A DNA stretch of 64,000 nt from Bradyrhizobium sp. CB82 (lineage in GTDB: Bacteria > Pseudomonadota > Alphaproteobacteria > Rhizobiales > Xanthobacteraceae): NCBI RefSeq assembly GCF_029714405.1, contig NZ_CP121650.1:6019001-6083000 (forward strand), given 5' to 3'. The position numbers and the translations under genes were made by a program. This document shows, one piece after another, positions 1 through 64,000 of this stretch; within the stretch, counting starts at the first letter, position 1; the number at the start of each line of letters is the position of its first letter. Below the pieces are notes generated by a model that searched no databases, was not told where the DNA came from, and saw only the letters and a program-made list of their open reading frames with translations.

Positions 1-367
1 CGGCCTCGAGGCATCGCTTGGGCTGGAGCAGCCCGGATTTTCTGACCTGCTCGAGCTCGTCAAATCCGGCAAAGCCTATGTGAAGATCTCAGGCGCCTAT
101 CGCTCGTCAAAGCTCGCGCCGGACTATCAGGACGTGGTGCCGTTCGCCCGCGCGCTGATCGCGGCGAACCCCGACCGTATCGTCTGGGGCACCGACTGGC
201 CGCATCCGGATTCAAGCCATGTAGAGGGACGGAAGGCCACCGACATCGCTCCGCTCTATCAGATCGACGACGGCCACCTGCTCAACCAACTCCCAGTATG
301 GGCGCCGGATGCAGACATCCGCAAGAAGATTCTGGTCGACAATCCGGCGCGGCTTTACGGGTTCTGA
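1..367 (+). CDS. Amidohydrolase family protein, C-terminal part (5' end outside window)
   Basis: The open frame runs in from the left edge of the window without a start and ends in TGA, giving about 121 residues. The motif WGTDWPHP and the ending NPARLYGF are typical of the C-terminal strands of metal-dependent TIM-barrel hydrolases of the amidohydrolase-2 family (the 2-pyrone-4,6-dicarboxylate lactonase type), where the Asp of TDWPHP binds metal or substrate. The substrate cannot be told from this fragment. It converges on the RND pump gene with a 39-base gap that holds no clear terminator. Confidence 0.8.
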   Translation, partial: GLEASLGLEQPGFSDLLELVKSGKAYVKISGAYRSSKLAPDYQDVVPFARALIAANPDRIVWGTDWPHPDSSHVEGRKATDIAPLYQIDDGHLLNQLPVWAPDADIRKKILVDNPARLYGF

Positions 368-406
368 CGCGCACCTGCTCTGCGTTTTTGCAGCCGCGGC
401 ACGGGA

Positions 407-3523
<3,117 letters not shown>

Positions 3524-3555
3524 TCAGATTGGTTTTTCTTTGCGCCGGCCGCAGA

Positions 3556-4800
3556 CTAGCTGCCAGAGGCCGCACGATCGATGAACAGGCTGCCCTTGGT
3601 TACAATCTGTTCGCCCGGTTTCAGATTGCTTGTGACTTCGACGAGATCGCCGTTGACGAGCCCGATCTTGATCTGGCGCAGCTCGACCGACTTGTCCTCG
3701 CGCGCGACCCAGATGCGGACCTGGTCGCCTTCATAGATCAAGGCCTGCTTCGGCACCGCGGGTGCTGCACGATCGCCGGCCGAATAGATCGTCACGTTTG
3801 CGAACATCTCCGGCTTGAGCAGGCCTTCCTTGTTGTCGATGGTCGCACGGACCAGGAGACGGCGGGTGTTGGGATCGATCGCGGCCGCGACGTAGTTGAT
3901 CTTGGCCGTGAAGGGACGGCCCGGCAGCGCCATCACGTTGACCGTGATGTCCTGTCCGACGCAGACGGAAGCAGCATCGCTTTCGCGCACGAAGGCCGTG
4001 AGCCACACCGTCGAGAGATCGCCGATCACGAACACCGGATCGCTGGCGCCCGCGCTGACATACTGACCGGGGCCGATCTTGCGCTGCACGACCGTGCCCG
4101 AGATCGGCGCATAGATCGTGATCTCCGGATTGATGCTGCCCTTGTCCCCGAATGCCTTGATCGCCTCGTCGGTGAAGCCGAGGATGCGCAGCTTGTTGCG
4201 TGCCGCCTCAAGCGCCGTCACCGAGGAACGCATATCGTTCTGCGCCTGGACCTGGGTCGCCTCCGCCTGCTGATAATCCTTCAGCGGAACGGCGTGGCCT
4301 TCATAAAGATCCTTGGCGCGCTTGAACTGGATGTCGGCGAGCTCCAGCGACGACTTCGCCTTGTTCTGCGAGGTCATCGCCGTAATGAAATCGTTCTGGG
4401 CCTGGACGGTATCGGCGGCCTCGATCAAGAACAGCGGTTGCCCCTGCTTGACGCTCTCGCCGGGCTTCACCAGCAGCTTGGTCACCCGACCGGCATAGGG
4501 TGAGAACACCGGGGTCGAGCGGTCCTCATCGACCGCGACCTTGCCCTCGGTGACATATTCAGCGCGGAAGGCCTTCTGCTTCACCGGCTCGATCGACAAC
4601 GTCGCCCATTCGGACGGCGTCGGCGTGAAGTTCTGCGCGTTCTTGCGGGACTGGCTGGAGACTTCGGAGTGGTTCTTTTCCTTGCCCCCCGCATAGATGT
4701 AGGCATAGGCGCCGCCGCCCGCGAGCATCAGTAAAACTACGGACGCGACCATCCGTTGCTTCGTAAATACCTGCAATCGCTTGGTATTTTCAACTACCAT
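3556..4800 (-). CDS. RND efflux periplasmic adaptor subunit (CzcB/CusB-like)
   Basis: A 414-residue membrane fusion protein. An N-terminal membrane anchor lies at about residues 18-36, followed by a lipoyl/barrel-sandwich half (SPYAGRVTKLLVKPGESV), an alpha-helical hairpin (about 130-200) and the second half (YAPISGTVVQRKIGPGQYV), then beta-barrel and membrane-proximal domains. It should couple the inner-membrane pump encoded just downstream to an outer-membrane channel. No His-rich metal-binding N-terminus is visible. The ATG start is clear, and its 154-base upstream region contains the 11-bp-spaced GTCAG repeats described separately. Confidence 0.9.
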   Translation of the reverse strand: MVVENTKRLQVFTKQRMVASVVLLMLAGGGAYAYIYAGGKEKNHSEVSSQSRKNAQNFTPTPSEWATLSIEPVKQKAFRAEYVTEGKVAVDEDRSTPVFSPYAGRVTKLLVKPGESVKQGQPLFLIEAADTVQAQNDFITAMTSQNKAKSSLELADIQFKRAKDLYEGHAVPLKDYQQAEATQVQAQNDMRSSVTALEAARNKLRILGFTDEAIKAFGDKGSINPEITIYAPISGTVVQRKIGPGQYVSAGASDPVFVIGDLSTVWLTAFVRESDAASVCVGQDITVNVMALPGRPFTAKINYVAAAIDPNTRRLLVRATIDNKEGLLKPEMFANVTIYSAGDRAAPAVPKQALIYEGDQVRIWVAREDKSVELRQIKIGLVNGDLVEVTSNLKPGEQIVTKGSLFIDRAASGS

Positions 4801-4931
4801 AGGGCCCGGTCATTCTCGCGATGATTCCGGCAAAATGACTGCCTCATCGGTCGCGCTAATAGTGCCGAATTGAGATTTCAGACAACCTAAAAAACGCGCG
4901 TCGCCTTTCGGGTGCGTTAAAATTTTGCCAC

Positions 4932-4958
4932 GTCAGTTCTATGTCAGCTTCGTGTCAG
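4932..4958. promoter_or_regulatory. Three 11-bp-spaced GTCAG direct repeats upstream of the RND efflux operon
   Basis: GTCAG occurs at 4932, 4943 and 4954, exactly 11 bases apart. Read on the minus strand this is CTGACAC-N4-CTGACAT-N4-CTGACGT, the geometry used by PhoB/OmpR-family response regulators (the Pho box is CTGTCAT-N4-CTGTCAT). The site lies about 130-160 bases upstream of the adaptor start codon; the last repeat overlaps the stop codon of the CoA-transferase gene. That it is an operator is inferred; the regulator is unknown. Confidence 0.45.
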
Positions 4959-6355
4959 CCGCGGCTCGGCCATTCCGGCGGGTGGCTACCGAGTGGCATT
5001 GCCGGACGTTGCCACGCGGCGGGGGTTTTCGACAGCATCGCCGAATGGCTGACCGCTTTCAATGTTCCGAAACCGGATGGCATGGCCTGGATGAACGCAG
5101 GATGTACGGCCGACCCCGGAAGATCCGGGGTTTTCAGCCCATTCTCAAGCCGGCCGAGATTCCACAACCAGCGCCCGGTTGGCGCCAGCGACACGCGCAC
5201 GTGCCAGCTCCCGCCTTCGCGGGCCTGACGCGCCTTCGCCATCATCGCGCCGAAGGCCATCAGATAGCCTGTGGCGTGGTCGAGCATCTGCGCGGGCAAC
5301 TCCTTCGGTCCGTCGATGCCCGCGGCCTGCCCTTCCGCGTGGTTGAAGCCGGTCGCGGTCTGCACCAGCGAGTCGAAGCCGCGTCGCTCCGCCCAGGGGC
5401 CGGCATGTCCATAGGCCGACAGCGTGACGTGCACGATGCCGGGATTGATGCGCGCGGTATCTTCCGGCGCAAAGCCGAGCGCGGCGAGCGAGCGCGGGCG
5501 ATAGCCTTGCGAGAAAATGTCGGCTTCCGCGAGCAGCGCACGGAGCTGCTTACGACCCGCATCGCTCTTCAGCTCGATGAAGGTCGTGAGCTTGCCGCGC
5601 CCGGTGTCGATGGTGAGCCAGGGAATCGCGGGCAGCTTGGGGCCGGACACCAGCAGCACATCGGCGCCGTGGACGGCGAGCGTGCGGCCCGCAACGGGCC
5701 CTGCGATGACGCGCGAGAGATCGAGCACGCGCAGGCCTGAGAGCGGACGATCGCCTTTCGACCATGGCTTTGGCGGCGCCTCGCCGATCTTCTCGATCGA
5801 GACGAGCGGCAGCTCGGACAGCGCACGCGCCTGCGGCAGTGCGGACCATTCGTCATGGGAACGCATCAGCGCGACGACGCCACCGGCAGCATAGGCCGCG
5901 GTCTCGAAGTCCTCGCCCTTCCATTGCATCAACGCGGCCTGCACCTTTTCGCGCTCAGCCTCGCAACCGAGCACCTTGCAGACGGCGTCGCGATGGTGGG
6001 GGAAGTTGGTGTGGCAGCGGACGAAGCGGCCGTCGCCGGTCTTGTAGATTCCTGCAATCGCGTCCCAGGCCGGCGGCGGCGGCTTGTCATCGACGCGCAA
6101 ATAACGTTCGGAGCGACATTCGACGACGGCATGGCGCATGTCCACGGTGACATCCTGCGCTACGCCCGAGCGCAGCCTCCAGATCTCGGCGGCCGCGAGC
6201 CCCGCCGCAGCGATGCAGGACTGCGCCGCAGCCGCGACGCGGAATGAGGACGGGATTTGCGGCTCCTCGCCGCTCAGCCGCACGCGCTCGAGCGCGGCGA
6301 CATCGCCGCCCGCGGAGGCCCAGATGTCCCGGAGGATATGGGGCGGACTTTGCAT
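4955..6355 (-). CDS. CoA-transferase family III (CaiB/BaiF) protein
   Basis: A 466-residue protein with a CaiB/BaiF-type core from about residue 195 (LSGLRVLDLSRVIAGPVAGR), where family III enzymes transfer CoA between carboxylic acids. Family members are usually about 400 residues; here an extra N-terminal block of about 190 residues resembles a second, degenerate half. The conserved catalytic Asp of the family is not obvious to me, so activity is uncertain. Start chosen at ATG 6355, which has GGGAG nine bases upstream, rather than the GTG two codons earlier. Substrate unknown. Confidence 0.75.
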   Translation of the reverse strand: MQSPPHILRDIWASAGGDVAALERVRLSGEEPQIPSSFRVAAAAQSCIAAAGLAAAEIWRLRSGVAQDVTVDMRHAVVECRSERYLRVDDKPPPPAWDAIAGIYKTGDGRFVRCHTNFPHHRDAVCKVLGCEAEREKVQAALMQWKGEDFETAAYAAGGVVALMRSHDEWSALPQARALSELPLVSIEKIGEAPPKPWSKGDRPLSGLRVLDLSRVIAGPVAGRTLAVHGADVLLVSGPKLPAIPWLTIDTGRGKLTTFIELKSDAGRKQLRALLAEADIFSQGYRPRSLAALGFAPEDTARINPGIVHVTLSAYGHAGPWAERRGFDSLVQTATGFNHAEGQAAGIDGPKELPAQMLDHATGYLMAFGAMMAKARQAREGGSWHVRVSLAPTGRWLWNLGRLENGLKTPDLPGSAVHPAFIQAMPSGFGTLKAVSHSAMLSKTPAAWQRPAMPLGSHPPEWPSRG

Positions 6356-6393
6356 GGCCACCTGCTCCCGTTAGCTTGACTTGAAGCTTTTCA

Positions 6394-6436
6394 TCATGGC
6401 GCGATGAGATTGGGATGAATCATCATCGCGCCATGA
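6394..6436. repeat. Perfect 14-bp inverted repeat (intergenic palindrome)
   Basis: The arm TCATGGCGCGATGA at 6394-6407 is matched perfectly by its reverse complement at 6423-6436, around a 15-base loop. It lies just upstream of a second hairpin (6448-6494). The pair resembles a dispersed intergenic palindromic element I recognise from Bradyrhizobium and relatives. No function is known to me. Confidence 0.7.
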
Positions 6437-6447
6437 GTTATTGTTTG

Positions 6448-6494
6448 AGCATGATCTTTTCGGAAAACCGCTTCACACTTTTCCGGATCATGCT
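6448..6494. repeat. Dispersed palindromic element (AGCATGATC...GATCATGCT)
   Basis: The left arm AGCATGATC (6448-6456), a TTTT bulge, then CGGAAAA (6461-6467) pairs with TTTTCCGGATCATGCT at 6479-6494 around an 11-base loop. This is the hairpin with CGGAAAA and TTTTCCG arms found repeatedly between genes in Bradyrhizobium genomes. It lies in the leader of the small membrane protein at 6517. Confidence 0.75.
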
Positions 6495-6516
6495 CTCTAG
6501 CACGGAAAGGACTGCA

Positions 6517-6804
6517 ATGGCTGCCATCGATCCCCTCACCGCGGGTGCCGTGTTGCTCGCGACCGCCGCCACCGACGCGGTCTACGTCATGTTCACCTCC
6601 GCGGTCGTGGCGCGCAAGCGCGTGCCGGCGGCGACCTGGAGCGCGATCTGGTACCTGCTCTCCTCCTACGCCGTGATCAGCTATACCGAGAACGCCACTT
6701 ACGTCGCCTTCGCCGCAATCGGCTCCTGGGTCGGCGCCTACGTGTCGCTCACCTTCCTGCACCGCCCGCCCGGCGGCCCGCCGGTGGGTGCGGCGCCGGA
6801 GTAG
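6517..6804 (+). CDS. Small conserved membrane protein
   Basis: A 95-residue protein with about three hydrophobic segments (roughly residues 7-28, 38-58 and 60-80) and a short Pro/Gly-rich tail. The start is ATG 6517, preceded by GGAAAGGA; longer in-frame starts would run through the palindromic repeat and are unlikely. I do not recognise a functional family. It stands alone between two repeat elements. Confidence 0.65.
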   Translation: MAAIDPLTAGAVLLATAATDAVYVMFTSAVVARKRVPAATWSAIWYLLSSYAVISYTENATYVAFAAIGSWVGAYVSLTFLHRPPGGPPVGAAPE

Positions 6805-6813
6805 TTGCGAAAT

Positions 6814-6900
6814 CGTGGGATGGGCAAAGCGAAGCGTGCCCACCACTTTCATGCAAGTTGAAGAACGGTGGGTACGGCGCTGACGCGCCTTTGCACCCTA
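6814..6900. repeat. Dispersed repeat with two hairpins (GTGGGC...GCCCAC type)
   Basis: TGGGCA and TGCCCA arms enclose AAGCGAAGCG at about 6820-6842, and a second hairpin GGCGC-TGAC-GCGCC lies at about 6875-6889, followed by TTTGCACCC. The arrangement matches another intergenic repeat common in Bradyrhizobium (GTGGGCAAAGCGAAGCGTGCCCACC). It fills most of the gap upstream of the SDR gene. Confidence 0.6.
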
Positions 6901-6955
6901 TAACGTTCAAGGTGAAGCTACTACATTCCACGCGACCAACAAAAAGGAGCCAACA

Positions 6956-7726
6956 ATGGATCTCGGTCTCAAGGGGAAAAGCGCCGTCGTGCTGGGCGGC
7001 ACGCGCGGCATCGGGCAGGCGATTGCGGCGACGCTGGCCGGCGAAGGCGCCAACGTCGCGGTGTGCGCACGCAACGCCGAGCAGGTTGCGGCCACCGTGG
7101 CCGAACTGAGAGCGAGCGGCGTCCGCGCGACAGGTAGCGCGGTCGACGTGACCGATGGCGCGGCCCTGAAATCCTGGATCGACGGCGTCGCCAAGGAGTT
7201 CGGCGGCATCGACATGCTGTTCTCCAACGCCGGCGCCATGGCACAAGGCAACGACGTCGCCTCGTGGGAGCAGAATTTCCGGCCCGATGTGATCGGCGCC
7301 GTGCATGCGTTCGAAGCCGCGCGGCCGTTCCTCGAGACAAGCGGCGAGACAACGGGCGATGCGGCCTTCGTCATCATCTCGTCGGTGTCGGCGGCTCAGG
7401 CGGATGCGGCCGGCTCCTACGGCCCGATCAAGGCGGCGCTGATCCACATGGCCAAGGGACTGGCGCGGCAATACGCGAAGAAGAAAATCCGCGTCAACGT
7501 GGTGTCGCCCGGCACCGTCTATTTCAAGGGCGGCGTCTGGAACATGGTCGAGCAGAACATGCCCAAGCGCTACGAGGATGCGCTCGCCCGCAATCCGACG
7601 GGGCGCATGGCCACGCCGCAGGAAATCGCGAACGCCGCGGTATTTCTGGCAAGCCCGGTGTCCTCTTTCACGACAGGCTCCAATCTCGTCGTGGACGGCG
7701 GAATCTCGAACCGCGTGAATTTCTAG
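6956..7726 (+). CDS. SDR family NAD(P)-dependent oxidoreductase
   Basis: A 256-residue classical short-chain dehydrogenase. The nucleotide-binding motif GGTRGIG is at residues 14-20, the NAG motif in SNAGAMAQ near residue 90, and the catalytic Y155-x3-K159 is preceded by a serine cluster near 141. The C-terminus GSNLVVDGGIS is typical. The start follows AAAGGAG by seven bases. Substrate not predictable. It converges on dnaE2. Confidence 0.9.
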   Translation: MDLGLKGKSAVVLGGTRGIGQAIAATLAGEGANVAVCARNAEQVAATVAELRASGVRATGSAVDVTDGAALKSWIDGVAKEFGGIDMLFSNAGAMAQGNDVASWEQNFRPDVIGAVHAFEAARPFLETSGETTGDAAFVIISSVSAAQADAAGSYGPIKAALIHMAKGLARQYAKKKIRVNVVSPGTVYFKGGVWNMVEQNMPKRYEDALARNPTGRMATPQEIANAAVFLASPVSSFTTGSNLVVDGGISNRVNF

Positions 7727-7742
7727 AGGTTGGCGTCACACA

Positions 7743-7771
7743 GTCGACATCCTGGCGAAAGCCAGGACGAC
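7743..7771. terminator. Short hairpin between SDR gene and dnaE2
   Basis: TCCTGGC-GAAA-GCCAGGA (7750-7767) forms a 7-bp stem with a GAAA tetraloop, flanked by GTCG and CGAC that can extend it. It sits between two convergent genes and may act as a bidirectional transcription stop, but it has no T-run. The core also resembles a common Bradyrhizobium repeat. Confidence 0.4.
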
Positions 7772-7792
7772 ATTGGAGATAGCCGGCGCACC

Positions 7793-10700
7793 TCAATGAA
7801 AATCCCTTGACGGCGGCAGGATGCGGACGTCGCGGGGGTGGCGGATTTTTTGCGCCGGGGTGTCGAGGTGGTCGCGGCGGTCGTCGTTGAGGGGCTCGAT
7901 CAGGGCGGCGCCGGCCGGCATCGGGTGCTTGCGGCTCAGCGCGTCGTTCGCAAGCCCGACCAGGTCGTGCGAGCGGTCGACCATTCGCAGGGCGATGAGA
8001 TGCGTCACCTTTTCGGGGCTGCTTTGGATATAGCCCTCGACCAGGATGAGGCGCGCGCCCATGACCTCCTTCCGGTACCGCTCCATGATCTTGGGCCACA
8101 CCACGACATTGGCGATGCCGGTTTCGTCCTCCAGCGTCATGAACACGACGCCGCTGGCGCTGCCCGGCCGCTGCCGTACCAGCACCACGCCGGCGCAGCG
8201 GACGCGGCGCCGCTCGTTCTCATGACGGACATCCTTGCAGGCGATGACGCGCTCGCGCGTGAACATCTCGCGCAAGAACTCCATCGGATGGCCCTTCAGC
8301 GACAGGCGGATGGTCTGGTAGTCCGCGACGACCTGCTCGGGGCGCGGCATCACGGGCAGCGGCCTCGCGTGCTCGTCCGGTTGCTCGCGCGCGGTCGCCG
8401 CCTCGAACAGCGGCAGCGGCACGTCGTCGGGCAGGCGCCGCACCTGCCACAGCGCCTCGCGGCGGTCGAGCCCGATCGAGCGGAACGCGTCGGCATCCGC
8501 CAGCAGGATCAGCGCGCGCTTGGGCAGACCGGTATCGCGGGCGAAGTCTTCGAGCGAGGTGAAGGGCCGGCGGTTGCGCGCAGCGACGATGCGGTCGGCC
8601 CAGTCGGTTGTTTTTGCGTTGTCATTCCGGGGCGTCGCGTCAGCGACGAACCCGGAATCCACTCCTCCAGGCCTATGCGGCTCGATGGATTCCGGGCTCG
8701 CGCCTTTCGGCGCGCCCCGGAATGACAGCTGAGAACGTCTCAGCCTCTCCTCATCCTCATCGAGCCAATGAAACCCGTCGATCTGGCGGAAGCCCAAGCG
8801 CACGGCGCAGTATTTGCCGTCGGTGCTCTCAAGCGTGTTCTGCGCGAAGCTGTAGGACACGTCGATGTCGCGCACCTCGACGTCGTTCTTGCGGGCATCG
8901 CCGACGATTTGCGCCGGCGCATAAAAGCCCATCGGCTGGGAGTTGAGAAGCCCGCAGCAGAACGCGTCGGGATGATAATATTTCAGCCAGGACGAGATGT
9001 AGACGAGCTGCGCGAAGCTCGCCGCATGGCTCTCCGGAAAGCCGTAACTGCCAAACCCCTTGATCTGGTCGAAACAGCTCCTGGCGAAGTCGGGGGCGTA
9101 GCCGCGCGCGACCATGTTGCCGATCAGCTTGTCCTCGTACTTGCCGATGGTGCCGACATTGCGGAAGGTCGCCATCGAGCGGCGCAGACCATTGGCCTCC
9201 TCAGAGGTGAATTTTGCCGCCTCGATCGCGATCCGCATCGCCTGTTCCTGAAATAGAGGTACGCCCATCGTCTTGTGCAGCACCTTGTAGAGCTCATCCT
9301 TATCCCCGTGCTCAGGTGACGGCGATGGATAGCTCACTTTTTCCTGACCGTTCCGCCGCCGCAGGTAAGGATGCACCATGTCGCCCTGGATCGGTCCTGG
9401 ACGCACGATCGCGACCTCGATGACGAGATCGTAGAAGGTCCGCGGCTTCAGGCGCGGCAGCATGTTCATCTGGGCGCGGCTCTCGACCTGGAACACACCG
9501 AGCGATTCCCCGAGACACAGCATCTCGTAAACCTTGGGATCGTCCTGCGGGACGCTCGCCAGAACCCACCGCTCATCTTTGTGTTTGTCGATCAGGTCAA
9601 AGCATTTGCGGATGCAGGTCAGCATGCCCAGCGCCAGCACGTCGACCTTCATCATGTTGAGCGCGTCGACGTCATCCTTGTCCCATTCGATGAAGGTGCG
9701 GTCGTCCATCGCGGCATTGCCGATCGGCACATAGGTGTCGAGCCGGTCCTGGGTCAGCACATAGCCGCCGACATGCTGCGAGAGGTGGCGTGGGAATTCG
9801 ATCAACTCGGTCGCAAGCTCGACCGCGAGGCTGATCATGGGATTGTTGGGATCAAGCCCGGCCTGCTTCACCTGCATGTCGTTGAGGCCCTTGCCCCAAC
9901 TCCCCCACACCGTATCGGCGAGCGCCGCGGTGACGTCTTCCGTCAGGCCGAGTGCCTTGCCGACATCGCGGATGGCGCTGCGTGGGCGGTAGTGGATGAC
10001 GGTCGCGATGATCGCGGCGCGATGGCGGCCATAGCGGCGATAGACATATTGCATCACCTCCTCGCGCCGCGAATGTTCGAAATCGACGTCGATGTCGGGC
10101 GGCTCCAGCCGCTCCTTGGAGATGAAGCGCTCGAACAACAGATCGACCTTGGTCGGATCGACCGAGGTGATGCCGAGCACGTAGCACACGGCCGAATTCG
10201 CCGCCGAGCCCCGGCCCTGGCACAGAATGTTCTGGCTGCGCGCATAGTGGACGATGTCGTGCACGGTGAGAAAATAATGCGCGTATTTCAGCTCGGCGAT
10301 CAGCGCGAGCTCCTTGTGCAGGGTGGCGCGGAGCTTGTCGTCGATCTTGCCGCCGAAATAAGTCTGCACGCCGGCCCAGGTCAGGTCCTCCAGATGCCCT
10401 TGCGCGGTCTTGCCCGGCGGCACCGGCTCGTTCGGATATTGATATTTGAGCTGGTCGAGCGAGAAGTCGATGCTGTCGGCAAAGCGCATGGTCTCTGCGA
10501 GCGCCGCGGGGAAATCGCGGAACAGCCGCGCCATTTCTCTGGGCGTTTTCAGAAACCGCTCGGCGTTGGCCTCCAGCTTCTTCCCGACCACCTCGATCGT
10601 GGTCTTTTCCCGGATACAGGTCAGCACGTCCTGCAAGGGGCGACGCGCGGGATGGTGATAGAGCACTTCGTTGGTCGCGAGCAGCGGCACTTTCGCCTTC

Positions 10701-11254
10701 GCTGCGAGATCATCGAGCCGCGCGAGACGGCGCCGACCGTCGCCGCGGTAGAGCAGGCTCGCCGCCAGCCACACGCCATAGGCAGAGCTCGCCTTCAGCC
10801 CGGCAAGCACGTCCAGCGCCTTCGCTGTATCAAAGCGATGCGGCAGCGTCAGGACCAGGAGCTGGCCTTCGGTAAATTCCAGGAGATCGGCGAAGCTGAG
10901 ATGGCACTCGCCCTTCTCGATCCGCGTGATGTCATCGCCGCGCTTGCCCCTGGTGAGAAGCTGGCAGAGCCGGCCGTAAGCGGCGCGGTCGCGTGGATAG
11001 ACCAGGATGTCGGGCGTGCCGTCGATGAAAACGATGCGCGCGCCGATCAGGAGCTTCGGCTTGTGCAGCACCTCGGCATTGTCGAGCTCTTTATAAGCAC
11101 GCACGACGCCGGCAAGCGTGTTGTGATCGGCAATCCCGATCACGGGAATGCCCAAAATGCTGGCCTGATGCACATAGGCGCGCGGATCCGAGCCGCCGCG
11201 AAGGAAGGAGAAATTGGTGGTGATGCCGATCTCGGCATAGGCTGGCGTGTTCAT
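7793..11254 (-). CDS. dnaE2: Error-prone DNA polymerase DnaE2 (ImuC)
   Basis: A 1153-residue C-family DNA polymerase: N-terminal PHP domain (starting AEIGITTNFSFLRGGSDP), polymerase core with PDIDVDFEHSRREEVMQYVY (the Asp pair binds metal), fingers, helix-hairpin-helix region and C-terminal OB fold. It is the translesion polymerase of the SOS mutasome with ImuA and ImuB. The start at ATG 11254 overlaps the imuB stop in an ATGA; the longer open frame into imuB is not used. Residues about 843-878 are encoded by a palindromic repeat inserted in frame between the fingers region and the helix-hairpin-helix region, which is unusual (see repeat 8621-8726). Confidence 0.95.
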   Translation of the reverse strand: MNTPAYAEIGITTNFSFLRGGSDPRAYVHQASILGIPVIGIADHNTLAGVVRAYKELDNAEVLHKPKLLIGARIVFIDGTPDILVYPRDRAAYGRLCQLLTRGKRGDDITRIEKGECHLSFADLLEFTEGQLLVLTLPHRFDTAKALDVLAGLKASSAYGVWLAASLLYRGDGRRRLARLDDLAAKAKVPLLATNEVLYHHPARRPLQDVLTCIREKTTIEVVGKKLEANAERFLKTPREMARLFRDFPAALAETMRFADSIDFSLDQLKYQYPNEPVPPGKTAQGHLEDLTWAGVQTYFGGKIDDKLRATLHKELALIAELKYAHYFLTVHDIVHYARSQNILCQGRGSAANSAVCYVLGITSVDPTKVDLLFERFISKERLEPPDIDVDFEHSRREEVMQYVYRRYGRHRAAIIATVIHYRPRSAIRDVGKALGLTEDVTAALADTVWGSWGKGLNDMQVKQAGLDPNNPMISLAVELATELIEFPRHLSQHVGGYVLTQDRLDTYVPIGNAAMDDRTFIEWDKDDVDALNMMKVDVLALGMLTCIRKCFDLIDKHKDERWVLASVPQDDPKVYEMLCLGESLGVFQVESRAQMNMLPRLKPRTFYDLVIEVAIVRPGPIQGDMVHPYLRRRNGQEKVSYPSPSPEHGDKDELYKVLHKTMGVPLFQEQAMRIAIEAAKFTSEEANGLRRSMATFRNVGTIGKYEDKLIGNMVARGYAPDFARSCFDQIKGFGSYGFPESHAASFAQLVYISSWLKYYHPDAFCCGLLNSQPMGFYAPAQIVGDARKNDVEVRDIDVSYSFAQNTLESTDGKYCAVRLGFRQIDGFHWLDEDEERLRRSQLSFRGAPKGASPESIEPHRPGGVDSGFVADATPRNDNAKTTDWADRIVAARNRRPFTSLEDFARDTGLPKRALILLADADAFRSIGLDRREALWQVRRLPDDVPLPLFEAATAREQPDEHARPLPVMPRPEQVVADYQTIRLSLKGHPMEFLREMFTRERVIACKDVRHENERRRVRCAGVVLVRQRPGSASGVVFMTLEDETGIANVVVWPKIMERYRKEVMGARLILVEGYIQSSPEKVTHLIALRMVDRSHDLVGLANDALSRKHPMPAGAALIEPLNDDRRDHLDTPAQKIRHPRDVRILPPSRDFH
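8621..8726. repeat. Cloverleaf palindromic repeat inserted in frame in dnaE2
   Basis: Perfect outer arms GTCATTCCGGGGCG (8621-8634) and CGCCCCGGAATGAC (8713-8726) enclose three smaller stems: CGTCGC-GTCA-GCGACG (8633-8648), CCCGGAATCCA (8651-8661) with TGGATTCCGGG (8686-8696), and GCGCC-TTTC-GGCGC (8700-8713). The sequence matches a dispersed Bradyrhizobium palindromic repeat that is normally intergenic. Here it is read through in frame as part of DnaE2. Confidence 0.85.
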
Positions 11255-12846
11255 GCGAAGAGACCGTGCACATACCAGTTGGCGGGAACGGACCTGCCCT
11301 CCTCGTCCACGAGCTCGCTGTCGTAGAGACCATCGCGAAAGATCCAGAACCGCAGGCCTTCGGCATCCTCGACGCGAAAGTAATCGCGCGTGAGCTGCTT
11401 GCCGTCCTGCCGCCACCATTCCATCGCGATGCGCTCGGGCCCTTCCACCCGCACCACCGCATGCAGCGCGCGGCGCCAGGTGAATTGATGCGGCGCGCCG
11501 TCGGGCACGGTCGCGAACGGCACCTTGATCGGCTCCGGTCTGTCGAACAGCCGCAACGGACGCAGCGGCGGCTCGCTCTCAACGCGCGATGGCCATTCAG
11601 CCTGCGCAGCAGCGGCAAGATGATGCTGCGCGGGCACGGCCAGCACGGCGCACTCCGGGATATGCGTATCCTGCGGCAGGTGCACGACGACGCGCTTGCC
11701 GCCGATCCTCGCGGCGATGCGGTCGATCAGCGCGGTGAGTTCGTCATTGTCGTGGACGTGCGCATCGAGATCGCGCTGCTCCTGCACCACGGTCTCGGTC
11801 CTGCTCGCCGACAGCCGCACCATGTCGAAGCCGAAGCCGGGATCGAGGGGATCGGCGAGCGCATCCAGCCGCTCGCGAAAGAGCCGGTCGATGACTGCGC
11901 TTCGCGTCACCGGACGTCCCGTTTCGACCATGATCGCGCGCACCACGCCGTCGGTGCGGAAGAAGGACGCCTCCAGCCGCCGCGCACCCTTGCCTTGCTT
12001 CTCCATCGAGGTAACAAGCGTATCCGCAAGCCGCGACAGCGTCATCGCGATCATGGTGTCGGTCGCGATCGGCTCGGCGAAGCGTTTTTCCACGATGTAG
12101 TCAGGCAGCGGTTTTCGCGGGCTGATTGGCGCATCGCCCTGCCCCAGCGCATGCGCAAGCAGCGTCGAGAAGCGCGCACCGAAGCGCGCCGTGATCTCAT
12201 GGGAGCTGCGCAAAGCGACAGCGCCGATGGTTTTCAAGCCGGCGCGGCGCAGGCCCGTGGTGATGGCGTCATCGGCGCCGAGCGCGGAGACCGGGAAGCG
12301 GTTGATCGCTTCCGCCTCAGCGCCATCGGCAACGATGGTGCCGGAGGCCTGCCGCGTCAGCGTGCGCGCGCAGATTGAGGTCGAGGCGATCGCCGCGCTG
12401 ACCGCAAAACCCTGCCGCGCCAGCGTACGGACGAGCGCCTGCAACAGGTTGGCCTCGCCGCCGAACAAATGCGCGCAGCCGGTGATGTCGAGGAACAGGC
12501 CATGCGGCGGATCGAGCGCCACCAGCGGCGTGAAGCGGTCGCACCAGTCGGCGATATCCTCGAGCGTCTTGGCATCTGCCGCGACATCGGCGTCGAATAC
12601 TTTCAACTCTGGGCAAATGGCGCGGGCGTTCGCCAACGGCTGGCCGATATGCAGGCCGAAGCGTCCGGCCGCCTCATCGAGAGCGTAAATAACAAGCGCA
12701 TTATTCTCCTTTGCGACGACGATGCTCGGCTCGTCTTTAGCTAGCTCTCCGCCGATCGCTGAGAAAACCCGCCGGATGCGATCGATGGGCAGGCGCGGCA
12801 GCCACAGGCTGAGGATACGGCGACGGTTCGCTGAACAGGCACTCAT
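11251..12846 (-). CDS. imuB: ImuB, catalytically degenerate Y-family polymerase-like protein
   Basis: A 531-residue protein (from ATG 12846) with a Y-family polymerase fold followed by a C-terminal DUF6504-type segment (WRRALHAVVRVEGPERI to the end). It is thought to be the hub of the ImuA-ImuB-DnaE2 mutasome, linking DnaE2 to the beta clamp. The first catalytic-acid region reads LWLPRLPIDRI, without the usual metal-binding Asp, consistent with ImuB lacking polymerase activity. The start is preceded by GGAG and overlaps the end of imuA by 110 bases; the stop overlaps the dnaE2 start. Confidence 0.92.
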   Translation of the reverse strand: MSACSANRRRILSLWLPRLPIDRIRRVFSAIGGELAKDEPSIVVAKENNALVIYALDEAAGRFGLHIGQPLANARAICPELKVFDADVAADAKTLEDIADWCDRFTPLVALDPPHGLFLDITGCAHLFGGEANLLQALVRTLARQGFAVSAAIASTSICARTLTRQASGTIVADGAEAEAINRFPVSALGADDAITTGLRRAGLKTIGAVALRSSHEITARFGARFSTLLAHALGQGDAPISPRKPLPDYIVEKRFAEPIATDTMIAMTLSRLADTLVTSMEKQGKGARRLEASFFRTDGVVRAIMVETGRPVTRSAVIDRLFRERLDALADPLDPGFGFDMVRLSASRTETVVQEQRDLDAHVHDNDELTALIDRIAARIGGKRVVVHLPQDTHIPECAVLAVPAQHHLAAAAQAEWPSRVESEPPLRPLRLFDRPEPIKVPFATVPDGAPHQFTWRRALHAVVRVEGPERIAMEWWRQDGKQLTRDYFRVEDAEGLRFWIFRDGLYDSELVDEEGRSVPANWYVHGLFA

Positions 12847-13549
12847 CACATTTCCACTCCATGATCCACCGGCCGACCGGGCCATGGCGATTGCGAACGA
12901 GCTCGGCATCGAAGCAAGGCGCGCCCCAGGCGCTCCAAAGCGCCGCAGGCTTTGAAGTAGGTCCAGGCGGCGAATGCGCCGCCCGCAACATCCATCTGGT
13001 TTCCGCGGTCGACGGCAGAGGGTTTGCCGCCATCCGCAACAGCAGCCCGGTCACGCCGGAAGCCTGGGCTGCAAGCGTCAGCTTGCGGCTCGCCACGAGA
13101 TCGAACTGTTTCGTCTCACCCCAGAGCTCGAGCACGACGGCACCCAGCGCATCGCAGGCAAGCGCATCAGCTGACGTCCGCAGCGCACTCTCGACATCGG
13201 CAGCGCGTACCATCACCACATGGCGCGGATCGAGGCCGAGCTCGGCAAGCCCGTTCATCGACAGCGCGCCCGCCTCGACGTCCGAAAAATCCTGCCGCAC
13301 CCACAACAGCGGCCGGCGCGCGGTCACGCGGCCGGCGAGTCCCGTGATAAAGCCTGTCGCGGCCGTGCCATGGCGTCCCTCGCAAAACACCTCGTGGATC
13401 GCGGCGCGTGCAAGGCCGCCCTGCAAAGCCTGATCCACTTCCGGATGGCCGAGCGCCACGCGATCGCGATGATGCGCGGCCTCCGACGTCTCGATGCGCT
13501 CGATCTGGCCACGCAAGACCGCAAGCGCGCTTCCGCGTGCGCCGCTCAT
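12737..13549 (-). CDS. imuA: ImuA, SOS mutagenesis cassette protein
   Basis: A 270-residue RecA/SulA-like protein, first gene of the imuA-imuB-dnaE2 operon. The family pattern is visible (HPEVDQALQGGLARAAIHEVF near residues 35-55 and LLWVRQDFSD near 81-90). ImuA is needed for damage-induced mutagenesis together with ImuB and DnaE2. The C-terminal 36 residues are read from the same DNA as the imuB N-terminus in another frame. A LexA box lies 67-81 bases upstream of the start. Confidence 0.9.
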   Translation of the reverse strand: MSGARGSALAVLRGQIERIETSEAAHHRDRVALGHPEVDQALQGGLARAAIHEVFCEGRHGTAATGFITGLAGRVTARRPLLWVRQDFSDVEAGALSMNGLAELGLDPRHVVMVRAADVESALRTSADALACDALGAVVLELWGETKQFDLVASRKLTLAAQASGVTGLLLRMAANPLPSTAETRWMLRAAHSPPGPTSKPAALWSAWGAPCFDAELVRNRHGPVGRWIMEWKCDECLFSEPSPYPQPVAAAPAHRSHPAGFLSDRRRAS

Positions 13550-13615
13550 GCTCGCCGCTCCTTCACTGAGGGTCGCCAGGATCGTCAGAAAGACAAACGA
13601 TCGGCTGGCTCATTT

Positions 13616-13630
13616 GTTCATGATATGTTC
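13616..13630. promoter_or_regulatory. LexA (SOS) box between imuA and the UdgX-fusion gene
   Basis: GTTC-ATGATAT-GTTC is an exact match to the alphaproteobacterial LexA operator GTTC-N7-GTTC. It lies 67 bases upstream of imuA (minus strand) and 86 bases upstream of the divergent DUF4130-UdgX gene, so one repressor site could control both. The match is seen directly; dual control is inferred. Confidence 0.85.
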
Positions 13631-13715
13631 TAATATAAAGCCAACAGCGCCGCCGGAGTCAACCGAATTGGCGCGCCGCCGGATTCATGAGCGGAATCAA
13701 TAGGATTCAAGTGCC

Positions 13716-15113
13716 ATGTACCTCATCACCCTCGATAGCGAGACTGATTTCGACGGCTGGCGCAAAGCCGCACGCGCGCTGGCACTGCATCACATCGCCC
13801 CCGTCGATGTGATATGGGACGTGCAGGGCCAAACCACAGAACAAATCCCGCCCGGCCTGTCAGAAGCGCCGAGCCTGCCGCCGATCGAGATCGAAAGCAC
13901 CTTCAACGTGCCGGCTAATTTCATCGAGCTTGCGCGCGTCGCGCTCCTCAATCGTGACGTCCAACGCTTTGCACTGCTCTATCGCCTGCTGTGGCGACTG
14001 AAGGCCGATCACGACCTATTGGCAGAGATGACCGATCCCGATGTGGCACTGGCCACCGCGATGGCAAACAGCGTGCACCGCGACGTGCAGCGCATGCGCG
14101 ATGTCGTCCGTTTCCGCGAGATCGGACGCGAGCAGAAGGCGCATTACGCCGCCTGGTTCGTGCCGGAGCATCACATCGTCGAATTCGCGGCACCTTTCTT
14201 CGCGCGTCGCTATGCCGACATGCCCTGGTCGATTCTCACGCCCGACATCTGCGCCCATTGGAACGGCCACGTCATCTCGTTCACGGCGGGGATCAGCCAG
14301 ACGGAGATGCCAGCACCAAACCGATTGGAGGAAACCTGGCGCCGCCACTTCCAGGCGGACCGGTCGATCACACCGGAAGCGCCCAAACAGCGCGGGAGGA
14401 ACTTCCCCGAAGCCTCGATACTTGAACCTCTGCTCACTGACGCCGAACGCTGGACCGGCGGACAGACTACCCCGCGTCCGGAGGCACCCATGACACGCAA
14501 ACCCGCCGCCGATGATCTCGAGACGCTGCGCAAGGAGGCCGCCCATTGCCGCGCCTGCCCTCTCTACAAGGATGCGACGCAGACTGTGTTCGGCGAAGGC
14601 CCGAAGTCCGCCACCATCATGCTGGTCGGCGAACAGCCCGGCGACAAGGAAGACCTCGCTGGCCACCCCTTTGTGGGACCGGCCGGGCAGATGCTCGATC
14701 GCGCCCTGCAAGAGGCCGGCGTCGATCGCAGGAAGGTCTACGTCACCAACGCGGTGAAGCATTTCAAGTTTGTGCCGCGCGGAAAAATCCGCCTGCACCA
14801 GAAGCCGACCACGCCGGAGATCCGCGCGTGCCGGCAATGGTATGAACGGGAACTGGCGGCCCTCCAGCCCAGCCTCGTCGTTGCGATGGGCGCGACCGCC
14901 GCGCAAAGCGTGTTCGGCAAGATCACCCCGATCGGCAAGAACCGCGGCCGGCTGATCGCTCTGCCGGACGGCCGCAAAGCGCTGGTGACGGTGCACCCGT
15001 CCTATCTCTTGCGGCTGCCGGACCCCAAGGCCAAGGAGCTGGAATACCAGCGTTTCGTCGATGACCTGAAGATTGCCGCCGGATTCCGGGAAAAATCGGC
15101 ACGGGCAGCGTGA
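13716..15113 (+). CDS. DUF4130 domain - UdgX-type uracil-DNA glycosylase fusion
   Basis: A 465-residue protein. Residues about 1-245 match the DUF4130/TIGR03915 DNA-metabolism domain; residues about 265-460 are an Fe-S uracil-DNA glycosylase. The glycosylase part has G305-E-Q-P-G-D, the UdgX signature, and KIRLHQKP with H361 at the position that in UdgX forms a covalent bond with the sugar at uracil sites. CRACPLYKD supplies Fe-S cysteines and HPSYLLR is the second motif. The loop is KIRLH rather than KRRIH. Predicted role: tight or covalent capture of uracil-containing DNA. It is divergent from imuA across a LexA box. The radical-SAM partner usual for this family (TIGR03916) is not in the window. 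Confidence 0.88.
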   Translation: MYLITLDSETDFDGWRKAARALALHHIAPVDVIWDVQGQTTEQIPPGLSEAPSLPPIEIESTFNVPANFIELARVALLNRDVQRFALLYRLLWRLKADHDLLAEMTDPDVALATAMANSVHRDVQRMRDVVRFREIGREQKAHYAAWFVPEHHIVEFAAPFFARRYADMPWSILTPDICAHWNGHVISFTAGISQTEMPAPNRLEETWRRHFQADRSITPEAPKQRGRNFPEASILEPLLTDAERWTGGQTTPRPEAPMTRKPAADDLETLRKEAAHCRACPLYKDATQTVFGEGPKSATIMLVGEQPGDKEDLAGHPFVGPAGQMLDRALQEAGVDRRKVYVTNAVKHFKFVPRGKIRLHQKPTTPEIRACRQWYERELAALQPSLVVAMGATAAQSVFGKITPIGKNRGRLIALPDGRKALVTVHPSYLLRLPDPKAKELEYQRFVDDLKIAAGFREKSARAA

Positions 15114-15221
15114 CTTAGCTCGCGTCGCGCCGCAGCAGATACGAGTAGAGAAACGCCGTCATTTCAACTGCCTGTCACATGCCACGCGCAAAATCGGGGC
15201 ACAGGGACAGGAGTATTTTCA

Positions 15222-16844
15222 ATGAGTGACCTTGCTTTACCCGGCTCCATCGAGCCGGCCTTGCGGAGAGGCCCCGACCTCGACCGCGGTTTTCATCCGC
15301 TGACCGGCATCATTTACATGGGGATCATCGCCGCCGCGCTGCTCTTCGTCGCCTACAGCATCTGGGTCGACGTCGACGCGACCGGCACGCAGGTCAAGAC
15401 TTTCGCACCCTTCCTCCTGCTGTTCGTCGCGCTCTTGATTGCGCTCGCCTTCGAGTTCGTGAACGGCTTCCACGATACCGCCAATGCGGTCGCAACCGTC
15501 ATCTACACGCGCTCGCTGCCAGCCCACATTGCCGTGGTGTGGTCCGGCATGTTCAACCTGTTCGGCGTGCTGCTCTCGAGCGGCGCGGTCGCGTTCGGCA
15601 TCGTCTCGCTGCTGCCGGTGGAATTGATCCTCCAGGTCGGCTCCAGCGCCGGCTTCGCCATGGTGTTCGCGCTGTTGATCGCGGCGATCATCTGGAACGT
15701 CGGCACCTGGTATTTCGGCCTGCCGGCGTCGAGCTCGCACACGCTGATCGGCTCGATCATGGGCGTCGGCATCATGAACGCGGTTCTGCATGGCCGCAGC
15801 GGCACCTCGGGCGTCGACTGGTCGCAGGCCACCAACATCGGCAAAGCACTCTTGTTGTCGCCGCTGTTCGGCTTCGCGCTCGCCGCGGCGCTGCTCCTGG
15901 TTCTGCGTACCGTGCTGCTGCGCGCCACGCCCGCGCTGTTCGGCGAGCCGAAGGGCGATCAGCCACCGCCGTGGTGGATCCGCGGCATCCTGATCCTCAC
16001 CTGCACGCTGGTGAGCTTCTTTCATGGCTCCAATGACGGCCAGAAGGGCATGGGCCTGATCATGCTGATCCTGATCGGCACCGTGCCGACGGCCTATGCG
16101 CTCAACCGCACGCTGCCGGCGAGCCAGATCGAGCAGTTCACCGCGAACTCGGAGGCCGCGAGCAGGGTGATCGAGGCCAAGGCCGCCGGCTACAACGTCA
16201 TCGGCAACCCGCGCCCCGCGGTGACCAACTACATCGCTCAACACGAGGTCAACGGCGGCACGTTTCCGTCGCTCGCCGTGCTCGTGCTCGACATCGCAAA
16301 GCAGGTCACCACCTACGGGTCGCTCGCGAAGGTGCCGGCGGAAGTCGTCGGCAACACCCGCAACGACATGTACCTCGTCTCGGAAGCAATCCGCTTCCTG
16401 ATGAAGGACAAGGAGGCCGAGCTCAGCGCCAACGACGTCGCCGTTCTCAACGCCTACAAGGGTTCGCTCGACAACGCCACGAAGTTCATCCCGGGCTGGG
16501 TGAAGATCGCGGTCGCCATTGCGCTTGGGCTGGGCACCATGGTCGGCTGGAAGCGCATCGTGGTTACGGTTGGCGAGAAGATCGGCAAGACCCACCTCAC
16601 CTATGCGCAAGGTGCCTGCGCCGAGATCACCGCGGCCGCCACCATCGCCGCCGCCGACGTCTACGGCCTGCCGGTCTCGACCACGCATGTGCTGTCGTCC
16701 GGTATTGCCGGCACCATGGCCGCCAACGGCTCCGGCCTGCAATGGGCCACGATCCGCAACATCGCCATGGCCTGGGTGCTGACGCTGCCGGCCGCAATGA
16801 TCATCTCGGGCGTGCTGTACTACGTGTTCTCGCGCGTATTCTGA
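15222..16844 (+). CDS. pit: Inorganic phosphate transporter, PiT family
   Basis: A 540-residue membrane protein of the low-affinity phosphate/metal-phosphate symporter family. The duplicated signature is seen as GFHDTANAVAT (about residues 82-92) and as GAC-EITAAATIAAADVYGLPVSTTH near the C-terminus, with GSNDGQKGMG in the middle. About ten to twelve membrane segments are interrupted by a large hydrophilic loop (about residues 300-415) that varies in the family. GGGACAGGAG upstream supports the start. I found no convincing Pho box, in keeping with a constitutive Pit. A rho-independent terminator follows. Confidence 0.92.
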   Translation: MSDLALPGSIEPALRRGPDLDRGFHPLTGIIYMGIIAAALLFVAYSIWVDVDATGTQVKTFAPFLLLFVALLIALAFEFVNGFHDTANAVATVIYTRSLPAHIAVVWSGMFNLFGVLLSSGAVAFGIVSLLPVELILQVGSSAGFAMVFALLIAAIIWNVGTWYFGLPASSSHTLIGSIMGVGIMNAVLHGRSGTSGVDWSQATNIGKALLLSPLFGFALAAALLLVLRTVLLRATPALFGEPKGDQPPPWWIRGILILTCTLVSFFHGSNDGQKGMGLIMLILIGTVPTAYALNRTLPASQIEQFTANSEAASRVIEAKAAGYNVIGNPRPAVTNYIAQHEVNGGTFPSLAVLVLDIAKQVTTYGSLAKVPAEVVGNTRNDMYLVSEAIRFLMKDKEAELSANDVAVLNAYKGSLDNATKFIPGWVKIAVAIALGLGTMVGWKRIVVTVGEKIGKTHLTYAQGACAEITAAATIAAADVYGLPVSTTHVLSSGIAGTMAANGSGLQWATIRNIAMAWVLTLPAAMIISGVLYYVFSRVF

Positions 16845-16863
16845 GCGAGCGACACTCGACGAC

Positions 16864-16894
16864 AAAGGGCTCGCGCATCACGCGGGCCCTTTTT
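16864..16894 (+). terminator. Rho-independent terminator after pit
   Basis: AAAGGGCTCGCG (16864-16875), loop CATCA, CGCGGGCCCTTT (16881-16892), with one G-T wobble, then T's to 16894. It overlaps the last codons and stop of the convergent M20 peptidase gene, whose TGA lies in the loop. Confidence 0.8.
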
Positions 16895-18089
16895 CATTTT
16901 GGCCTGGCTTGCGTGCCCACGAAGCTGCCAAAGAGTTTTCCACCAGCTTGATCCAGTAGGACGTGCCGTAGACGATCGCCTCATCGTTGAAATTATATGC
17001 GGGATGATGCAGACCCGCGCTGTCACCGTTGCCGCAGAAGATGAAGGCGCCGGGGCGCGCTTCCAGCATGTAGGCAAAATCCTCGCCGCCCATCAGCGGC
17101 GGCATCTCGTGCACATTGGCATCGCCTGCGACCTGTTTGGCCACCGTCCGCGCGATCTCGGTCTGCGCGGCGTGATTGTTCACCACAGGATAATTGCGCT
17201 TGTAATGCAGGTCGATCTTGGCGCCCGTAATCTGCGCCACGCCCGCCACCACCTCGCGCACGCGCTTCTCGACCAGCGCGCGCACCTCCGGCGTCAGCGT
17301 GCGGATCGTGCCCTTCAGCTCCGCCGTCTGCGGAATGACGTTGCGCGCGTTGCCGGCGTGGAATTCGCAGATCGAGATCACGGCCGACTCCAGGGGATCG
17401 ATGCTGCGAGCGACGATCGACTGCAGTGCCGTGATCACCTGCGCGCCGACCAGCACGGAATCGATGCATTTGTGCGGACGCGCCGCGTGGCCGCCGAGGC
17501 CCTCGATCCTGATGTCGACCTCGTCGGTCGCCGCCATGATCGGCCCCTGCCGGATCGCGAACGAGCCGATTGGAATGCCGGGGCCGTTGTGCATGCCGTA
17601 GACATGGTCGATGGCAAAACGCTCCATCAGCCCGTCCTTGACCATCGCCGCACCACCGGCGCCGCCCTCCTCGGCCGGCTGAAAGATCACGACCGCGTCG
17701 CCGGCGAAATTGCGGGTCTCGGCCAGATACCGGGCAGCGCCGAGCAGCATCGCGGTGTGGCCGTCATGGCCGCAGGCATGCATCTTGCCCGGATTCTTCG
17801 AGGCGTAAGGCAGGTTGGTCTGCTCCTCGATCGGTAGCGCGTCCATGTCGGCGCGCAGCCCAATGGTCTTGATGCCCTCGCCCGCCGGCTTCCTGCCCTT
17901 GATCAGCCCGACCACGCCGGTCTGGCCGAGGCCGGTCACGACCTCATCGCAGCCGAACTCGCGCAGACGGTCCGCAACGAATGCTGCGGTGCGGTGGACG
18001 TCGTACAGCAGCTCCGGGTGCTGATGGATGTCCCGCCGCCAGGCCTGGATGTCTGGTTGAAGGTCGGCGACACGGTTCACGATGGGCAT
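16878..18089 (-). CDS. M20 family amidohydrolase/aminoacylase
   Basis: A 403-residue metallopeptidase of the M20D type (hippurate hydrolase/aminoacylase-like). Metal-binding motifs are HACGHDGHTAMLLG, EEGGAGGAAMV and the C-terminal MGGEDFAYMLE, with a central dimerisation domain. It should hydrolyse N-acyl amino acids or similar amides in the cytoplasm. The start at ATG 18089 gives the usual N-terminus (QAWRRDIHQHPELLYDVHRT); the 72-residue longer frame runs into a repeat element and is rejected. Confidence 0.9.
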   Translation of the reverse strand: MPIVNRVADLQPDIQAWRRDIHQHPELLYDVHRTAAFVADRLREFGCDEVVTGLGQTGVVGLIKGRKPAGEGIKTIGLRADMDALPIEEQTNLPYASKNPGKMHACGHDGHTAMLLGAARYLAETRNFAGDAVVIFQPAEEGGAGGAAMVKDGLMERFAIDHVYGMHNGPGIPIGSFAIRQGPIMAATDEVDIRIEGLGGHAARPHKCIDSVLVGAQVITALQSIVARSIDPLESAVISICEFHAGNARNVIPQTAELKGTIRTLTPEVRALVEKRVREVVAGVAQITGAKIDLHYKRNYPVVNNHAAQTEIARTVAKQVAGDANVHEMPPLMGGEDFAYMLEARPGAFIFCGNGDSAGLHHPAYNFNDEAIVYGTSYWIKLVENSLAASWARKPGQNEKGPA

Positions 18090-18180
18090 GGAGGATCTCA
18101 AGCTTTCAGTTGGGAATACAGGATTGTCTACCATGCAAGCGGCGGTCCACCTAACTGCTTCGGACATGGCCTTGCCCGCC

Positions 18181-18275
18181 GTCATGCCTGGGCTTGTCGT
18201 GGCCGTCCACGTCCGACTATTAGGATTGCAAGCGCGTGGATGCCTGGGACTAGCCAAAGTCAGATCCCCGGCGTG
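18181..18275. repeat. Degenerate palindromic repeat upstream of the GMC gene
   Basis: GTCATGCCTGGGCTTGTC followed by GTCCACGT (18181-18212) faces GCGTGGATGCCTGGGACTAGCC (from 18234). The halves are imperfect inverted copies, as in the Bradyrhizobium intergenic repeat whose arms read GTCATGCCCGGG and CCACGTGG. It fills the space between the divergent M20 and GMC genes. Confidence 0.5.
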
Positions 18276-18298
18276 ACGATCATCCGGGTGGAAGCAGA

Positions 18299-19918
18299 AT
18301 GCCAAGGCGGCTCGAAGGTGAGTTTGACTACATTGTCGTCGGAGCCGGCACGGCGGGCTGCATCGTCGCCAACCGGCTCTCGGCTGATCCGAACAACCGC
18401 GTCCTCGTTCTGGAGGCTGGCGGCGACGACAACTGGATCTGGTTCCACATCCCCGTCGGCTATCTCTTCGCCATCGGCAACCCGCGCTCGGACTGGATGT
18501 TCAAGACCGAGGCCGAGCCCGGGCTGAACGGCCGCGCGCTCGCCTATCCCCGTGGCAAGGTGATCGGCGGCTGCTCGGCGATCAACGCCATGATCTCGAT
18601 GCGGGGACAGGCGGCCGACTACGACCACTGGCGCCGGCTCGGGCTCACCGGCTGGAGCTACGATGACGTGCGGCCAATGTTCAAGCGGCTGGAAGATCAT
18701 TTCCTTGGGCCGAGCGAGCATCACGGCGTCGGCGGCGGCTGGCGCATCGAGGCGCCGCGGCTGTCCTGGAAAATTCTCGACGCAGTCGGCGATGCCGCAG
18801 AGGAGATGGGCATCAAGCGCATCCCGGATTTCAACACCGGCGACAACGAGGGCACGAGCTACTTCCACGTCAACCAGAAGCGCGGCCGGCGCTGGTCCTC
18901 GGCGCGCGGCTTCCTCAAGCCCGCGCTGAAGCGGACCAATCTGCGGCTCGAGAAACACGTGCTGGTCGACCGTCTCATCATCGAGCAGGGCCGCGCCGTC
19001 GGCGTGCGCTTCATCCAGAACGGCGAGACCATCGAGGCGCGCGCCAGGCGCGAGGTGATCCTGTCGGCCGGTGCGATCGGCTCGATCCAGATCCTGCACC
19101 GCACCGGCATCGGACCCGCCGAATGGCTGTCGCCGCTCGGCATCGACATCGTGATGGACCGGCCCGGGGTGGGACGCAATTTGCAGGACCATCTGCAACA
19201 GCGCGCGATCTACAAGGTCGAGGGCGTCCGCACGCTGAACGAAACCTACTACAATCTGTTCCGCCGGGGCCTGATGGGGCTGGACTATGCTTTCCGTCGG
19301 CGCGGTCCGTTGACCATGGCGCCGTCGCAACTCGGCATCTTCACCCGTTCCGATGCGACGCGCTCGCGCGCCAACATCCAGTTCCACGTGCAGCCACTCT
19401 CGCTCGACAAGTTCGGGGATCCGCTGCATCGCTTCCCGGCGATCACGGTCAGCGCCTGCAATCTCCAGCCGACCTCGCGCGGCACGGTGCGGCTGCGCGC
19501 GGCGACGCCGGACGAGAAGCCGATCATCGCGCCCAATTACCTTTCGACCGATGACGACCGCCAGGTCGCCGCCGACGCCATCCGCGCCACGCGTCGCCTG
19601 ATGCAGCAGAAGGCGCTGGCAAAATATCGCCCGAGCGAATATCTGCCCGGGCCCTCCGTCGGCGATGACGATGCCTCGCTCGCCAGAGCCGCCGGCGACA
19701 TCGGCACCACCATCTTCCATCCCGTCGGCACAGCGAAGATGGGCACGGCCAACGATCCGACGGCAGTCGTCGACGAACGCCTGCGCTTCTTTGGCCTCGG
19801 CGGCTTACGCATCATCGACGCCTCGGTCATGCCGACGATCACCTCAGGCAATACCAACACCCCGACCGCGATGATCGCCGAGAAGGGCGCGACGATGATT
19901 TTGGAGGATGCGCGATAG
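18299..19918 (+). CDS. GMC family FAD-dependent oxidoreductase (choline/alcohol dehydrogenase type)
   Basis: A 539-residue flavoenzyme. The FAD dinucleotide-binding motif G15-A-G17-T-A-G20 is at the N-terminus (FDYIVVGAGTAGCIVANRLS), GMC signature 1 near residue 80 (YPRGKVIGGCSAINAM), and the catalytic His is H474 in FHPVGTAKMG with Asn near 520. It should oxidise a primary alcohol; the exact substrate (choline, polyethylene glycol, other alcohols) is not resolved. The last 84 bases recur in decayed form at 23780-23863 beyond the macAB cassette. Confidence 0.92.
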   Translation: MPRRLEGEFDYIVVGAGTAGCIVANRLSADPNNRVLVLEAGGDDNWIWFHIPVGYLFAIGNPRSDWMFKTEAEPGLNGRALAYPRGKVIGGCSAINAMISMRGQAADYDHWRRLGLTGWSYDDVRPMFKRLEDHFLGPSEHHGVGGGWRIEAPRLSWKILDAVGDAAEEMGIKRIPDFNTGDNEGTSYFHVNQKRGRRWSSARGFLKPALKRTNLRLEKHVLVDRLIIEQGRAVGVRFIQNGETIEARARREVILSAGAIGSIQILHRTGIGPAEWLSPLGIDIVMDRPGVGRNLQDHLQQRAIYKVEGVRTLNETYYNLFRRGLMGLDYAFRRRGPLTMAPSQLGIFTRSDATRSRANIQFHVQPLSLDKFGDPLHRFPAITVSACNLQPTSRGTVRLRAATPDEKPIIAPNYLSTDDDRQVAADAIRATRRLMQQKALAKYRPSEYLPGPSVGDDDASLARAAGDIGTTIFHPVGTAKMGTANDPTAVVDERLRFFGLGGLRIIDASVMPTITSGNTNTPTAMIAEKGATMILEDAR

Positions 19919-19962
19919 GACCGGACACTGCCAGCTGGAGTAGTTGGTCGCGACGAGCGCCA

Positions 19963-21195
19963 CTAGCCCAGCCTCAGCACCACGGCCGGATCCAACCGCG
20001 CAGCCCGCTCGGCGGGCAGAAGGCCGAAAAGGAGACCGACGAGGCTGGAGCAGAAGATCGCGATCAGCGCCATCCGTTCGTTGAACTCGGTGGGCCAGCC
20101 GAGCGCGGAGGGAACAATGCACGCGCATGCGTAGCCGACTATGAGTCCCAACAGGCCGCCGATCGTGCAAAGCAGCACCGCTTCCAGTAGAAACTGGAGA
20201 CGGATATCTTGGGGTCGGGCGCCGAATGCCAGTCGAATGCCTATTTCGTTGATCCGTTCGGTCACCGATACCAGCATGATGTTCATCACCCCGATGCCGC
20301 CGACAAGCAGTGAGATGCCCGCAAGCGTGGACACCAGCAACGTGAACTGGCGGTAGGCTCGGTCGCGAGTCTGGGCGACCTGAATGAGATTTTGAATCCG
20401 GAAATCATCGATCTTGCGCCCCATGATCTTGTGACGTTGTCGCAGCACCCGAGCGATCGCAGTTTCTGCCGCAGGCATCGACTGAACAGAATCAGCCTTT
20501 ACCAGAATTGAGTGCACCGCATCGGGATTCGCCTGACTGCGTCCGATAGCGAAGATTCTCGCCGACGAGAGTGGAATGAACATGACGTCATCCTGGTCTC
20601 GACCCGTGAAGTCCTGTCCCTTCTCGGCAAGCGTTCCAATCACGAGGTAAGAGGTGCGCTCAATCCGGACGAAACGGCCAAGCGGGTCACCGTCCCGGAA
20701 CAGCTCACGTGCGACAGTACGACCAATGACCGCTATTTTTGCTGCCGATGCGATATGGCCGTCATTGAACAGCTGGCCTTCCGCAAGCCTCCACCCGCGC
20801 GCTTCAAAATATTCGGGCGTCACGCCGGCAACGAGTGTAGACCAGTTCAAGTCTCCCGATATCGCCGTCTTCTGCTCGCCGACGAACGGTGCCGCAATCA
20901 CAACATCGGGCACCTCGCGAGCGACGGCGACCGCATCGCTTGTCCTGAGCGAGAGGACGGTGCCCATCTGCTGGTGAACGCCCTGCGCGACTTGCGCGCC
21001 AGGCTGCACGAGCAACAGATTTGATCCAAGCGAGTTGATCTGCCTTGAAATCTCGGCTCGCGCCGCTTCCGCCACCGCGACCACGATCAGGACGGCAGCA
21101 ATGCCGATGACGATGCCCGTCACTGCGAGAATGGAGCGCAGGATGTGCACACGTACCGACCGAAACGCCAGATCAAGGTAACTGATCGATCGCAT
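19963..21195 (-). CDS. MacB-like ABC transporter permease (FtsX domain)
   Basis: A 410-residue permease: one N-terminal membrane helix (about 18-42), a large periplasmic MacB_PCD domain, and three C-terminal helices with the FtsX-type motif (GIGVMNIMLVSVTERINEIG). MacB is often a single ATPase-permease fusion; here the ATPase is a separate gene 16 bases upstream. Predicted role is mechanotransmission-type export of a peptide, lipid or drug together with the MacA-like adaptor. Confidence 0.9.
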   Translation of the reverse strand: MRSISYLDLAFRSVRVHILRSILAVTGIVIGIAAVLIVVAVAEAARAEISRQINSLGSNLLLVQPGAQVAQGVHQQMGTVLSLRTSDAVAVAREVPDVVIAAPFVGEQKTAISGDLNWSTLVAGVTPEYFEARGWRLAEGQLFNDGHIASAAKIAVIGRTVARELFRDGDPLGRFVRIERTSYLVIGTLAEKGQDFTGRDQDDVMFIPLSSARIFAIGRSQANPDAVHSILVKADSVQSMPAAETAIARVLRQRHKIMGRKIDDFRIQNLIQVAQTRDRAYRQFTLLVSTLAGISLLVGGIGVMNIMLVSVTERINEIGIRLAFGARPQDIRLQFLLEAVLLCTIGGLLGLIVGYACACIVPSALGWPTEFNERMALIAIFCSSLVGLLFGLLPAERAARLDPAVVLRLG

Positions 21196-21211
21196 TCAAG
21201 CCTCACGCCGG

Positions 21212-21913
21212 TCAAAGTTCATGAGGTGCCGTCACGCCGGAGTCGCCGACCATTGCGCCATCCCGCAGCCTGATCGTACGCCGCGCATACGCCGCGACCT
21301 CCGGATCGTGAGTCACCAGCACGACTGTGAGGCCGGTGCGCTGCAGTTCGCCAATTAGCGCGAGAATGGCATCGCGCGTACTCGTGTCCAGTGCCCCGGT
21401 CGGTTCGTCGGCCAGGAGAAGATCTGGACCGTTGACGATCGCACGCGCGATTGCGACACGCTGCTGCTCGCCGCCCGAGAGCTGGGCAGGCATATGATGC
21501 ACTCGGCTGCCAAGACCCACCCGATCGAGCGCAGCACGTGCCAGCGCGGTCGGATTGCGCAGCGGCTCGCGTCGATAGAACAGCGGCAAGCCGACATTCT
21601 CGAGCGCAGTCAGTCGCGGCAGCAAGTTGAAGTTTTGAAAGATGAAGCCGATACGCCTGTTTCGTAACTCGCTAAGACGGTTCTTCGACTGCACGAATAC
21701 ATTTTCCTCGTCGAGAAGATACCCCCCGCTCGAGGGCTGATCGAGGCAGCCGAGGATCGAAAGCAATGTCGATTTGCCCGATCCAGATGGTCCCGTGACC
21801 GCCACGAACTCTCCGCGATCGATCTTGAGGCTTACATCGGACAATGCCTGAACGGTTTGGCCACCGAGCCGGTGCTGCTTGTGGATGTGATCGAGGCTGA
21901 CGAGCGAGTGCAT
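21212..21913 (-). CDS. MacB-like ABC transporter ATP-binding protein
   Basis: A 233-residue LolD/MacB-type ATPase. Walker A is GPSGSGKST (about 40-48), the signature [15 protein letters not shown] near 144, Walker [13 protein letters not shown] near 164, and the switch His lies in [10 protein letters not shown]. It sits between the MacA-like and permease genes with gaps of 24 and 16 bases. Confidence 0.93.
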
Positions 21914-21937
21914 ACGCTATCCCGCCGAGCGGCTCCC

Positions 21938-23128
21938 CTAACGTTTACCCCGATGACCGACAGCGACCTGTACGCCTATTTTCAGGTCCGGCGACCTGAT
22001 CTCAGTCAGCGAATCGCCGGTCGCGCCCAGCGACACGGTGGCGGGCGCCAAAAGGTCCGGTTTCGTGCGGACCCAGATCACCCCCTGACCCGGGGCAGGA
22101 TTGCTTCCGCCGTCACGGGTCGGACGAAAACTCAGCGCAGCATTGGGAACCACCATCGCGTCCTGATGCTCCTGGACGACGATACGAACGTCGGCGGTCA
22201 TTCCCGGAAGCAGCAAGTCGTCCGGATTGCGCGCCGAAATCATCACGGTATAGGTCACCACGTTTTGCACCATCCGAGCGGCCTTCCGAATCTCGAGCAC
22301 GCGACCATCGAACGCGCGGCCTGGATAGGAATCGACGCCGAAAAAGACCCGCTGCCCAACTCGCACAGCTCCGATATCGGCCTCGCTCACGAATGCATTG
22401 ACGCGCATGTCCGACAGATCACGCGCGATGGTGAAGAGCGTTGGCGCCTGCAGGCTCGCGGCCACGGTCTGGCCAAGCTCGACGCTGCGCCGAATGACGA
22501 TCCCATCGATCGGTGACTTGATGGTGCTTCGTTCGAGGTCAAGTCGAGCACGTTCGAGGGAAGCGCGCGCAGCCGAGACTCCGGCCGTCCGTATCTGCTC
22601 GCGCGCCTTGGCCGCGGACACTTCCGCGGCGAGCGACCGAGCCGCCATCTGTGCTCGCTCCGCATCGCGTTGGGAAACACTGCCGTTCTTGCTGAGCGAC
22701 GTCTTGATCTGAAGGTCCCGCAACGCGTCATCGTAGTGTGCTTGTGCGCCCTGGACGGCTGCCTCGGCTTCCTCGCATTGTGCCTGTGCCACCGCGAGCG
22801 CGGCCTCCGCTTCCCTAAGCACGACCTCGAAGGTCGCGCTGTCAAGCGCCGCCAGCGGTTCGCCGGCCCGAACGCGGGAATTGTGGTCAGCCATCAGCTT
22901 GGCGACCTGACCTGACAGCTGTGAGCTGACCTCGACGGTGTCAACGGCTTCGAGCGTTCCGGCAGCTGTGACGTTCTGAACGACGTTATCGCGCGTAATG
23001 CTGACGTAGCGCAAATTATCAAGATCATCCCCGACCGCAGAGAGCGGGCTATCCGGCGCCCACAACGGATAGGCAACAGCAATTGCGGCGCCTCCCAGTG
23101 CTGCGCGCAGCAGGAGGCTTCGTGGCAC
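21938..23128 (-). CDS. MacA-like periplasmic adaptor (HlyD family)
   Basis: A 396-residue adaptor with an N-terminal membrane anchor, a biotinyl-lipoyl half at about 60-95 (QLSGQVAKLMADHNSRVRAGEPL), a long alpha-helical hairpin rich in Ala, Glu and Gln (about 105-205), the second lipoyl half (IKSPIDGIVIRRSVELGQTV) and a beta-barrel domain. It should link the MacB-type transporter to an outer-membrane channel; none is encoded nearby. It probably starts at GTG 23128. First gene of the three-gene cassette. Confidence 0.88.
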   Translation of the reverse strand: MPRSLLLRAALGGAAIAVAYPLWAPDSPLSAVGDDLDNLRYVSITRDNVVQNVTAAGTLEAVDTVEVSSQLSGQVAKLMADHNSRVRAGEPLAALDSATFEVVLREAEAALAVAQAQCEEAEAAVQGAQAHYDDALRDLQIKTSLSKNGSVSQRDAERAQMAARSLAAEVSAAKAREQIRTAGVSAARASLERARLDLERSTIKSPIDGIVIRRSVELGQTVAASLQAPTLFTIARDLSDMRVNAFVSEADIGAVRVGQRVFFGVDSYPGRAFDGRVLEIRKAARMVQNVVTYTVMISARNPDDLLLPGMTADVRIVVQEHQDAMVVPNAALSFRPTRDGGSNPAPGQGVIWVRTKPDLLAPATVSLGATGDSLTEIRSPDLKIGVQVAVGHRGKR

Positions 23129-23298
23129 ACTTAGTTGGTTATCCGTGCGAATGATATTCTCGCCGCACTAGCTCTGGCGGTGCTCCACGCTGAAGGTTGC
23201 CCCCTTGTTAGCGATGCCGCAGGCGGCGCGATCAGACCAGAAGAGCTGATAATAACGCGCCGCTATGGCGCGATCCAAAGCGATCGCAGTCGGCTGGA

Positions 23299-23619
23299 TC
23301 AGGGCACGGTCACCCGAGGGCTGCCCGTGGGCACAGTCTTCCCGCTCGCCACGGGCGGCGGTGATTTCAGAGGCGAAAACTTCACCCCGGTCGTCGTATC
23401 CGTCGCCGGGACAGTACTGTCGCTGCCTTGGAACACGCTGCCTTGACCCGGGACGTCGTCGCCATTCCGCCCCGGGTTGTTCAATCCATTCATAAACGGC
23501 TGGCTCGCCGCCGACAGTCCGCCCGCCGCCACGGCGGTGAACAGATGGTCGGCTGCATAGCTTGGGCAGGCCCCTGCAAGCAGTGACACGCCTGCGGCAA
23601 AGATCGCAAGTTTCCTCAT
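23299..23619 (-). CDS. Small secreted protein of unknown function
   Basis: A 106-residue product with a clear Sec signal peptide (MRKLAIFAAGVSLLAGACPSYA, cleavage after about residue 22) and a low-complexity, Gly/Pro/Thr-rich mature part with no cysteine after cleavage. The start ATG 23619 follows GGAGTC. I do not recognise a family. It lies 170 bases upstream of the MacA-like gene on the same strand, so it could be a substrate or accessory of that exporter; this is inference only. Confidence 0.6.
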   Translation of the reverse strand: MRKLAIFAAGVSLLAGACPSYAADHLFTAVAAGGLSAASQPFMNGLNNPGRNGDDVPGQGSVFQGSDSTVPATDTTTGVKFSPLKSPPPVASGKTVPTGSPRVTVP

Positions 23620-23763
23620 CGTCGACTCCTCTGCGATTTGCGAATGCCGAGAGCACCAAACGCTAGCTACGCCTCGGCAAACGCTTGAATGCAGCTGATC
23701 TCCGGCTGTTCCTATTTTTCCCGCAACAAAGCTCAATGTCTCCATGACGAACGGGTCAGTTTG

Positions 23764-23863
23764 TGACGCACAAGTCAGAATGATCGATTTCTGGAAGACC
23801 AACACGTCGATCGCATTGATCGCGGAGAAAGGCGCGGCCAGGAATTTGGTGAATGCGAAGCAG
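23764..23863 (+). pseudogene. Decayed 3' end of a GMC oxidoreductase gene
   Basis: Bases 23780-23863 align without gaps to the last 84 bases of the GMC gene at 19835-19918, matching at roughly 70 percent by hand count. In the corresponding frame KTNTSIALIAEKGA parallels NTNTPTAMIAEKGA of the intact protein, and a weaker match (GAC-GC...GTCA) extends to about 23764. The rest of the gene is missing. It is a remnant of a second GMC oxidoreductase or a duplicated end, lying directly beyond the macAB cassette. Confidence 0.65.
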
Positions 23864-23865
23864 CA

Positions 23866-23945
23866 CGTAGCCGTGATGGAGCGCAGCGCAATCCGGAATT
23901 CGTGCCAGAAGCGTCGCCCGCATTCCGCATCGCTTTACGCGTCCG
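23866..23945. repeat. Partial dispersed repeat (TAGCCGTGATGGAGCGCAGCGCAATCCGG type)
   Basis: GTAGCC-GTGATGGAGCGCAGCG followed by CAATCCGGAAT resembles a Bradyrhizobium repeat that normally reads GTAGCCCGGATGGAGCG with a matching inverted copy. The right arm (CGCATTCCGCATCGCTTTACG) is degenerate. Apart from this and the GMC remnant I see nothing in the 23620-24054 gap except the leader of the metallophosphoesterase operon. Confidence 0.4.
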
Positions 23946-24054
23946 CGATCCCCGCCCTCTCACAAAAACGTCATCGACGAACTTCCGGGAATAAACCCGC
24001 TCCTCCCCCAATCACCTGCCCCGAAGCCCAATTCCGGGCGCAAGGAGAGGCGCG

Positions 24055-24993
24055 ATGAGCGGACACGACCACGGGGACGACGGCGTCAACCGCCGCAAGG
24101 TACTCGAATGCATGACCTGGGCCGGCACCGGGGTACTCTGGACCATCACGGGCGGCGTGCCGCGCTCGCTTGGCATCGTGGATTCCGTGCAGGCCGCCGA
24201 AGCGCCCGGCATGACCTTCCTCCAGATCAGCGACAGCCATGTCGGGTTCGACAAGCCGGCCAATCCCAACGCGCTCGGCACGCTGGAGGAGGCGGTCAAC
24301 AAGATCAACGCGATGCCGGCAAAGCCGTCCTTCATGATCCACACCGGCGACATCACCCATCTGTCCAAGGCGGCCGAATTCGACAATGCCGAGCGCATCA
24401 TCTCGCAGACCAAGCTGGACGTGCACTACGTGCCGGGTGAGCATGATTTCCTCGATGAGGAAGTGAAGTTCTATCGTGATCGCTACGGCCGCGGCACCAA
24501 GGGCCAGGGCTGGTACTCGTTCGATGCCGGCGGCGTGCACTTCGTCGGCCTCGTCAACGTCGTCGACCTCAAGGCCGGCGGGCTCGGCAATCTCGGCGCC
24601 GAGCAGCTCGCTTGGCTGGAGGACGATCTGCGCGGCAAATCAAAATCCACGCCGATCGTGCTGTTCGCCCACATCCCGCTCTGGACTGTCTATCCACAAT
24701 GGGGGTGGGGTACCGAGGACGGCGCCCGCGCGCTCGAATACGTCAAGGGCTTCGGCTCGGTCACCGTATTGAATGGCCACATCCACCAGGTGATGCAGAA
24801 AGTCGAGGGCAACGTCACCTTCCACACCGCGCGCTCGACCGCCTTCCCGCAGCCTGCGCCCGGAGCTGCGCCCTCGCCCGGGCCAATGAAAGTCGAGGAC
24901 GCAAAGCTCCGCTCGATGCTCGGGGTCGCCAGCATCAATTTCAGGCAAGGCAACCAGCCGCTTGCGATCATCGACACACCGCTCCAAGGTTGA
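24055..24993 (+). CDS. Tat-exported metallophosphoesterase
   Basis: A 312-residue calcineurin-like phosphoesterase. NRRKVLE at residues 12-18 with a following hydrophobic stretch is a Tat signal, so it should act in the periplasm. Metal motifs are D60-S-H62, G-D99, E129-H130-D131 (GEHD instead of the more common GNHD), AHIPLW and NGHIHQV. The substrate is unknown. RBS AAGGAGAGG precedes the start. First gene of a probable four-gene operon with a cupredoxin, an ECF sigma factor and an anti-sigma factor. Confidence 0.88.
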   Translation: MSGHDHGDDGVNRRKVLECMTWAGTGVLWTITGGVPRSLGIVDSVQAAEAPGMTFLQISDSHVGFDKPANPNALGTLEEAVNKINAMPAKPSFMIHTGDITHLSKAAEFDNAERIISQTKLDVHYVPGEHDFLDEEVKFYRDRYGRGTKGQGWYSFDAGGVHFVGLVNVVDLKAGGLGNLGAEQLAWLEDDLRGKSKSTPIVLFAHIPLWTVYPQWGWGTEDGARALEYVKGFGSVTVLNGHIHQVMQKVEGNVTFHTARSTAFPQPAPGAAPSPGPMKVEDAKLRSMLGVASINFRQGNQPLAIIDTPLQG

Positions 24994-25006
24994 ACGGAAG
25001 CCGATC

Positions 25007-25330
25007 ATGAAGACTCTCAATCGCCGCGACTTCGGTGTCGCCGTGGCCGCTGCCATCCTGTTGCCCGCAACGAACGCCCGCGCCGACGACATGGAGGTGC
25101 ATATCGACAATTTCGTCTTCGCGCCTGCCGAGATGACGGTAAAGGTCGGCACGACCGTCACCTGGACCAACCGCGACGACATCCCCCACACGATCGTCTC
25201 GGCCGGCAAGTTCAGGTCCAAGACGCTCGACACCGACGACAAATTCTCCTTCACCTTCACAGCGGCCGGCGACTACAAGTATTTTTGTTCGCTGCACCCG
25301 CACATGACGGGGTTGATCAAGGTTGAGTAA
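25007..25330 (+). CDS. Cupredoxin (amicyanin/plastocyanin-like) with Tat signal
   Basis: A 107-residue blue-copper protein. The N-terminus NRRDFGVAVAAAILLPATNARA is a short Tat signal. The type-1 copper ligands are all present: H61 and C94-x2-H97-x2-M100 (FCSLHPHMTG). It should carry electrons or copper in the periplasm. It starts 13 bases after the metallophosphoesterase stop. The longer frame from 24962 overlaps that gene and lacks the signal peptide start. Confidence 0.9.
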   Translation: MKTLNRRDFGVAVAAAILLPATNARADDMEVHIDNFVFAPAEMTVKVGTTVTWTNRDDIPHTIVSAGKFRSKTLDTDDKFSFTFTAAGDYKYFCSLHPHMTGLIKVE

Positions 25331-25433
25331 CGGCTCAAACCAAGGCATCACCATCCTGCCCGGCCAGTTGGTTGACACTGGCCGGGCGCGCGCGTCGAAA
25401 GTCGGCACCGACGACAAGGCAAAGCGAGCGGCG

Positions 25434-25976
25434 ATGTCCTCCATCGGCCACGATCCCGACAAGGCCCGGCGCTTCCGCGAGGCGGCGCTGCCATATCTGG
25501 ACGACGTCTATACGCTCGCCCGCTATCTGCTGCGTGACGCCGCGGATGCCGAGGACGCCGTGCAGGAGTGCTACCTGCGCGCCTTGAAGCATTTCGACAG
25601 CTATCGCGGCCCGGCGATGAAGCCGTGGCTGTTCGCGATCCTTCGCAACGTCTGCAACGCCGAATATGCGCGCCGCGCCCATTCGCCAGCCGCGATCGAG
25701 GAAATGCCGGAGGCGGCCGAGCAGCCGCCGATGTGGCGCGAGACCGAAGCAAACCCCGAAACCGAAGTGTTGCGCAAGCGCGACGCGACTGCGATCCGAA
25801 AGCTCATCGAGGCTTTGGCCGAGCCCTTCAAGGAAACTTTCGTGCTGCGCGAGATCAACAACCTGTCCTATCGCGAAATCTCTGATGCGGTCGGCGCGCC
25901 GATCGGCACCGTGATGTCCCGCCTTGCCAGGGCCCGCGCCATGCTGCGCGCAGCCTGGATGGCGGAAGAGGAGTAA
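25434..25976 (+). CDS. ECF sigma factor (sigma-70 family)
   Basis: A 180-residue ECF sigma with region 2 (LPYLDDVYTLARYLLRDAADAEDAVQE style) and region 4 (FVLREINNLSYREISDAVGAPIGTVMSRLARAR) joined by a short linker; nothing of region 1 or 3. I chose ATG 25434 because it gives the normal N-terminus for the family; an in-frame TTG at 25323 overlaps the cupredoxin stop and would add 37 residues without similarity. It is followed five bases later by its anti-sigma factor. Target promoters are unknown; the upstream two genes are likely targets. Confidence 0.88.
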   Translation: MSSIGHDPDKARRFREAALPYLDDVYTLARYLLRDAADAEDAVQECYLRALKHFDSYRGPAMKPWLFAILRNVCNAEYARRAHSPAAIEEMPEAAEQPPMWRETEANPETEVLRKRDATAIRKLIEALAEPFKETFVLREINNLSYREISDAVGAPIGTVMSRLARARAMLRAAWMAEEE

Positions 25977-25981
25977 CCGAA

Positions 25982-26743
25982 ATGACCTGCGACGAGGCAA
26001 AGCCTCTGCTTCACGCACTGATCGATGGCGAGCTCGATGCCGGCCACGTCCGCGAGGTCGAGGCGCACGTTGCGACCTGCCCGGCTTGCGCGGCCGAGCT
26101 CGTCGCGCAGCGCGAGATGAAGGCGGCGCTCGCCGACGTCAGCTTGCGCTACACCGCGCCGGCTGCATTGCGCGCACGCATCGAGGCCTCGCTGCCGCAG
26201 CCGCGCCAGCAGAGCCGCCGCGCGGTGCTGCGCGGCTTTGCGATGGGCTCGGCGGTCTCCGTGCTTGCCGCCACCGGCCTCGTCGCCATCGTGCTGCGCC
26301 AGGATGACCAGCAGCGCATCCTGTCCGAAGTCGTCTCGGCGCATCTGCGCTCGCTTCAGGCCGGTCATTTGACCGACGTCGTCTCCACCGACCAGCACAC
26401 GGTCAAGCCGTGGTTCAACGGCAAGCTCGATGTCGCCCCGCCCGTGATCGACCTGACCGCGCAGGGCTTCACGCTGGTCGGCGGCCGGCTCGACTATATC
26501 GACGCCCGCGCGATCGGCGCGGTGGTCTACCGGCGCCGGCAGCACATCATCAATTTGTTCGTGTCGCAGACCGCGAGCGCCGAGCACCGCCCGCCGAAGA
26601 CCCAGACCATGCAGGGCTTCAACTGCCGCCGCTGGGGCGACCGCGGCCTGAACTTCTGGGCCGTGAGCGATCTCGGCGCCGACGAGCTCGCCGAGTTCGT
26701 CGACAAATTCGAGACGTCGATGAAGGCGAATGTGGAGGGGTAG
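25982..26743 (+). CDS. Zinc-finger anti-sigma factor
   Basis: A 253-residue membrane protein. The N-terminal cytoplasmic zinc anti-sigma motif is H29-x3-C33-x2-C36. A single membrane helix lies at about residues 82-103 (FAMGSAVSVLAATGLVAIVL), followed by a periplasmic domain of about 150 residues. It should hold the preceding ECF sigma factor inactive until a signal, possibly redox or metal, is sensed. Confidence 0.88.
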   Translation: MTCDEAKPLLHALIDGELDAGHVREVEAHVATCPACAAELVAQREMKAALADVSLRYTAPAALRARIEASLPQPRQQSRRAVLRGFAMGSAVSVLAATGLVAIVLRQDDQQRILSEVVSAHLRSLQAGHLTDVVSTDQHTVKPWFNGKLDVAPPVIDLTAQGFTLVGGRLDYIDARAIGAVVYRRRQHIINLFVSQTASAEHRPPKTQTMQGFNCRRWGDRGLNFWAVSDLGADELAEFVDKFETSMKANVEG

Positions 26744-26752
26744 TTCTGTCGC

Positions 26753-26771
26753 TGATACAAATATTGTATCA
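26753..26771. promoter_or_regulatory. Operator palindrome 1 of the toxin-antitoxin pair
   Basis: TGATACAA-ATA-TTGTATCA is a perfect 8-bp inverted repeat. Its outer half-sites TGATAC and GTATCA recur in the opposite order in the second palindrome at 26798, whose centre is 45 bases away. It is probably bound by the HigA-type antitoxin for autoregulation (inferred). Confidence 0.7.
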
Positions 26772-26797
26772 TGAATTGATGCATAGAACTTGATGAC

Positions 26798-26816
26798 TGT
26801 ATCAAAGATTGATACA
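26798..26816. promoter_or_regulatory. Operator palindrome 2 of the toxin-antitoxin pair
   Basis: TGTATCAA-AGA-TTGATACA is a perfect 8-bp inverted repeat ending eight bases before the GTG start of the toxin gene. It would overlap the ribosome-binding region or promoter, as expected for an autorepressed toxin-antitoxin operon. Confidence 0.7.
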
Positions 26817-26824
26817 CCCTGATC

Positions 26825-27106
26825 GTGATCAGGACGTTCCGAGACAGAGCGACGGAAGCCGTATTCAATGGCGAAGCTCCGAAGGGCTTCCCTGCTGATT
26901 TGGTGAAGGTCGCACGCCGGAAGCTGCGCTATCTTCATGCAGCCGACAATCTCAGTGACCTGCGGTCGCCTCCGGGGAATCGACTGGAAGCTCTGGCGGG
27001 CAATCGCCGAGGACAGCACTCGATCAGGATCAACGACCAGTTCCGGATCTGCTTTGTTTGGACGGCGGAAGGTCCCGCCGAAGTCGAGATCGTGGACTAT
27101 CACTAG
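26825..27106 (+). CDS. higB: HigB-like (RelE/ParE superfamily) toxin
   Basis: A 93-residue basic protein typical of HigB: IRTFRDRATEAVFNG at the start, then RKLRYLHAADNLSDLRSPPGNRLEAL, and the closing strands HSIRINDQFRICFVW. Family members cleave mRNA on the ribosome. Starts at GTG. It precedes the antitoxin gene, the order that marks HigBA systems, with a 12-base gap. Confidence 0.88.
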   Translation: MIRTFRDRATEAVFNGEAPKGFPADLVKVARRKLRYLHAADNLSDLRSPPGNRLEALAGNRRGQHSIRINDQFRICFVWTAEGPAEVEIVDYH

Positions 27107-27118
27107 GAGGACGTGACG

Positions 27119-27424
27119 ATGGCTAAGAAACTCAAGCCGATGCATCCTGGTGAGGTTCTGCGGGAAGAATTTCTGGTCCCGCTGAACACGTCTGCGGGCG
27201 CGCTTGCAAAGGCCTGTGGCCTGCCCCGTACAAGAATTGAGCGTATTGCGAGCGAGCAAACCGGGATCACTGCCGATACTGCACTTCGGCTCGCCAAGGC
27301 GCTCGGCACGACAGCCCAGCTTTGGCTCAATTTGCAGAACGACTACGACATTCAGATCGCCAAGCGCGAACTAGGCAAGGTCCTGGATCGGATTGAGACT
27401 GTGAACAAGCCGAAGGCGGCCTGA
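27119..27424 (+). CDS. higA: HigA-like antitoxin, XRE-type HTH
   Basis: A 101-residue protein with an XRE/lambda-repressor helix-turn-helix over about residues 20-75, opening with MHPGEVLREEFL and containing TALRLAKALGTTAQLWLNLQ, the classical HigA signature. It should neutralise HigB and repress the operon through the two upstream palindromes. ATG 27119 was chosen over GTG 27113 because AGGAGG at 27105-27110 gives proper spacing only to the ATG. Confidence 0.9.
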   Translation: MAKKLKPMHPGEVLREEFLVPLNTSAGALAKACGLPRTRIERIASEQTGITADTALRLAKALGTTAQLWLNLQNDYDIQIAKRELGKVLDRIETVNKPKAA

Positions 27425-27501
27425 CCTGTCAAAGAGTGAAGCAAAGGCGTTCACAAGCGCACGCGCAACCACGCTGACTAGATCGATGGCACGGACGCTG
27501 C

Positions 27502-28893
27502 CTACGCCGACCTTCTCACCGCATTGTCCACCAGCGTCTTGCCGAGCGACCAGATCGCGCCGGGGACCTTGTGGCTGCCGGCGATGACGTCGTCGAACGC
27601 CTTCTCGATCCAATTGCAGTCTTCTTCGGTGATGGTGAGCGGCGGCAGCAGCTTGATGGTGTGGCTGCCGTGGCCGGCGACCTGCGTCAGGATCTTGTGG
27701 TCCTTGAACAGCGGCACGGTGATGAGCTGGCAGAACAGCCCCTTGTTGGCGGTCTCCAGCACGTTCCAGGAGGCACGGAGCCGCAGCGATTTCGGCGGGC
27801 CGAACTCGACGCCGATCATCAGGCCCTTGCCGCGCACTTCCTTCATCAGCTCGTAGCCGGGCACCATGCGCGTCAGCGCAAGGCGGAGCTCGGCGCCGCG
27901 CTTGGCGGCAGCCTCGATCAGCTTCTCGGATTCCATCACGTCCAACGTGGCGATGCCGGCGGCCATCGCGAGGTCGTTCTTGGAGAAGGTCGAGCCGTGC
28001 ACCACCGCACGGTCCATCTGGTTGAAGATCTTGTCGAAGATGCTTTTCCGCGTCAGCACCGCGCCGACCGGCACGTGGCCGCCCGAGAGCGACTTCGACA
28101 GCAGCACCATGTCGGGCTCGACGTTCCAGTGCTCGACCGCAAGGAAGCGGCCGGTGCGGCCCATGCCGGTCTGGATCTCGTCGGCGATGAACAGCGTGCC
28201 GTATTTCTTGCAGAGCGCAGCCGCGCCCGGCAGGAACTCGTCGGTGGGCATGTTGACGCCCTTGCCCTGGATCGGCTCGACGATGAAGCCCGCGACCTCG
28301 CGCGACGACAGCGCCTTTTCCAGCGCCGCTAGATCGTTGAACGGGATCGAGGTGCAGCCCGGCAGCAGCGGCTCGAAGCCGCTGCGGAAGTTCGAGTCCC
28401 CTGTCAGCGACAGCGCGCCGTAGGTCAAGCCGTGATAGGCGTGGGAGCAATAGACGATGCCTGGGCGCCCGGTGGCACCGCGTGCGAACTTGATCGCCGC
28501 TTCGACACTCTCCGCGCCCGAATTGGCGAAAAACGCCTTGTCGAGATAGGGCACGTATTTGAGCAGCCGCTCGGCGAGCACGCCGGCGAGCGTCGAGACG
28601 TCGAACTGAACGAGATTGGGCAGATCGGCGTCGAGCACGCTTTTCAGCGCCTCACGCATCACCGGATGGTTGCGGCCGATCGCGAACACACCAAAGCCGG
28701 ACAAGAGGTCGAGATAGCGCGCGCCATCGCGGTCATAGAGGTACTGCCCCTGCCCCTTCTGGAAGCCGACGTCGTAACCGATGGTCTTGAGCACCCGAAC
28801 GAACTGCTCGTTCAGATGACGCGTATGCAGGGAACTGCGTTGCGCCTCGCGGTCAGCAAAGAGCTGAGCCATGTCTGGATTTGGAGTGTGCAT
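27502..28893 (-). CDS. hpnO: Hopanoid side-chain aminotransferase HpnO
   Basis: A 463-residue class III PLP-dependent aminotransferase. The PLP Lys lies in LLSKSLSGG, the cofactor Asp in ADEIQTGMGRTG, and the N-terminal segment (YLDLLSGFGVFAIGRNHP) is characteristic. In hopanoid producers HpnO makes aminobacteriohopanetriol from the ribosyl/aldehyde precursor; I assign that role from the sequence type and from hpnN 0.7 kb away. It is transcribed alone, convergent with the HigBA operon. Confidence 0.85.
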   Translation of the reverse strand: MHTPNPDMAQLFADREAQRSSLHTRHLNEQFVRVLKTIGYDVGFQKGQGQYLYDRDGARYLDLLSGFGVFAIGRNHPVMREALKSVLDADLPNLVQFDVSTLAGVLAERLLKYVPYLDKAFFANSGAESVEAAIKFARGATGRPGIVYCSHAYHGLTYGALSLTGDSNFRSGFEPLLPGCTSIPFNDLAALEKALSSREVAGFIVEPIQGKGVNMPTDEFLPGAAALCKKYGTLFIADEIQTGMGRTGRFLAVEHWNVEPDMVLLSKSLSGGHVPVGAVLTRKSIFDKIFNQMDRAVVHGSTFSKNDLAMAAGIATLDVMESEKLIEAAAKRGAELRLALTRMVPGYELMKEVRGKGLMIGVEFGPPKSLRLRASWNVLETANKGLFCQLITVPLFKDHKILTQVAGHGSHTIKLLPPLTITEEDCNWIEKAFDDVIAGSHKVPGAIWSLGKTLVDNAVRRSA

Positions 28894-29017
28894 CCGCTAC
28901 ATACTTCGGTTGATGGCTGTGTCGTCAACAGAAAACGGTCGTTGCGGCCTTTTGCCCTTTTTCGGGCCATCTTCGCAAGCACAGCTTTAGGTCATGTTGC
29001 ACTGCCAAGGAACTATC

Positions 29018-29632
29018 ATGCGTTTGGCCCTTTACTCCGGAATAATACTGGCTTGCGGTTACACCTGCCTGACGCCGGCGCTGGCCGCCGACCCCACCGG
29101 CGACTGGCGGGTCGCCGACGGCGTCGCCAACATCCGCGTGGCGCAATGTAATGGCAGCATGTGGGGCGCGGTATCCTGGGAGAAGACCCCCGGCGGCCGC
29201 GACCAGAACAACCCGGATGTGTCAAAAAAGAACAGGCCGACCTTGGGCATGGCGATCCTGATCGACATGAAGAAGAAGGCCGACGCCGACCAGTGGGAGG
29301 GCCAAGTCTACAACGCCAAGGACGGCCAGCTTTACGCCTCGACCATCACGCCTGCCGGCGGCGATCAACTCGAGATCAAGGGCTGCGTGCTCGGCTTCCT
29401 CTGCGGCGGCGAGACCTGGACCCGGGTCGGGCCGCCGATACCGTCGAGCCCCGCCAACAGCATGGCGAAGGGCACGCCGAAGACCACCGGCGCGGCGCCC
29501 CGGATGGCCGCGACGGCAGCTCCTGCCGCTCCCAAGAGCACCGGCGCGAGCGCAAAACCCGGTCAGAAGGGTGCCGCCGATCCCGTCGGCGACATCTGCC
29601 TACTCCCTGAGATTGCGGGGTTTGCCCATTAG
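29018..29632 (+). CDS. DUF2147 family secreted protein
   Basis: A 204-residue protein with a Sec signal peptide (MRLALYSGIILACGYTCLTPALA) and a DUF2147 domain (DPTGDWRVADGVANIRVAQCNGSMWG to GCVLGFLCGGETWTRV), followed by a 60-residue Ala/Pro/Lys-rich tail. DUF2147 is a beta-barrel-like periplasmic domain without a known activity. Start ATG 29018 has AAGGA upstream. Its last 33 bases overlap the 3' end of hpnN on the other strand. Confidence 0.8.
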   Translation: MRLALYSGIILACGYTCLTPALAADPTGDWRVADGVANIRVAQCNGSMWGAVSWEKTPGGRDQNNPDVSKKNRPTLGMAILIDMKKKADADQWEGQVYNAKDGQLYASTITPAGGDQLEIKGCVLGFLCGGETWTRVGPPIPSSPANSMAKGTPKTTGAAPRMAATAAPAAPKSTGASAKPGQKGAADPVGDICLLPEIAGFAH

Positions 29633-32188
29633 AGCCGGCTGAAACAACAGCACCGCGGCGAGTGTCGTCACCAACGAGAGCGCGAGCAGCTTGCCCATGC
29701 TGGACGTGCCGGGATGGCTCGACAGCCACAGGCTGCCGAACGCGGTGGCCGTCGTCAGCGCGCTGAAAAAGATCGCCCGCGTCAGGCTGGTCTGCAGCAG
29801 ATTTGTCCTGCCGGAGCGCCAGGCCACGACATAGTAGATCTTGAAGGCGACGCCGACGCCGAGCAGCAACGGGAAGGCGACGATATTGGCGAAGTTGAGC
29901 GGCAATCCGATCAACACGCAGATCTCGAGCGTCACCGCGCCCGCAACCAGGAGCGGCACCAGCGTCATCAGCACGTCAGTGAAGCGCCGCAAGGTGATCC
30001 ACAACAGCAGGCTGATGACGACCAGCGCATAGACGCCGGCCAGGATGAACGCGCGAACGACGGTATCGCCCGATTTCAGGATGGACACCGGACCGCCGAT
30101 CGCGGTCGGCTCCGCTGCGAGCACGGCCGCGGCGAACTTGCGCAATGTGTCGTTGTCGTTGGGGTCGCCGCGCGGCAGCGCTTCGACGCGGATCACGCCA
30201 TCCTTGCTCTTCCATGCATTGACCAGATCAGGCGGCAGCGACTTCAGCGTGACCGGCTCGGCCTGCATCGCGTTCCTGAGCTGATCGAACACGATCTTCA
30301 TCGGCGTAATGAAGACGTCCTGCGCCTTGTTGCGAGTCGCCTCGTCCGCGTTGGCGAGTTTCTCGAGCGCGTCCGCAAGCCGCCGCGAGGCGACCGCGCC
30401 GGGTCCCTTCTCGTTGCCTGCGGTCCTGCGCAAGGCCTCGACGGAGGATTTCAGCGAATCCACATTTTCCTGGTCCGAGGGTGCAGCGTCGACCTGGTCC
30501 GGGTTGAGCGCCGGGTTGATCACCTTGGCACCCTGCGCGATCAGCTTCAGCTTCGGCCCCTGATCCGATGGCACGAAACTGTCGAGCGACATCACCCGCA
30601 GCACCTCCGGAAGCTTCTCGAGCTTCGCCTCGATCTGTCTCGCCTGCTCTTCCGAATTGGTCAGCACGTTGATGGCGTTGGCGCCGGTGTTCGGATCCTT
30701 GCGCAGGTCAAGGAAGGTCGCGATCGACTCGGCCCTGGGGTTGCGTAGATTCATCGGGTTGAAGTCGAACTTCATGTAGTAGAGCAGCGGCAGACCGCCG
30801 AGGGCGAGCAACAGCGTGCCGCCCACGATCACCACGCGGTGCTTCTCCAGGAAGTGATCGAGCGGCGCCAGGAAGGCGTACCCCACCGGTTCCTTCTCGC
30901 CGGGCGGGTTGAGCAGCTTCAAGAGCGCAGGCAGCACGGTGATCGAGGAGAGGAACGCCACCAGCATGCCGACGCCGGCGATCTGGCCGAGCTCGGAAAT
31001 GCCCTTGTAATCAGTCGGCATGAAGCAGAGGAAGCCCGCCGCGGTCGCCATCGCCGCCAGCGACAGCGGAATCGCCGAGCGCTTCGCCGCCAGTACCAGG
31101 GCGCCGGCGAGATCATTGTGCTTGTAGCGCTCCGAGCGGTAGCGCACGCTGTACTGGATGCCGAAATCGACGCCGAGACCGACGAACAGCACGGCGAAGG
31201 CGATCGACAGCAGGTTGAGCGAGCCGACCATCATCAGGCCCCCGGCCGTCGTGAGCGCGAGCCCGATGAAGAGGTTCACGAAGACGGCGAAGATAATCTT
31301 GGCCGAATGCAGCGCAAGCCAGAGGATGAAAAGAACCACAATGACTGTGCCGATGCCGTTGACGACGGCGCCTTCCTGCACCGTGGCGTATTCCTCGTTG
31401 GCAATAGGGACCGGGCCGGTCAGGCGAACCCGCGCCTGGTATTTGGTCGGGAAATCCAGATCGGCCGCGGCTTTCCGGATCGCGTCGGTCGCGCCCTTCC
31501 CGGGCTCGAGCGCGTTGTAGTCGAGGACCGGCTTGAACTCGATGAAGGCGCGCTTGTCCGAGTCGGTCAGCGGCTTGTCGCTGACGAGCTCGCGCCAGGA
31601 GAAGATCGCGTTGCCCTTGGCCAGGACAGTCTCGACCGTGCGCGCGATCAGGCTAAAGGGACGCTCGGTGTCGTCGAGTTTCACCTGGCCCCGCTTGACG
31701 CCGGCAAGCCCCGTCTCCAGCGCGCCGGTCAGGCCACGGATCGAGGGATCGCCCGCCATGATCTCGATCAGGGGAGCTGCGGATTCGAACTGGCCGGTGA
31801 TCTTGCCGACCTCTTCGGTCGGCAGGAACAGCAGCCCGTTCTTCTCGAAGAATTCGCCGGTGCCGAGCTGCTGCATCGACACGAAATTGGTCTTGTCGTC
31901 CCTCAGCTTGGCGTAGAGGGCATCGGCCGCAGCCGTCGTCATCTCCGGCGTCGCAGCCTCAACGACGGCCAGAATGGTGGCGTCACGGTCGAAAGCGCGG
32001 TCAAAAGCCTGGTCGCGCTGCCGCCAGTCGAGATTTTGCGCAATCAGCGAGTTGATATCGGTGTTGATGGAGAAATGGCGCGCCGCGTAGTAGCCCGCCC
32101 CAACCGCCAGCAGGAGCCCGGCGACAACGACCAGGGTGGCAAATCGGGTGCAGGCTCGGACGATCGCAACGACTATACTTTGCAGCAC
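29600..32188 (-). CDS. hpnN: Hopanoid RND transporter HpnN (MMPL family)
   Basis: An 862-residue MMPL/RND-type permease with two six-helix bundles (first helix about 15-35; clusters at about 270-430 and 720-860) and two large periplasmic loops. It matches the hopanoid-associated HpnN family, which is needed to move hopanoids from the inner to the outer membrane. It starts at GTG 32188. An exact EcfG-type promoter (GGAAC-N16-CGTT) ends 36 bases upstream of the start, which suggests induction by the general stress response. Confidence 0.9.
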   Translation of the reverse strand: MLQSIVVAIVRACTRFATLVVVAGLLLAVGAGYYAARHFSINTDINSLIAQNLDWRQRDQAFDRAFDRDATILAVVEAATPEMTTAAADALYAKLRDDKTNFVSMQQLGTGEFFEKNGLLFLPTEEVGKITGQFESAAPLIEIMAGDPSIRGLTGALETGLAGVKRGQVKLDDTERPFSLIARTVETVLAKGNAIFSWRELVSDKPLTDSDKRAFIEFKPVLDYNALEPGKGATDAIRKAAADLDFPTKYQARVRLTGPVPIANEEYATVQEGAVVNGIGTVIVVLFILWLALHSAKIIFAVFVNLFIGLALTTAGGLMMVGSLNLLSIAFAVLFVGLGVDFGIQYSVRYRSERYKHNDLAGALVLAAKRSAIPLSLAAMATAAGFLCFMPTDYKGISELGQIAGVGMLVAFLSSITVLPALLKLLNPPGEKEPVGYAFLAPLDHFLEKHRVVIVGGTLLLALGGLPLLYYMKFDFNPMNLRNPRAESIATFLDLRKDPNTGANAINVLTNSEEQARQIEAKLEKLPEVLRVMSLDSFVPSDQGPKLKLIAQGAKVINPALNPDQVDAAPSDQENVDSLKSSVEALRRTAGNEKGPGAVASRRLADALEKLANADEATRNKAQDVFITPMKIVFDQLRNAMQAEPVTLKSLPPDLVNAWKSKDGVIRVEALPRGDPNDNDTLRKFAAAVLAAEPTAIGGPVSILKSGDTVVRAFILAGVYALVVISLLLWITLRRFTDVLMTLVPLLVAGAVTLEICVLIGLPLNFANIVAFPLLLGVGVAFKIYYVVAWRSGRTNLLQTSLTRAIFFSALTTATAFGSLWLSSHPGTSSMGKLLALSLVTTLAAVLLFQPALMGKPRNLRE

Positions 32189-32223
32189 ATCTTTTCTTTC
32201 TGGCTTTCAAACAGCTTGCCGGA

Positions 32224-32248
32224 AACGCCCGCTGTTTATCGGAGTTCC
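32224..32248 (-). promoter_or_regulatory. EcfG (general stress sigma) promoter of hpnN
   Basis: On the minus strand, GGAAC (32248-32244), 16 bases, then CGTT (32227-32224). This is an exact match to the EcfG consensus GGAAC-N16/17-CGTT of alphaproteobacteria. The -10 element lies 35 bases from the hpnN start, implying a leader of about 30 bases. Confidence 0.75.
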
Positions 32249-32498
32249 CTTGCGAAACCTATCGCTGTTTTGGGCGGTTTTACCCGTCCACAGGTTCGAG
32301 CAAATGGCGGGAGGGACACCGGCGTGACCGCGGCGCGGCCGGTATAGCTGGCCACTTGAGGCGGTAAAGTGACGAACGAGTGAGGTCGGCCGCTTAATCT
32401 TTTCGTACTATAATACCGTCAACGGAACCCGAGGTGCGATGCGCCTTTTCTCGCGGCCGATTTTTTGACACAAGGCAGTGTGCTTCCACGCGCTTGGG

Positions 32499-32540
32499 GC
32501 CTAACCGACCGGCGGGCAGCTACCGCCGGCGCCTAACCGA
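32499..32540. other. Repeat-hairpin-repeat in the ispH-hpnH leader
   Basis: GCCTAACCGA occurs at 32499-32508 and again at 32531-32540. Between them CCGGCGG-GCAGCTA-CCGCCGG (32509-32529) can form a 7-bp hairpin. The rest of the 380-base gap from hpnN to ispH holds a TATAAT at 32409 and a TTGACA at 32465 without good partners, and no other gene that I can support. Confidence 0.5.
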
Positions 32541-32629
32541 TGGTGCGGTTATTGCACTATTGGCAAGTATCAAGGTCCCGCCGGGGATAAACAGAACGGA
32601 TTTGGTGCAACTTGCGTGATGGACGTCCT

Positions 32630-33556
32630 ATGGAAGTTTATCTAGCGCAGCCGCGCGGCTTTTGTGCCGGCGTGGTGCGTGCGATCGAGATCGTGGAGCG
32701 GGCGCTGGAGAAGTACGGCCCGCCCGTCTATGTGCGCCACGAGATCGTGCACAACAAACACGTCGTCGAGAGCCTGAAGAAGAAAGGCGCAATCTTCGTC
32801 GAGGAGCTGTCCGAGGTTCCGCCGAAGGCGATGACCGTTTTCAGCGCCCATGGCGTGGCGCGCAGCGTCGAGGAAGAGGCTGCCGTCCGAGACCTTCCCG
32901 TGCTGAATGCAACCTGCCCCTTGGTCACGAAAGTTCACAATCAGGGGAAGCGCTACGTCTCCAAGGGCCGTATCCTGATCCTGATCGGCCATGCCGGCCA
33001 TCCCGAGGTCGAGGGAACCATGGGCCAGGTTCCCGGCCCGGTGCTGCTGGTCCAGAGCGTCGAAGAGGTCAAGGCTTTGCCCCTGCCGGCCGATAGGCCA
33101 GTGGCCTATATCACCCAGACCACGCTGTCGGTGGACGACACCAAGGACATTATCGCGGCCCTCCAGGCCCGATTTACAGATATTCAAGGCCCTGACATCC
33201 GGGATATCTGCTATGCGACACAGAACCGCCAATCTGCGGTAAGGGACTTGAGCAAGCTGGTCGACGTGATCTTGGTGGTGGGTGCTGCCAACAGTTCCAA
33301 CTCGAACCGGCTCCGCGAAATCGGCACTGAGGCCGGCGTTGCGAGTTATCTGGTCGCCGATGGTAGCGAGCTCAATCCGGAATGGTTGAAAGACGCCAAG
33401 ACCGTCGGCATTACAGCCGGCGCCTCGGCACCTGAGGTTCTCGTGGATGACGTAATCGAAGCCCTGCGACGGATCGGACCGGTCTCGGTCTCGTTGCTGC
33501 CGGGACGCGAGGAAAACATCGAATTCCGGCTTCCGGCGGAACTCGCCGCAAGCTGA
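32630..33556 (+). CDS. ispH: 4-hydroxy-3-methylbut-2-enyl diphosphate reductase IspH
   Basis: A 308-residue [4Fe-4S] enzyme, the last step of the MEP isoprenoid pathway, giving IPP and DMAPP for squalene and hopanoids. All key residues are visible: cluster cysteines C12, C96 and C194, with H41, H124 and E126 in the active site. ATG 32630 puts C12 at the canonical position; the in-frame TTG at 32612 is rejected. It is 36 bases upstream of hpnH and probably cotranscribed. Confidence 0.94.
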
Positions 33557-33592
33557 TCTTCCTGAATTTCAAAGCCCAGAAAGAAACGTGTG

Positions 33593-34741
33593 ATGGCAAT
33601 ACCCTTCTTCAAGGAAATGCGTATCGGCGGCTATTTGCTCAAGCAGAAATTGCTTGGCCGCAAACGCTACCCGCTCGTGTTGATGCTTGAGCCGTTGTTT
33701 CGCTGCAACCTCGCCTGCGTCGGCTGCGGCAAGATCGACTATCCTGACGCGATCCTCAACCGCCGCATGACGGCGCAGGAGTGCTGGGACGCAGCCGACG
33801 AATGCGGCGCGCCGATGGTGGCGATCCCTGGCGGCGAGCCGCTGATCCACAAGGAGATCGGCGAGATCGTGCGCGGCCTCGTGGCGCGCAAGAAGTTCGT
33901 ATCGCTCTGCACCAACGCGCTTCTGCTCGAGAAGAAGCTCGACCTGTTCGAGCCCTCCCCCTACCTGTTCTTCTCGGTGCATCTCGACGGGCTGAAGGAT
34001 CACCACGACAAGGCGGTGTCGCAGAAGGGCGTCTTCGACCGTGCGGTGTCCGCGATCAAGGCGGCGAAGGCGCGCGGCTTCACGGTCAACGTCAACGCCA
34101 CCATCTTCGACGGCCATCCGGCCGAGGAAATCGCAAAATTCCTGGACTTCACCACCGAGCTCGGCGTCGGCGTTTCGATGTCGCCGGGCTACGCCTATGA
34201 GCGTGCGCCGGACCAGGAGCACTTCCTCAACCGCACCAAGACCAAGAAGTTGTTCCGGGACGTCTTCGCGATGGGCAAGGGCAAGAAGTGGAACTTCATG
34301 CATTCCGGCCTGTTCCTGGACTTCCTCGCCGGCAACCAGGAATACGAGTGCACGCCCTGGGGCATGCCCGCGCGCAACATCTTCGGCTGGCAGAAGCCCT
34401 GCTATCTGCTCGGCGAAGGCTATGCCAAGACCTTCAAGGAGCTGATGGAGACCACCGACTGGGATTCCTACGGCACGGGCAAGTATGAGAAGTGTGCCGA
34501 CTGCATGGCGCATTGCGGCTACGAGCCGACGGCGGCCACGGCGGCACTGACGAACCCGATCAAGGCGGCCTGGGTTGCGATGCGCGGCGTCAGGACCTCG
34601 GGCCCGATGGCGCCGGAAATCGACCTGTCCAAGCAGCGGCCGGCGCAGTACATCTTCTCCGAGCAGGTCCAGAAGAAGCTCTCCGAGATCCGCCGCGATG
34701 AGGCGCTCGCCGCCGAGCAGAAGGCATCAACCGCCGCGTAA
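33593..34741 (+). CDS. hpnH: Adenosyl-hopene transferase HpnH (radical SAM)
   Basis: A 382-residue radical SAM enzyme with C38-x3-C42-x2-C45 for the [4Fe-4S] cluster, the GGEP motif (PGGEPLIHKEI) and a C-terminal cysteine-containing domain (CADCMAHCGYEPTAATAAL). It joins 5'-deoxyadenosyl to diploptene (hopene), the first step of C35 hopanoid side-chain extension. The ATG at 33593 is preceded by AAAGAAACG, a weak RBS. A strong bidirectional terminator separates it from convergent hpnG. Confidence 0.94.
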   Translation: MAIPFFKEMRIGGYLLKQKLLGRKRYPLVLMLEPLFRCNLACVGCGKIDYPDAILNRRMTAQECWDAADECGAPMVAIPGGEPLIHKEIGEIVRGLVARKKFVSLCTNALLLEKKLDLFEPSPYLFFSVHLDGLKDHHDKAVSQKGVFDRAVSAIKAAKARGFTVNVNATIFDGHPAEEIAKFLDFTTELGVGVSMSPGYAYERAPDQEHFLNRTKTKKLFRDVFAMGKGKKWNFMHSGLFLDFLAGNQEYECTPWGMPARNIFGWQKPCYLLGEGYAKTFKELMETTDWDSYGTGKYEKCADCMAHCGYEPTAATAALTNPIKAAWVAMRGVRTSGPMAPEIDLSKQRPAQYIFSEQVQKKLSEIRRDEALAAEQKASTAA

Positions 34742-34764
34742 GCTGCGAGAACATCGACGACAGT

Positions 34765-34799
34765 AAAAAGGCCCGATCGTACGGCGATCGGGCCTTTTT
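34765..34799. terminator. Bidirectional rho-independent terminator between hpnH and hpnG
   Basis: Perfect 15-bp arms AAAAAGGCCCGATCG (34765-34779) and CGATCGGGCCTTTTT (34785-34799) around a TACGG loop. The A and T runs let it work in both directions, serving the convergent hpnH and hpnG transcripts. Confidence 0.93.
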
Positions 34800-34822
34800 C
34801 GTTTTCTCGTTCAGAGGACCGC

Positions 34823-35557
34823 TCAGACCGTCTCGGGGACTATGCCCTCGTCGCCGATCAGGAAATCGCGGCTGACGCGAAGGGAGCGCAGCGCGCGGTT
34901 GAAGTCGATGCCGGTCGAGACCAAGGCGCGCAGCGTGCCGGGGTTACGGACGACGCCGCGCAGGATCGTCGCCACGTCGATCTGGCCATTGGGCTTGATC
35001 GCCTCGCGCGCCAGTGCTGGCAAAGCGCGATGGGCGGGATCGCTGATCACCCGGACCGCGGCGAACGGCAAGCCCGCTTCGGCGGCATAGGCGGCCGCGA
35101 TATGGCTCTCCATATCGACGGCGGCCGCACCGGTCTCCAAGTGGAGCGCCGCCTTGCAGGAGCGGCCCGTGACCACTTCCTCGGCACCCGCGAGGCTGCG
35201 GCGCACGACGCGGCGGCGTCCGGAGGTCAGCTTGTCGATGAGGTCGTCGCTGAGCGACAGGCCGGCGCCCCAGCGGGCGTCGCCCGCCAGCACCTCGGTC
35301 GCGACCACGACGTCACCCGAGCGGAGCGTGGGATCGAGCCCGCCGGCCACGCCGAATGAGATCACGCCCCGGATGCTCTCGGGGTCGACGACCGTCAAAA
35401 GCGCCCGCAGCTGCGTCGGGCTGCTCGAAGAGCAGATAACGGCCATCCCGGGGCCGGCCGCGATGCGGGCCTCCTGGACTAGACCGGTCACAATAAGTAT
35501 CGGCCGCAGGTCTATGGCTTGACCCACGGTTCCCCCGTCCCCCGTCCCCAACGTCAC
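34823..35557 (-). CDS. hpnG: Adenosylhopane nucleosidase/phosphorylase HpnG
   Basis: A 244-residue nucleoside phosphorylase family protein with GVAGGLDPTLRSGDVVVAT and VDMESHIAAAYAAEAGLPF, the purine-binding and ribose-binding signatures. It removes adenine from adenosylhopane to give ribosylhopane. GTG start (35557) overlaps the shc stop by four bases, so the two are translationally coupled. Last gene of the hpnC-D-E-shc-hpnG operon. Confidence 0.9.
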   Translation of the reverse strand: MTLGTGDGGTVGQAIDLRPILIVTGLVQEARIAAGPGMAVICSSSSPTQLRALLTVVDPESIRGVISFGVAGGLDPTLRSGDVVVATEVLAGDARWGAGLSLSDDLIDKLTSGRRRVVRRSLAGAEEVVTGRSCKAALHLETGAAAVDMESHIAAAYAAEAGLPFAAVRVISDPAHRALPALAREAIKPNGQIDVATILRGVVRNPGTLRALVSTGIDFNRALRSLRVSRDFLIGDEGIVPETV

Positions 35558-37512
35558 ATTCCGACCCCTACCACCCTGCTATTGGTGTTCCGCAAGTTCC
35601 GATACCGCGCTAGCGCCCACAGCGGAAAGAACTTCGGGTAACCATGATAGCGTAGATAAAACACGCGCGGGAAGCCTGTGGCGGTATAGCGCTGCTCGTC
35701 CCACAGCCCTTTTTGGTTCTGTGTTGCAATCAGGTACTCCACCCCGCGGGCGACGGCCGGATGATCGACCTCGCCGGCCGCCATCAGTGCAAGCAAGGCC
35801 CATGCCGTCTGCGAGGCGGTCGACGGCGCGGCCTCCCAGCCCTTGTAGTCGAGCCGGTAGCTGACGGCGTCCTCGCCCCAGCCGCCGTCCCGGTTCTGGA
35901 TCGAGACCAGCCAGTCGGCGGCTTTGCGAATCATCGGGTCGGTGTGACCGACGCCGGCCGCATTCAGCGCGCATAGCACAGACCAGGTTCCGTAGATGAA
36001 ATTCATGCCCCAGCGACCGTACCAGGACCCTTCGGGGTGCTGGGTCCGCCGGAGATAGGCGACCCCGTCAGCCACGTGCTTGCTGGTCTTCTGGGTCTCC
36101 CCGAGCTGTGCCAGCATCGAGAGGCAGCGCGCGGTGACGTCCTCGGTGGGCGGATCGAGCAGCGCACCGTGGTCGGAGAACGGGATGTTGTTCAAATAAT
36201 ATTCGAGGTTGTTCACGTCGAAGGCAGCCCAGCCGCCGTCGTCGCTCTGCATGCCCTCGATCCATTCCCGGCCGCGGTCGATCGCGGCGTCATAACCGGC
36301 CGTGCCGTGCTCGCGGCGCATGCGGTCCATCGACATTACCACGACAGCGGTGTCGTCGAGGTCGGGATAGTGGGCGTTGTTGTACTGAAAGGCCCAGCCG
36401 CCGGGGCGCGTCTCGGGCCGCTTCACCGCCCAGTCGCCCTTCACCTCTAGCTCCTGCCTCGGGATCAGCCAGTCGAGGCCCTGCTTGGCAGCGGGCACGG
36501 CTTGCGCGCCTCCAGCCTCGAGCAGCGCGTGCGCGGTCAGCGTCGTATCCCAGATCGGCGAGACGCAGGGTTGGCAATAGGCCTCGTCGTCACGGATCAC
36601 GAGCAGCTTGTCGATGCCCCGGCGCGTGACCGCGCGCGGCGGGAAATTCTCGTCCTTGCCGAGCGCGTCGTACATCATGACGACGTTGGCCATCGGCGGG
36701 TAGATCGCGCCCATGCCGTCCTCGCCGTTCAGCCGCTCTTCGGTGAAGGCGAGCGCAGCGTCGATCGCGCGCTGGCGCAGCCTCTTCGGAAACAGCGGCT
36801 CGACGACGCGCAGGATCTTGTCGAGCGCGCGGAACAGCATGAACCAGGCCGTGCTCTGGTGCGGCGCTTTCGCGGTCATGCCGATCGACCGCGGATCCCC
36901 AAGGAACAGCTCGTCGATGCCGACGCCTTTTGGATTCCGCGCGCGTGGCTTGAGCGCGGCGAGCACCATCAGCGGCACCATGGTGGTGCGTGCCCAATAG
37001 GAGATCTTGTTGAGGTGGAACGGTGACCAGAACGGCAACAGCACGATCTCGACCGGCAGCACCGGCACCGCGCGCCAGGTCACGACGCCAAACATCGCCA
37101 GCGTGAAGCGGGTGAAGACGTTGCTGTGAATCGCGCCGCCGCGCGACCGGATCGCCTCGCGCGCCCGCACCATGTGCGGCGCGTCGATGGAATCGCCGAT
37201 CATCTTGAGCGCGAAGTAAGCCTTCACGCTCGCGCTCATGTCGAACTCGCCGTCATGCACCAGCGGCCAGCCGCCATGGGCGCCTTGCACGCGGCGCAGA
37301 TAGTTGCCGATCTTGGCCTCGAGCACGGCATCGACGGGCTCGGCAAGATGGTGCCGCAACAGGATATATTCGGCCGGAATAGTGCAGTCGGCCTCGAGCT
37401 CGAACACCCAATGGCCATCGGATTGCTGGAAGCCAAGCACCCCTTGCGTGGCCGACGCAATGCTCGATTCCAAGACTTCGCGGTCGGTCGCGCTCTTGTT
37501 CACGGAATGCAT
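35554..37512 (-). CDS. shc: Squalene-hopene cyclase
   Basis: A 652-residue class II terpene cyclase of usual length. The protonating DxDD motif is D384-L-D386-D387 followed by TA, and several QW-type repeats are visible (for example SQTAWALLALMAAGEVDHPAV and GSWYGRWGMNFIYGTWSVL regions). It cyclises squalene to hopene and diplopterol at the inner face of the cytoplasmic membrane. The start ATG 37512 follows GGAGAAA. It is also called HpnF. Confidence 0.96.
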   Translation of the reverse strand: MHSVNKSATDREVLESSIASATQGVLGFQQSDGHWVFELEADCTIPAEYILLRHHLAEPVDAVLEAKIGNYLRRVQGAHGGWPLVHDGEFDMSASVKAYFALKMIGDSIDAPHMVRAREAIRSRGGAIHSNVFTRFTLAMFGVVTWRAVPVLPVEIVLLPFWSPFHLNKISYWARTTMVPLMVLAALKPRARNPKGVGIDELFLGDPRSIGMTAKAPHQSTAWFMLFRALDKILRVVEPLFPKRLRQRAIDAALAFTEERLNGEDGMGAIYPPMANVVMMYDALGKDENFPPRAVTRRGIDKLLVIRDDEAYCQPCVSPIWDTTLTAHALLEAGGAQAVPAAKQGLDWLIPRQELEVKGDWAVKRPETRPGGWAFQYNNAHYPDLDDTAVVVMSMDRMRREHGTAGYDAAIDRGREWIEGMQSDDGGWAAFDVNNLEYYLNNIPFSDHGALLDPPTEDVTARCLSMLAQLGETQKTSKHVADGVAYLRRTQHPEGSWYGRWGMNFIYGTWSVLCALNAAGVGHTDPMIRKAADWLVSIQNRDGGWGEDAVSYRLDYKGWEAAPSTASQTAWALLALMAAGEVDHPAVARGVEYLIATQNQKGLWDEQRYTATGFPRVFYLRYHGYPKFFPLWALARYRNLRNTNSRVVGVGM

Positions 37513-37565
37513 CTCGCTCGATTTCTCCGATAGTTGCCTGGATAATTGACCGCGACCGAAGCCCG

Positions 37566-38822
37566 TCAGGTCCGCCGTGCGGCCAGGACCAAATCGGCGG
37601 CCCGATCGCCGGACCGGACCGATCCCTCGATGGTTGCCGGCAACCCCGTAGCAGTCCAGTCGCCGGCGAGAAACAGGTTTTTCAGCGCAGTGACCGGCCC
37701 GGGACGCAGGGCATTCTGCTCGGGCGTGGCGGCAAAGGTGGCACGGCGCTCGCGCACGATCTGCCAGGGCGGCAGCTCGCCGGCGACGCCGCCCGCCTCG
37801 CAGACCTCGTTCCAGATCGTCTGCGCGAGTTCTTCGCGCGGCATCTCGACCAGCCGGTCACCATTGCTGATGGTGACAGACAACCGGTTCGGGAAAGCGA
37901 ACAGCCACTCCACGACACCGCCGATCACGCCGAGGATCGGCGCCGAGCCCGGCGGCGGCTCAAAGCGGAAATGCGCGTTCACGATGGCGCGGAATTGCGT
38001 TGGCGTTTTCAGGCCGGGCAGCAGCGAAGCGGCGGCACGCGGCGGCACAGCCATCACGATCACATCATCGGGCCCGATCGCGATGACATCCTCGCCGCCG
38101 AAATTGAGCGCGCTGACCTTGCCATCCGTGGTCGCGTACGAGCGCAACTCGTGGCCGAGTTGCACGGAGTGGCCACGCTCGGCCAAGAACTTCACCGCGG
38201 GCTCGATCAGCACGGCGCTGAGGCCGTCGCGCGCGATCAGCGGGCGGCAGGCCTGCCCGCCGGCGAGCAGCGTCTCGCGCACGATCGCGCCGGCAAGGCC
38301 GGCAGAGCCCTCGGGCGGGTCGACGTTGAGGGCTGCGAGCAACAGCGGCTGCACCAGGCGCTGATACAGGACGCCCTCGCAGGGGATCGACTTTCCGACC
38401 AGCGTCTCCTCCGACGCCCAGATCAGCGGCGCGAGCTTGAGATAGTCGGTCAGTCCCGTGTCCGGGACACGACGGCTCTCATCGAAAACCCAGCCCGGCA
38501 GGCGGCTGTCGCCGAGATCGAGCTGCCAGCGCTGTCCGGTCTTCAGATCAACGAAGGGAAACTGCGCGCGCGCCGGGCCCACCAACCCCGCCTCGGTGCC
38601 GATCGAGCGCGCGTAAGCGAGCGCGTGGCGGTTGCCCGACAACAGGAGATGGTTGCCGTTGTCGATGACGAGATTGGTCGCGCCGTCGAAATAGGAGCGG
38701 CAACGGCCGCCGGCCTGCTGCGTCGCCTCGTGCACGGCAACCTTGAAGCCGGCATTGGCGAGCCGCACGGCGGCAGAGAGGCCGGAAATTCCGGCACCGA
38801 TGATGTGAGCTGTCTTTTGCAT
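37566..38822 (-). CDS. hpnE: Hydroxysqualene dehydroxylase HpnE (FAD-dependent)
   Basis: A 418-residue amine-oxidase-fold flavoprotein with the FAD motif GAGISGLSAAVRLA at residues 9-22 and a C-terminal FLAGDWTATGLPATIEGSVRSG. It reduces hydroxysqualene to squalene in the HpnC-HpnD-HpnE route. ATG 38822 shares one base with the hpnD stop (TGATG). The much longer open frame upstream runs through hpnD in another frame and is not coding. Confidence 0.93.
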   Translation of the reverse strand: MQKTAHIIGAGISGLSAAVRLANAGFKVAVHEATQQAGGRCRSYFDGATNLVIDNGNHLLLSGNRHALAYARSIGTEAGLVGPARAQFPFVDLKTGQRWQLDLGDSRLPGWVFDESRRVPDTGLTDYLKLAPLIWASEETLVGKSIPCEGVLYQRLVQPLLLAALNVDPPEGSAGLAGAIVRETLLAGGQACRPLIARDGLSAVLIEPAVKFLAERGHSVQLGHELRSYATTDGKVSALNFGGEDVIAIGPDDVIVMAVPPRAAASLLPGLKTPTQFRAIVNAHFRFEPPPGSAPILGVIGGVVEWLFAFPNRLSVTISNGDRLVEMPREELAQTIWNEVCEAGGVAGELPPWQIVRERRATFAATPEQNALRPGPVTALKNLFLAGDWTATGLPATIEGSVRSGDRAADLVLAARRT

Positions 38823-39661
38823 CAGAAAAAAGCGTAGCGGAGAAGGATGGCGATACGTGTGACCTTGGACACACGCACCGGCGTGCGGGGCGCGGCGAAG
38901 CCGCGTGCGAGCAGGAGGTCCAGAATGGCGTGATAATATTTCGACATGATCCGCGGCGCACGCACCGCGCGGCGCTTGTTGCGCGCCATGATCTCGTCCG
39001 ACTTCTCGAAATGCGCCTTCGCGCGCTGAGCGATCGGCAGGCAGACCTTTGGCAGCGCGCGCTCGGCGATCACGCGGCTCGGATCGTTGGAAGTGATGCC
39101 GGAATGCAGCAACGCTTCGCGCGGCAGATAGAGCCGGCCGAGGCCGGCGTCCTCGTCGATGTCGCGCAAAATGTTGGTGAGCTGGAGCGCTCGGCCGAGA
39201 TGATGGGCGAGCAGGATGCCGTCCTCTTCCGGCATGCCGAACACCCGCACCGACAGGCGCCCAACGGCACTCGCGACGCGGTCGCAGTAAAGATCGAGGG
39301 TCGCCATGTCGGGCGCGCGGATGTCCTGCGGCACATCCATCTCCATGCCGTCGACGATGGCGAGGAAATCCTCCCGCTTCAGCCCGAAGGTTTTGACGGA
39401 AGCGACATAGTCGGCAAGCCGCGCCGGCGGATGGCCCTGATAGAGTGCGTCGATGTCGTTGCGCCATTCCTGAAGCGCGGCGAGGCGTTCGTCGCGCGGG
39501 CCGTTGGAATCGGCGATGTCGTCGACCTGGCGGCAGAAGCTGTAGATCTGGAACATCGCCTCGCGCTGGTCGCGCGGCAGGATGCGCATCGCGGCGTAGA
39601 ACGAGCTTCCGGATGCGGTCGAGCCATAATTGGCGCCGGGCGAGGTCGCCTCAAGCGTCAT
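38822..39661 (-). CDS. hpnD: Presqualene diphosphate synthase HpnD
   Basis: A 279-residue trans-isoprenyl diphosphate synthase-like enzyme with the two Asp-rich motifs RQVDDIADS and DIDEDAGLGRLYLP. It condenses two farnesyl diphosphates into presqualene diphosphate. Start ATG 39661, overlapping the hpnC end by 11 bases, gives the usual N-terminus; a start 57 bases earlier adds an unlikely extension. Confidence 0.93.
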   Translation of the reverse strand: MTLEATSPGANYGSTASGSSFYAAMRILPRDQREAMFQIYSFCRQVDDIADSNGPRDERLAALQEWRNDIDALYQGHPPARLADYVASVKTFGLKREDFLAIVDGMEMDVPQDIRAPDMATLDLYCDRVASAVGRLSVRVFGMPEEDGILLAHHLGRALQLTNILRDIDEDAGLGRLYLPREALLHSGITSNDPSRVIAERALPKVCLPIAQRAKAHFEKSDEIMARNKRRAVRAPRIMSKYYHAILDLLLARGFAAPRTPVRVSKVTRIAILLRYAFF

Positions 39662-40535
39662 GGGCCGGCCCCGGACTGGAGATTGGCCTGCGGTGGAAGG
39701 CGCGACGGCCGATTTCACCGGCGATGCCGGCGAGGCTGAAGGTGAGGAGCTCGAGCTTGTTCAGATGAACGCGCTCACGCAGGGGATCGCGCACCTTCAA
39801 GAGGCGCACGATGCGATCGGCATAGGCCTGGATCACCGAGATATCGACGCCGAGGCGGAAGTCCCGCACCTCGGCGGAGAGCGACTTGCTTTCGTTCAGG
39901 AGCTCTTCGTTGCGCGCGGCGAGCGCCTGGAGACAGGCCAGCATCTGCGGCGGCGAACGATCACCGCCGAGCTGCTCGACCGAGGCGCCACTTGCGGCCA
40001 GCGCATCGCGCGGCAGGTAGACGCGGTTGAGCGCGCGAAAATCCTTGCCGCAATCCTGGAGATGATTGTTGATCTGCAAGGCGGCGCAGAGCGCATCCGA
40101 CGCGACCCAGATCGAGGTGTTCTCGCCGTGCACGTCGAGCATGAAGCGGCCGACCGGCATCGCCGAATAGCGACAGTAGTGGATGACCTCGTCCCACGTC
40201 TCGTAGCGCAGCTTCGTCACATCCATGCGGAACGCGATCAGCACGTCGAGCGCGTGGCGTGGCGGCATACCGCGTTCGGCCAACGCACGGCGGAGAATGA
40301 CGGCCTCGGCCTGCGTGTCACCCTTGCCGTTGAGCTCGGCCTCGAGCAGGTCGAGATAGGCGAGCTTGTCCTCAGGCGGCAACGTCGCATGGTCGGCGAT
40401 GTCGTCGGCCGTGCGGACGAAATTGTAGAAAGCGAGGATCAGCGCGCGGTGACGCGGATGAATGATCCACGACGCGACGGGAAAATTCTCGTCGCGGTCA
40501 CCCTTGCCGGATCGCAATTCGCTCGCAGAGGTCAT
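39651..40535 (-). CDS. hpnC: Hydroxysqualene synthase HpnC
   Basis: A 294-residue squalene/phytoene synthase family protein, with RTADDIADHA and a second, weaker motif near QDCGKDFRALNRVYLPRD. It converts presqualene diphosphate to hydroxysqualene. First gene of the operon; its leader has an 8-bp hairpin and a CCCC-N5-GGGG palindrome. Confidence 0.92.
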   Translation of the reverse strand: MTSASELRSGKGDRDENFPVASWIIHPRHRALILAFYNFVRTADDIADHATLPPEDKLAYLDLLEAELNGKGDTQAEAVILRRALAERGMPPRHALDVLIAFRMDVTKLRYETWDEVIHYCRYSAMPVGRFMLDVHGENTSIWVASDALCAALQINNHLQDCGKDFRALNRVYLPRDALAASGASVEQLGGDRSPPQMLACLQALAARNEELLNESKSLSAEVRDFRLGVDISVIQAYADRIVRLLKVRDPLRERVHLNKLELLTFSLAGIAGEIGRRAFHRRPISSPGPAHDA

Positions 40536-40579
40536 CGAGGACTGGTTAACAATCGTCTGAACAGGAAGGCTTTTTTGGG

Positions 40580-40616
40580 CGCCCGGCAGAGCCGGGCGCG
40601 CGGCCCCATATAGGGG
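40580..40616. other. Inverted repeats in the hpnC leader/promoter region
   Basis: CGCCCGGC-AGA-GCCGGGCG (40580-40598) is a perfect 8-bp hairpin 45-63 bases upstream of the hpnC start. CCCC-ATATA-GGGG follows at about 40603-40615. There is an A-run on the hpnC-sense side and no T-run, so it does not look like a terminator for the minus strand. It could be a regulatory leader structure or an operator. Confidence 0.4.
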
Positions 40617-40678
40617 AATATGCCCGCAAAACCAACCTGTCTCGCGGGTCCCCTGCCCTCACGAATCGAGGCCGCCGC

Positions 40679-40713
40679 AAAAGCGGGGCCCGTGAACGCT
40701 CCACGGGCCCCGC
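40679..40713 (-). terminator. Rho-independent terminator of the Cys-rich protein gene
   Basis: GCGGGGCCCGTG (40683-40694) pairs perfectly with CACGGGCCCCGC (40702-40713) around a 7-base loop. On the minus strand the stem is followed by TTTT (40682-40679). It begins seven bases after the stop of the gene at 40720. Confidence 0.8.
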
Positions 40714-40719
40714 GAGAGC

Positions 40720-40965
40720 TTACTGATTGTGGGTCTTCAGGACCTGATCGCAGGCCTGCGAGATCTTGGCCCGGTTCTCCTTCAGGCAGGCGAGAACCGT
40801 GAAATCACCTTGATCGATGACCGGACGGCAGAATTTCTGCACGTCACGCGTGCAGGCCTTCTGCTCTTCGGCCGTGCCGCGCCCCTGCTGCTGGGGCTGC
40901 TGGGCGAACGCCGCGGTCGAAAGGGATGCCGACAGCAGGGTGAGAGCGAGGAGAGATTTACGCAT
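40720..40965 (-). CDS. Small secreted cysteine-rich repeat protein
   Basis: An 81-residue product with a Sec signal peptide (MRKSLLALTLLSASLSTAAFA) and a mature part of about 60 residues with four cysteines spaced as in the Cys-rich GLG1-type repeat (CTRDVQKFC, then LACLKENRAKISQAC). Two disulfides are likely, so it is probably periplasmic. Function unknown. It has its own terminator and lies upstream of hpnC in the same orientation. Confidence 0.75.
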   Translation of the reverse strand: MRKSLLALTLLSASLSTAAFAQQPQQQGRGTAEEQKACTRDVQKFCRPVIDQGDFTVLACLKENRAKISQACDQVLKTHNQ

Positions 40966-41415
40966 TGTAGTCCTTCATTCTGACGGCAGAATCTCTCCGT
41001 TCCCGGACACCACAGGGCGGACGGCCGGAACGGATTGTTCTGATGGCGTTGCTGCGGAGCGCGCAGCAGTGGAGACAGCACAAGCACTGGTAAATGCGGC
41101 CAAATTGGCACCAAATCCACCAGATCTCGCCTTCTTTGACAGATGTAAGAAACTGATATTACGGGATTATTTAGGCAGGCGGTGTTTTACAATGGACCTG
41201 TTGCAGACCTGCATCGCAAACCCTTGCAGGGGTGATCGAGAAGGCACAGCTGAAACCATGCGCGGAACGACGAAAAATGGGCCGCAACGGTTCGCCGTTC
41301 TGACACCTCGCAAGGTTATGGTTTGAACCTGCTTGCTGATGGGGACACTAAACCTTCGATGCGGCGAGACGTTCTGTTAAGGGCGAACGTCATTCAGAGA
41401 ACGGGATATTCGAAC
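40966..41415. other. Intergenic region, no gene supported
   Basis: The 450 bases between the divergent Cys-rich gene and the secreted protein gene are AT-richer than their surroundings (especially 41080-41200). Promoters for both genes should lie here. GGAAC at 41027 is followed by CGTT only 15 bases later and far from either start, so I do not call it an EcfG promoter. The open frames across it have no family resemblance. Confidence 0.5.
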
Positions 41416-41913
41416 ATGAAATTCTTTGGGCGGTCTGGACTGGCGATCAAGGCGGCTGGCGTTGGCGCTGCGCTGTTCTTCTCGGTTTCGGCGAGCCACG
41501 CTCAGTCGTCCGGACCCTTTGCCGGCTTCGACGGCGCGTGGGCCGGCACTGGCACGGTCGCGTTGTCCGACGGGTCCACCGAACGCATCCGCTGCAAGGC
41601 GGACTACAAGGTCGCGGCCAGCGGTCTCGGCCTGAAGCAGGCGCTGCACTGCGCCAGCGACAGCTACAAGTTCGACCTCACCAGCGACGTGACGAGCCAG
41701 GGTGACCGCATCTCCGGCAACTGGAGCGAGGCGAGCCGCAACATTTTCGGCAATCTGCAGGGCACAGCCGGAGGCGGCCAGATCGACGTGTTCGTCGAGG
41801 CCAACGGTTTTGCCGCCAACCTGACGCTGCGCACCAACGGCAACAAGCAGACGGTGCAGATCAGCTCCAAGGGCGAGATCCGCGGCGTCAACATCACCAT
41901 GGTAAAGAGCTGA
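41416..41913 (+). CDS. Secreted protein of unknown function
   Basis: A 165-residue protein with a Sec signal peptide ending around SASHAQ (residue 30). The mature part is rich in alternating hydrophobic and polar residues (GAWAGTGTVALSDGSTERIRCKADYKV, then DRISGNWSEASRNIFGNLQG), suggesting a small beta-barrel or lipocalin-like fold with one probable disulfide (C58-C77 region). I recall similar hypothetical proteins in Bradyrhizobium but no function. ATG 41416 begins the signal peptide. A terminator follows. Confidence 0.7.
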   Translation: MKFFGRSGLAIKAAGVGAALFFSVSASHAQSSGPFAGFDGAWAGTGTVALSDGSTERIRCKADYKVAASGLGLKQALHCASDSYKFDLTSDVTSQGDRISGNWSEASRNIFGNLQGTAGGGQIDVFVEANGFAANLTLRTNGNKQTVQISSKGEIRGVNITMVKS

Positions 41914-41948
41914 AGCGCCTCGCCCGCCGATTTGACCGAACAACATGG

Positions 41949-41976
41949 CCCCTGGCTCTCGCGAGCCGGGGGTTTT
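41949..41976 (+). terminator. Rho-independent terminator
   Basis: CCCCTGGCTC (41949-41958), loop TCGC, GAGCCGGGGG (41963-41972), with one G-T wobble, then TTTT. It closes the transcript of the secreted protein gene at 41416. Confidence 0.8.
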
Positions 41977-42079
41977 CCATAACATGGACCCCATTCGCAG
42001 AACGCGGTATCGCGAGGACGACTTTTAAGTTCAATCCATACAGGAGGCGTGAGCAAGAGGCAGCGTGAGCCGCCCTCGC

Positions 42080-44446
42080 TCAGATCGCGCGCTTGTCAGC
42101 CCCCTGCAGCTTCTCGTGCAGGTTGATCAGCCACATCGCCGTCGGGCGCAGGATGAAGAGGTCGGCAACCAGCGCCGCCACCATCGAGAAGGCGCTGAGC
42201 CAACCGAATAGCCGCAGCGACGGCAGATCAGAGAACACGGTGACGACGAGGCCGCAGGCCAGCACCACCGTGGTCAGGATCAGCGCGGGGCCGACCAGCA
42301 CGGTCGCACGCTCCACCGCGAGCGCCGAACCGACACCCGGCTTGCTCTCCAGCCTGAGGCGGTTGAGGAAATGGATGGTCGCGGAAAGACCCAAGCCGAA
42401 CGAGACGGTGAGGGCCACGACGCTGGCGAACTGCAGCCCCTCGCCCATCGCCCATAGCACCGTTCCGGACATCACCACCGGGAAGATACCCGGCAGGATG
42501 CAGGCGAACATCACCACCCAGGAACGGAAGGCCAGGCCGATGAAGATCGCAACCAGCGCGAATTCGACGGTGAGCCCGCGGTTCAGCTTCTCGATCATGC
42601 CGGCCGAGTTGCGCGCTGCAATGGCGGCAAGGCCGGTCACCGCAACCTCGTAGCCGGGATGCTTCTTGCGGACGGCGTCGAGCTCGTTGTCGAGCTTTTC
42701 GACGATGGGCAGGAGCTGGCTGGAATCCTTGTCCGGCACGCGGCCTGCGACCACGACCGCGTCCTGCTCGGCGTCGATGAACCGTCGCACCAGATGCTCG
42801 GGAATGACGTTCACATATTCCTTCAGCGTTGCGACATCCGTGCTGCCCGCCTTTTCAGCGAGCCAGCGGCGCAGCGTTTCGAGCGACCAGACATTGCCGA
42901 CACCGGCGGCCTTCTCCACGGTCGCGTGCACGTCGGCGATCGTCTGCAAGGTCTCCGGCGAGTAGAGCGTCTCCCCCTTGGGGAACGTGATCAGCACGTT
43001 GACCGGATTGGCGCCGGTGAGCTTGGCGTCGAGCCGGTTGCTCGCGGCGACCGCCTGACGCTTGTCGGGCACCTGGTCCGCAAGACGATAGCGCGGCTCC
43101 AGATTGGCGTAAATGACGCCGAGACCGCCCACGAACAGCACTGCGATCAGACTGAACAGGCCGGGCCGGCCCACCATGCGCACCGCGATCCAGTAGCAGA
43201 AATTGCGCAGCGCCTGGACGCCGGCATCCGCGCTCTGGAACTTCACGGCAAAGATCCTCTCGTTGCGCACGAACAGCACGCCGAACACCGGCACCAGCGA
43301 CAGCACCGCGACGAGCGCGATGATGGTGGCGGCGAGGCCCGCCTCACCGAACTTGCGGATCAGGTCGGAGTTGGAGAATTGCAGCGCGATGAAGGAAATG
43401 CCGGCGGTGCCGTGCGTCAGCACGCAGGCAGGCCCAACCACCAGCACCGCGTTCTTGAACGCCGTGAACTTGTCCTGGCCTGCGATCAGCCGGTCGCGCG
43501 CGGCGAAGGTGAGCTGCATCGAGTCCGAGAAGCTGATGACCATGATGAGCGGCGTCATCACGTTCAGGAACATGTTGAGATTGAAATTGGCCCAGCCGAG
43601 CGCGCCGAGCGCCAACAGGATCGCGATCATCGGCGGGAACGCCGCCACCACCATGAAGGAGATTTTTCGGAAGAAGACGATGGCGATGACGCAGCCGGCG
43701 AGAATGCCGAGGATGTTGTAGGTCAGGCCGTCGCGCTCGACCGCATTGCGGATCTCGAGCTGCATCACCGGCACGCCGGAGAGCTGCACGCTCAGCCCGC
43801 TGTCGCCGAGATCCTCCTTCATCAGCGCCCTGATGTCGCCAACGACCTTGCTGAGCTTGCTGGAGGCGACCACCTCCGGGTCGAGCGAGAGCACGATCAG
43901 CGCGAGCGTGCCGTCCTCGGACAACAGCTTGCCGCGGATGATCTCGTTGCTTTTGACGGTTTCGATGAATTTGTCATAGGCGGCGCCCTCTGGCAGCTCG
44001 GCCGGGAATAGCGCGGCCGGCAGCTTGCCCGGCGCCGGCGCCTGGCGGGCGGAGAACAGCGAGACGAGGCCACGCGTGCCTTCGACGAGCTGCATGTCGG
44101 TGATGAAGTCACGCAGCTTCATCAGATTGTCGCGCGCCAGTAGGGTCTTGCCCTCGACGACGACGAGGACGTCGAACTCCTCGGCCGGGAACTTCTTGGT
44201 GACTTCCTCGTACTGGCGGAATTCCCGCGTGTTGGAGCGGAACAGCTGCGACAGCGAATCGTCGATCTTGATCCGCTCGATGCCGAAGACGGCGCCGACG
44301 ATCAGCGCGATCAGGATCAGGCAGGACAGGACCGGCGCGCGGACGGCGACCAATCCGATGCGTTCGAGTCCAAAAGCGATGGAGGACGAGGGTCCCTGCT
44401 CGACCTTGTCGACACGAACCTCACTCTCGCTGTGCTTTTCGAGCAT
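42080..44446 (-). CDS. MMPL/RND-type permease
   Basis: A 788-residue membrane protein with the same architecture as HpnN: a first helix at about 35-55, two bundles of five to six helices (about 235-400 and 620-775) and two periplasmic domains. It belongs to the MMPL/SSD-type exporters, whose substrates are usually lipids or hydrophobic compounds. It is not HpnN itself, which is encoded 10 kb away, but its place beside hpnP suggests a lipid substrate. It is separated from eutC by 206 bases and likely has its own promoter. Confidence 0.85.
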   Translation of the reverse strand: MLEKHSESEVRVDKVEQGPSSSIAFGLERIGLVAVRAPVLSCLILIALIVGAVFGIERIKIDDSLSQLFRSNTREFRQYEEVTKKFPAEEFDVLVVVEGKTLLARDNLMKLRDFITDMQLVEGTRGLVSLFSARQAPAPGKLPAALFPAELPEGAAYDKFIETVKSNEIIRGKLLSEDGTLALIVLSLDPEVVASSKLSKVVGDIRALMKEDLGDSGLSVQLSGVPVMQLEIRNAVERDGLTYNILGILAGCVIAIVFFRKISFMVVAAFPPMIAILLALGALGWANFNLNMFLNVMTPLIMVISFSDSMQLTFAARDRLIAGQDKFTAFKNAVLVVGPACVLTHGTAGISFIALQFSNSDLIRKFGEAGLAATIIALVAVLSLVPVFGVLFVRNERIFAVKFQSADAGVQALRNFCYWIAVRMVGRPGLFSLIAVLFVGGLGVIYANLEPRYRLADQVPDKRQAVAASNRLDAKLTGANPVNVLITFPKGETLYSPETLQTIADVHATVEKAAGVGNVWSLETLRRWLAEKAGSTDVATLKEYVNVIPEHLVRRFIDAEQDAVVVAGRVPDKDSSQLLPIVEKLDNELDAVRKKHPGYEVAVTGLAAIAARNSAGMIEKLNRGLTVEFALVAIFIGLAFRSWVVMFACILPGIFPVVMSGTVLWAMGEGLQFASVVALTVSFGLGLSATIHFLNRLRLESKPGVGSALAVERATVLVGPALILTTVVLACGLVVTVFSDLPSLRLFGWLSAFSMVAALVADLFILRPTAMWLINLHEKLQGADKRAI

Positions 44447-44587
44447 GCCTTGTCCAGTTCCTAAATCGGCTCGGTTGGTGAGCTTATGCGCCCCGCATAT
44501 CGGCTTGAAAACGCGATACAGATGGGAGGCTTGCCCTTTGAAAATGCGCGGGAAATCGCCGCCGAGGGTTTAGCAGGTCGGCACGCC

Positions 44588-44609
44588 CCCTCGCAAGCGC
44601 GTGCGAGGG
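44588..44609. other. Hairpin between eutC and the MMPL gene
   Basis: CCCTCGCA-AGCGCG-TGCGAGGG is a perfect 8-bp inverted repeat. It may mark the end of the eutB/hpnP/eutC transcript, though the T-rich stretch is on the wrong side for a classical terminator in that direction. Nothing else is evident in the 206-base gap. Confidence 0.4.
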
Positions 44610-44652
44610 AACAAAAATCGATCAAGATGCGGCGATTTCGGCCCTTGATTGC

Positions 44653-45435
44653 TCATTCCGGCAGCGCTGTGCCGATTCGCGCCGGGGGATCGCCGCTCTC
44701 GTCCTTCAGTGCCACGCCGGTGACCCCACGCAACAGGCCCGCACGGACCAGCCAGGCTATCTTGTTGGCCGCCTCGCTGTAGCTGAGACCGGCCCGATGG
44801 ATGTTGGAGACGCAGTTGCGCTCGGCATCGGTACGGCCGGGCCTGGGCGCAAAGGTCAGGTAGGCCCCGAGGCTGTCGGGGGCCGACAGTCCCGGCCGCT
44901 CGCCGATCAGCATCACGACCATGCGCGCCCCCAGAATGGTACCGATCTCGTCGCCCAGCGCGACGCGGGCGCCTGAGGCGACAATGATCTGGCCAATTGC
45001 GACAGGCGCAGGTTCAGCGAGGCGCGACAGCAGCGCGCGCAGCAGCCCGACTGCATGCGCATGCACCGCCGTCGGAGACAATCCGTCGCCGATCACGATC
45101 GCAAGCCGGCCGGGGTCTGCAGCGCGCGCCGCGAGATGATCGGCGCAAGCCGGCTCGAGCTGACGTCCGAGGTCCGGCCGCCGCAGATAGTCGCCACGAT
45201 CGGCGGCGCGGCTCCTCGCCGCAAGGATGGGAACGCCGAATTCGCCGACCTCGGCGATCATCCGCTCGGCATCGAAGGCGGCATGGACGGCGTCGCGGGC
45301 GCGCGCATGATCGAGCGTGAAGTCGAGCAGCGGTTTGGTCGGCAAGCTCGCCCCGCTGCGTCCGAGAGCGACGCGCGCGGGTGTCAGCATCCGCAGGTCC
45401 AGGGTCGGGCGGCTCGGGACGGATGGGCTAGACAT
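44653..45435 (-). CDS. eutC: Ethanolamine ammonia-lyase small subunit
   Basis: A 260-residue EutC with [17 protein letters not shown] near the start, [15 protein letters not shown] in the centre and [18 protein letters not shown] towards the C-terminus, all typical. With EutB it forms the adenosylcobalamin-dependent lyase that turns ethanolamine into acetaldehyde and ammonia. It starts six bases after the hpnP stop rather than after eutB, which is unusual. No microcompartment genes are nearby. Confidence 0.93.
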
Positions 45436-45441
45436 GTCGCA

Positions 45442-47028
45442 TCATTCGGCGGGAACGGACGCCTCGCGCAGCCGCAGCGAGTAATTCGACGCGTTCTGCT
45501 GGCCGCTCGATGCCGCGCGCGCGAAAGTGATGAGATGATGCGCGATTATCGTGCAGCCGATCAGGCCTTCGAGATCGCCGCGCCTGATCCGGCCCAGCGC
45601 GAACTTCCAGAACACGCCTTTGTAGTCGCCGAGCACGCCGACCTTCCAGAAGATGTTGCGTAGCATGATCAGGCCACGCTTGATGTTGGGCCAGGTCTTC
45701 ATCTCCGGCGCGAGCGGCACCTTGATGCGATTGTCGTAGGTGTAGTCGCATTGATACTGGTAGCGCGCGTAGACCTTCTCGGGCTCGTAGGCGAGCTCCA
45801 TGCAGCGCTTCCAGGACGCAACGACCTCGTCATAGGGCAAGAGGAAGTTGACGTTGGAATCGCGCCCCTCGTCGTTGATCAATCGGCCCTCGCGCTCCAG
45901 CCTGTCCCACAGTGGCGTCTTCGGCAGCGCCTGCAACAGGTTGATCGTAAGCAGCGGAATCCGGGATTCCTCGACAAACTTGATGAGCGCGTCGGCGGTG
46001 CTCGGCTTGTCGGTGTCGAGCCCCATGATGATGCCGGAGACGACTTCCATGCCGTAGGAATTGATGGTGCGCACGCCCTCCATGATCGGGACCATCATGT
46101 TGTGGTCCTTGTGCATCGCGTGCAGCGCATCTGGATCGGGCGTCTCGATGCCGCAGAAGATGGTGATGAACATGGCCTCGCGCATCTTCTCGAGAATCTC
46201 GGGGCGTTTGGCGATGTTGAGTGTCGCCTCGCAGGCGAGCCGCATCACATAGCCGGTCTTCTTCTGCCACTCGATCAGGTGCGGCAACAGGTCCATAGCC
46301 GCCTTGCGGTTGCCGATGAAATTGTCGTCGACGAAATACACGGTGTCGGTCATGCCGCATTCACGCAGGCGGTCGAGCTCGGCGATGATCTGCCCCGGGG
46401 ACTTGATGCGCGGGTTGCGCCCGTAGAGGCCGGGGATGTCGCAGAACTCACACTGATAGGGACAGCCGCTGGAATACTGGATGCTGCCGAGAAAATATTT
46501 CTTCACCTCCGCAAGCTCGTAGGCGGGGATCGGAAACTCCGTCATCGGTACGCGGTCGCTGGTGGTCAGCACCACCTGCTGCGCCGGGCGCGCGGTGTCG
46601 CGCGACAGGATGGCGATCAGCTCATTGGTAGCGTCGCCGAGCTCGCCGACGTGGAGATAGTCGAAGGACGGATAGTAGTCCGGACAGGCGCTGACCGAGG
46701 GGCCGCCGAGCGCGACCGGCAGATCGTACTCATGGGCGCGGCGGCAGATGTCGTTCATCTGCTGGCGCTGGATGTGCATGCCGCTGACGAAAACCGCTTC
46801 CGCCCATTCGAACTCTTCCTTCGTCGTCGGACGCAGGTTCTCGTCGACGAATTTGACCTGCCATTCCTTCGGCAGATAGGCGCTGATCAGGAGTAGCCCC
46901 TGCGGCGGCATGAAGGCCTTGACGCCATCGGTCAGGGGATAGGCGTGTTCGAATGTGCCGAAAGATGATGTGTAGCGCGGAAAGACGCAGAGAATGTGCC
47001 GGACCGTTCCGTTGCTTTCAGCGCGCAT
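45442..47028 (-). CDS. hpnP: Hopanoid C-2 methylase HpnP (B12-binding radical SAM)
   Basis: A 528-residue class B radical SAM methylase. Residues about 1-170 form the cobalamin-binding domain (FPRYTSSFGTFEHAYP, GGPSVSACPDYYP); C189-x3-C193-x2-C196 (CPYQCEFCDIPGLYGRNP) binds the cluster. HpnP adds the methyl group at C-2 of the hopanoid A ring; 2-methylhopanoids are geological biomarkers. It lies between eutB (174 bases upstream) and eutC (6 bases downstream). In Rhodopseudomonas hpnP is known to respond to EcfG; only a degenerate match is visible upstream here. Confidence 0.9.
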   Translation of the reverse strand: MRAESNGTVRHILCVFPRYTSSFGTFEHAYPLTDGVKAFMPPQGLLLISAYLPKEWQVKFVDENLRPTTKEEFEWAEAVFVSGMHIQRQQMNDICRRAHEYDLPVALGGPSVSACPDYYPSFDYLHVGELGDATNELIAILSRDTARPAQQVVLTTSDRVPMTEFPIPAYELAEVKKYFLGSIQYSSGCPYQCEFCDIPGLYGRNPRIKSPGQIIAELDRLRECGMTDTVYFVDDNFIGNRKAAMDLLPHLIEWQKKTGYVMRLACEATLNIAKRPEILEKMREAMFITIFCGIETPDPDALHAMHKDHNMMVPIMEGVRTINSYGMEVVSGIIMGLDTDKPSTADALIKFVEESRIPLLTINLLQALPKTPLWDRLEREGRLINDEGRDSNVNFLLPYDEVVASWKRCMELAYEPEKVYARYQYQCDYTYDNRIKVPLAPEMKTWPNIKRGLIMLRNIFWKVGVLGDYKGVFWKFALGRIRRGDLEGLIGCTIIAHHLITFARAASSGQQNASNYSLRLREASVPAE

Positions 47029-47201
47029 CGAACTTCCCCCAACGACCTTCTACAAACAGCAGAATAGACACAGAGACACATAACCTAACGCTGGGCCCGA
47101 AATTCCTCAATATTGTGGCATGGGCCTAATTCATGAGACGCAGCAATGGTTTCCTCGGTTCACGCTGATTGTCCGGGGATCCCGCGAAATTCCCCCCGGC
47201 T

Positions 47202-48584
47202 TCAGGCAATCAGGCGTGAGGCAAAATCGGGTAGCAGCCCCGCATCGCGAGCAAGTCGGAAATCAGCACCTACGATCCCGCTCTTCGCCAGCCAGTCGTC
47301 GAACTCCGGCGCACGGTGCAGGCCGAAGACGTCGCGGATATAGAGCGCATCGTGGAAGGAGGTCGACTGATAATTCAGCATGACGTCGTCGGCGCCCGGC
47401 ACCCCCATGATGAAGGTGACGCCGGCAGCAGCGAGCAGCGTCAGGAGATTGTCCATGTCGTCCTGGTCCGCCTCGGCATGGTTGGTGTAGCAGATGTCGA
47501 CCCCGAGCGGCAGGCCGAGCAGCTTGCCGCAGAAATGATCCTCGAGCCCGGCGCGGATGATCTCCTTGCCGTCATAGAGATATTCCGGGCCGATGAAGCC
47601 GACCACGCTGTTGACCAGCAGGGGTTGATAGGCGCGGGCGACCGCATAGGCGCGCGCCTCGCAGGTCTGTTGGTCGACGCCGTGGTGGGCGTTGGCCGAG
47701 AGTGCCGAGCCCTGGCCGGTCTCGAAATACATCACGTTCTGCCCGACCGTGCCGCGCCCCAGCGACAACCCGGCCTCGTTCGCTTCCAGTAGCAAAGCGA
47801 GATCGATGCCGAAGCTGCGGTTGGCAGCCTCAGTCCCGGCGACCGACTGGAACACGAGGTCGACCGGCACGCCCTGCCCGATCAGCGATAGCGTCGTGGT
47901 CACATGGGTGAGCACACAGCCCTGGGTCGGGATGTTGAGCCGCGCGATGATCTCGTCCAGCAACCGCAGCAACCGGCCGATGGTCGCGGGGTCGTCGCTC
48001 GCCGGGTTGATGCCGATGCAGGCATCGCCCGCGCCGAGCAGGATGCCGTCGAGGATCGAGGCGGTGATGCCCTTGGCGTCGTCGAGGGGATGGTTGGGCT
48101 GGAGCCGCGTGCTCATCCGCCCCTTGCACCCGATGGTGTTGCGGAACGACGTGATCACCTCACATTTGCGCGCCCCCAGGATCAGATCCTGGTTGCGCAT
48201 CAGCTTCGACACCGCCGCCGCCATCTCCGGCGTGATGCCGCGGGACAGCTTTCGCAAACCTTCCGTCGTCGCGGCGTCCGACAACAGCCAGTCGCGGAAG
48301 CCGCCGACGGTCAGCGCGGCCACCGGCGCGAAGGCCTTTGCATCGTGCGTATCGATGACGAGGCGCGTGACCTCGTCGGCCTCATAGGGGATCACTGCCT
48401 CCTGGAGGAATTGGCTGAGCGGAACGTCGGCGAGCGCCATCCGCGCCGCGATCATCTCTTCGGCGCTGCCGGCCGCGATTCCGGCCAGCCGGTCGCCCGA
48501 GCGCGGCGGGGTTGCCTTGGCCAGGAGGTCGCGCAGATCGGCGAAAACATAGCCCGTCGCATCGATGGTATGGCGGTAGACCAA
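47202..48584 (-). CDS. eutB: Ethanolamine ammonia-lyase large subunit
   Basis: A 460-residue TIM-barrel catalytic subunit. Motifs include CKGRMSTRLQPNHPLDD, DGILLGAGDACIGINPASD and ICYTNHAEADQDDMDN, all typical of EutB. I set the start at TTG 48584: it gives the family N-terminus (VYRHTIDATGYVFADL), and GGAGG lies five bases upstream. The longer frame from 48695 has no such support. The product needs adenosylcobalamin. Confidence 0.92.
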   Translation of the reverse strand: MVYRHTIDATGYVFADLRDLLAKATPPRSGDRLAGIAAGSAEEMIAARMALADVPLSQFLQEAVIPYEADEVTRLVIDTHDAKAFAPVAALTVGGFRDWLLSDAATTEGLRKLSRGITPEMAAAVSKLMRNQDLILGARKCEVITSFRNTIGCKGRMSTRLQPNHPLDDAKGITASILDGILLGAGDACIGINPASDDPATIGRLLRLLDEIIARLNIPTQGCVLTHVTTTLSLIGQGVPVDLVFQSVAGTEAANRSFGIDLALLLEANEAGLSLGRGTVGQNVMYFETGQGSALSANAHHGVDQQTCEARAYAVARAYQPLLVNSVVGFIGPEYLYDGKEIIRAGLEDHFCGKLLGLPLGVDICYTNHAEADQDDMDNLLTLLAAAGVTFIMGVPGADDVMLNYQSTSFHDALYIRDVFGLHRAPEFDDWLAKSGIVGADFRLARDAGLLPDFASRLIA

Positions 48585-48893
48585 ACGTCCCTCCTGCGTC
48601 AGTCGGCCAATGGCCGAGGCAGAACCAATCCAGCTCCGAGGTGTACGTGTCTCGCGGCGCTGGCGCACGCTCATCTTCGCAGCATGGCATGCCAATCCCG
48701 GAAGGCGCCTTGGCGAAAACCGAAAGCCCCACCAAGAGACTGATATTCCTTATATTTTCCACGACCAAGGGTCTGAGGTGCTACCCTGGCGTGTTAACGA
48801 TGCATCCACCTTCATTCTGCATAGTTTTGTATCAATTTTACCGTCCGCGCTCACCGGCCGCACGTAAAAGGCCAATCGGACCCCTGGAAAGCC
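48585..48893. other. Intergenic region between eutB and the chemoreceptor gene
   Basis: About 310 bases separating divergent genes, with an AT-rich block (48740-48840) that should contain both promoters. I looked for a cobalamin riboswitch for eutB and saw no B12-box-like sequence. No gene is supported here. Confidence 0.5.
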
Positions 48894-50633
48894 ATGACAA
48901 CTGACCGAACTGGGAATGCCGCCGGCCCGGCAGGCCGCTTCACGCTTGCCATCAGGCTCTATTCGATCTTTGCGCTGTTCGCGCTGCTCACTGCAGGGAT
49001 CGCGGTGCTGTCGGACTACAACAGCCGCCGCAGCGCCGAGCTCACGATCGCGATCGAGACCGCGAATGCGGCGGCGCTGAACGTCGAGCGCGTCAACTCG
49101 CTGGTCTACGCCGTGGTGATGGAATCCCGCGGCGTCTACATGTCGACCGACCCGGCGGTGGTGAAGAAATTCGGCGAGGGCCTTCTCAAGTTCAACGCGC
49201 AGATCCTCGAGGTGGTCAGGCGCTGGGAGACCATCGTCAAGGCCGACGATTCCGAGCAGTTCGCGACCTTCAAGAAGCGCATCGAGCAGTTCGTCGAGTT
49301 CCGAAAGGAGCTGGTGCGGCGCGCCAACGAGGTCAGTCCTGCCGCGGGCCGCGAATGGGGCGACAACGACGCCAACCGCAGCGTCCGTTCGGCGCTGAAC
49401 AAGGATCTCGAGGCGCTGTCGAAGGTCTATGCCGAGCGCGCCAAGCAGATTACGGAGGAGACCGAGACCAATCGCACACTTTCCTTCGTGCTGACGTGCC
49501 TCGGCGGCGTCGCGCTGGCGCTCGTCGTGATCGGCATCGTCATCATCGCGCGCTCGATCGCCCGTCCGCTCTCGACGATCACCGCGACCATCAAGCAGGT
49601 CGCCGACGGCGAAGAGAACGTCGTGGTGCCGCATACCGAGCGCGCCGACGAGATCGGCGCGCTGGCACGCGCGATCCGGATCTTCCAGGAAGCGATGGAC
49701 CGCAACCGCAAACTGGCCTCGCAGGTCTCGCACGACTCCGCCGCACGCGACGAGCGCACCCGCCATATCGAGACCTCGGTCGAGGCCTTCCGCGAAGCGA
49801 TCGGCGCGGTCATGCGGGGCCTTGCCGACAGTGCGTCGGCGATGCGCGAGACGGCGCAGACCATCACCCGCGTCACCGCGGATGCCAACGCGCGCGCCGG
49901 CACGGCGGCGAGCGCCACCGAGCAGGCCTCGCAGAACGTCACGGCGGTGGCGGGAGCGGCGGAAGAGCTGTCGGCATCCGTCGAGGAGATCGGCCGTCAG
50001 GTGCGGCAATCGGCGAGCGCCGTCGAGCAGACCGGCCAGCGCACCGAGAAATCGATCTCCGAGATCGAGAGCCTGGCTGCCGCCACGCAGCGCATCGACG
50101 GCGTGCTCAATCTGATCCAGGCGATCGCCGAACAGACCAATTTGCTGGCGCTCAACGCCACCATCGAGGCGGCGCGCGCCGGCGATGCCGGCCGCGGCTT
50201 TGCCGTCGTCGCCCATGAGGTCAAGGCGCTTGCCGGGCAGACGGCGAAGGCCACCGCCGAGATCAGTGAGAACGTCGGCATGATCCAGTCCTCGACCCGC
50301 ACCGCGGTCGAGGCCGTGCGCGAGATCGGCGGCGCGGTGCGCGAGATCAACGACGTCACCTCGGCCATCGCAGGTGCCATCGGCCAGCAGGACTCCGCCA
50401 CCCGCGAAATCTCCGCCAACGCGCAGTCCGCTGCACAAGGCAACGAGACGCTGGTCGCCAACATCACCTCGCTCCGCGACGCCATCGGCGAGACGGACAC
50501 GGCAGCAACCTCCGTGCTGACTGCGGCGAGCAGCCTGACCGCGACGGCCGAAACGCTGTCGCGCGAGGTGGAAAAGTTCTTCCAGAATTTGCGCTCGGGA
50601 CCCGCTGAGCGCCACACCGCCAAGGCGAGCTAG
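48894..50633 (+). CDS. Methyl-accepting chemotaxis protein
   Basis: A 579-residue chemoreceptor: membrane helix 1 about residues 18-41, a periplasmic four-helix sensor (about 42-195), helix 2 about 196-217, HAMP domain ([20 protein letters not shown]) and the cytoplasmic signalling domain with the conserved hairpin tip ([19 protein letters not shown]). The ligand is unknown. The gene is divergent from eutB, but ethanolamine sensing is only a guess. No pentapeptide CheR tether is seen at the end. Confidence 0.93.
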
Positions 50634-50667
50634 CCCCTTCGCCCGCACCGCCTGCGGCTGGCGCACG

Positions 50668-50892
50668 TCATTCGGCGCCGCGCCAGGAGCCCTTGTAGGA
50701 CCGCCGCAAAAGCGCGAACAGACTTCCGCCCGTCGCAGCCCCCAGCAGATAGACGACGACTGCGAGCAGAGCGAGCGGCAGGCTGAGGTTCACCCTGACG
50801 AACGAGATCGTCACGGTCTCGAAATTCTGCGCGGCGAACACCACGATCGCAACCGCGAACAGGATGATGATGGCGAGATAGACCCAACGCAT
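50668..50892 (-). CDS. LapA-domain small membrane protein
   Basis: A 74-residue protein with two membrane helices (about residues 4-22 and 40-62) separated by the NFETVTISF-VNLSLPLALL segment that marks LapA/DUF1049 proteins. Family members are linked to lipopolysaccharide assembly. Start ATG 50892 follows GGGAG; longer frames run into the upstream region. Confidence 0.8.
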   Translation of the reverse strand: MRWVYLAIIILFAVAIVVFAAQNFETVTISFVRVNLSLPLALLAVVVYLLGAATGGSLFALLRRSYKGSWRGAE

Positions 50893-50959
50893 GAAGCACT
50901 CCCATTCGACCGCGCGGGACCATGGCGCGGTCAAACCGCGACTAAAATCAGCCCTCGCC

Positions 50960-51535
50960 TTAAGTGCTGCGCCGCAGGCTGAAGCCGAGGCTCAGCCAGC
51001 CCGTGCCGGCAAAGATCAGGTCGATGCCGAGGAACAGGCCGAGGATGTAGACGCTGTTGACCGGCCAGCGCGCCAGGATCAGCAGGCCGAGCAACAGCGT
51101 GATGACGGCCGAGAGCGCGACCCAGATCCAGGGGCTCTCCCGCTTCATGCTGAAGGCGAGAAACAGCCTGACGACGCCGGACGCGATCAGCGAGGCACCG
51201 AGGAACAGGGTCAACAGCACCGCGGCAAACAGCGGGTTCTCGAAGGTCAGAAAGCCCGCGATGACGTAGAGCACGCCGAGCAGCGCCCAGATCAGGAACT
51301 TGCCCCAGCTCTTCATTTGGAACGCGCCAATGACTTCGGTCACGCCGGCCACGATCATCATCGCGCCGACCACGAGCACGCTCGCCACCGTCGCCATCAC
51401 CACGCTGCCGAGTGCAATGAAGCCGGCAATGAGGTAGACGACGCCGAGCGCGACGATCCAGCCCCATTTCGGGCGCAACGCCGCGATTCCGGAGCCCAAG
51501 CCTAGACTGTGAGACATATCCGAAGCAGTTGTCAT
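50960..51535 (-). CDS. HdeD/DUF308 family membrane protein
   Basis: A 191-residue protein with six hydrophobic helices in three repeats of the DUF308/HdeD type (GVVYLIAGFIALGS, GVLYVIAGFLTFENP). HdeD in enterobacteria is tied to acid resistance; here that role is only by family. Start ATG 51535, preceded by GGAGTGG. It lies 67 bases upstream of the LapA-domain gene on the same strand. Confidence 0.85.
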   Translation of the reverse strand: MTTASDMSHSLGLGSGIAALRPKWGWIVALGVVYLIAGFIALGSVVMATVASVLVVGAMMIVAGVTEVIGAFQMKSWGKFLIWALLGVLYVIAGFLTFENPLFAAVLLTLFLGASLIASGVVRLFLAFSMKRESPWIWVALSAVITLLLGLLILARWPVNSVYILGLFLGIDLIFAGTGWLSLGFSLRRST

Positions 51536-51664
51536 GACGGCCACTCCTACATGCGAACCCCCACGGCACACGTCAGGATAGCACGGGCCCAGCGGGGGCG
51601 ACAGCCAGAAGACCAGCCATCGTCAGCGCCGCCATTGATTCAGGTCAAGACCGCAAAGCCCACC

Positions 51665-53188
51665 TCACGCGCGCGACCGCTCCATGTCGAGCTCGGCCTC
51701 CAGGCTGTCGAGATCGCGATAAATTGAAGCGACCGCCAGCACGCGGCCGCCTTTCCGGTACCGGAGCAGACAGTCCTTGCCCGGGATGCTGCCGTCGATC
51801 GTGATGTCATCCCAGCCTTCGGCGTGGCCGACATAGTTGATCGGGACGTCATAGTGCTGGCTCCAGAAGAACGGAACGGCGTCGTAGCGTTCGCGCCGGC
51901 CCAGCATGTTGCGCGCCGCGGCCTGCCCCTGCCGCTCGGCAACCACCCAGTGTTCGACACGGATGTTGGCTTGCGAATGCGGATCCGGCCAGCGCGCGAT
52001 GTCGCCGGCCGCAAAGATGCCGGGCGCGCTGGTTTCGAGGTAAGCATCGACCATCACGCCGCGATCGATCGCAAGCCCAGCCCGCTCGGCCAGTTCGAGG
52101 CGTGGCTTGACGCCGATGCCGACCACCACGAGGTCCGCCTCGATCACGCCACCACTTTTCAGGTGCGCGCGGTGGCCGTCGAGCTTCTCCACGGTGTCCT
52201 TGAGGTGGAAACGAACGCCGTTCTCTTCATGAAGCGCGCGGACGAAATCGCCCATCTCGGCTCCGAGGATGCGCTCCATCGGCCGCTCCTCTGGTGCGAC
52301 CACATGAACCTCGAGCTTGCGCGCACGCAAGGAGGCGGCGACCTCGAGGCCAATGAAGCTCGCCCCGATCACCAACGCGCGTTTGGCGCGGCCGGCCGCC
52401 GTGATGATGGCACGGCTGTCGGCGACCGATCGCAGGGTATGGACATGCGCCTGCTCGCTACCTGGAATTTTCAACTTCACGGGCTCCGCGCCGGTCGCCA
52501 GCAGCAGGCGGTCGAAGGGCACCTTGTCGCCGTTGCCCAACGTCACCTGGCGCTGTTTCGCATCGAGCGCGGCGACGGAGGTGTCGAGCCTGAGATCGAT
52601 GCCTGCGTCTGGGTAATAGTCCTCCGGCCGCAGCGGCAGCCAATCTTCCGGCGCATTGCCTGCCAGATAGTCCTTGGACAGGTTTGGCCGGTCGACGGGC
52701 AAGGCACTGTCGTTGCTGAGCATGGTGATGCTGCCGGCAAATCCTTCGCGGCGGAGCATTTCAGCCGCCGCAAATCCCGCCGCGCCGCCACCAACGATGA
52801 CGAACCGGTCCGGCGTCGGCGCCGAGCGGTGTGGCGCGGCCTGTGGTGGCGCCTCGCGCTTGCGGCGCACGACGATCTTGTTCTTCTCGCGTTCGACCTC
52901 CCAAACCGCCAGCGGATTCAGCGCGGGCGCTGCGACCGCCTCGCCGGTGCGCAGCGAGAAGCAGGCGTGATGCCAGGGACATCGGATGGTGTCGTCGACT
53001 ACGAGCCCTTCGGCGAGCGGACCATGATAGTGCGTGCAAGCCGGCTCGATCGCCGCGACCTCGGCGCCGAGTTGCACCAGAAGAACGTCCTCGTCACCGA
53101 CATGGCCGAGCAGCTTGCCGTCCTTGAAATCAGCGAGGTTCACGCCCTTGCTCAGATCGGGTCCGCTCGGCTTCTTCTCATCGCTCAT
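51665..53188 (-). CDS. Rieske [2Fe-2S] - FAD-dependent oxidoreductase (AIF-like)
   Basis: A 507-residue fusion. N-terminal Rieske domain: C51-x-H53 and C70-x2-H73 ligate the [2Fe-2S] cluster. From about residue 125 an FAD/NAD reductase follows (FVIVGGGAAGFAAAEML, with a second nucleotide-binding motif ALVIGASFIGLEVAASL). It likely passes electrons from NAD(P)H to the Rieske cluster or a partner oxygenase; no oxygenase gene is nearby. ATG 53188 with GGGAGA upstream is chosen, since the longer frame overlaps folE. It follows folE by 25 bases. Confidence 0.9.
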   Translation of the reverse strand: MSDEKKPSGPDLSKGVNLADFKDGKLLGHVGDEDVLLVQLGAEVAAIEPACTHYHGPLAEGLVVDDTIRCPWHHACFSLRTGEAVAAPALNPLAVWEVEREKNKIVVRRKREAPPQAAPHRSAPTPDRFVIVGGGAAGFAAAEMLRREGFAGSITMLSNDSALPVDRPNLSKDYLAGNAPEDWLPLRPEDYYPDAGIDLRLDTSVAALDAKQRQVTLGNGDKVPFDRLLLATGAEPVKLKIPGSEQAHVHTLRSVADSRAIITAAGRAKRALVIGASFIGLEVAASLRARKLEVHVVAPEERPMERILGAEMGDFVRALHEENGVRFHLKDTVEKLDGHRAHLKSGGVIEADLVVVGIGVKPRLELAERAGLAIDRGVMVDAYLETSAPGIFAAGDIARWPDPHSQANIRVEHWVVAERQGQAAARNMLGRRERYDAVPFFWSQHYDVPINYVGHAEGWDDITIDGSIPGKDCLLRYRKGGRVLAVASIYRDLDSLEAELDMERSRA

Positions 53189-53213
53189 GCGCCGTCTCCC
53201 ATGGCTTTGGGTT

Positions 53214-53840
53214 TCAATCGTCGGAGTTGGCGAGGCCAAGCAGCTCCTGTCGCGTCAACGCGTTGTCACGAAACACGCCGAGCATCCGGCTGGTCACGAG
53301 ATCGGTGCCCGGCTTGTGGGCGCCGCGCGTGGTCATGCAGTGATGCGTCGCCTTGATGATCACGCCGACGCCTTGTGGCTTGAGCACGTCATTGATCGAG
53401 TTGGCGATCTGCGCCGTCATCTTTTCCTGGATCTGGAGGCGCTTGGCATAGATGTCGACCACCCGCGCGAGCTTGGAAATGCCGACGACGCGTCCCTCCG
53501 GGATGTAGGCCACCCAGGCACGCCCGACGATCGGCGCCATGTGGTGCTCGCAATGGCTCTCGAAGCGAACGCCACGCAGCACGATCATCTCGTCATAACC
53601 CTCGATCTCCTCAAAAGTCTTTTGCAGGATTTCGGTCGGGTCCTGCGTGTAGCCGGAGAAAAATTCCCGGAACGCGCGTGCCACCCGGTCCGGCGTCTCG
53701 CGCAGCCCGTCGCGTGCGGGATCATCGCCTGCCCAGCGGATCATGGTACGCACGGCGTCCTCGACCTCCGCCTGGCTTGGCATGCCCGTCGGCGCTTGCG
53801 CGTGTGCAACGCGTTCCAGCCGTCGCGCCTGTCGTTCCAT
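53214..53840 (-). CDS. folE: GTP cyclohydrolase I (type IA)
   Basis: A 208-residue FolE. Zinc ligands C97, H100 (CEHH) and C168 (THHC) are all present, with the GTP-binding segment [20 protein letters not shown]. It starts pterin (tetrahydrofolate) synthesis by making dihydroneopterin triphosphate. ATG 53840 has GGGGAGGAG upstream, a strong RBS. Probable operon with the Rieske oxidoreductase. Confidence 0.95.
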
Positions 53841-53954
53841 GTGAAACTCCTCCCCTGACCAGCCGCAACAATGCATTGCGGTACCAAGCTTGGACGGCTG
53901 CAGCGGAAAAAGGTTCCCGGAAGGAGGAAGATTCAGGACGGTTCGGAACCAAGC

Positions 53955-54848
53955 CTAGCTGTTTGCGGCCTTGCGAAGGTCGAGCACGGCTTGCGCCCAT
54001 TCGGCGGGCCGCTCCTGCGGCAGATTGTGACCTGCCCCGTTGAATACGCGCCGTTCGAAAAAACCCTCGAACTTGCTTGCGTGATGGGCGGTGTCATGAA
54101 TGACGCCGTCTTGATCTCCGTCGATCGCGATCGTCGGCACACGAATCGGCGGCTGCGCCGCAAGCTTTGCCTCGATTGCCGCATAGGCGGGATCGCCTTC
54201 GACCAGCGCATAGCGATGGCGGTAGGAGTGGATTACGACGTCAACGAAGTCCGGATTGTCGAACGCGGCAGCGCTTCTGTCGAACGTTGCGTCATCAAAC
54301 GCCCAGGTCGGCGACCACATCGACCAGAGGTGGCGGGCAAAGCCGCGCCGGTTGCGCTCGAGCGCGCGGCGGCCACGCTCGTTGTGGAAGAGATATTGAT
54401 ACCAGAACGCGGCCTCCTCCGGCGGCGAAGCCGGCTCCATCGACCGCGCGATGTTCTGGATGTTATAGGAATTGCCGGAGACCAGCCCAACGACCCGCTC
54501 CGGATAGAGCGCCGAGACCACGCAGGCCGCGCGCCCACCCCAGTCATAACCGCCGACCAGCGCACGTTCGATCTTCAAAGCATCCATGAAGGCCAGGAGG
54601 TCAGCGCCGAGCGCCGCCTGCTCGCCCGAACGCAACGTCTTATCGGACAGAAAACGCGTCCCGCCATAGCCGCGCAGCCACGGCACCAGCACCCGGGCGC
54701 CGGATTTCGCGATCAGCGGCGCGGCCTCCGCATAGGCGTGGACGTCGTAGGGAAAACCATGGCCCATGATGCATAGCCAGCCGTCCGGCGCGCCGAATTC
54801 GAGATAGGCGATGTCGAGGGCGCCGGCAGTTACTGTTTTCGGTTGCAT
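53955..54848 (-). CDS. Alpha/beta hydrolase (epoxide hydrolase/dehalogenase-like)
   Basis: A 297-residue alpha/beta-fold hydrolase. The oxyanion HG motif is MGHGFPYDVHAY, the nucleophile elbow reads G-Y-D102-W-G-G, and H274 (NGAGHNLPQERP) is the catalytic histidine. An Asp rather than Ser nucleophile points to epoxide hydrolase or haloalkane dehalogenase chemistry. ATG 54848 with AAAGGG upstream; an ATG 24 bases earlier is possible. Substrate unknown. Confidence 0.85.
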   Translation of the reverse strand: MQPKTVTAGALDIAYLEFGAPDGWLCIMGHGFPYDVHAYAEAAPLIAKSGARVLVPWLRGYGGTRFLSDKTLRSGEQAALGADLLAFMDALKIERALVGGYDWGGRAACVVSALYPERVVGLVSGNSYNIQNIARSMEPASPPEEAAFWYQYLFHNERGRRALERNRRGFARHLWSMWSPTWAFDDATFDRSAAAFDNPDFVDVVIHSYRHRYALVEGDPAYAAIEAKLAAQPPIRVPTIAIDGDQDGVIHDTAHHASKFEGFFERRVFNGAGHNLPQERPAEWAQAVLDLRKAANS

Positions 54849-54990
54849 TCGTAAGATAACCCTTTCATCCATCTGCGGTGCCCGGAAGGAGCCAACGGGT
54901 CGGCGCAAAGCGCCGCCCCGATTGGCAGGCTCCGCGCAATCCGGGATTCGCGGCGGCGAGCGCCCCGCTCCTTGCCGGCTACAGACCCCG

Positions 54991-55818
54991 CTACTTCTGC
55001 GGCCCCGACAGCGAGATGTCGCGCTCGGCACGAAACACGTTGCTGTAGAGGTTGGCGATCCATTGCCGTCCGAGGTCGGTCTTGTTGAGATAGCCGATCT
55101 CAGTCTGGATATGCGGGGCGACGCTGTCCCAATAGAATTGCGGATAGCGGTGCACGATGTCAGCGGGCGAGTCATAGCCGAGCTGGCGGTTGATGCCGAC
55201 CTCCTCGAACTCGTAGTAGAGCGCATTGGCCTTGCGCAGGTAATTAGGATCGCCGAGCTGGCCGATGAAATCGGCAGCGCGCAGGATCGAGGCGTCGGTG
55301 TCGTAGTCCTGGCGGTCCCGAGCCGGAAACCGCGTGCCCTCGATGGCGCGGGCGATACGTTCGGGATCGAGCCCCGGAATATGTTGCAGCCGCCGCATCA
55401 CATATAGCTTCGATCGGTCGACGTGATACATCATCAGGCTGGCATCGGATGCGCCCCGCGGCAGCGCGATCTTGGTGCCGGTGTCGTCGATCAGGAAACC
55501 GTCTTGGTCATCTTCCTCGAAGAGGCCGCGCACATAGCCGATGTCATGGGCGAGGCAGGCGATCAGGACGTGGACGAAATCCTCCGCCAACGAATGGGTA
55601 TGGAGATATCGGCCACTGAGGATGGCATGACCCGCCAGTGTCACGAGCATCGTGTGCTCGATATTGTGATAGAGGGCATCGCTGTTGCCGATGCATTCCA
55701 TCGCCGTGCGGGTCGCACCCTCGATGATTCTTGCAGAGGACTCGTCGAACCGGCGACGCATGAACGAGCCCAATATTTTCTCCAAGGAATCTGCCGCCAG
55801 CCTCGGTAACGTCATCAT
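54991..55818 (-). CDS. HD-type metal-dependent phosphohydrolase-like protein
   Basis: A 275-residue protein with HD-domain features: HNIEHTMLV followed by CLAHDIGYVRG, giving the H...HD metal site, and a later Asp (ASILRAADFIGQLGD). Catalysis on a nucleotide or cyclic dinucleotide is possible; no partner domain is present. The start is uncertain: ATG 55818 begins the conserved region, while ORF extension to 55932 is Arg-rich and unlikely. Confidence 0.65.
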   Translation of the reverse strand: MMTLPRLAADSLEKILGSFMRRRFDESSARIIEGATRTAMECIGNSDALYHNIEHTMLVTLAGHAILSGRYLHTHSLAEDFVHVLIACLAHDIGYVRGLFEEDDQDGFLIDDTGTKIALPRGASDASLMMYHVDRSKLYVMRRLQHIPGLDPERIARAIEGTRFPARDRQDYDTDASILRAADFIGQLGDPNYLRKANALYYEFEEVGINRQLGYDSPADIVHRYPQFYWDSVAPHIQTEIGYLNKTDLGRQWIANLYSNVFRAERDISLSGPQK

Positions 55819-55998
55819 GGATGCAGCCCCGTCCTCGGTGGTGTCCCCACGCCAACTCCTGACGCCTCGATCTCCTCGCCCCCGGGGCAGCATAGCCCAT
55901 CTGGCCGTCGCTGACCAAATCTCCGATGACATTGCGGAGAAAAGATTTACGTTGCGCGACGGTCTTCCCGTCCTTAGCTGAACGTCTGCCGAGGCGCC

Positions 55999-56877
55999 CT
56001 ACTCCACCAGCAGTACGTCCACGGCGACGCCGAGCTTCTGCTTTGGCGACCCGACGATGATGCCGTCGACCGGCGAGACGTCGGAGAAGTCTCGGCCAAC
56101 CGCGAGCACGATATGATCGTTGGCGACCAGGAGATCGTTGGTCGGATCGAGCCCGACCCAGCCGAGTTCAAGCCCGCACCACAGCGAGACCCATGCGTGT
56201 GTGGCATCGGCGCCTTGCAGGCGCGGCTGGCCGGGCGGCGGGATGGTGCGCAAGTAACCGCTGACATAGGCGGCGGGCAGCCCGAGCCCGCGCAGCCCTG
56301 CGATCATCACATGGGCAAAGTCCTGGCAGACGCCGTGGCGCTTGTCGAAGACCTCGTTGAGCGGCGTCGAGATCACAGTCGCCTTGGGATCGTAGCGAAA
56401 CTCGGTGCGAATGCGATGCATCAGATCGACGGCGCCGGCGAGGATGCCCGCGCCAGGCGCAAAGCTCATCGCCGCAAAGGCGCTGACGGGACGCAGCACC
56501 GGCACCAGCGGGCTCGCAAAGACGTAGCCGACCGGCGACGACGGCCCGAGGCTCGTCGCCTCGAAAGCGATGTCGCGGATGGTTTCCCAGGGCGGACTGA
56601 AGGCATCGCGCGGCGGCGGATTTCGCGACACCGATACGCGAGAACGGGAATCAATGCGCAAATTTCGATGGGCCGCCTCGATCACGACGCTCTCGGTCAG
56701 CGTGCCGAAGAAATCGCGCCGGGCATGGCGGTCCGCAGGCCGCGGCCTGATTTCGACGTTGTGCGAGATCAGCTCCTGCCCTTCGCCGCTCTTCGGCTCG
56801 AGCCGCAGCGTGCAGCGGGCGAAGCTGACCGGACTCTCGTAGGAATAGGTCGTGACGTGACGGATGTCGTAGATCAC
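55999..56877 (-). CDS. Transglutaminase-like cysteine peptidase family protein
   Basis: A 292-residue protein: an N-terminal Bact_transglu_N beta domain (IYDIRHVTTYSYESPVSFA) and a transglutaminase core with KRHGVCQDFAHVM (catalytic Cys), THAWVSLWC (His) and GLDPTND (Asp). GTG start overlaps the ATP-grasp stop by four bases. In the predicted peptide-synthesis operons of this type the transglutaminase is thought to cut or transfer peptides made by the ATP-grasp partner. Chemistry unproven. Confidence 0.88.
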   Translation of the reverse strand: MIYDIRHVTTYSYESPVSFARCTLRLEPKSGEGQELISHNVEIRPRPADRHARRDFFGTLTESVVIEAAHRNLRIDSRSRVSVSRNPPPRDAFSPPWETIRDIAFEATSLGPSSPVGYVFASPLVPVLRPVSAFAAMSFAPGAGILAGAVDLMHRIRTEFRYDPKATVISTPLNEVFDKRHGVCQDFAHVMIAGLRGLGLPAAYVSGYLRTIPPPGQPRLQGADATHAWVSLWCGLELGWVGLDPTNDLLVANDHIVLAVGRDFSDVSPVDGIIVGSPKQKLGVAVDVLLVE

Positions 56878-59390
56878 GCCAGCCCCGTCAGCTTTTCCGG
56901 CCGGCTGGCGTTGGGGCCATGCGGGAAGTAGTGCAGCCCGATCGCCTCGGCAAGGTTGAGCAGATCCTGCTCCAGCGAGAACAGCGTCTTGACCTCGAGC
57001 TTCTCGGCCTCCGCCGTGGCGAGCATTGCCTGCACAGCGACCGCGAGCCGCTGCGGCTTCTCGATCAAACCGTACTCCCTCAGGCTTGGCAGCGCCGCGA
57101 TGTGCTCGTTTAGCGTCGCGACCTGGAAGGCAACCGAGCGAGGATTGTAGGTATCGAGCATCGCGAGGTCGCGCACGGGTGCGAGCAGTGGCGCCAGCAG
57201 ATAGCGCGAGCGGTACGTGATCTGGCAATCGACCAGCGTCAACAGGATATCGAGGTCTTCGTCACTGGCCTCGTCATAGGCGAACTGCCGCGCGAAGCGC
57301 GTGGTGTTGATGGCGCGCTCGGCCCGGCGACCAATATCGAGGAAGCGCCAGCCAGCGGCACGGTTCATGTTCTCCTGCGCAAGGCCCGCGAAACTTGCAA
57401 GCTCCTGCAAAGTCAGCTCGGCGGCGCTGAGCACGCTGTCGTCATCCTCGACCTCGTAGGCGAGCCGCTCGGCCATCTCGGTGATGACCTGCCAGGCATC
57501 GGGCGACAGCCGCTCGCGCAAGGAGGTCGCCGTGCGCTGCGCCGCGCGCACCAGCGACAGCGCCGAGCCGAAGCGTTCTGCGCTCTGCAGCGCTTCGGCC
57601 ACGATGCGTCCAGGCGCGGCGCGCGAAGTCTGCGAGATCGCGCCCCAAGCCACCAGCAGGCGCTGGATGCGCTCGGCCGACTGCATCGTGGCCGAGGTGC
57701 CCTTGTTGGGCCCGCTCGGCGAGCCAAGGGCGCGCACCAGCCGCAGCGTGGCCTCGGCGCGTTCGAGATAGCGGCCAAGCCAGAACAGATTGTCGGCGGC
57801 ACGGCTCGGCAGTACGCCGGCGATACGGCGGATCCGTACCTTGTCGGTCGCGGGCAACAGTGTCGCCGCCGAGACCTGCTGCTCGGAGACGACCCAGACG
57901 TCGGCCGCTCGCGCGCCGTCGCCCATCGACACCGCCCGGGCATCGGGCTGCTCGGCGATCCGGCAGAAGCCGCCGGGCATAATGGTCCAGCCGTCGGCCG
58001 TAGCGGCCGCGAACACGCGCAGCACGAAGGGGCGCGGGGTGAGCTGCCCCTGCTCCCAGACCGGCATTGTGGAGAGCCGAACCACCTCCTGGCCGACATA
58101 GTCCATGCCGCGCGCAGCGATGGCGTCGGTGAGGCGCTGGCGGCCGCTTGCGTCGAGCTCGCCTGCGAGCACCGGGCCGTTGCTCTCGAATCCGGGAACA
58201 CCGCGCCGATAGGCACCTTCGATCGCGATCTCGTCGAGCCGCGCCAAGACCTCGTCGCGCGCCGCGCGCTGGCCGCACCACCAGGTCGCGATATGCGGCA
58301 TCTTCAGCTCTTCGCCGAGCAGGCGGCGACTCAGCGCGGGCAGGAAGCCGAGCAGCGCCCTCGCTTCAAGGACACCGGAGCCCGGCATGTTGGCGACGAC
58401 GACACCGTCCTTGCGCAGCACGTCGATCAGCCCGGGCACACCTAACCGCGAGGCCGCGTCGAGCTCGAGCGGATCGAGCGAATTCGAATCGACCCGGCGC
58501 AGGAGCACGTCGAGCCGCTTGAGACCTGCGACGGTACGGATGTGAACGCGGTTGTCGCTGACCGCCAGATCGTCACCCTCGACCAGCAGGAAGCCGAGAT
58601 AACGCGCCAGCGTGGCGTGCTCGAAATAGGTCTCGCTGAAGCTGCCGGGCGTCAGCACGCCGATGCGCGGCTCGTCACGATCGGCGCTGGCGCGAAGTGA
58701 GTCCCGAAACGCCTCGAAGAACGGCGCCACGCGCGGCACGTTCATCGACTTGTAGAGATCGGAAAAGGCGCGCGAGAGCACCAGCCGATTCTCCAGCGCA
58801 TAGCCCGCGCCGGACGGCGCCTGCGTGCGGTCACCGAGCACCCACCAGCGGCCGTCGGGCCCACGGCCGACATCGGCGGCATAGATCGACAGGTAACGCC
58901 CGCCGGGTGGGGGCACGCCGCAGACCGGGCGCAGGTATTCGGGACTGCCGGCAATCGCCGCGGCCGGCAGCGCCCCTTCGGCAACCAGCCGGCCCTCACC
59001 ATAGATGTCCCGCAGCACAAGCTCGAAAAGCTGGGCGCGCTGCTTGATGCCGGCGGAGAGCTGCTGCCAGTCGGCCTCGTCGATCAGGAGCGGCAGATGG
59101 CTGAGCGACCAGGGCCGGTCGGCGCTGTCGCCAGGGGCGCGATAGGTGACGCCAGCCTCGCGCAAATGGCGGTCGGCCATGGCGAAGCGGCGTTCGATCT
59201 CGTCGGTCGCCAGCGCCCCGAAGGCATCGAAGAACCGGCTCCAGACCGCGCGCGGGGCGCCGTCCGGGCCGAGGAATTCGTCTGGAATGCCGGGCAGCCG
59301 GTTATAGTCGCGGACCCATTGTGCGAGACGGCGCTGGCCGGGGCGTCCGCTGCCCACCTGACCAGTCCCCTCGGTTGCGCCCTCGCCCAT
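56874..59390 (-). CDS. Circularly permuted ATP-grasp - alpha-E fusion protein
   Basis: An 838-residue fusion. Residues about 20-505 are a type-2 circularly permuted ATP-grasp domain (WVRDYNRLPGIPDEFL, LRDIYGEGRLVAEGALP, YAADVGRGPDGRWWVLGDRTQAPSG); residues about 520-825 are the all-helical alpha-E domain (ADNLFWLGRYLERAEATLRLV). Many genomes encode these as two proteins. ATP-grasp enzymes of this type are predicted to form amide or peptide bonds. It is the middle gene of an operon with the two transglutaminase-type proteins. Confidence 0.9.
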   Translation of the reverse strand: MGEGATEGTGQVGSGRPGQRRLAQWVRDYNRLPGIPDEFLGPDGAPRAVWSRFFDAFGALATDEIERRFAMADRHLREAGVTYRAPGDSADRPWSLSHLPLLIDEADWQQLSAGIKQRAQLFELVLRDIYGEGRLVAEGALPAAAIAGSPEYLRPVCGVPPPGGRYLSIYAADVGRGPDGRWWVLGDRTQAPSGAGYALENRLVLSRAFSDLYKSMNVPRVAPFFEAFRDSLRASADRDEPRIGVLTPGSFSETYFEHATLARYLGFLLVEGDDLAVSDNRVHIRTVAGLKRLDVLLRRVDSNSLDPLELDAASRLGVPGLIDVLRKDGVVVANMPGSGVLEARALLGFLPALSRRLLGEELKMPHIATWWCGQRAARDEVLARLDEIAIEGAYRRGVPGFESNGPVLAGELDASGRQRLTDAIAARGMDYVGQEVVRLSTMPVWEQGQLTPRPFVLRVFAAATADGWTIMPGGFCRIAEQPDARAVSMGDGARAADVWVVSEQQVSAATLLPATDKVRIRRIAGVLPSRAADNLFWLGRYLERAEATLRLVRALGSPSGPNKGTSATMQSAERIQRLLVAWGAISQTSRAAPGRIVAEALQSAERFGSALSLVRAAQRTATSLRERLSPDAWQVITEMAERLAYEVEDDDSVLSAAELTLQELASFAGLAQENMNRAAGWRFLDIGRRAERAINTTRFARQFAYDEASDEDLDILLTLVDCQITYRSRYLLAPLLAPVRDLAMLDTYNPRSVAFQVATLNEHIAALPSLREYGLIEKPQRLAVAVQAMLATAEAEKLEVKTLFSLEQDLLNLAEAIGLHYFPHGPNASRPEKLTGLA

Positions 59391-59417
59391 GCGCCTCTCC
59401 TTGCCATACCCGCATAC

Positions 59418-62400
59418 TCAATGCAGGAGCGGCGTGCGTAAGTCGAGGGTCAGCGGAAACTCAATTGTGCGCTCCTCTGGGGGCGGCTGGCTGGGGCCCG
59501 GCGTATGGCCGTGGTCCTGGAAGCGCGCCAGCCGCCGCGCCTCGGCCTCGTAGGTGTTGACCGGCTTGGTGTCGTAGTTGCGCCCCCCGGGATGGGCGAC
59601 GTGATAGACGCAGCCGCCGAGCGAGCGGCCGTTCCAGGTGTCGATGAGGTCGAATGTCAGGGGCGCGTGGACCGGGATGGTCGGGTGCAGGCCGGAGGCC
59701 GGCTGCCAGGCCTTGAAGCGGACGCCGGCGACGGCCTCGGCGGAACGACCGGTCGGGGTCATCGGCAGGCGGCGGCCGTTGCAGGTCACGACGTGCCGGC
59801 CCTCGATGAAGCCCTCAGCTTTCACCTGAAGTCGCTCGACCGAGCTATCAACATAGCGAACGGTGCCGCCGGCTGAGCCTTCTTCGCCGAGCACATGCCA
59901 GGGCTCCAGCGCCTGGCGCAATTCCAGCGTCACGCCGCCATGATGGACGCGGCCAAAGGCGGGGAAACGGAATTCGAGCTGGGCCAGATACCATTCCGGC
60001 TCAAAGGGATAGCCCGATTGCTTCAACTCAGAAAGCACGTCAACGAAGTCTTCCCAGATGAAGTGAGGCAGCATGAAGCGATCATGCAGCGCGGTACCCC
60101 AGCGCACGAACTTGCCGGCTTGCGGCTCGCGCCAGAGCTTGGCGATCAGCGCGCGGACCAGGAGTTGCTGCGCCAGCGACATGCGCGGATCGGGCGGCAT
60201 CTCGAGCGCGCGGAATTCGACCAGGCCGAGCCGCCCCGTCGGACCTTCCGGCGAATAGAGCTTGTCGATGCAGATCTCGGCGCGATGGGTGTTACCGGTG
60301 ATATCGACGAGCAGATGCCGGAACAGACGGTCCACCAGCCACAGCGGCGTCTGGTAGCCCGGCGGCGGCACGTGCGAGAGCGCAATCTCGAGCTCGTAAA
60401 TGCTGTCATGGCGCGCCTCGTCGATGCGCGGCGCCTGGCTGGTCGGGCCGATGAACAAGCCGGAGAAGAAGTAGGATAGCGAGGGATGGCGCTGCCAGTA
60501 CAGGACCAGGCTCTTCAGCAGATCGGGCCGGCGCAGGAACGGCGAGTCCTGCGGGCTCGAGCCGCCGACCACGACGTGATTGCCGCCGCCGGTGCCGGTG
60601 TGACGACCATCGACCAGGAAGCGGTTGGCGCCAAGCCGCACCTTGGCGGCGTCCTCATAAAGACCGGACGTGATATCGACCGCCTCGCGCCAGCTTTTCG
60701 CCGGCTGGATGTTGATCTCGATCACGCCGGGATCGGGCGTCACCTTGATGACGTCGATGCGCGGATCGAACGGCGGCGGATAGCCTTCGACATGGACCGG
60801 CAGCTGCATCTCCTCGGCTGTGGCTTCGAGCGCGGCGATCAGCTCGAGATAATCCTCGATCCGCTCGACCGGCGGCATGAAGGCGCAGAGCACGCCATCA
60901 CGGATTTCGACCGCCATCGCGGTGCGTACAGGGATTGTGGTGTTGAGATATTCAGGTGCAACGCGCGGCGGCGATGGCGGCCGCGGCATGCGGCTGAATA
61001 CCGGCAGCTGCTTGCGCACCTCCATAGGGTCCTGCTCGATGATGTAAGGATATTGATTGGGCGGGACGTAGCCGAGCGAGCCCATCGGCAGCCGCAGCCC
61101 CAAGGGCGAGTCGCCGGGCGTCAGGAACAAATGGCTGCGCCGCAGACCCCAACGTTCGCTGCGCCAGCGCGGCGGCGCATTCCAGCGCTGCACCGGCAGC
61201 ACGAAGCCGCGCGGCGTGCCGAGGCCCTGGTCGAACACCCGCGCCATGCGCGCACGCGCTTCCGGATCGGACAGCTTGGAGTCTGAGGGATCGACATTGG
61301 CGGGAAGATCGGCCTCCTTCTGCAGCCAGTAGGCGGGATCCTCGTAAGCCGGCATGATGTAGCCGGGGTCGAGCCCGAGCCGCGCAGCCGTACCCTCCAT
61401 GAAGGCCTCGGCGTCCTTGACCTCGGCGCGGCGGGGAGTCTCGATCTTCGCGATCAGGTCGGCATTTTTCCAGATCGGGACGCCGTCCTTGCGCCAATAC
61501 AGACCAAAGGCCCAGCGGGGCAGGCTCTCGCCCGGATACCATTTGCCCTGGCCGTAGTGCAGCAGGCCACCTGGCGCAAAGCGCGCGCGCAGGCGCCGGA
61601 TCAGGTCATCGGCAAGCGCACGCTTGGTGGGACCGACGGCCTCGGTGTTCCACTCCGGGGCTTCGAGATCGTCGACGGAGACGAAGGTCGGCTCGCCGCC
61701 CATGGTGAGCCGTACGTCTTGCGCGGCGAGGTCGCCGTCGACCTGCTCGCCGAGCTCATTGAGCCGCGCCCAGGCTTCGTCGGAGAAGGGCTTTGTGATG
61801 CGCGGCGCTTCGCGGATGCGCCTGACGCTCATGTCGAAGGCGAACTCGACCTCGGCAAAGCCGGCGCTGCCGGAGATCGGTGCCGCCGAGCGATAGTGCG
61901 GCGTCGCGGCCACGGGGATGTGCCCCTCGCCCGCCAGCATGCCGGACGTTGCGTCGAAGCCGATCCAGCCGGCACCGGGCAGATAAACCTCTGCCCAGGC
62001 GTGCAGGTCGGTAAAATCCTTCTCGACCTCGGGCGGCCCCTCGATCGGATCGATGTCGGGACGGATCTGGATGAGGTAGCCGGAGACGAAGCGCGCCGCG
62101 AGGCCGAGATGGCGCAGCGTCTGGATCAGGAGCCAGGCGGAGTCGCGGCAGGAGCCGGCGCAGGATGTGAGCGTCTCCTCCGGGGTCTGCACGCCCGGCT
62201 CCATGCGGATGATGTAGCGCACCCGCTCCTGGAGCTTGCGATTGAGCTCGACCAGGAAGTTGACGGTGTTGCTCGCGTCACGCGGGATCGACGCAAGATA
62301 TTCGGCAAACAGCGGCCCCGGCGTGATGGTCTCGAGATAGGGCGCGAGCTCGGTCCTCAGATCTCTGGGGTATTGAAAGGGAAAGCTGTCGGCATAGGGC

Positions 62401-62687
62401 TCGACGAAGAAGTCGAACGGGTTGACCACCGTCATCTGCGCCGTGAAATCGACCTCGATCTTCAGCTCCGTCGTCTTCTCCGGAAAAACGTAGCGCGCCA
62501 GCCAGTTGCCTTGCGGATCCTGCTGCCAGTTCACGAAATGATTGGGCGGGGTGACCTTGAGCGAATAGCTCAGGACCGGCGTCCGCGTATGCGGCGCCGG
62601 CCGCAAGCGGACGGTCTGCGGGCCGAGATCGATCGGACGGTCGTATTTGTAGTGCGTGACGTGGTGTAGTGCGACGTAGATCGACAC
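59418..62687 (-). CDS. Transglutaminase - DUF2126 protein
   Basis: A 1089-residue protein. The N-terminal half has a Bact_transglu_N domain ([20 protein letters not shown]) and transglutaminase core with the Cys in [10 protein letters not shown] near residue 178 and [18 protein letters not shown] for His and Asp. The C-terminal ~750 residues are DUF2126, a predicted amidoligase-like domain. GTG 62687 gives the family N-terminus. It starts the three-gene operon, 27 bases upstream of the ATP-grasp fusion. Confidence 0.88.
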
Positions 62688-62835
62688 GGATGCGGTGCTC
62701 CAGCAGCTTTTTTGAGCAGAACACCTGACGTCATCGCGATCAAGCACTAACAACGGGCAGCGCGTGCCTACGGCACAGGCGAGAGGTGACTTGGCGAAGG
62801 CAGTGACGCCACTCTCTACTCGCCATTCACCCGTC

Positions 62836-64000
62836 TCACATCGTGGCGCCGATCACCCAGGGCGCAAACTCTGCGCCGCCGAAGTCGAAGCTCTCGCTCT
62901 TGGTCGGCTGGCCCGAGGCCGTCTTCAGGATCAGATCGAAGATGCGCTGGCCGCACTGCTCGACCGTCTCGGAGCCTTCGAGGATGGTGCCGCAATTGAC
63001 GTCCATGTCCTCTTCCATGCGCTTGTACATGGGCGTATTGGTCGCAAGCTTGATCGACGGCGCGGGCTTGCAGCCGAACACACTGCCGCGGCCCGTCGTG
63101 AAGCAGACGAGATTGGCGCCGCCGGCGACCTGGCCGGTCGCAGCAACCGGGTCGTAGCCGGGCGTGTCCATGAATACAAAGCCTTTCTTCGTCACCGGCT
63201 CGGCATAGCGAAGCACGTCGACGAGATTGGTGGTGCCGGCCTTGGCCATCGCACCGAGCGATTTTTCGAGGATCGTGGTGAGGCCGCCGGCCTTGTTGCC
63301 GGGGCTCGGATTGGCATTCATCTCGGCGCCTTCGCGCTCGGTATACTCTTCCCACCAGCGCATGAGATCGACGAGCTTTTCGCCGACTTCGCGGCTGACC
63401 GCGCGGCGCGTGAGCAGATGTTCGGCACCGTAGGTCTCCGGGGTCTCCGACAGGATCACGGTGCCACCGTGACGCACGATGAGATCGCTGGCCGCGCCGA
63501 GCGCGGGATTGGCCGACACGCCGGAATAGCCGTCCGAGCCGCCACATTGCAGCGCCACGGTCAGCTCGCTCGCCGGTACAGCTTCGCGTTTCACGTTGTT
63601 GGCGTCAGCGAGCGCCTCGCGCACGAAGGCAACGCCGGCCTCGACCGTCTTGCGGGTGCCCCCGACCTCCTGGATGTCCATCGCCCGCAGGCGACCTGCG
63701 AGCTTCTGCTCCTCCATCAGCCCGCCGATCTGGTTCACCTCGCAGCCAAGGCCCAGCACGATCACGTGGGAGAAATTGACGTGCCGCGCGTAACCGCCGA
63801 GCGTACGGCGGAGCAGCGTCAACGGCTCGTTCTGCGTCATGCCGCAGCCGGTCTTGTGCGTCAGCGCGACGACACCATCGACGTTGGGGAATTCGGACAG
63901 CGGATTTTCACCGGTGAAGGGATTCTTCTTGAAGACGTCGGCGACGAGGCCTGCGACATGCGCGCTGCAATTCACCGAGGTGAGGATGCCGATATAGTTG
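62836..64000 (-). CDS. UxaA family dehydratase/hydrolase (altronate dehydratase-like), 5' end outside window
   Basis: At least 388 residues are read, and the frame continues past the right edge ([12 protein letters not shown] precedes the first in-window start codon), so the N-terminus is missing. Conserved cysteines and motifs of the UxaA family are seen ([49 protein letters not shown]). Members dehydrate sugar acids such as altronate or galactarate, usually with an iron cofactor. The substrate here is unresolved. It is followed by 148 bases without features before the DUF2126 gene. Confidence 0.88.

Follow-up and report, generated by a model that had tools for sequence, protein, structure and literature searches.

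The closest described relatives of the element reported here belong to the CGTC superfamily of REP sequences, whose units are defined by an unpaired terminal tag CGTC (or TGTC/CCTC), a stem of 8–9 bp beginning with AT, a loop of 4–5 nt and a CCA tail, and which form dispersed families, mostly of head-to-head dimers, with no tyrosine transposase of their own (PMC3733652). The sections of that paper covered here note odd loops for the Bradyrhizobium CGTC-1 elements, and for Rickettsia conorii they treat CGTC-1 as RPE-6 and CGTC-4 as RPE-4. They also report, in 2013, REPs lying within genes, and the proteins tagged in this way include DnaE2; where several genes of one functional category carry REPs these are found at different sites, with the exception of recB of two Xanthomonas (PMC3733652). 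A consensus for the repeat Br-REP2, derived from intergenic regions and 3′-UTRs, was published in 2016 (PMC5082802, in the section covered). An earlier note on the present locus was not aware of in-frame intragenic copies for this repeat family, although REPs in DnaE2 genes had been reported in 2013. The bare fact of a REP inside a DnaE2 gene is not new. No earlier description of a hypervariable DnaE2 loop was found in the open-access literature, and as far as these searches show it is this hypervariability that is the new part.

The window (the whole stretch of 64,000 nt analysed here, from Bradyrhizobium sp. CB82) carries on its minus strand dnaE2, encoding an error-prone DNA polymerase of 1153 aa (7793..11254, with the start at 11254 and the stop at 7793–7795). 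The product is matched by NF004225 (error-prone DNA polymerase) with 1547.6 bits against a cut-off of 939, and by Pfam polymerase III domains. The start codon, an ATG at 11254, overlaps the stop codon of the upstream gene (11251..12909, minus strand), a Y-family-like polymerase gene that matches DNA polymerase IV models at scores far below their cut-offs, and that from its position we take to be imuB-like. An ORF upstream (12737..13549, minus strand) is presumably imuA-like, again by position. The dnaE2 product contains the motifs PDIDVDF and MKVDVLALG, which we assume to hold the catalytic aspartates. Solved PolIII alpha chains align at both motifs, and a Foldseek search did no more than confirm the kinship with PolIII alpha.

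The repeat within dnaE2 is a head-to-head dimer of palindromic CGTC/Br-REP2 units (8620..8727, minus strand), as judged from its fold, its matches in the genome and the complementarity of its arms. It encodes residues 843–878, which read LSFRGAPKGASPESIEPHRPGGVDSGFVADATPRND. Unit 1 (8620..8661, plus strand) comprises a tag TGTC, an 8-bp stem ATTCCGGG/CCCGGAAT, a 19-nt loop with a stem of its own and the tail CCA. After a spacer of 24 nt (8662..8685), which encodes the middle of the insert and is poorly conserved among aligned copies, unit 2 follows in inverted orientation (8686..8727, minus strand) with the same tag, stem and tail and again a 19-nt loop. The two arms, 8620–8661 and 8686–8727, are complementary at 79%, and their outer 15 bp are perfectly paired (14 bp when counted from 8621/8726). 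As single-stranded DNA the element folds into an outer stem and three inner stems, with a free energy of −44.7 kcal/mol compared with a mean of −23.6 for shuffled sequences (SD 2.71; z = −7.8), and 0/200 shuffles folded as well. This is the 106-base palindrome with perfect 14-bp arms and three inner stems described in the earlier note, extended by one base at each side; the frame of dnaE2 is open right through it, as that note had also stated for the insert of about 36 residues. Rfam gave no match in the window at gathering cut-offs, and the possibility that the element is a described RNA family was rejected on that ground.

Both units resemble the Br-REP2 consensus, with identity in 34/42 columns for unit 2 and 33/41 for the other in global alignments with gaps. 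The outer ends of the dimer both carry TGTC; the stem of 8 bp begins with AT and is the same in both units; and CCA follows each inner stem, with the tags on the outside. The repeat is dispersed, as the earlier note had supposed for a Bradyrhizobium repeat: the 10.14 Mb genome contains at least 64 matches at E ≤ 1e-3 in at least 40 distinct places, a lower bound since 40 of 94 candidates were scored. There is no dedicated tyrosine transposase by the measure of the Y1 transposase family PF01797, which has 0 matches in this genome and matches in 5/14 control genomes. The one departure from the CGTC definition is in the unit loops, which have 19 nt and themselves fold. By sequence the element is placed in the CGTC REP superfamily, as a Bradyrhizobium subtype rather than the canonical form. 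A GTAG REP mobilized by RAYT was considered and rejected, given the tag TGTC and the lack of a PF01797 match in the genome. Elsewhere in the window, a short palindrome with a CGTC-like end (CATCCTGGCGAAAGCCAGGACG) was seen by eye at 7748–7769, just past the 3′ end of dnaE2 and between it and the convergent gene 6956–7726; it resembles a lone CGTC unit of a different subtype. Stretches resembling inverted repeats (catcatggcgcgatgag ... catcatcgcgccatgag and gagcatgatcttttcggaaaa ... ttttccggatcatgctc) are visible by eye in 6378–6500, upstream of a small ORF at 6517.

In the protein the insert is flanked by RLGFRQIDGF and DWADRIVAAR. With its borders, taken from the GF of the former to the end of the latter, the loop occupies 8576..8776 on the minus strand. 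The Pfam HHH_6 match begins no earlier than residue 883 (884 if the ATG is counted), which corresponds to position 36 of the 90 in the profile; the first helix-hairpin-helix (HhH) domain is thus split by the insert. It had earlier been placed between the fingers and the HhH region, and is moved by this result into the first HhH itself. An AlphaFold2 model of the C-terminal 465 residues, calculated from an alignment of the window's DnaE2 with 49 of 58 relatives' fragments, has a mean pLDDT of 72.1. The middle of the insert is predicted to be disordered (model residues 168–193, pLDDT < 50) between helices at 145–155 and 197–207, in keeping with the earlier reading of it as a probable surface loop.

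The same loop was compared throughout the genus. dnaE2 was found in 151 of the 156 genomes searched, with one genome per species, and 150 loci were taken, that of the window included; three were dropped (L273 for lack of an anchor, L307 and L308 as truncated), leaving 147 that could be parsed. The loop is in frame without a stop in all 147, with sizes of 102–408 nt as cut and 53 different lengths. The stretches measured to either side are of constant length: 84 aa separate a conserved upstream motif from the loop in 147/147 genes, and 90 aa lie between the loop and GHPM in 144/144 where this anchor was found. Classified by motif, 80 loops are of type A, the CGTC/Br-REP2 family of the window element, two are A with an inner deletion, 17 are B, 14 C and 7 D, one each combines A+D and C+D, and 25 are short. 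All four types are palindromic, with fold z-scores of −7.8 (A), −8.1 (B), −11.3 (C) and −9.0 (D), and types B, C and D have further copies in the genomes searched. We had considered these as four mutually unrelated repeat families, and this was rejected. Local alignments, scored against 200 shuffles, relate B to C (z = 10.7), give a weak relation between C and D (z = 5.4) and barely any between B and D (z = 2.3); only A stands apart from the other three (z = −1.4 to 0.1). A stretch that by eye appears to be a remnant of A stands at the start of several alleles of types B, C and D (L271, L219 and L203 among them).

Some loops have further structure. A small extra palindrome (GAGCGAGCTTCGCTCGTCTC-like, read as SRASFARLG or SELRSSRP) is nested in B and C inserts (L232, L276, L278, L284, L287, and in C-type loops such as L256 and L264). 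L191, L192, L193, L239, L253 and L255 appear by eye to have lost internal parts of A in frame with the ends kept. One record titled Frankia sp. RB7, an actinomycete (L035), has a dnaE2 that falls inside Bradyrhizobium in a comparison from which 28/81 rows were left out; this assembly is probably mislabelled or contaminated.

The earlier note had pictured a repeat interrupting this particular gene, and had proposed that the insert should be absent from close relatives. Many relatives instead have a repeat of this family at the identical position and frame, which comes near to the outcome that the note had named as refuting it, although in others the loop is short or is filled by a different repeat type. 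The closest match to the window element is the dnaE2 element of Bradyrhizobium huanghuaihaiense (L025), at 102/106, with L024 and L026 at 100/106 and 98/106; set against the 146 other genus loops it is most like L172 (102/106) and L178 (100/106). The best of 22 non-dnaE2 copies compared in its own genome reaches only 91/108. Since a dnaE2 element from another species matches it better than any own copy compared, the element is not fresh. A recent jump of the repeat into the dnaE2 of this strain, possibly damaging the polymerase, would account for outer arms that are still perfect over 15 bp and for the existence of relatives with a short loop. Besides the identities just given, the frame and position shared by most loops of the genus and the lack of a PF01797 match in the genome stand against it, and we regard such a private insertion as extremely improbable. 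The window element is most likely a resident allele of a hypervariable loop.

Loop and gene have largely separate histories. The loop class changes at least 51 times on a tree built from the remainder of the gene (2460 columns), in which 72 of 144 inner branches have strong support and 41 are open; 200 shuffles of the labels gave a mean of 62.6 and a minimum of 57. Since 51 is below every shuffle some signal of descent remains, and it is weak. Types B and short keep some of it (12 changes against a shuffle mean of 16.3, and 18 against 23.4); the corresponding figures are 15 against 14.5 for C and 7 against 8.8 for D. For 38 genes the nearest relative, by weighted identity, is at least 95% identical beside the loop, and in 31 of these the loop itself is <75% identical.

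The replacement can be sharply bounded. In the pairs L280 (D)/L281 (C), L288 (A)/L298 (B) and L232 (B)/L244 (A) the identity stays high up to the loop, at 92–100% in the first two 60-nt windows in either direction. For the sisters L232 and L244 these values are 98–100% and 97–100% either side, and both come from single-contig genomes, which argues against an assembly error. Other pairs have a dip in the first window, to 85% upstream in L176/L177, and to 88% upstream and 77% downstream in L212/L215.

Ten pairs with like loops, chosen for their likeness, were used to count differences by codon position. These are 68/70/89 at the first, second and third positions in the loop and 67/31/418 beside it; leaving out two pairs that seem out of register (L197/L241 and L171/L233) they are 26/26/37 and 47/23/337. 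The pattern beside the loop points to strong purifying selection on dnaE2. With this and both motifs present the polymerase looks intact, and it is probably active. The loop peptide is not visibly constrained by the same measure, and may well be neutral. Turnover as extreme and as local as this might alternatively reflect diversifying selection on a loop that contacts a rapidly changing partner, either a partner in the mutasome or a phage inhibitor. The substitutions in the loop are instead near flat over the codon positions (68/70/89) and look neutral, the peptides are read-through of the repeat with no motif common to all types (by eye), and the loop is short in 25/147 genes; selection of this kind seems quite unlikely. 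A functional role of the loop variation is possible, and is unsupported by the codon-position pattern.

Those 25 short loops bear also on a reading in which the palindrome acts as an mRNA or DNA control element that slows or limits the synthesis of DnaE2, the peptide being a by-product. The very good folding of all four types as single strands would suit such a role, as would the effect of E. coli REPs on mRNA (PMC5082802, in the section covered). Given that so many genes of the genus have a short loop at this place, we consider it very unlikely.

The reading frame of the repeats is uniform. The 5′ motif of A is in codon phase 0 in 102/102 occurrences and the 3′ motif in phase 1 in 80/80, and within the genus each of the other types likewise has a single phase (B 13/13, in phase 0; C 11/11; D 7/7). 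In 93 of the 99 loops that have an A motif the first lies 45 nt after the GF codon; in the remaining six (L181, L259, L260, L275, L283 and L285) it is further on. The frame used in dnaE2 is open in 36/80 scored orientations of 44 other copies of A, against 37 and 48 for the other frames. As it is open no more often than these, openness alone does not explain the uniformity. On this evidence a single entry of A followed by exchange would fit best. Like loops also recur in distant genes, with a core identity of 0.954 and flanks of 0.884 in L262/L216, and 0.959 and 0.877 in L301/L309.

The route of exchange is only inferred, since none of the loops searched yielded an exact donor; the best own non-dnaE2 copies are 80% (L244), 75% (L281), 91% (L242) and 91% (L203) identical. 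Nor was a footprint of recombination found in the flanks. Among pairs matched for like overall divergence, the nearest windows are 86.7%/88.8% identical in like-loop pairs (n = 67) and 85.4%/85.8% in unlike pairs (n = 4117), and with flanks so nearly equal any exchange tract must be short. At L059 a non-dnaE2 copy in the same genome (93/97) is closer to the element than the best dnaE2 element compared (L027, 93/101), so that ectopic exchange or a separate insertion is indicated there. Copies in dnaE2 have somewhat less well preserved outer arms (mean 0.827, n = 59) than those elsewhere (0.886, n = 35), a difference that does not separate the models.

The search was extended to genomes of the family, where a match was found in 103/119. 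Outside the genus 65 loci were examined, of which 62 have the anchor (L380, L398 and L401, which lack it, were dropped). Inserts that by eye are repeat-like occupy the same loop in six of the 62 (L356, L359, L360, L362, L363 and L366), from two genera. Their folds have z-scores of −1.9 to −5.8 against mononucleotide shuffles, weaker than those of the genus loops. Four of these six loci have the B motif, in each case in phase 1, as does L052; within the genus it is in phase 0 in 13/13, which argues for a separate entry of B outside the genus. Most of the DnaE2 proteins compared from more distant genera have almost no loop at this place. In the DnaE2 of L388, from another genus, a repeat-like insert was seen by eye in the adjacent loop of the HhH region, past one more helix; from its position there, the tolerance is not confined to one loop.

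That separate insertions have occurred, as the B-like repeat in another frame implies, raises the question of whether each lineage might have acquired its repeat independently at a target hotspot, with no exchange of alleles. The close own-genome copy at L059 and the lack of a recombination footprint beside the loop would both agree with this. A single codon phase for each type across the genus would be unexpected on such a model, as would the recurrence of like loops in species as distant as those of L262/L216 and L301/L309, and we consider independent insertion unlikely as the general explanation. Entry of A once, with later short-tract replacement, is the reading that we prefer and develop below.

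Among the ORFs scanned with Pfam, no second gene was found to have accepted the repeat in this way. In the genome of the window 41 loci (40 places) were checked for spanning ORFs, and 20 chosen ORFs from 19 loci were scanned with Pfam. Sixteen of the 20 have no Pfam domain; four have one, and in each of these the element lies upstream of the domain. A peptide probe of 15 genomes (10 from the genus and five from other genera of the order) gave 10 stop-free non-dnaE2 ORFs of at least 400 aa, nine without a Pfam domain and one with the element upstream of its domain. dnaE2 is the only supported intragenic site here, a statement that applies to genes recognizable by Pfam domains among the ORFs scanned. 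The earlier note had asked how many genomic copies lie inside genes and in which phase; the count itself stands at no fewer than 40 places, and by the same Pfam criterion the dnaE2 copy is the only one shown inside a recognized gene.

Taken together, the data are best accommodated by a tolerant disordered loop that collects palindromes, which are swapped locally and filtered for reading frame, and we hold this to be the probable course of events. Type A, the head-to-head dimer of CGTC/Br-REP2, would have inserted a single time, early in the history of the genus, into the hairpin of the first HhH of DnaE2, the disordered loop being able to tolerate any in-frame peptide. Types B, C and D would have entered the same loop later, some of them beside remnants of A. 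Alleles of the loop would then have undergone replacement in very short tracts, chiefly through recombination with the dnaE2 of other species, sometimes perhaps from other genomic copies of the repeat, or have been shortened by deletion. Breaks or cleavage provoked by the hairpins may have triggered the recombination. Selection would keep the frame open and hardly see the peptide.

A stronger form of this proposal would make the hairpin of the first HhH a cassette site that renews itself. Its palindromes would provoke breaks or template switches, and the loop would be redrafted, from other dnaE2 alleles or from repeats in the genome, at a rate exceeding that of species divergence, so that the polymerase varies its own DNA-contacting hairpin. 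We think this unlikely. Were it true, the breaks might arise during the damage-induced synthesis in which DnaE2 itself is involved, and the variation may tune the processivity or mutation rate of the enzyme.

Intragenic repeats are commonly regarded as rare accidents. In this case a single polymerase loop has taken up several types of palindrome across a genus, with more in two further genera, and has been replaced locally within a gene that otherwise stays under strong purifying selection. With their graded sizes, the loops amount to a set of natural insertions into a single site of a C-family polymerase, suited to functional tests. They bear on the suggestion made in 2013 that REPs in repair genes might alter mutagenesis (PMC3733652, in the sections covered). 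The DnaE2 loop is also a place at which very local sequence exchange around palindromes can be watched between bacterial species.

Compared with the CGTC superfamily, the element in dnaE2 shares the outer TGTC tags, the 8-bp stem beginning with AT, the CCA tails, the head-to-head arrangement, the many copies and the lack of a tyrosine transposase, as well as the occurrence of copies within genes, those for DnaE2 included (PMC3733652). It differs in the unit loop, which has 19 nt and its own stem in place of 4–5 nt, and the sections of that paper covered here describe neither a hypervariable loop shared between species nor several repeat types in one loop. Br-REP2 corresponds to one unit of the dimer (34/42 and 33/41 columns); the section covered on it makes no mention of coding copies (PMC5082802). 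The Rickettsia RPEs are likewise palindromes that encode an extra peptide inside genes. The difference is one of distribution, various genes being occupied in Rickettsia according to the sections covered (PMC3733652), whereas in the present genome the copy in dnaE2 is the one shown inside a recognized gene.
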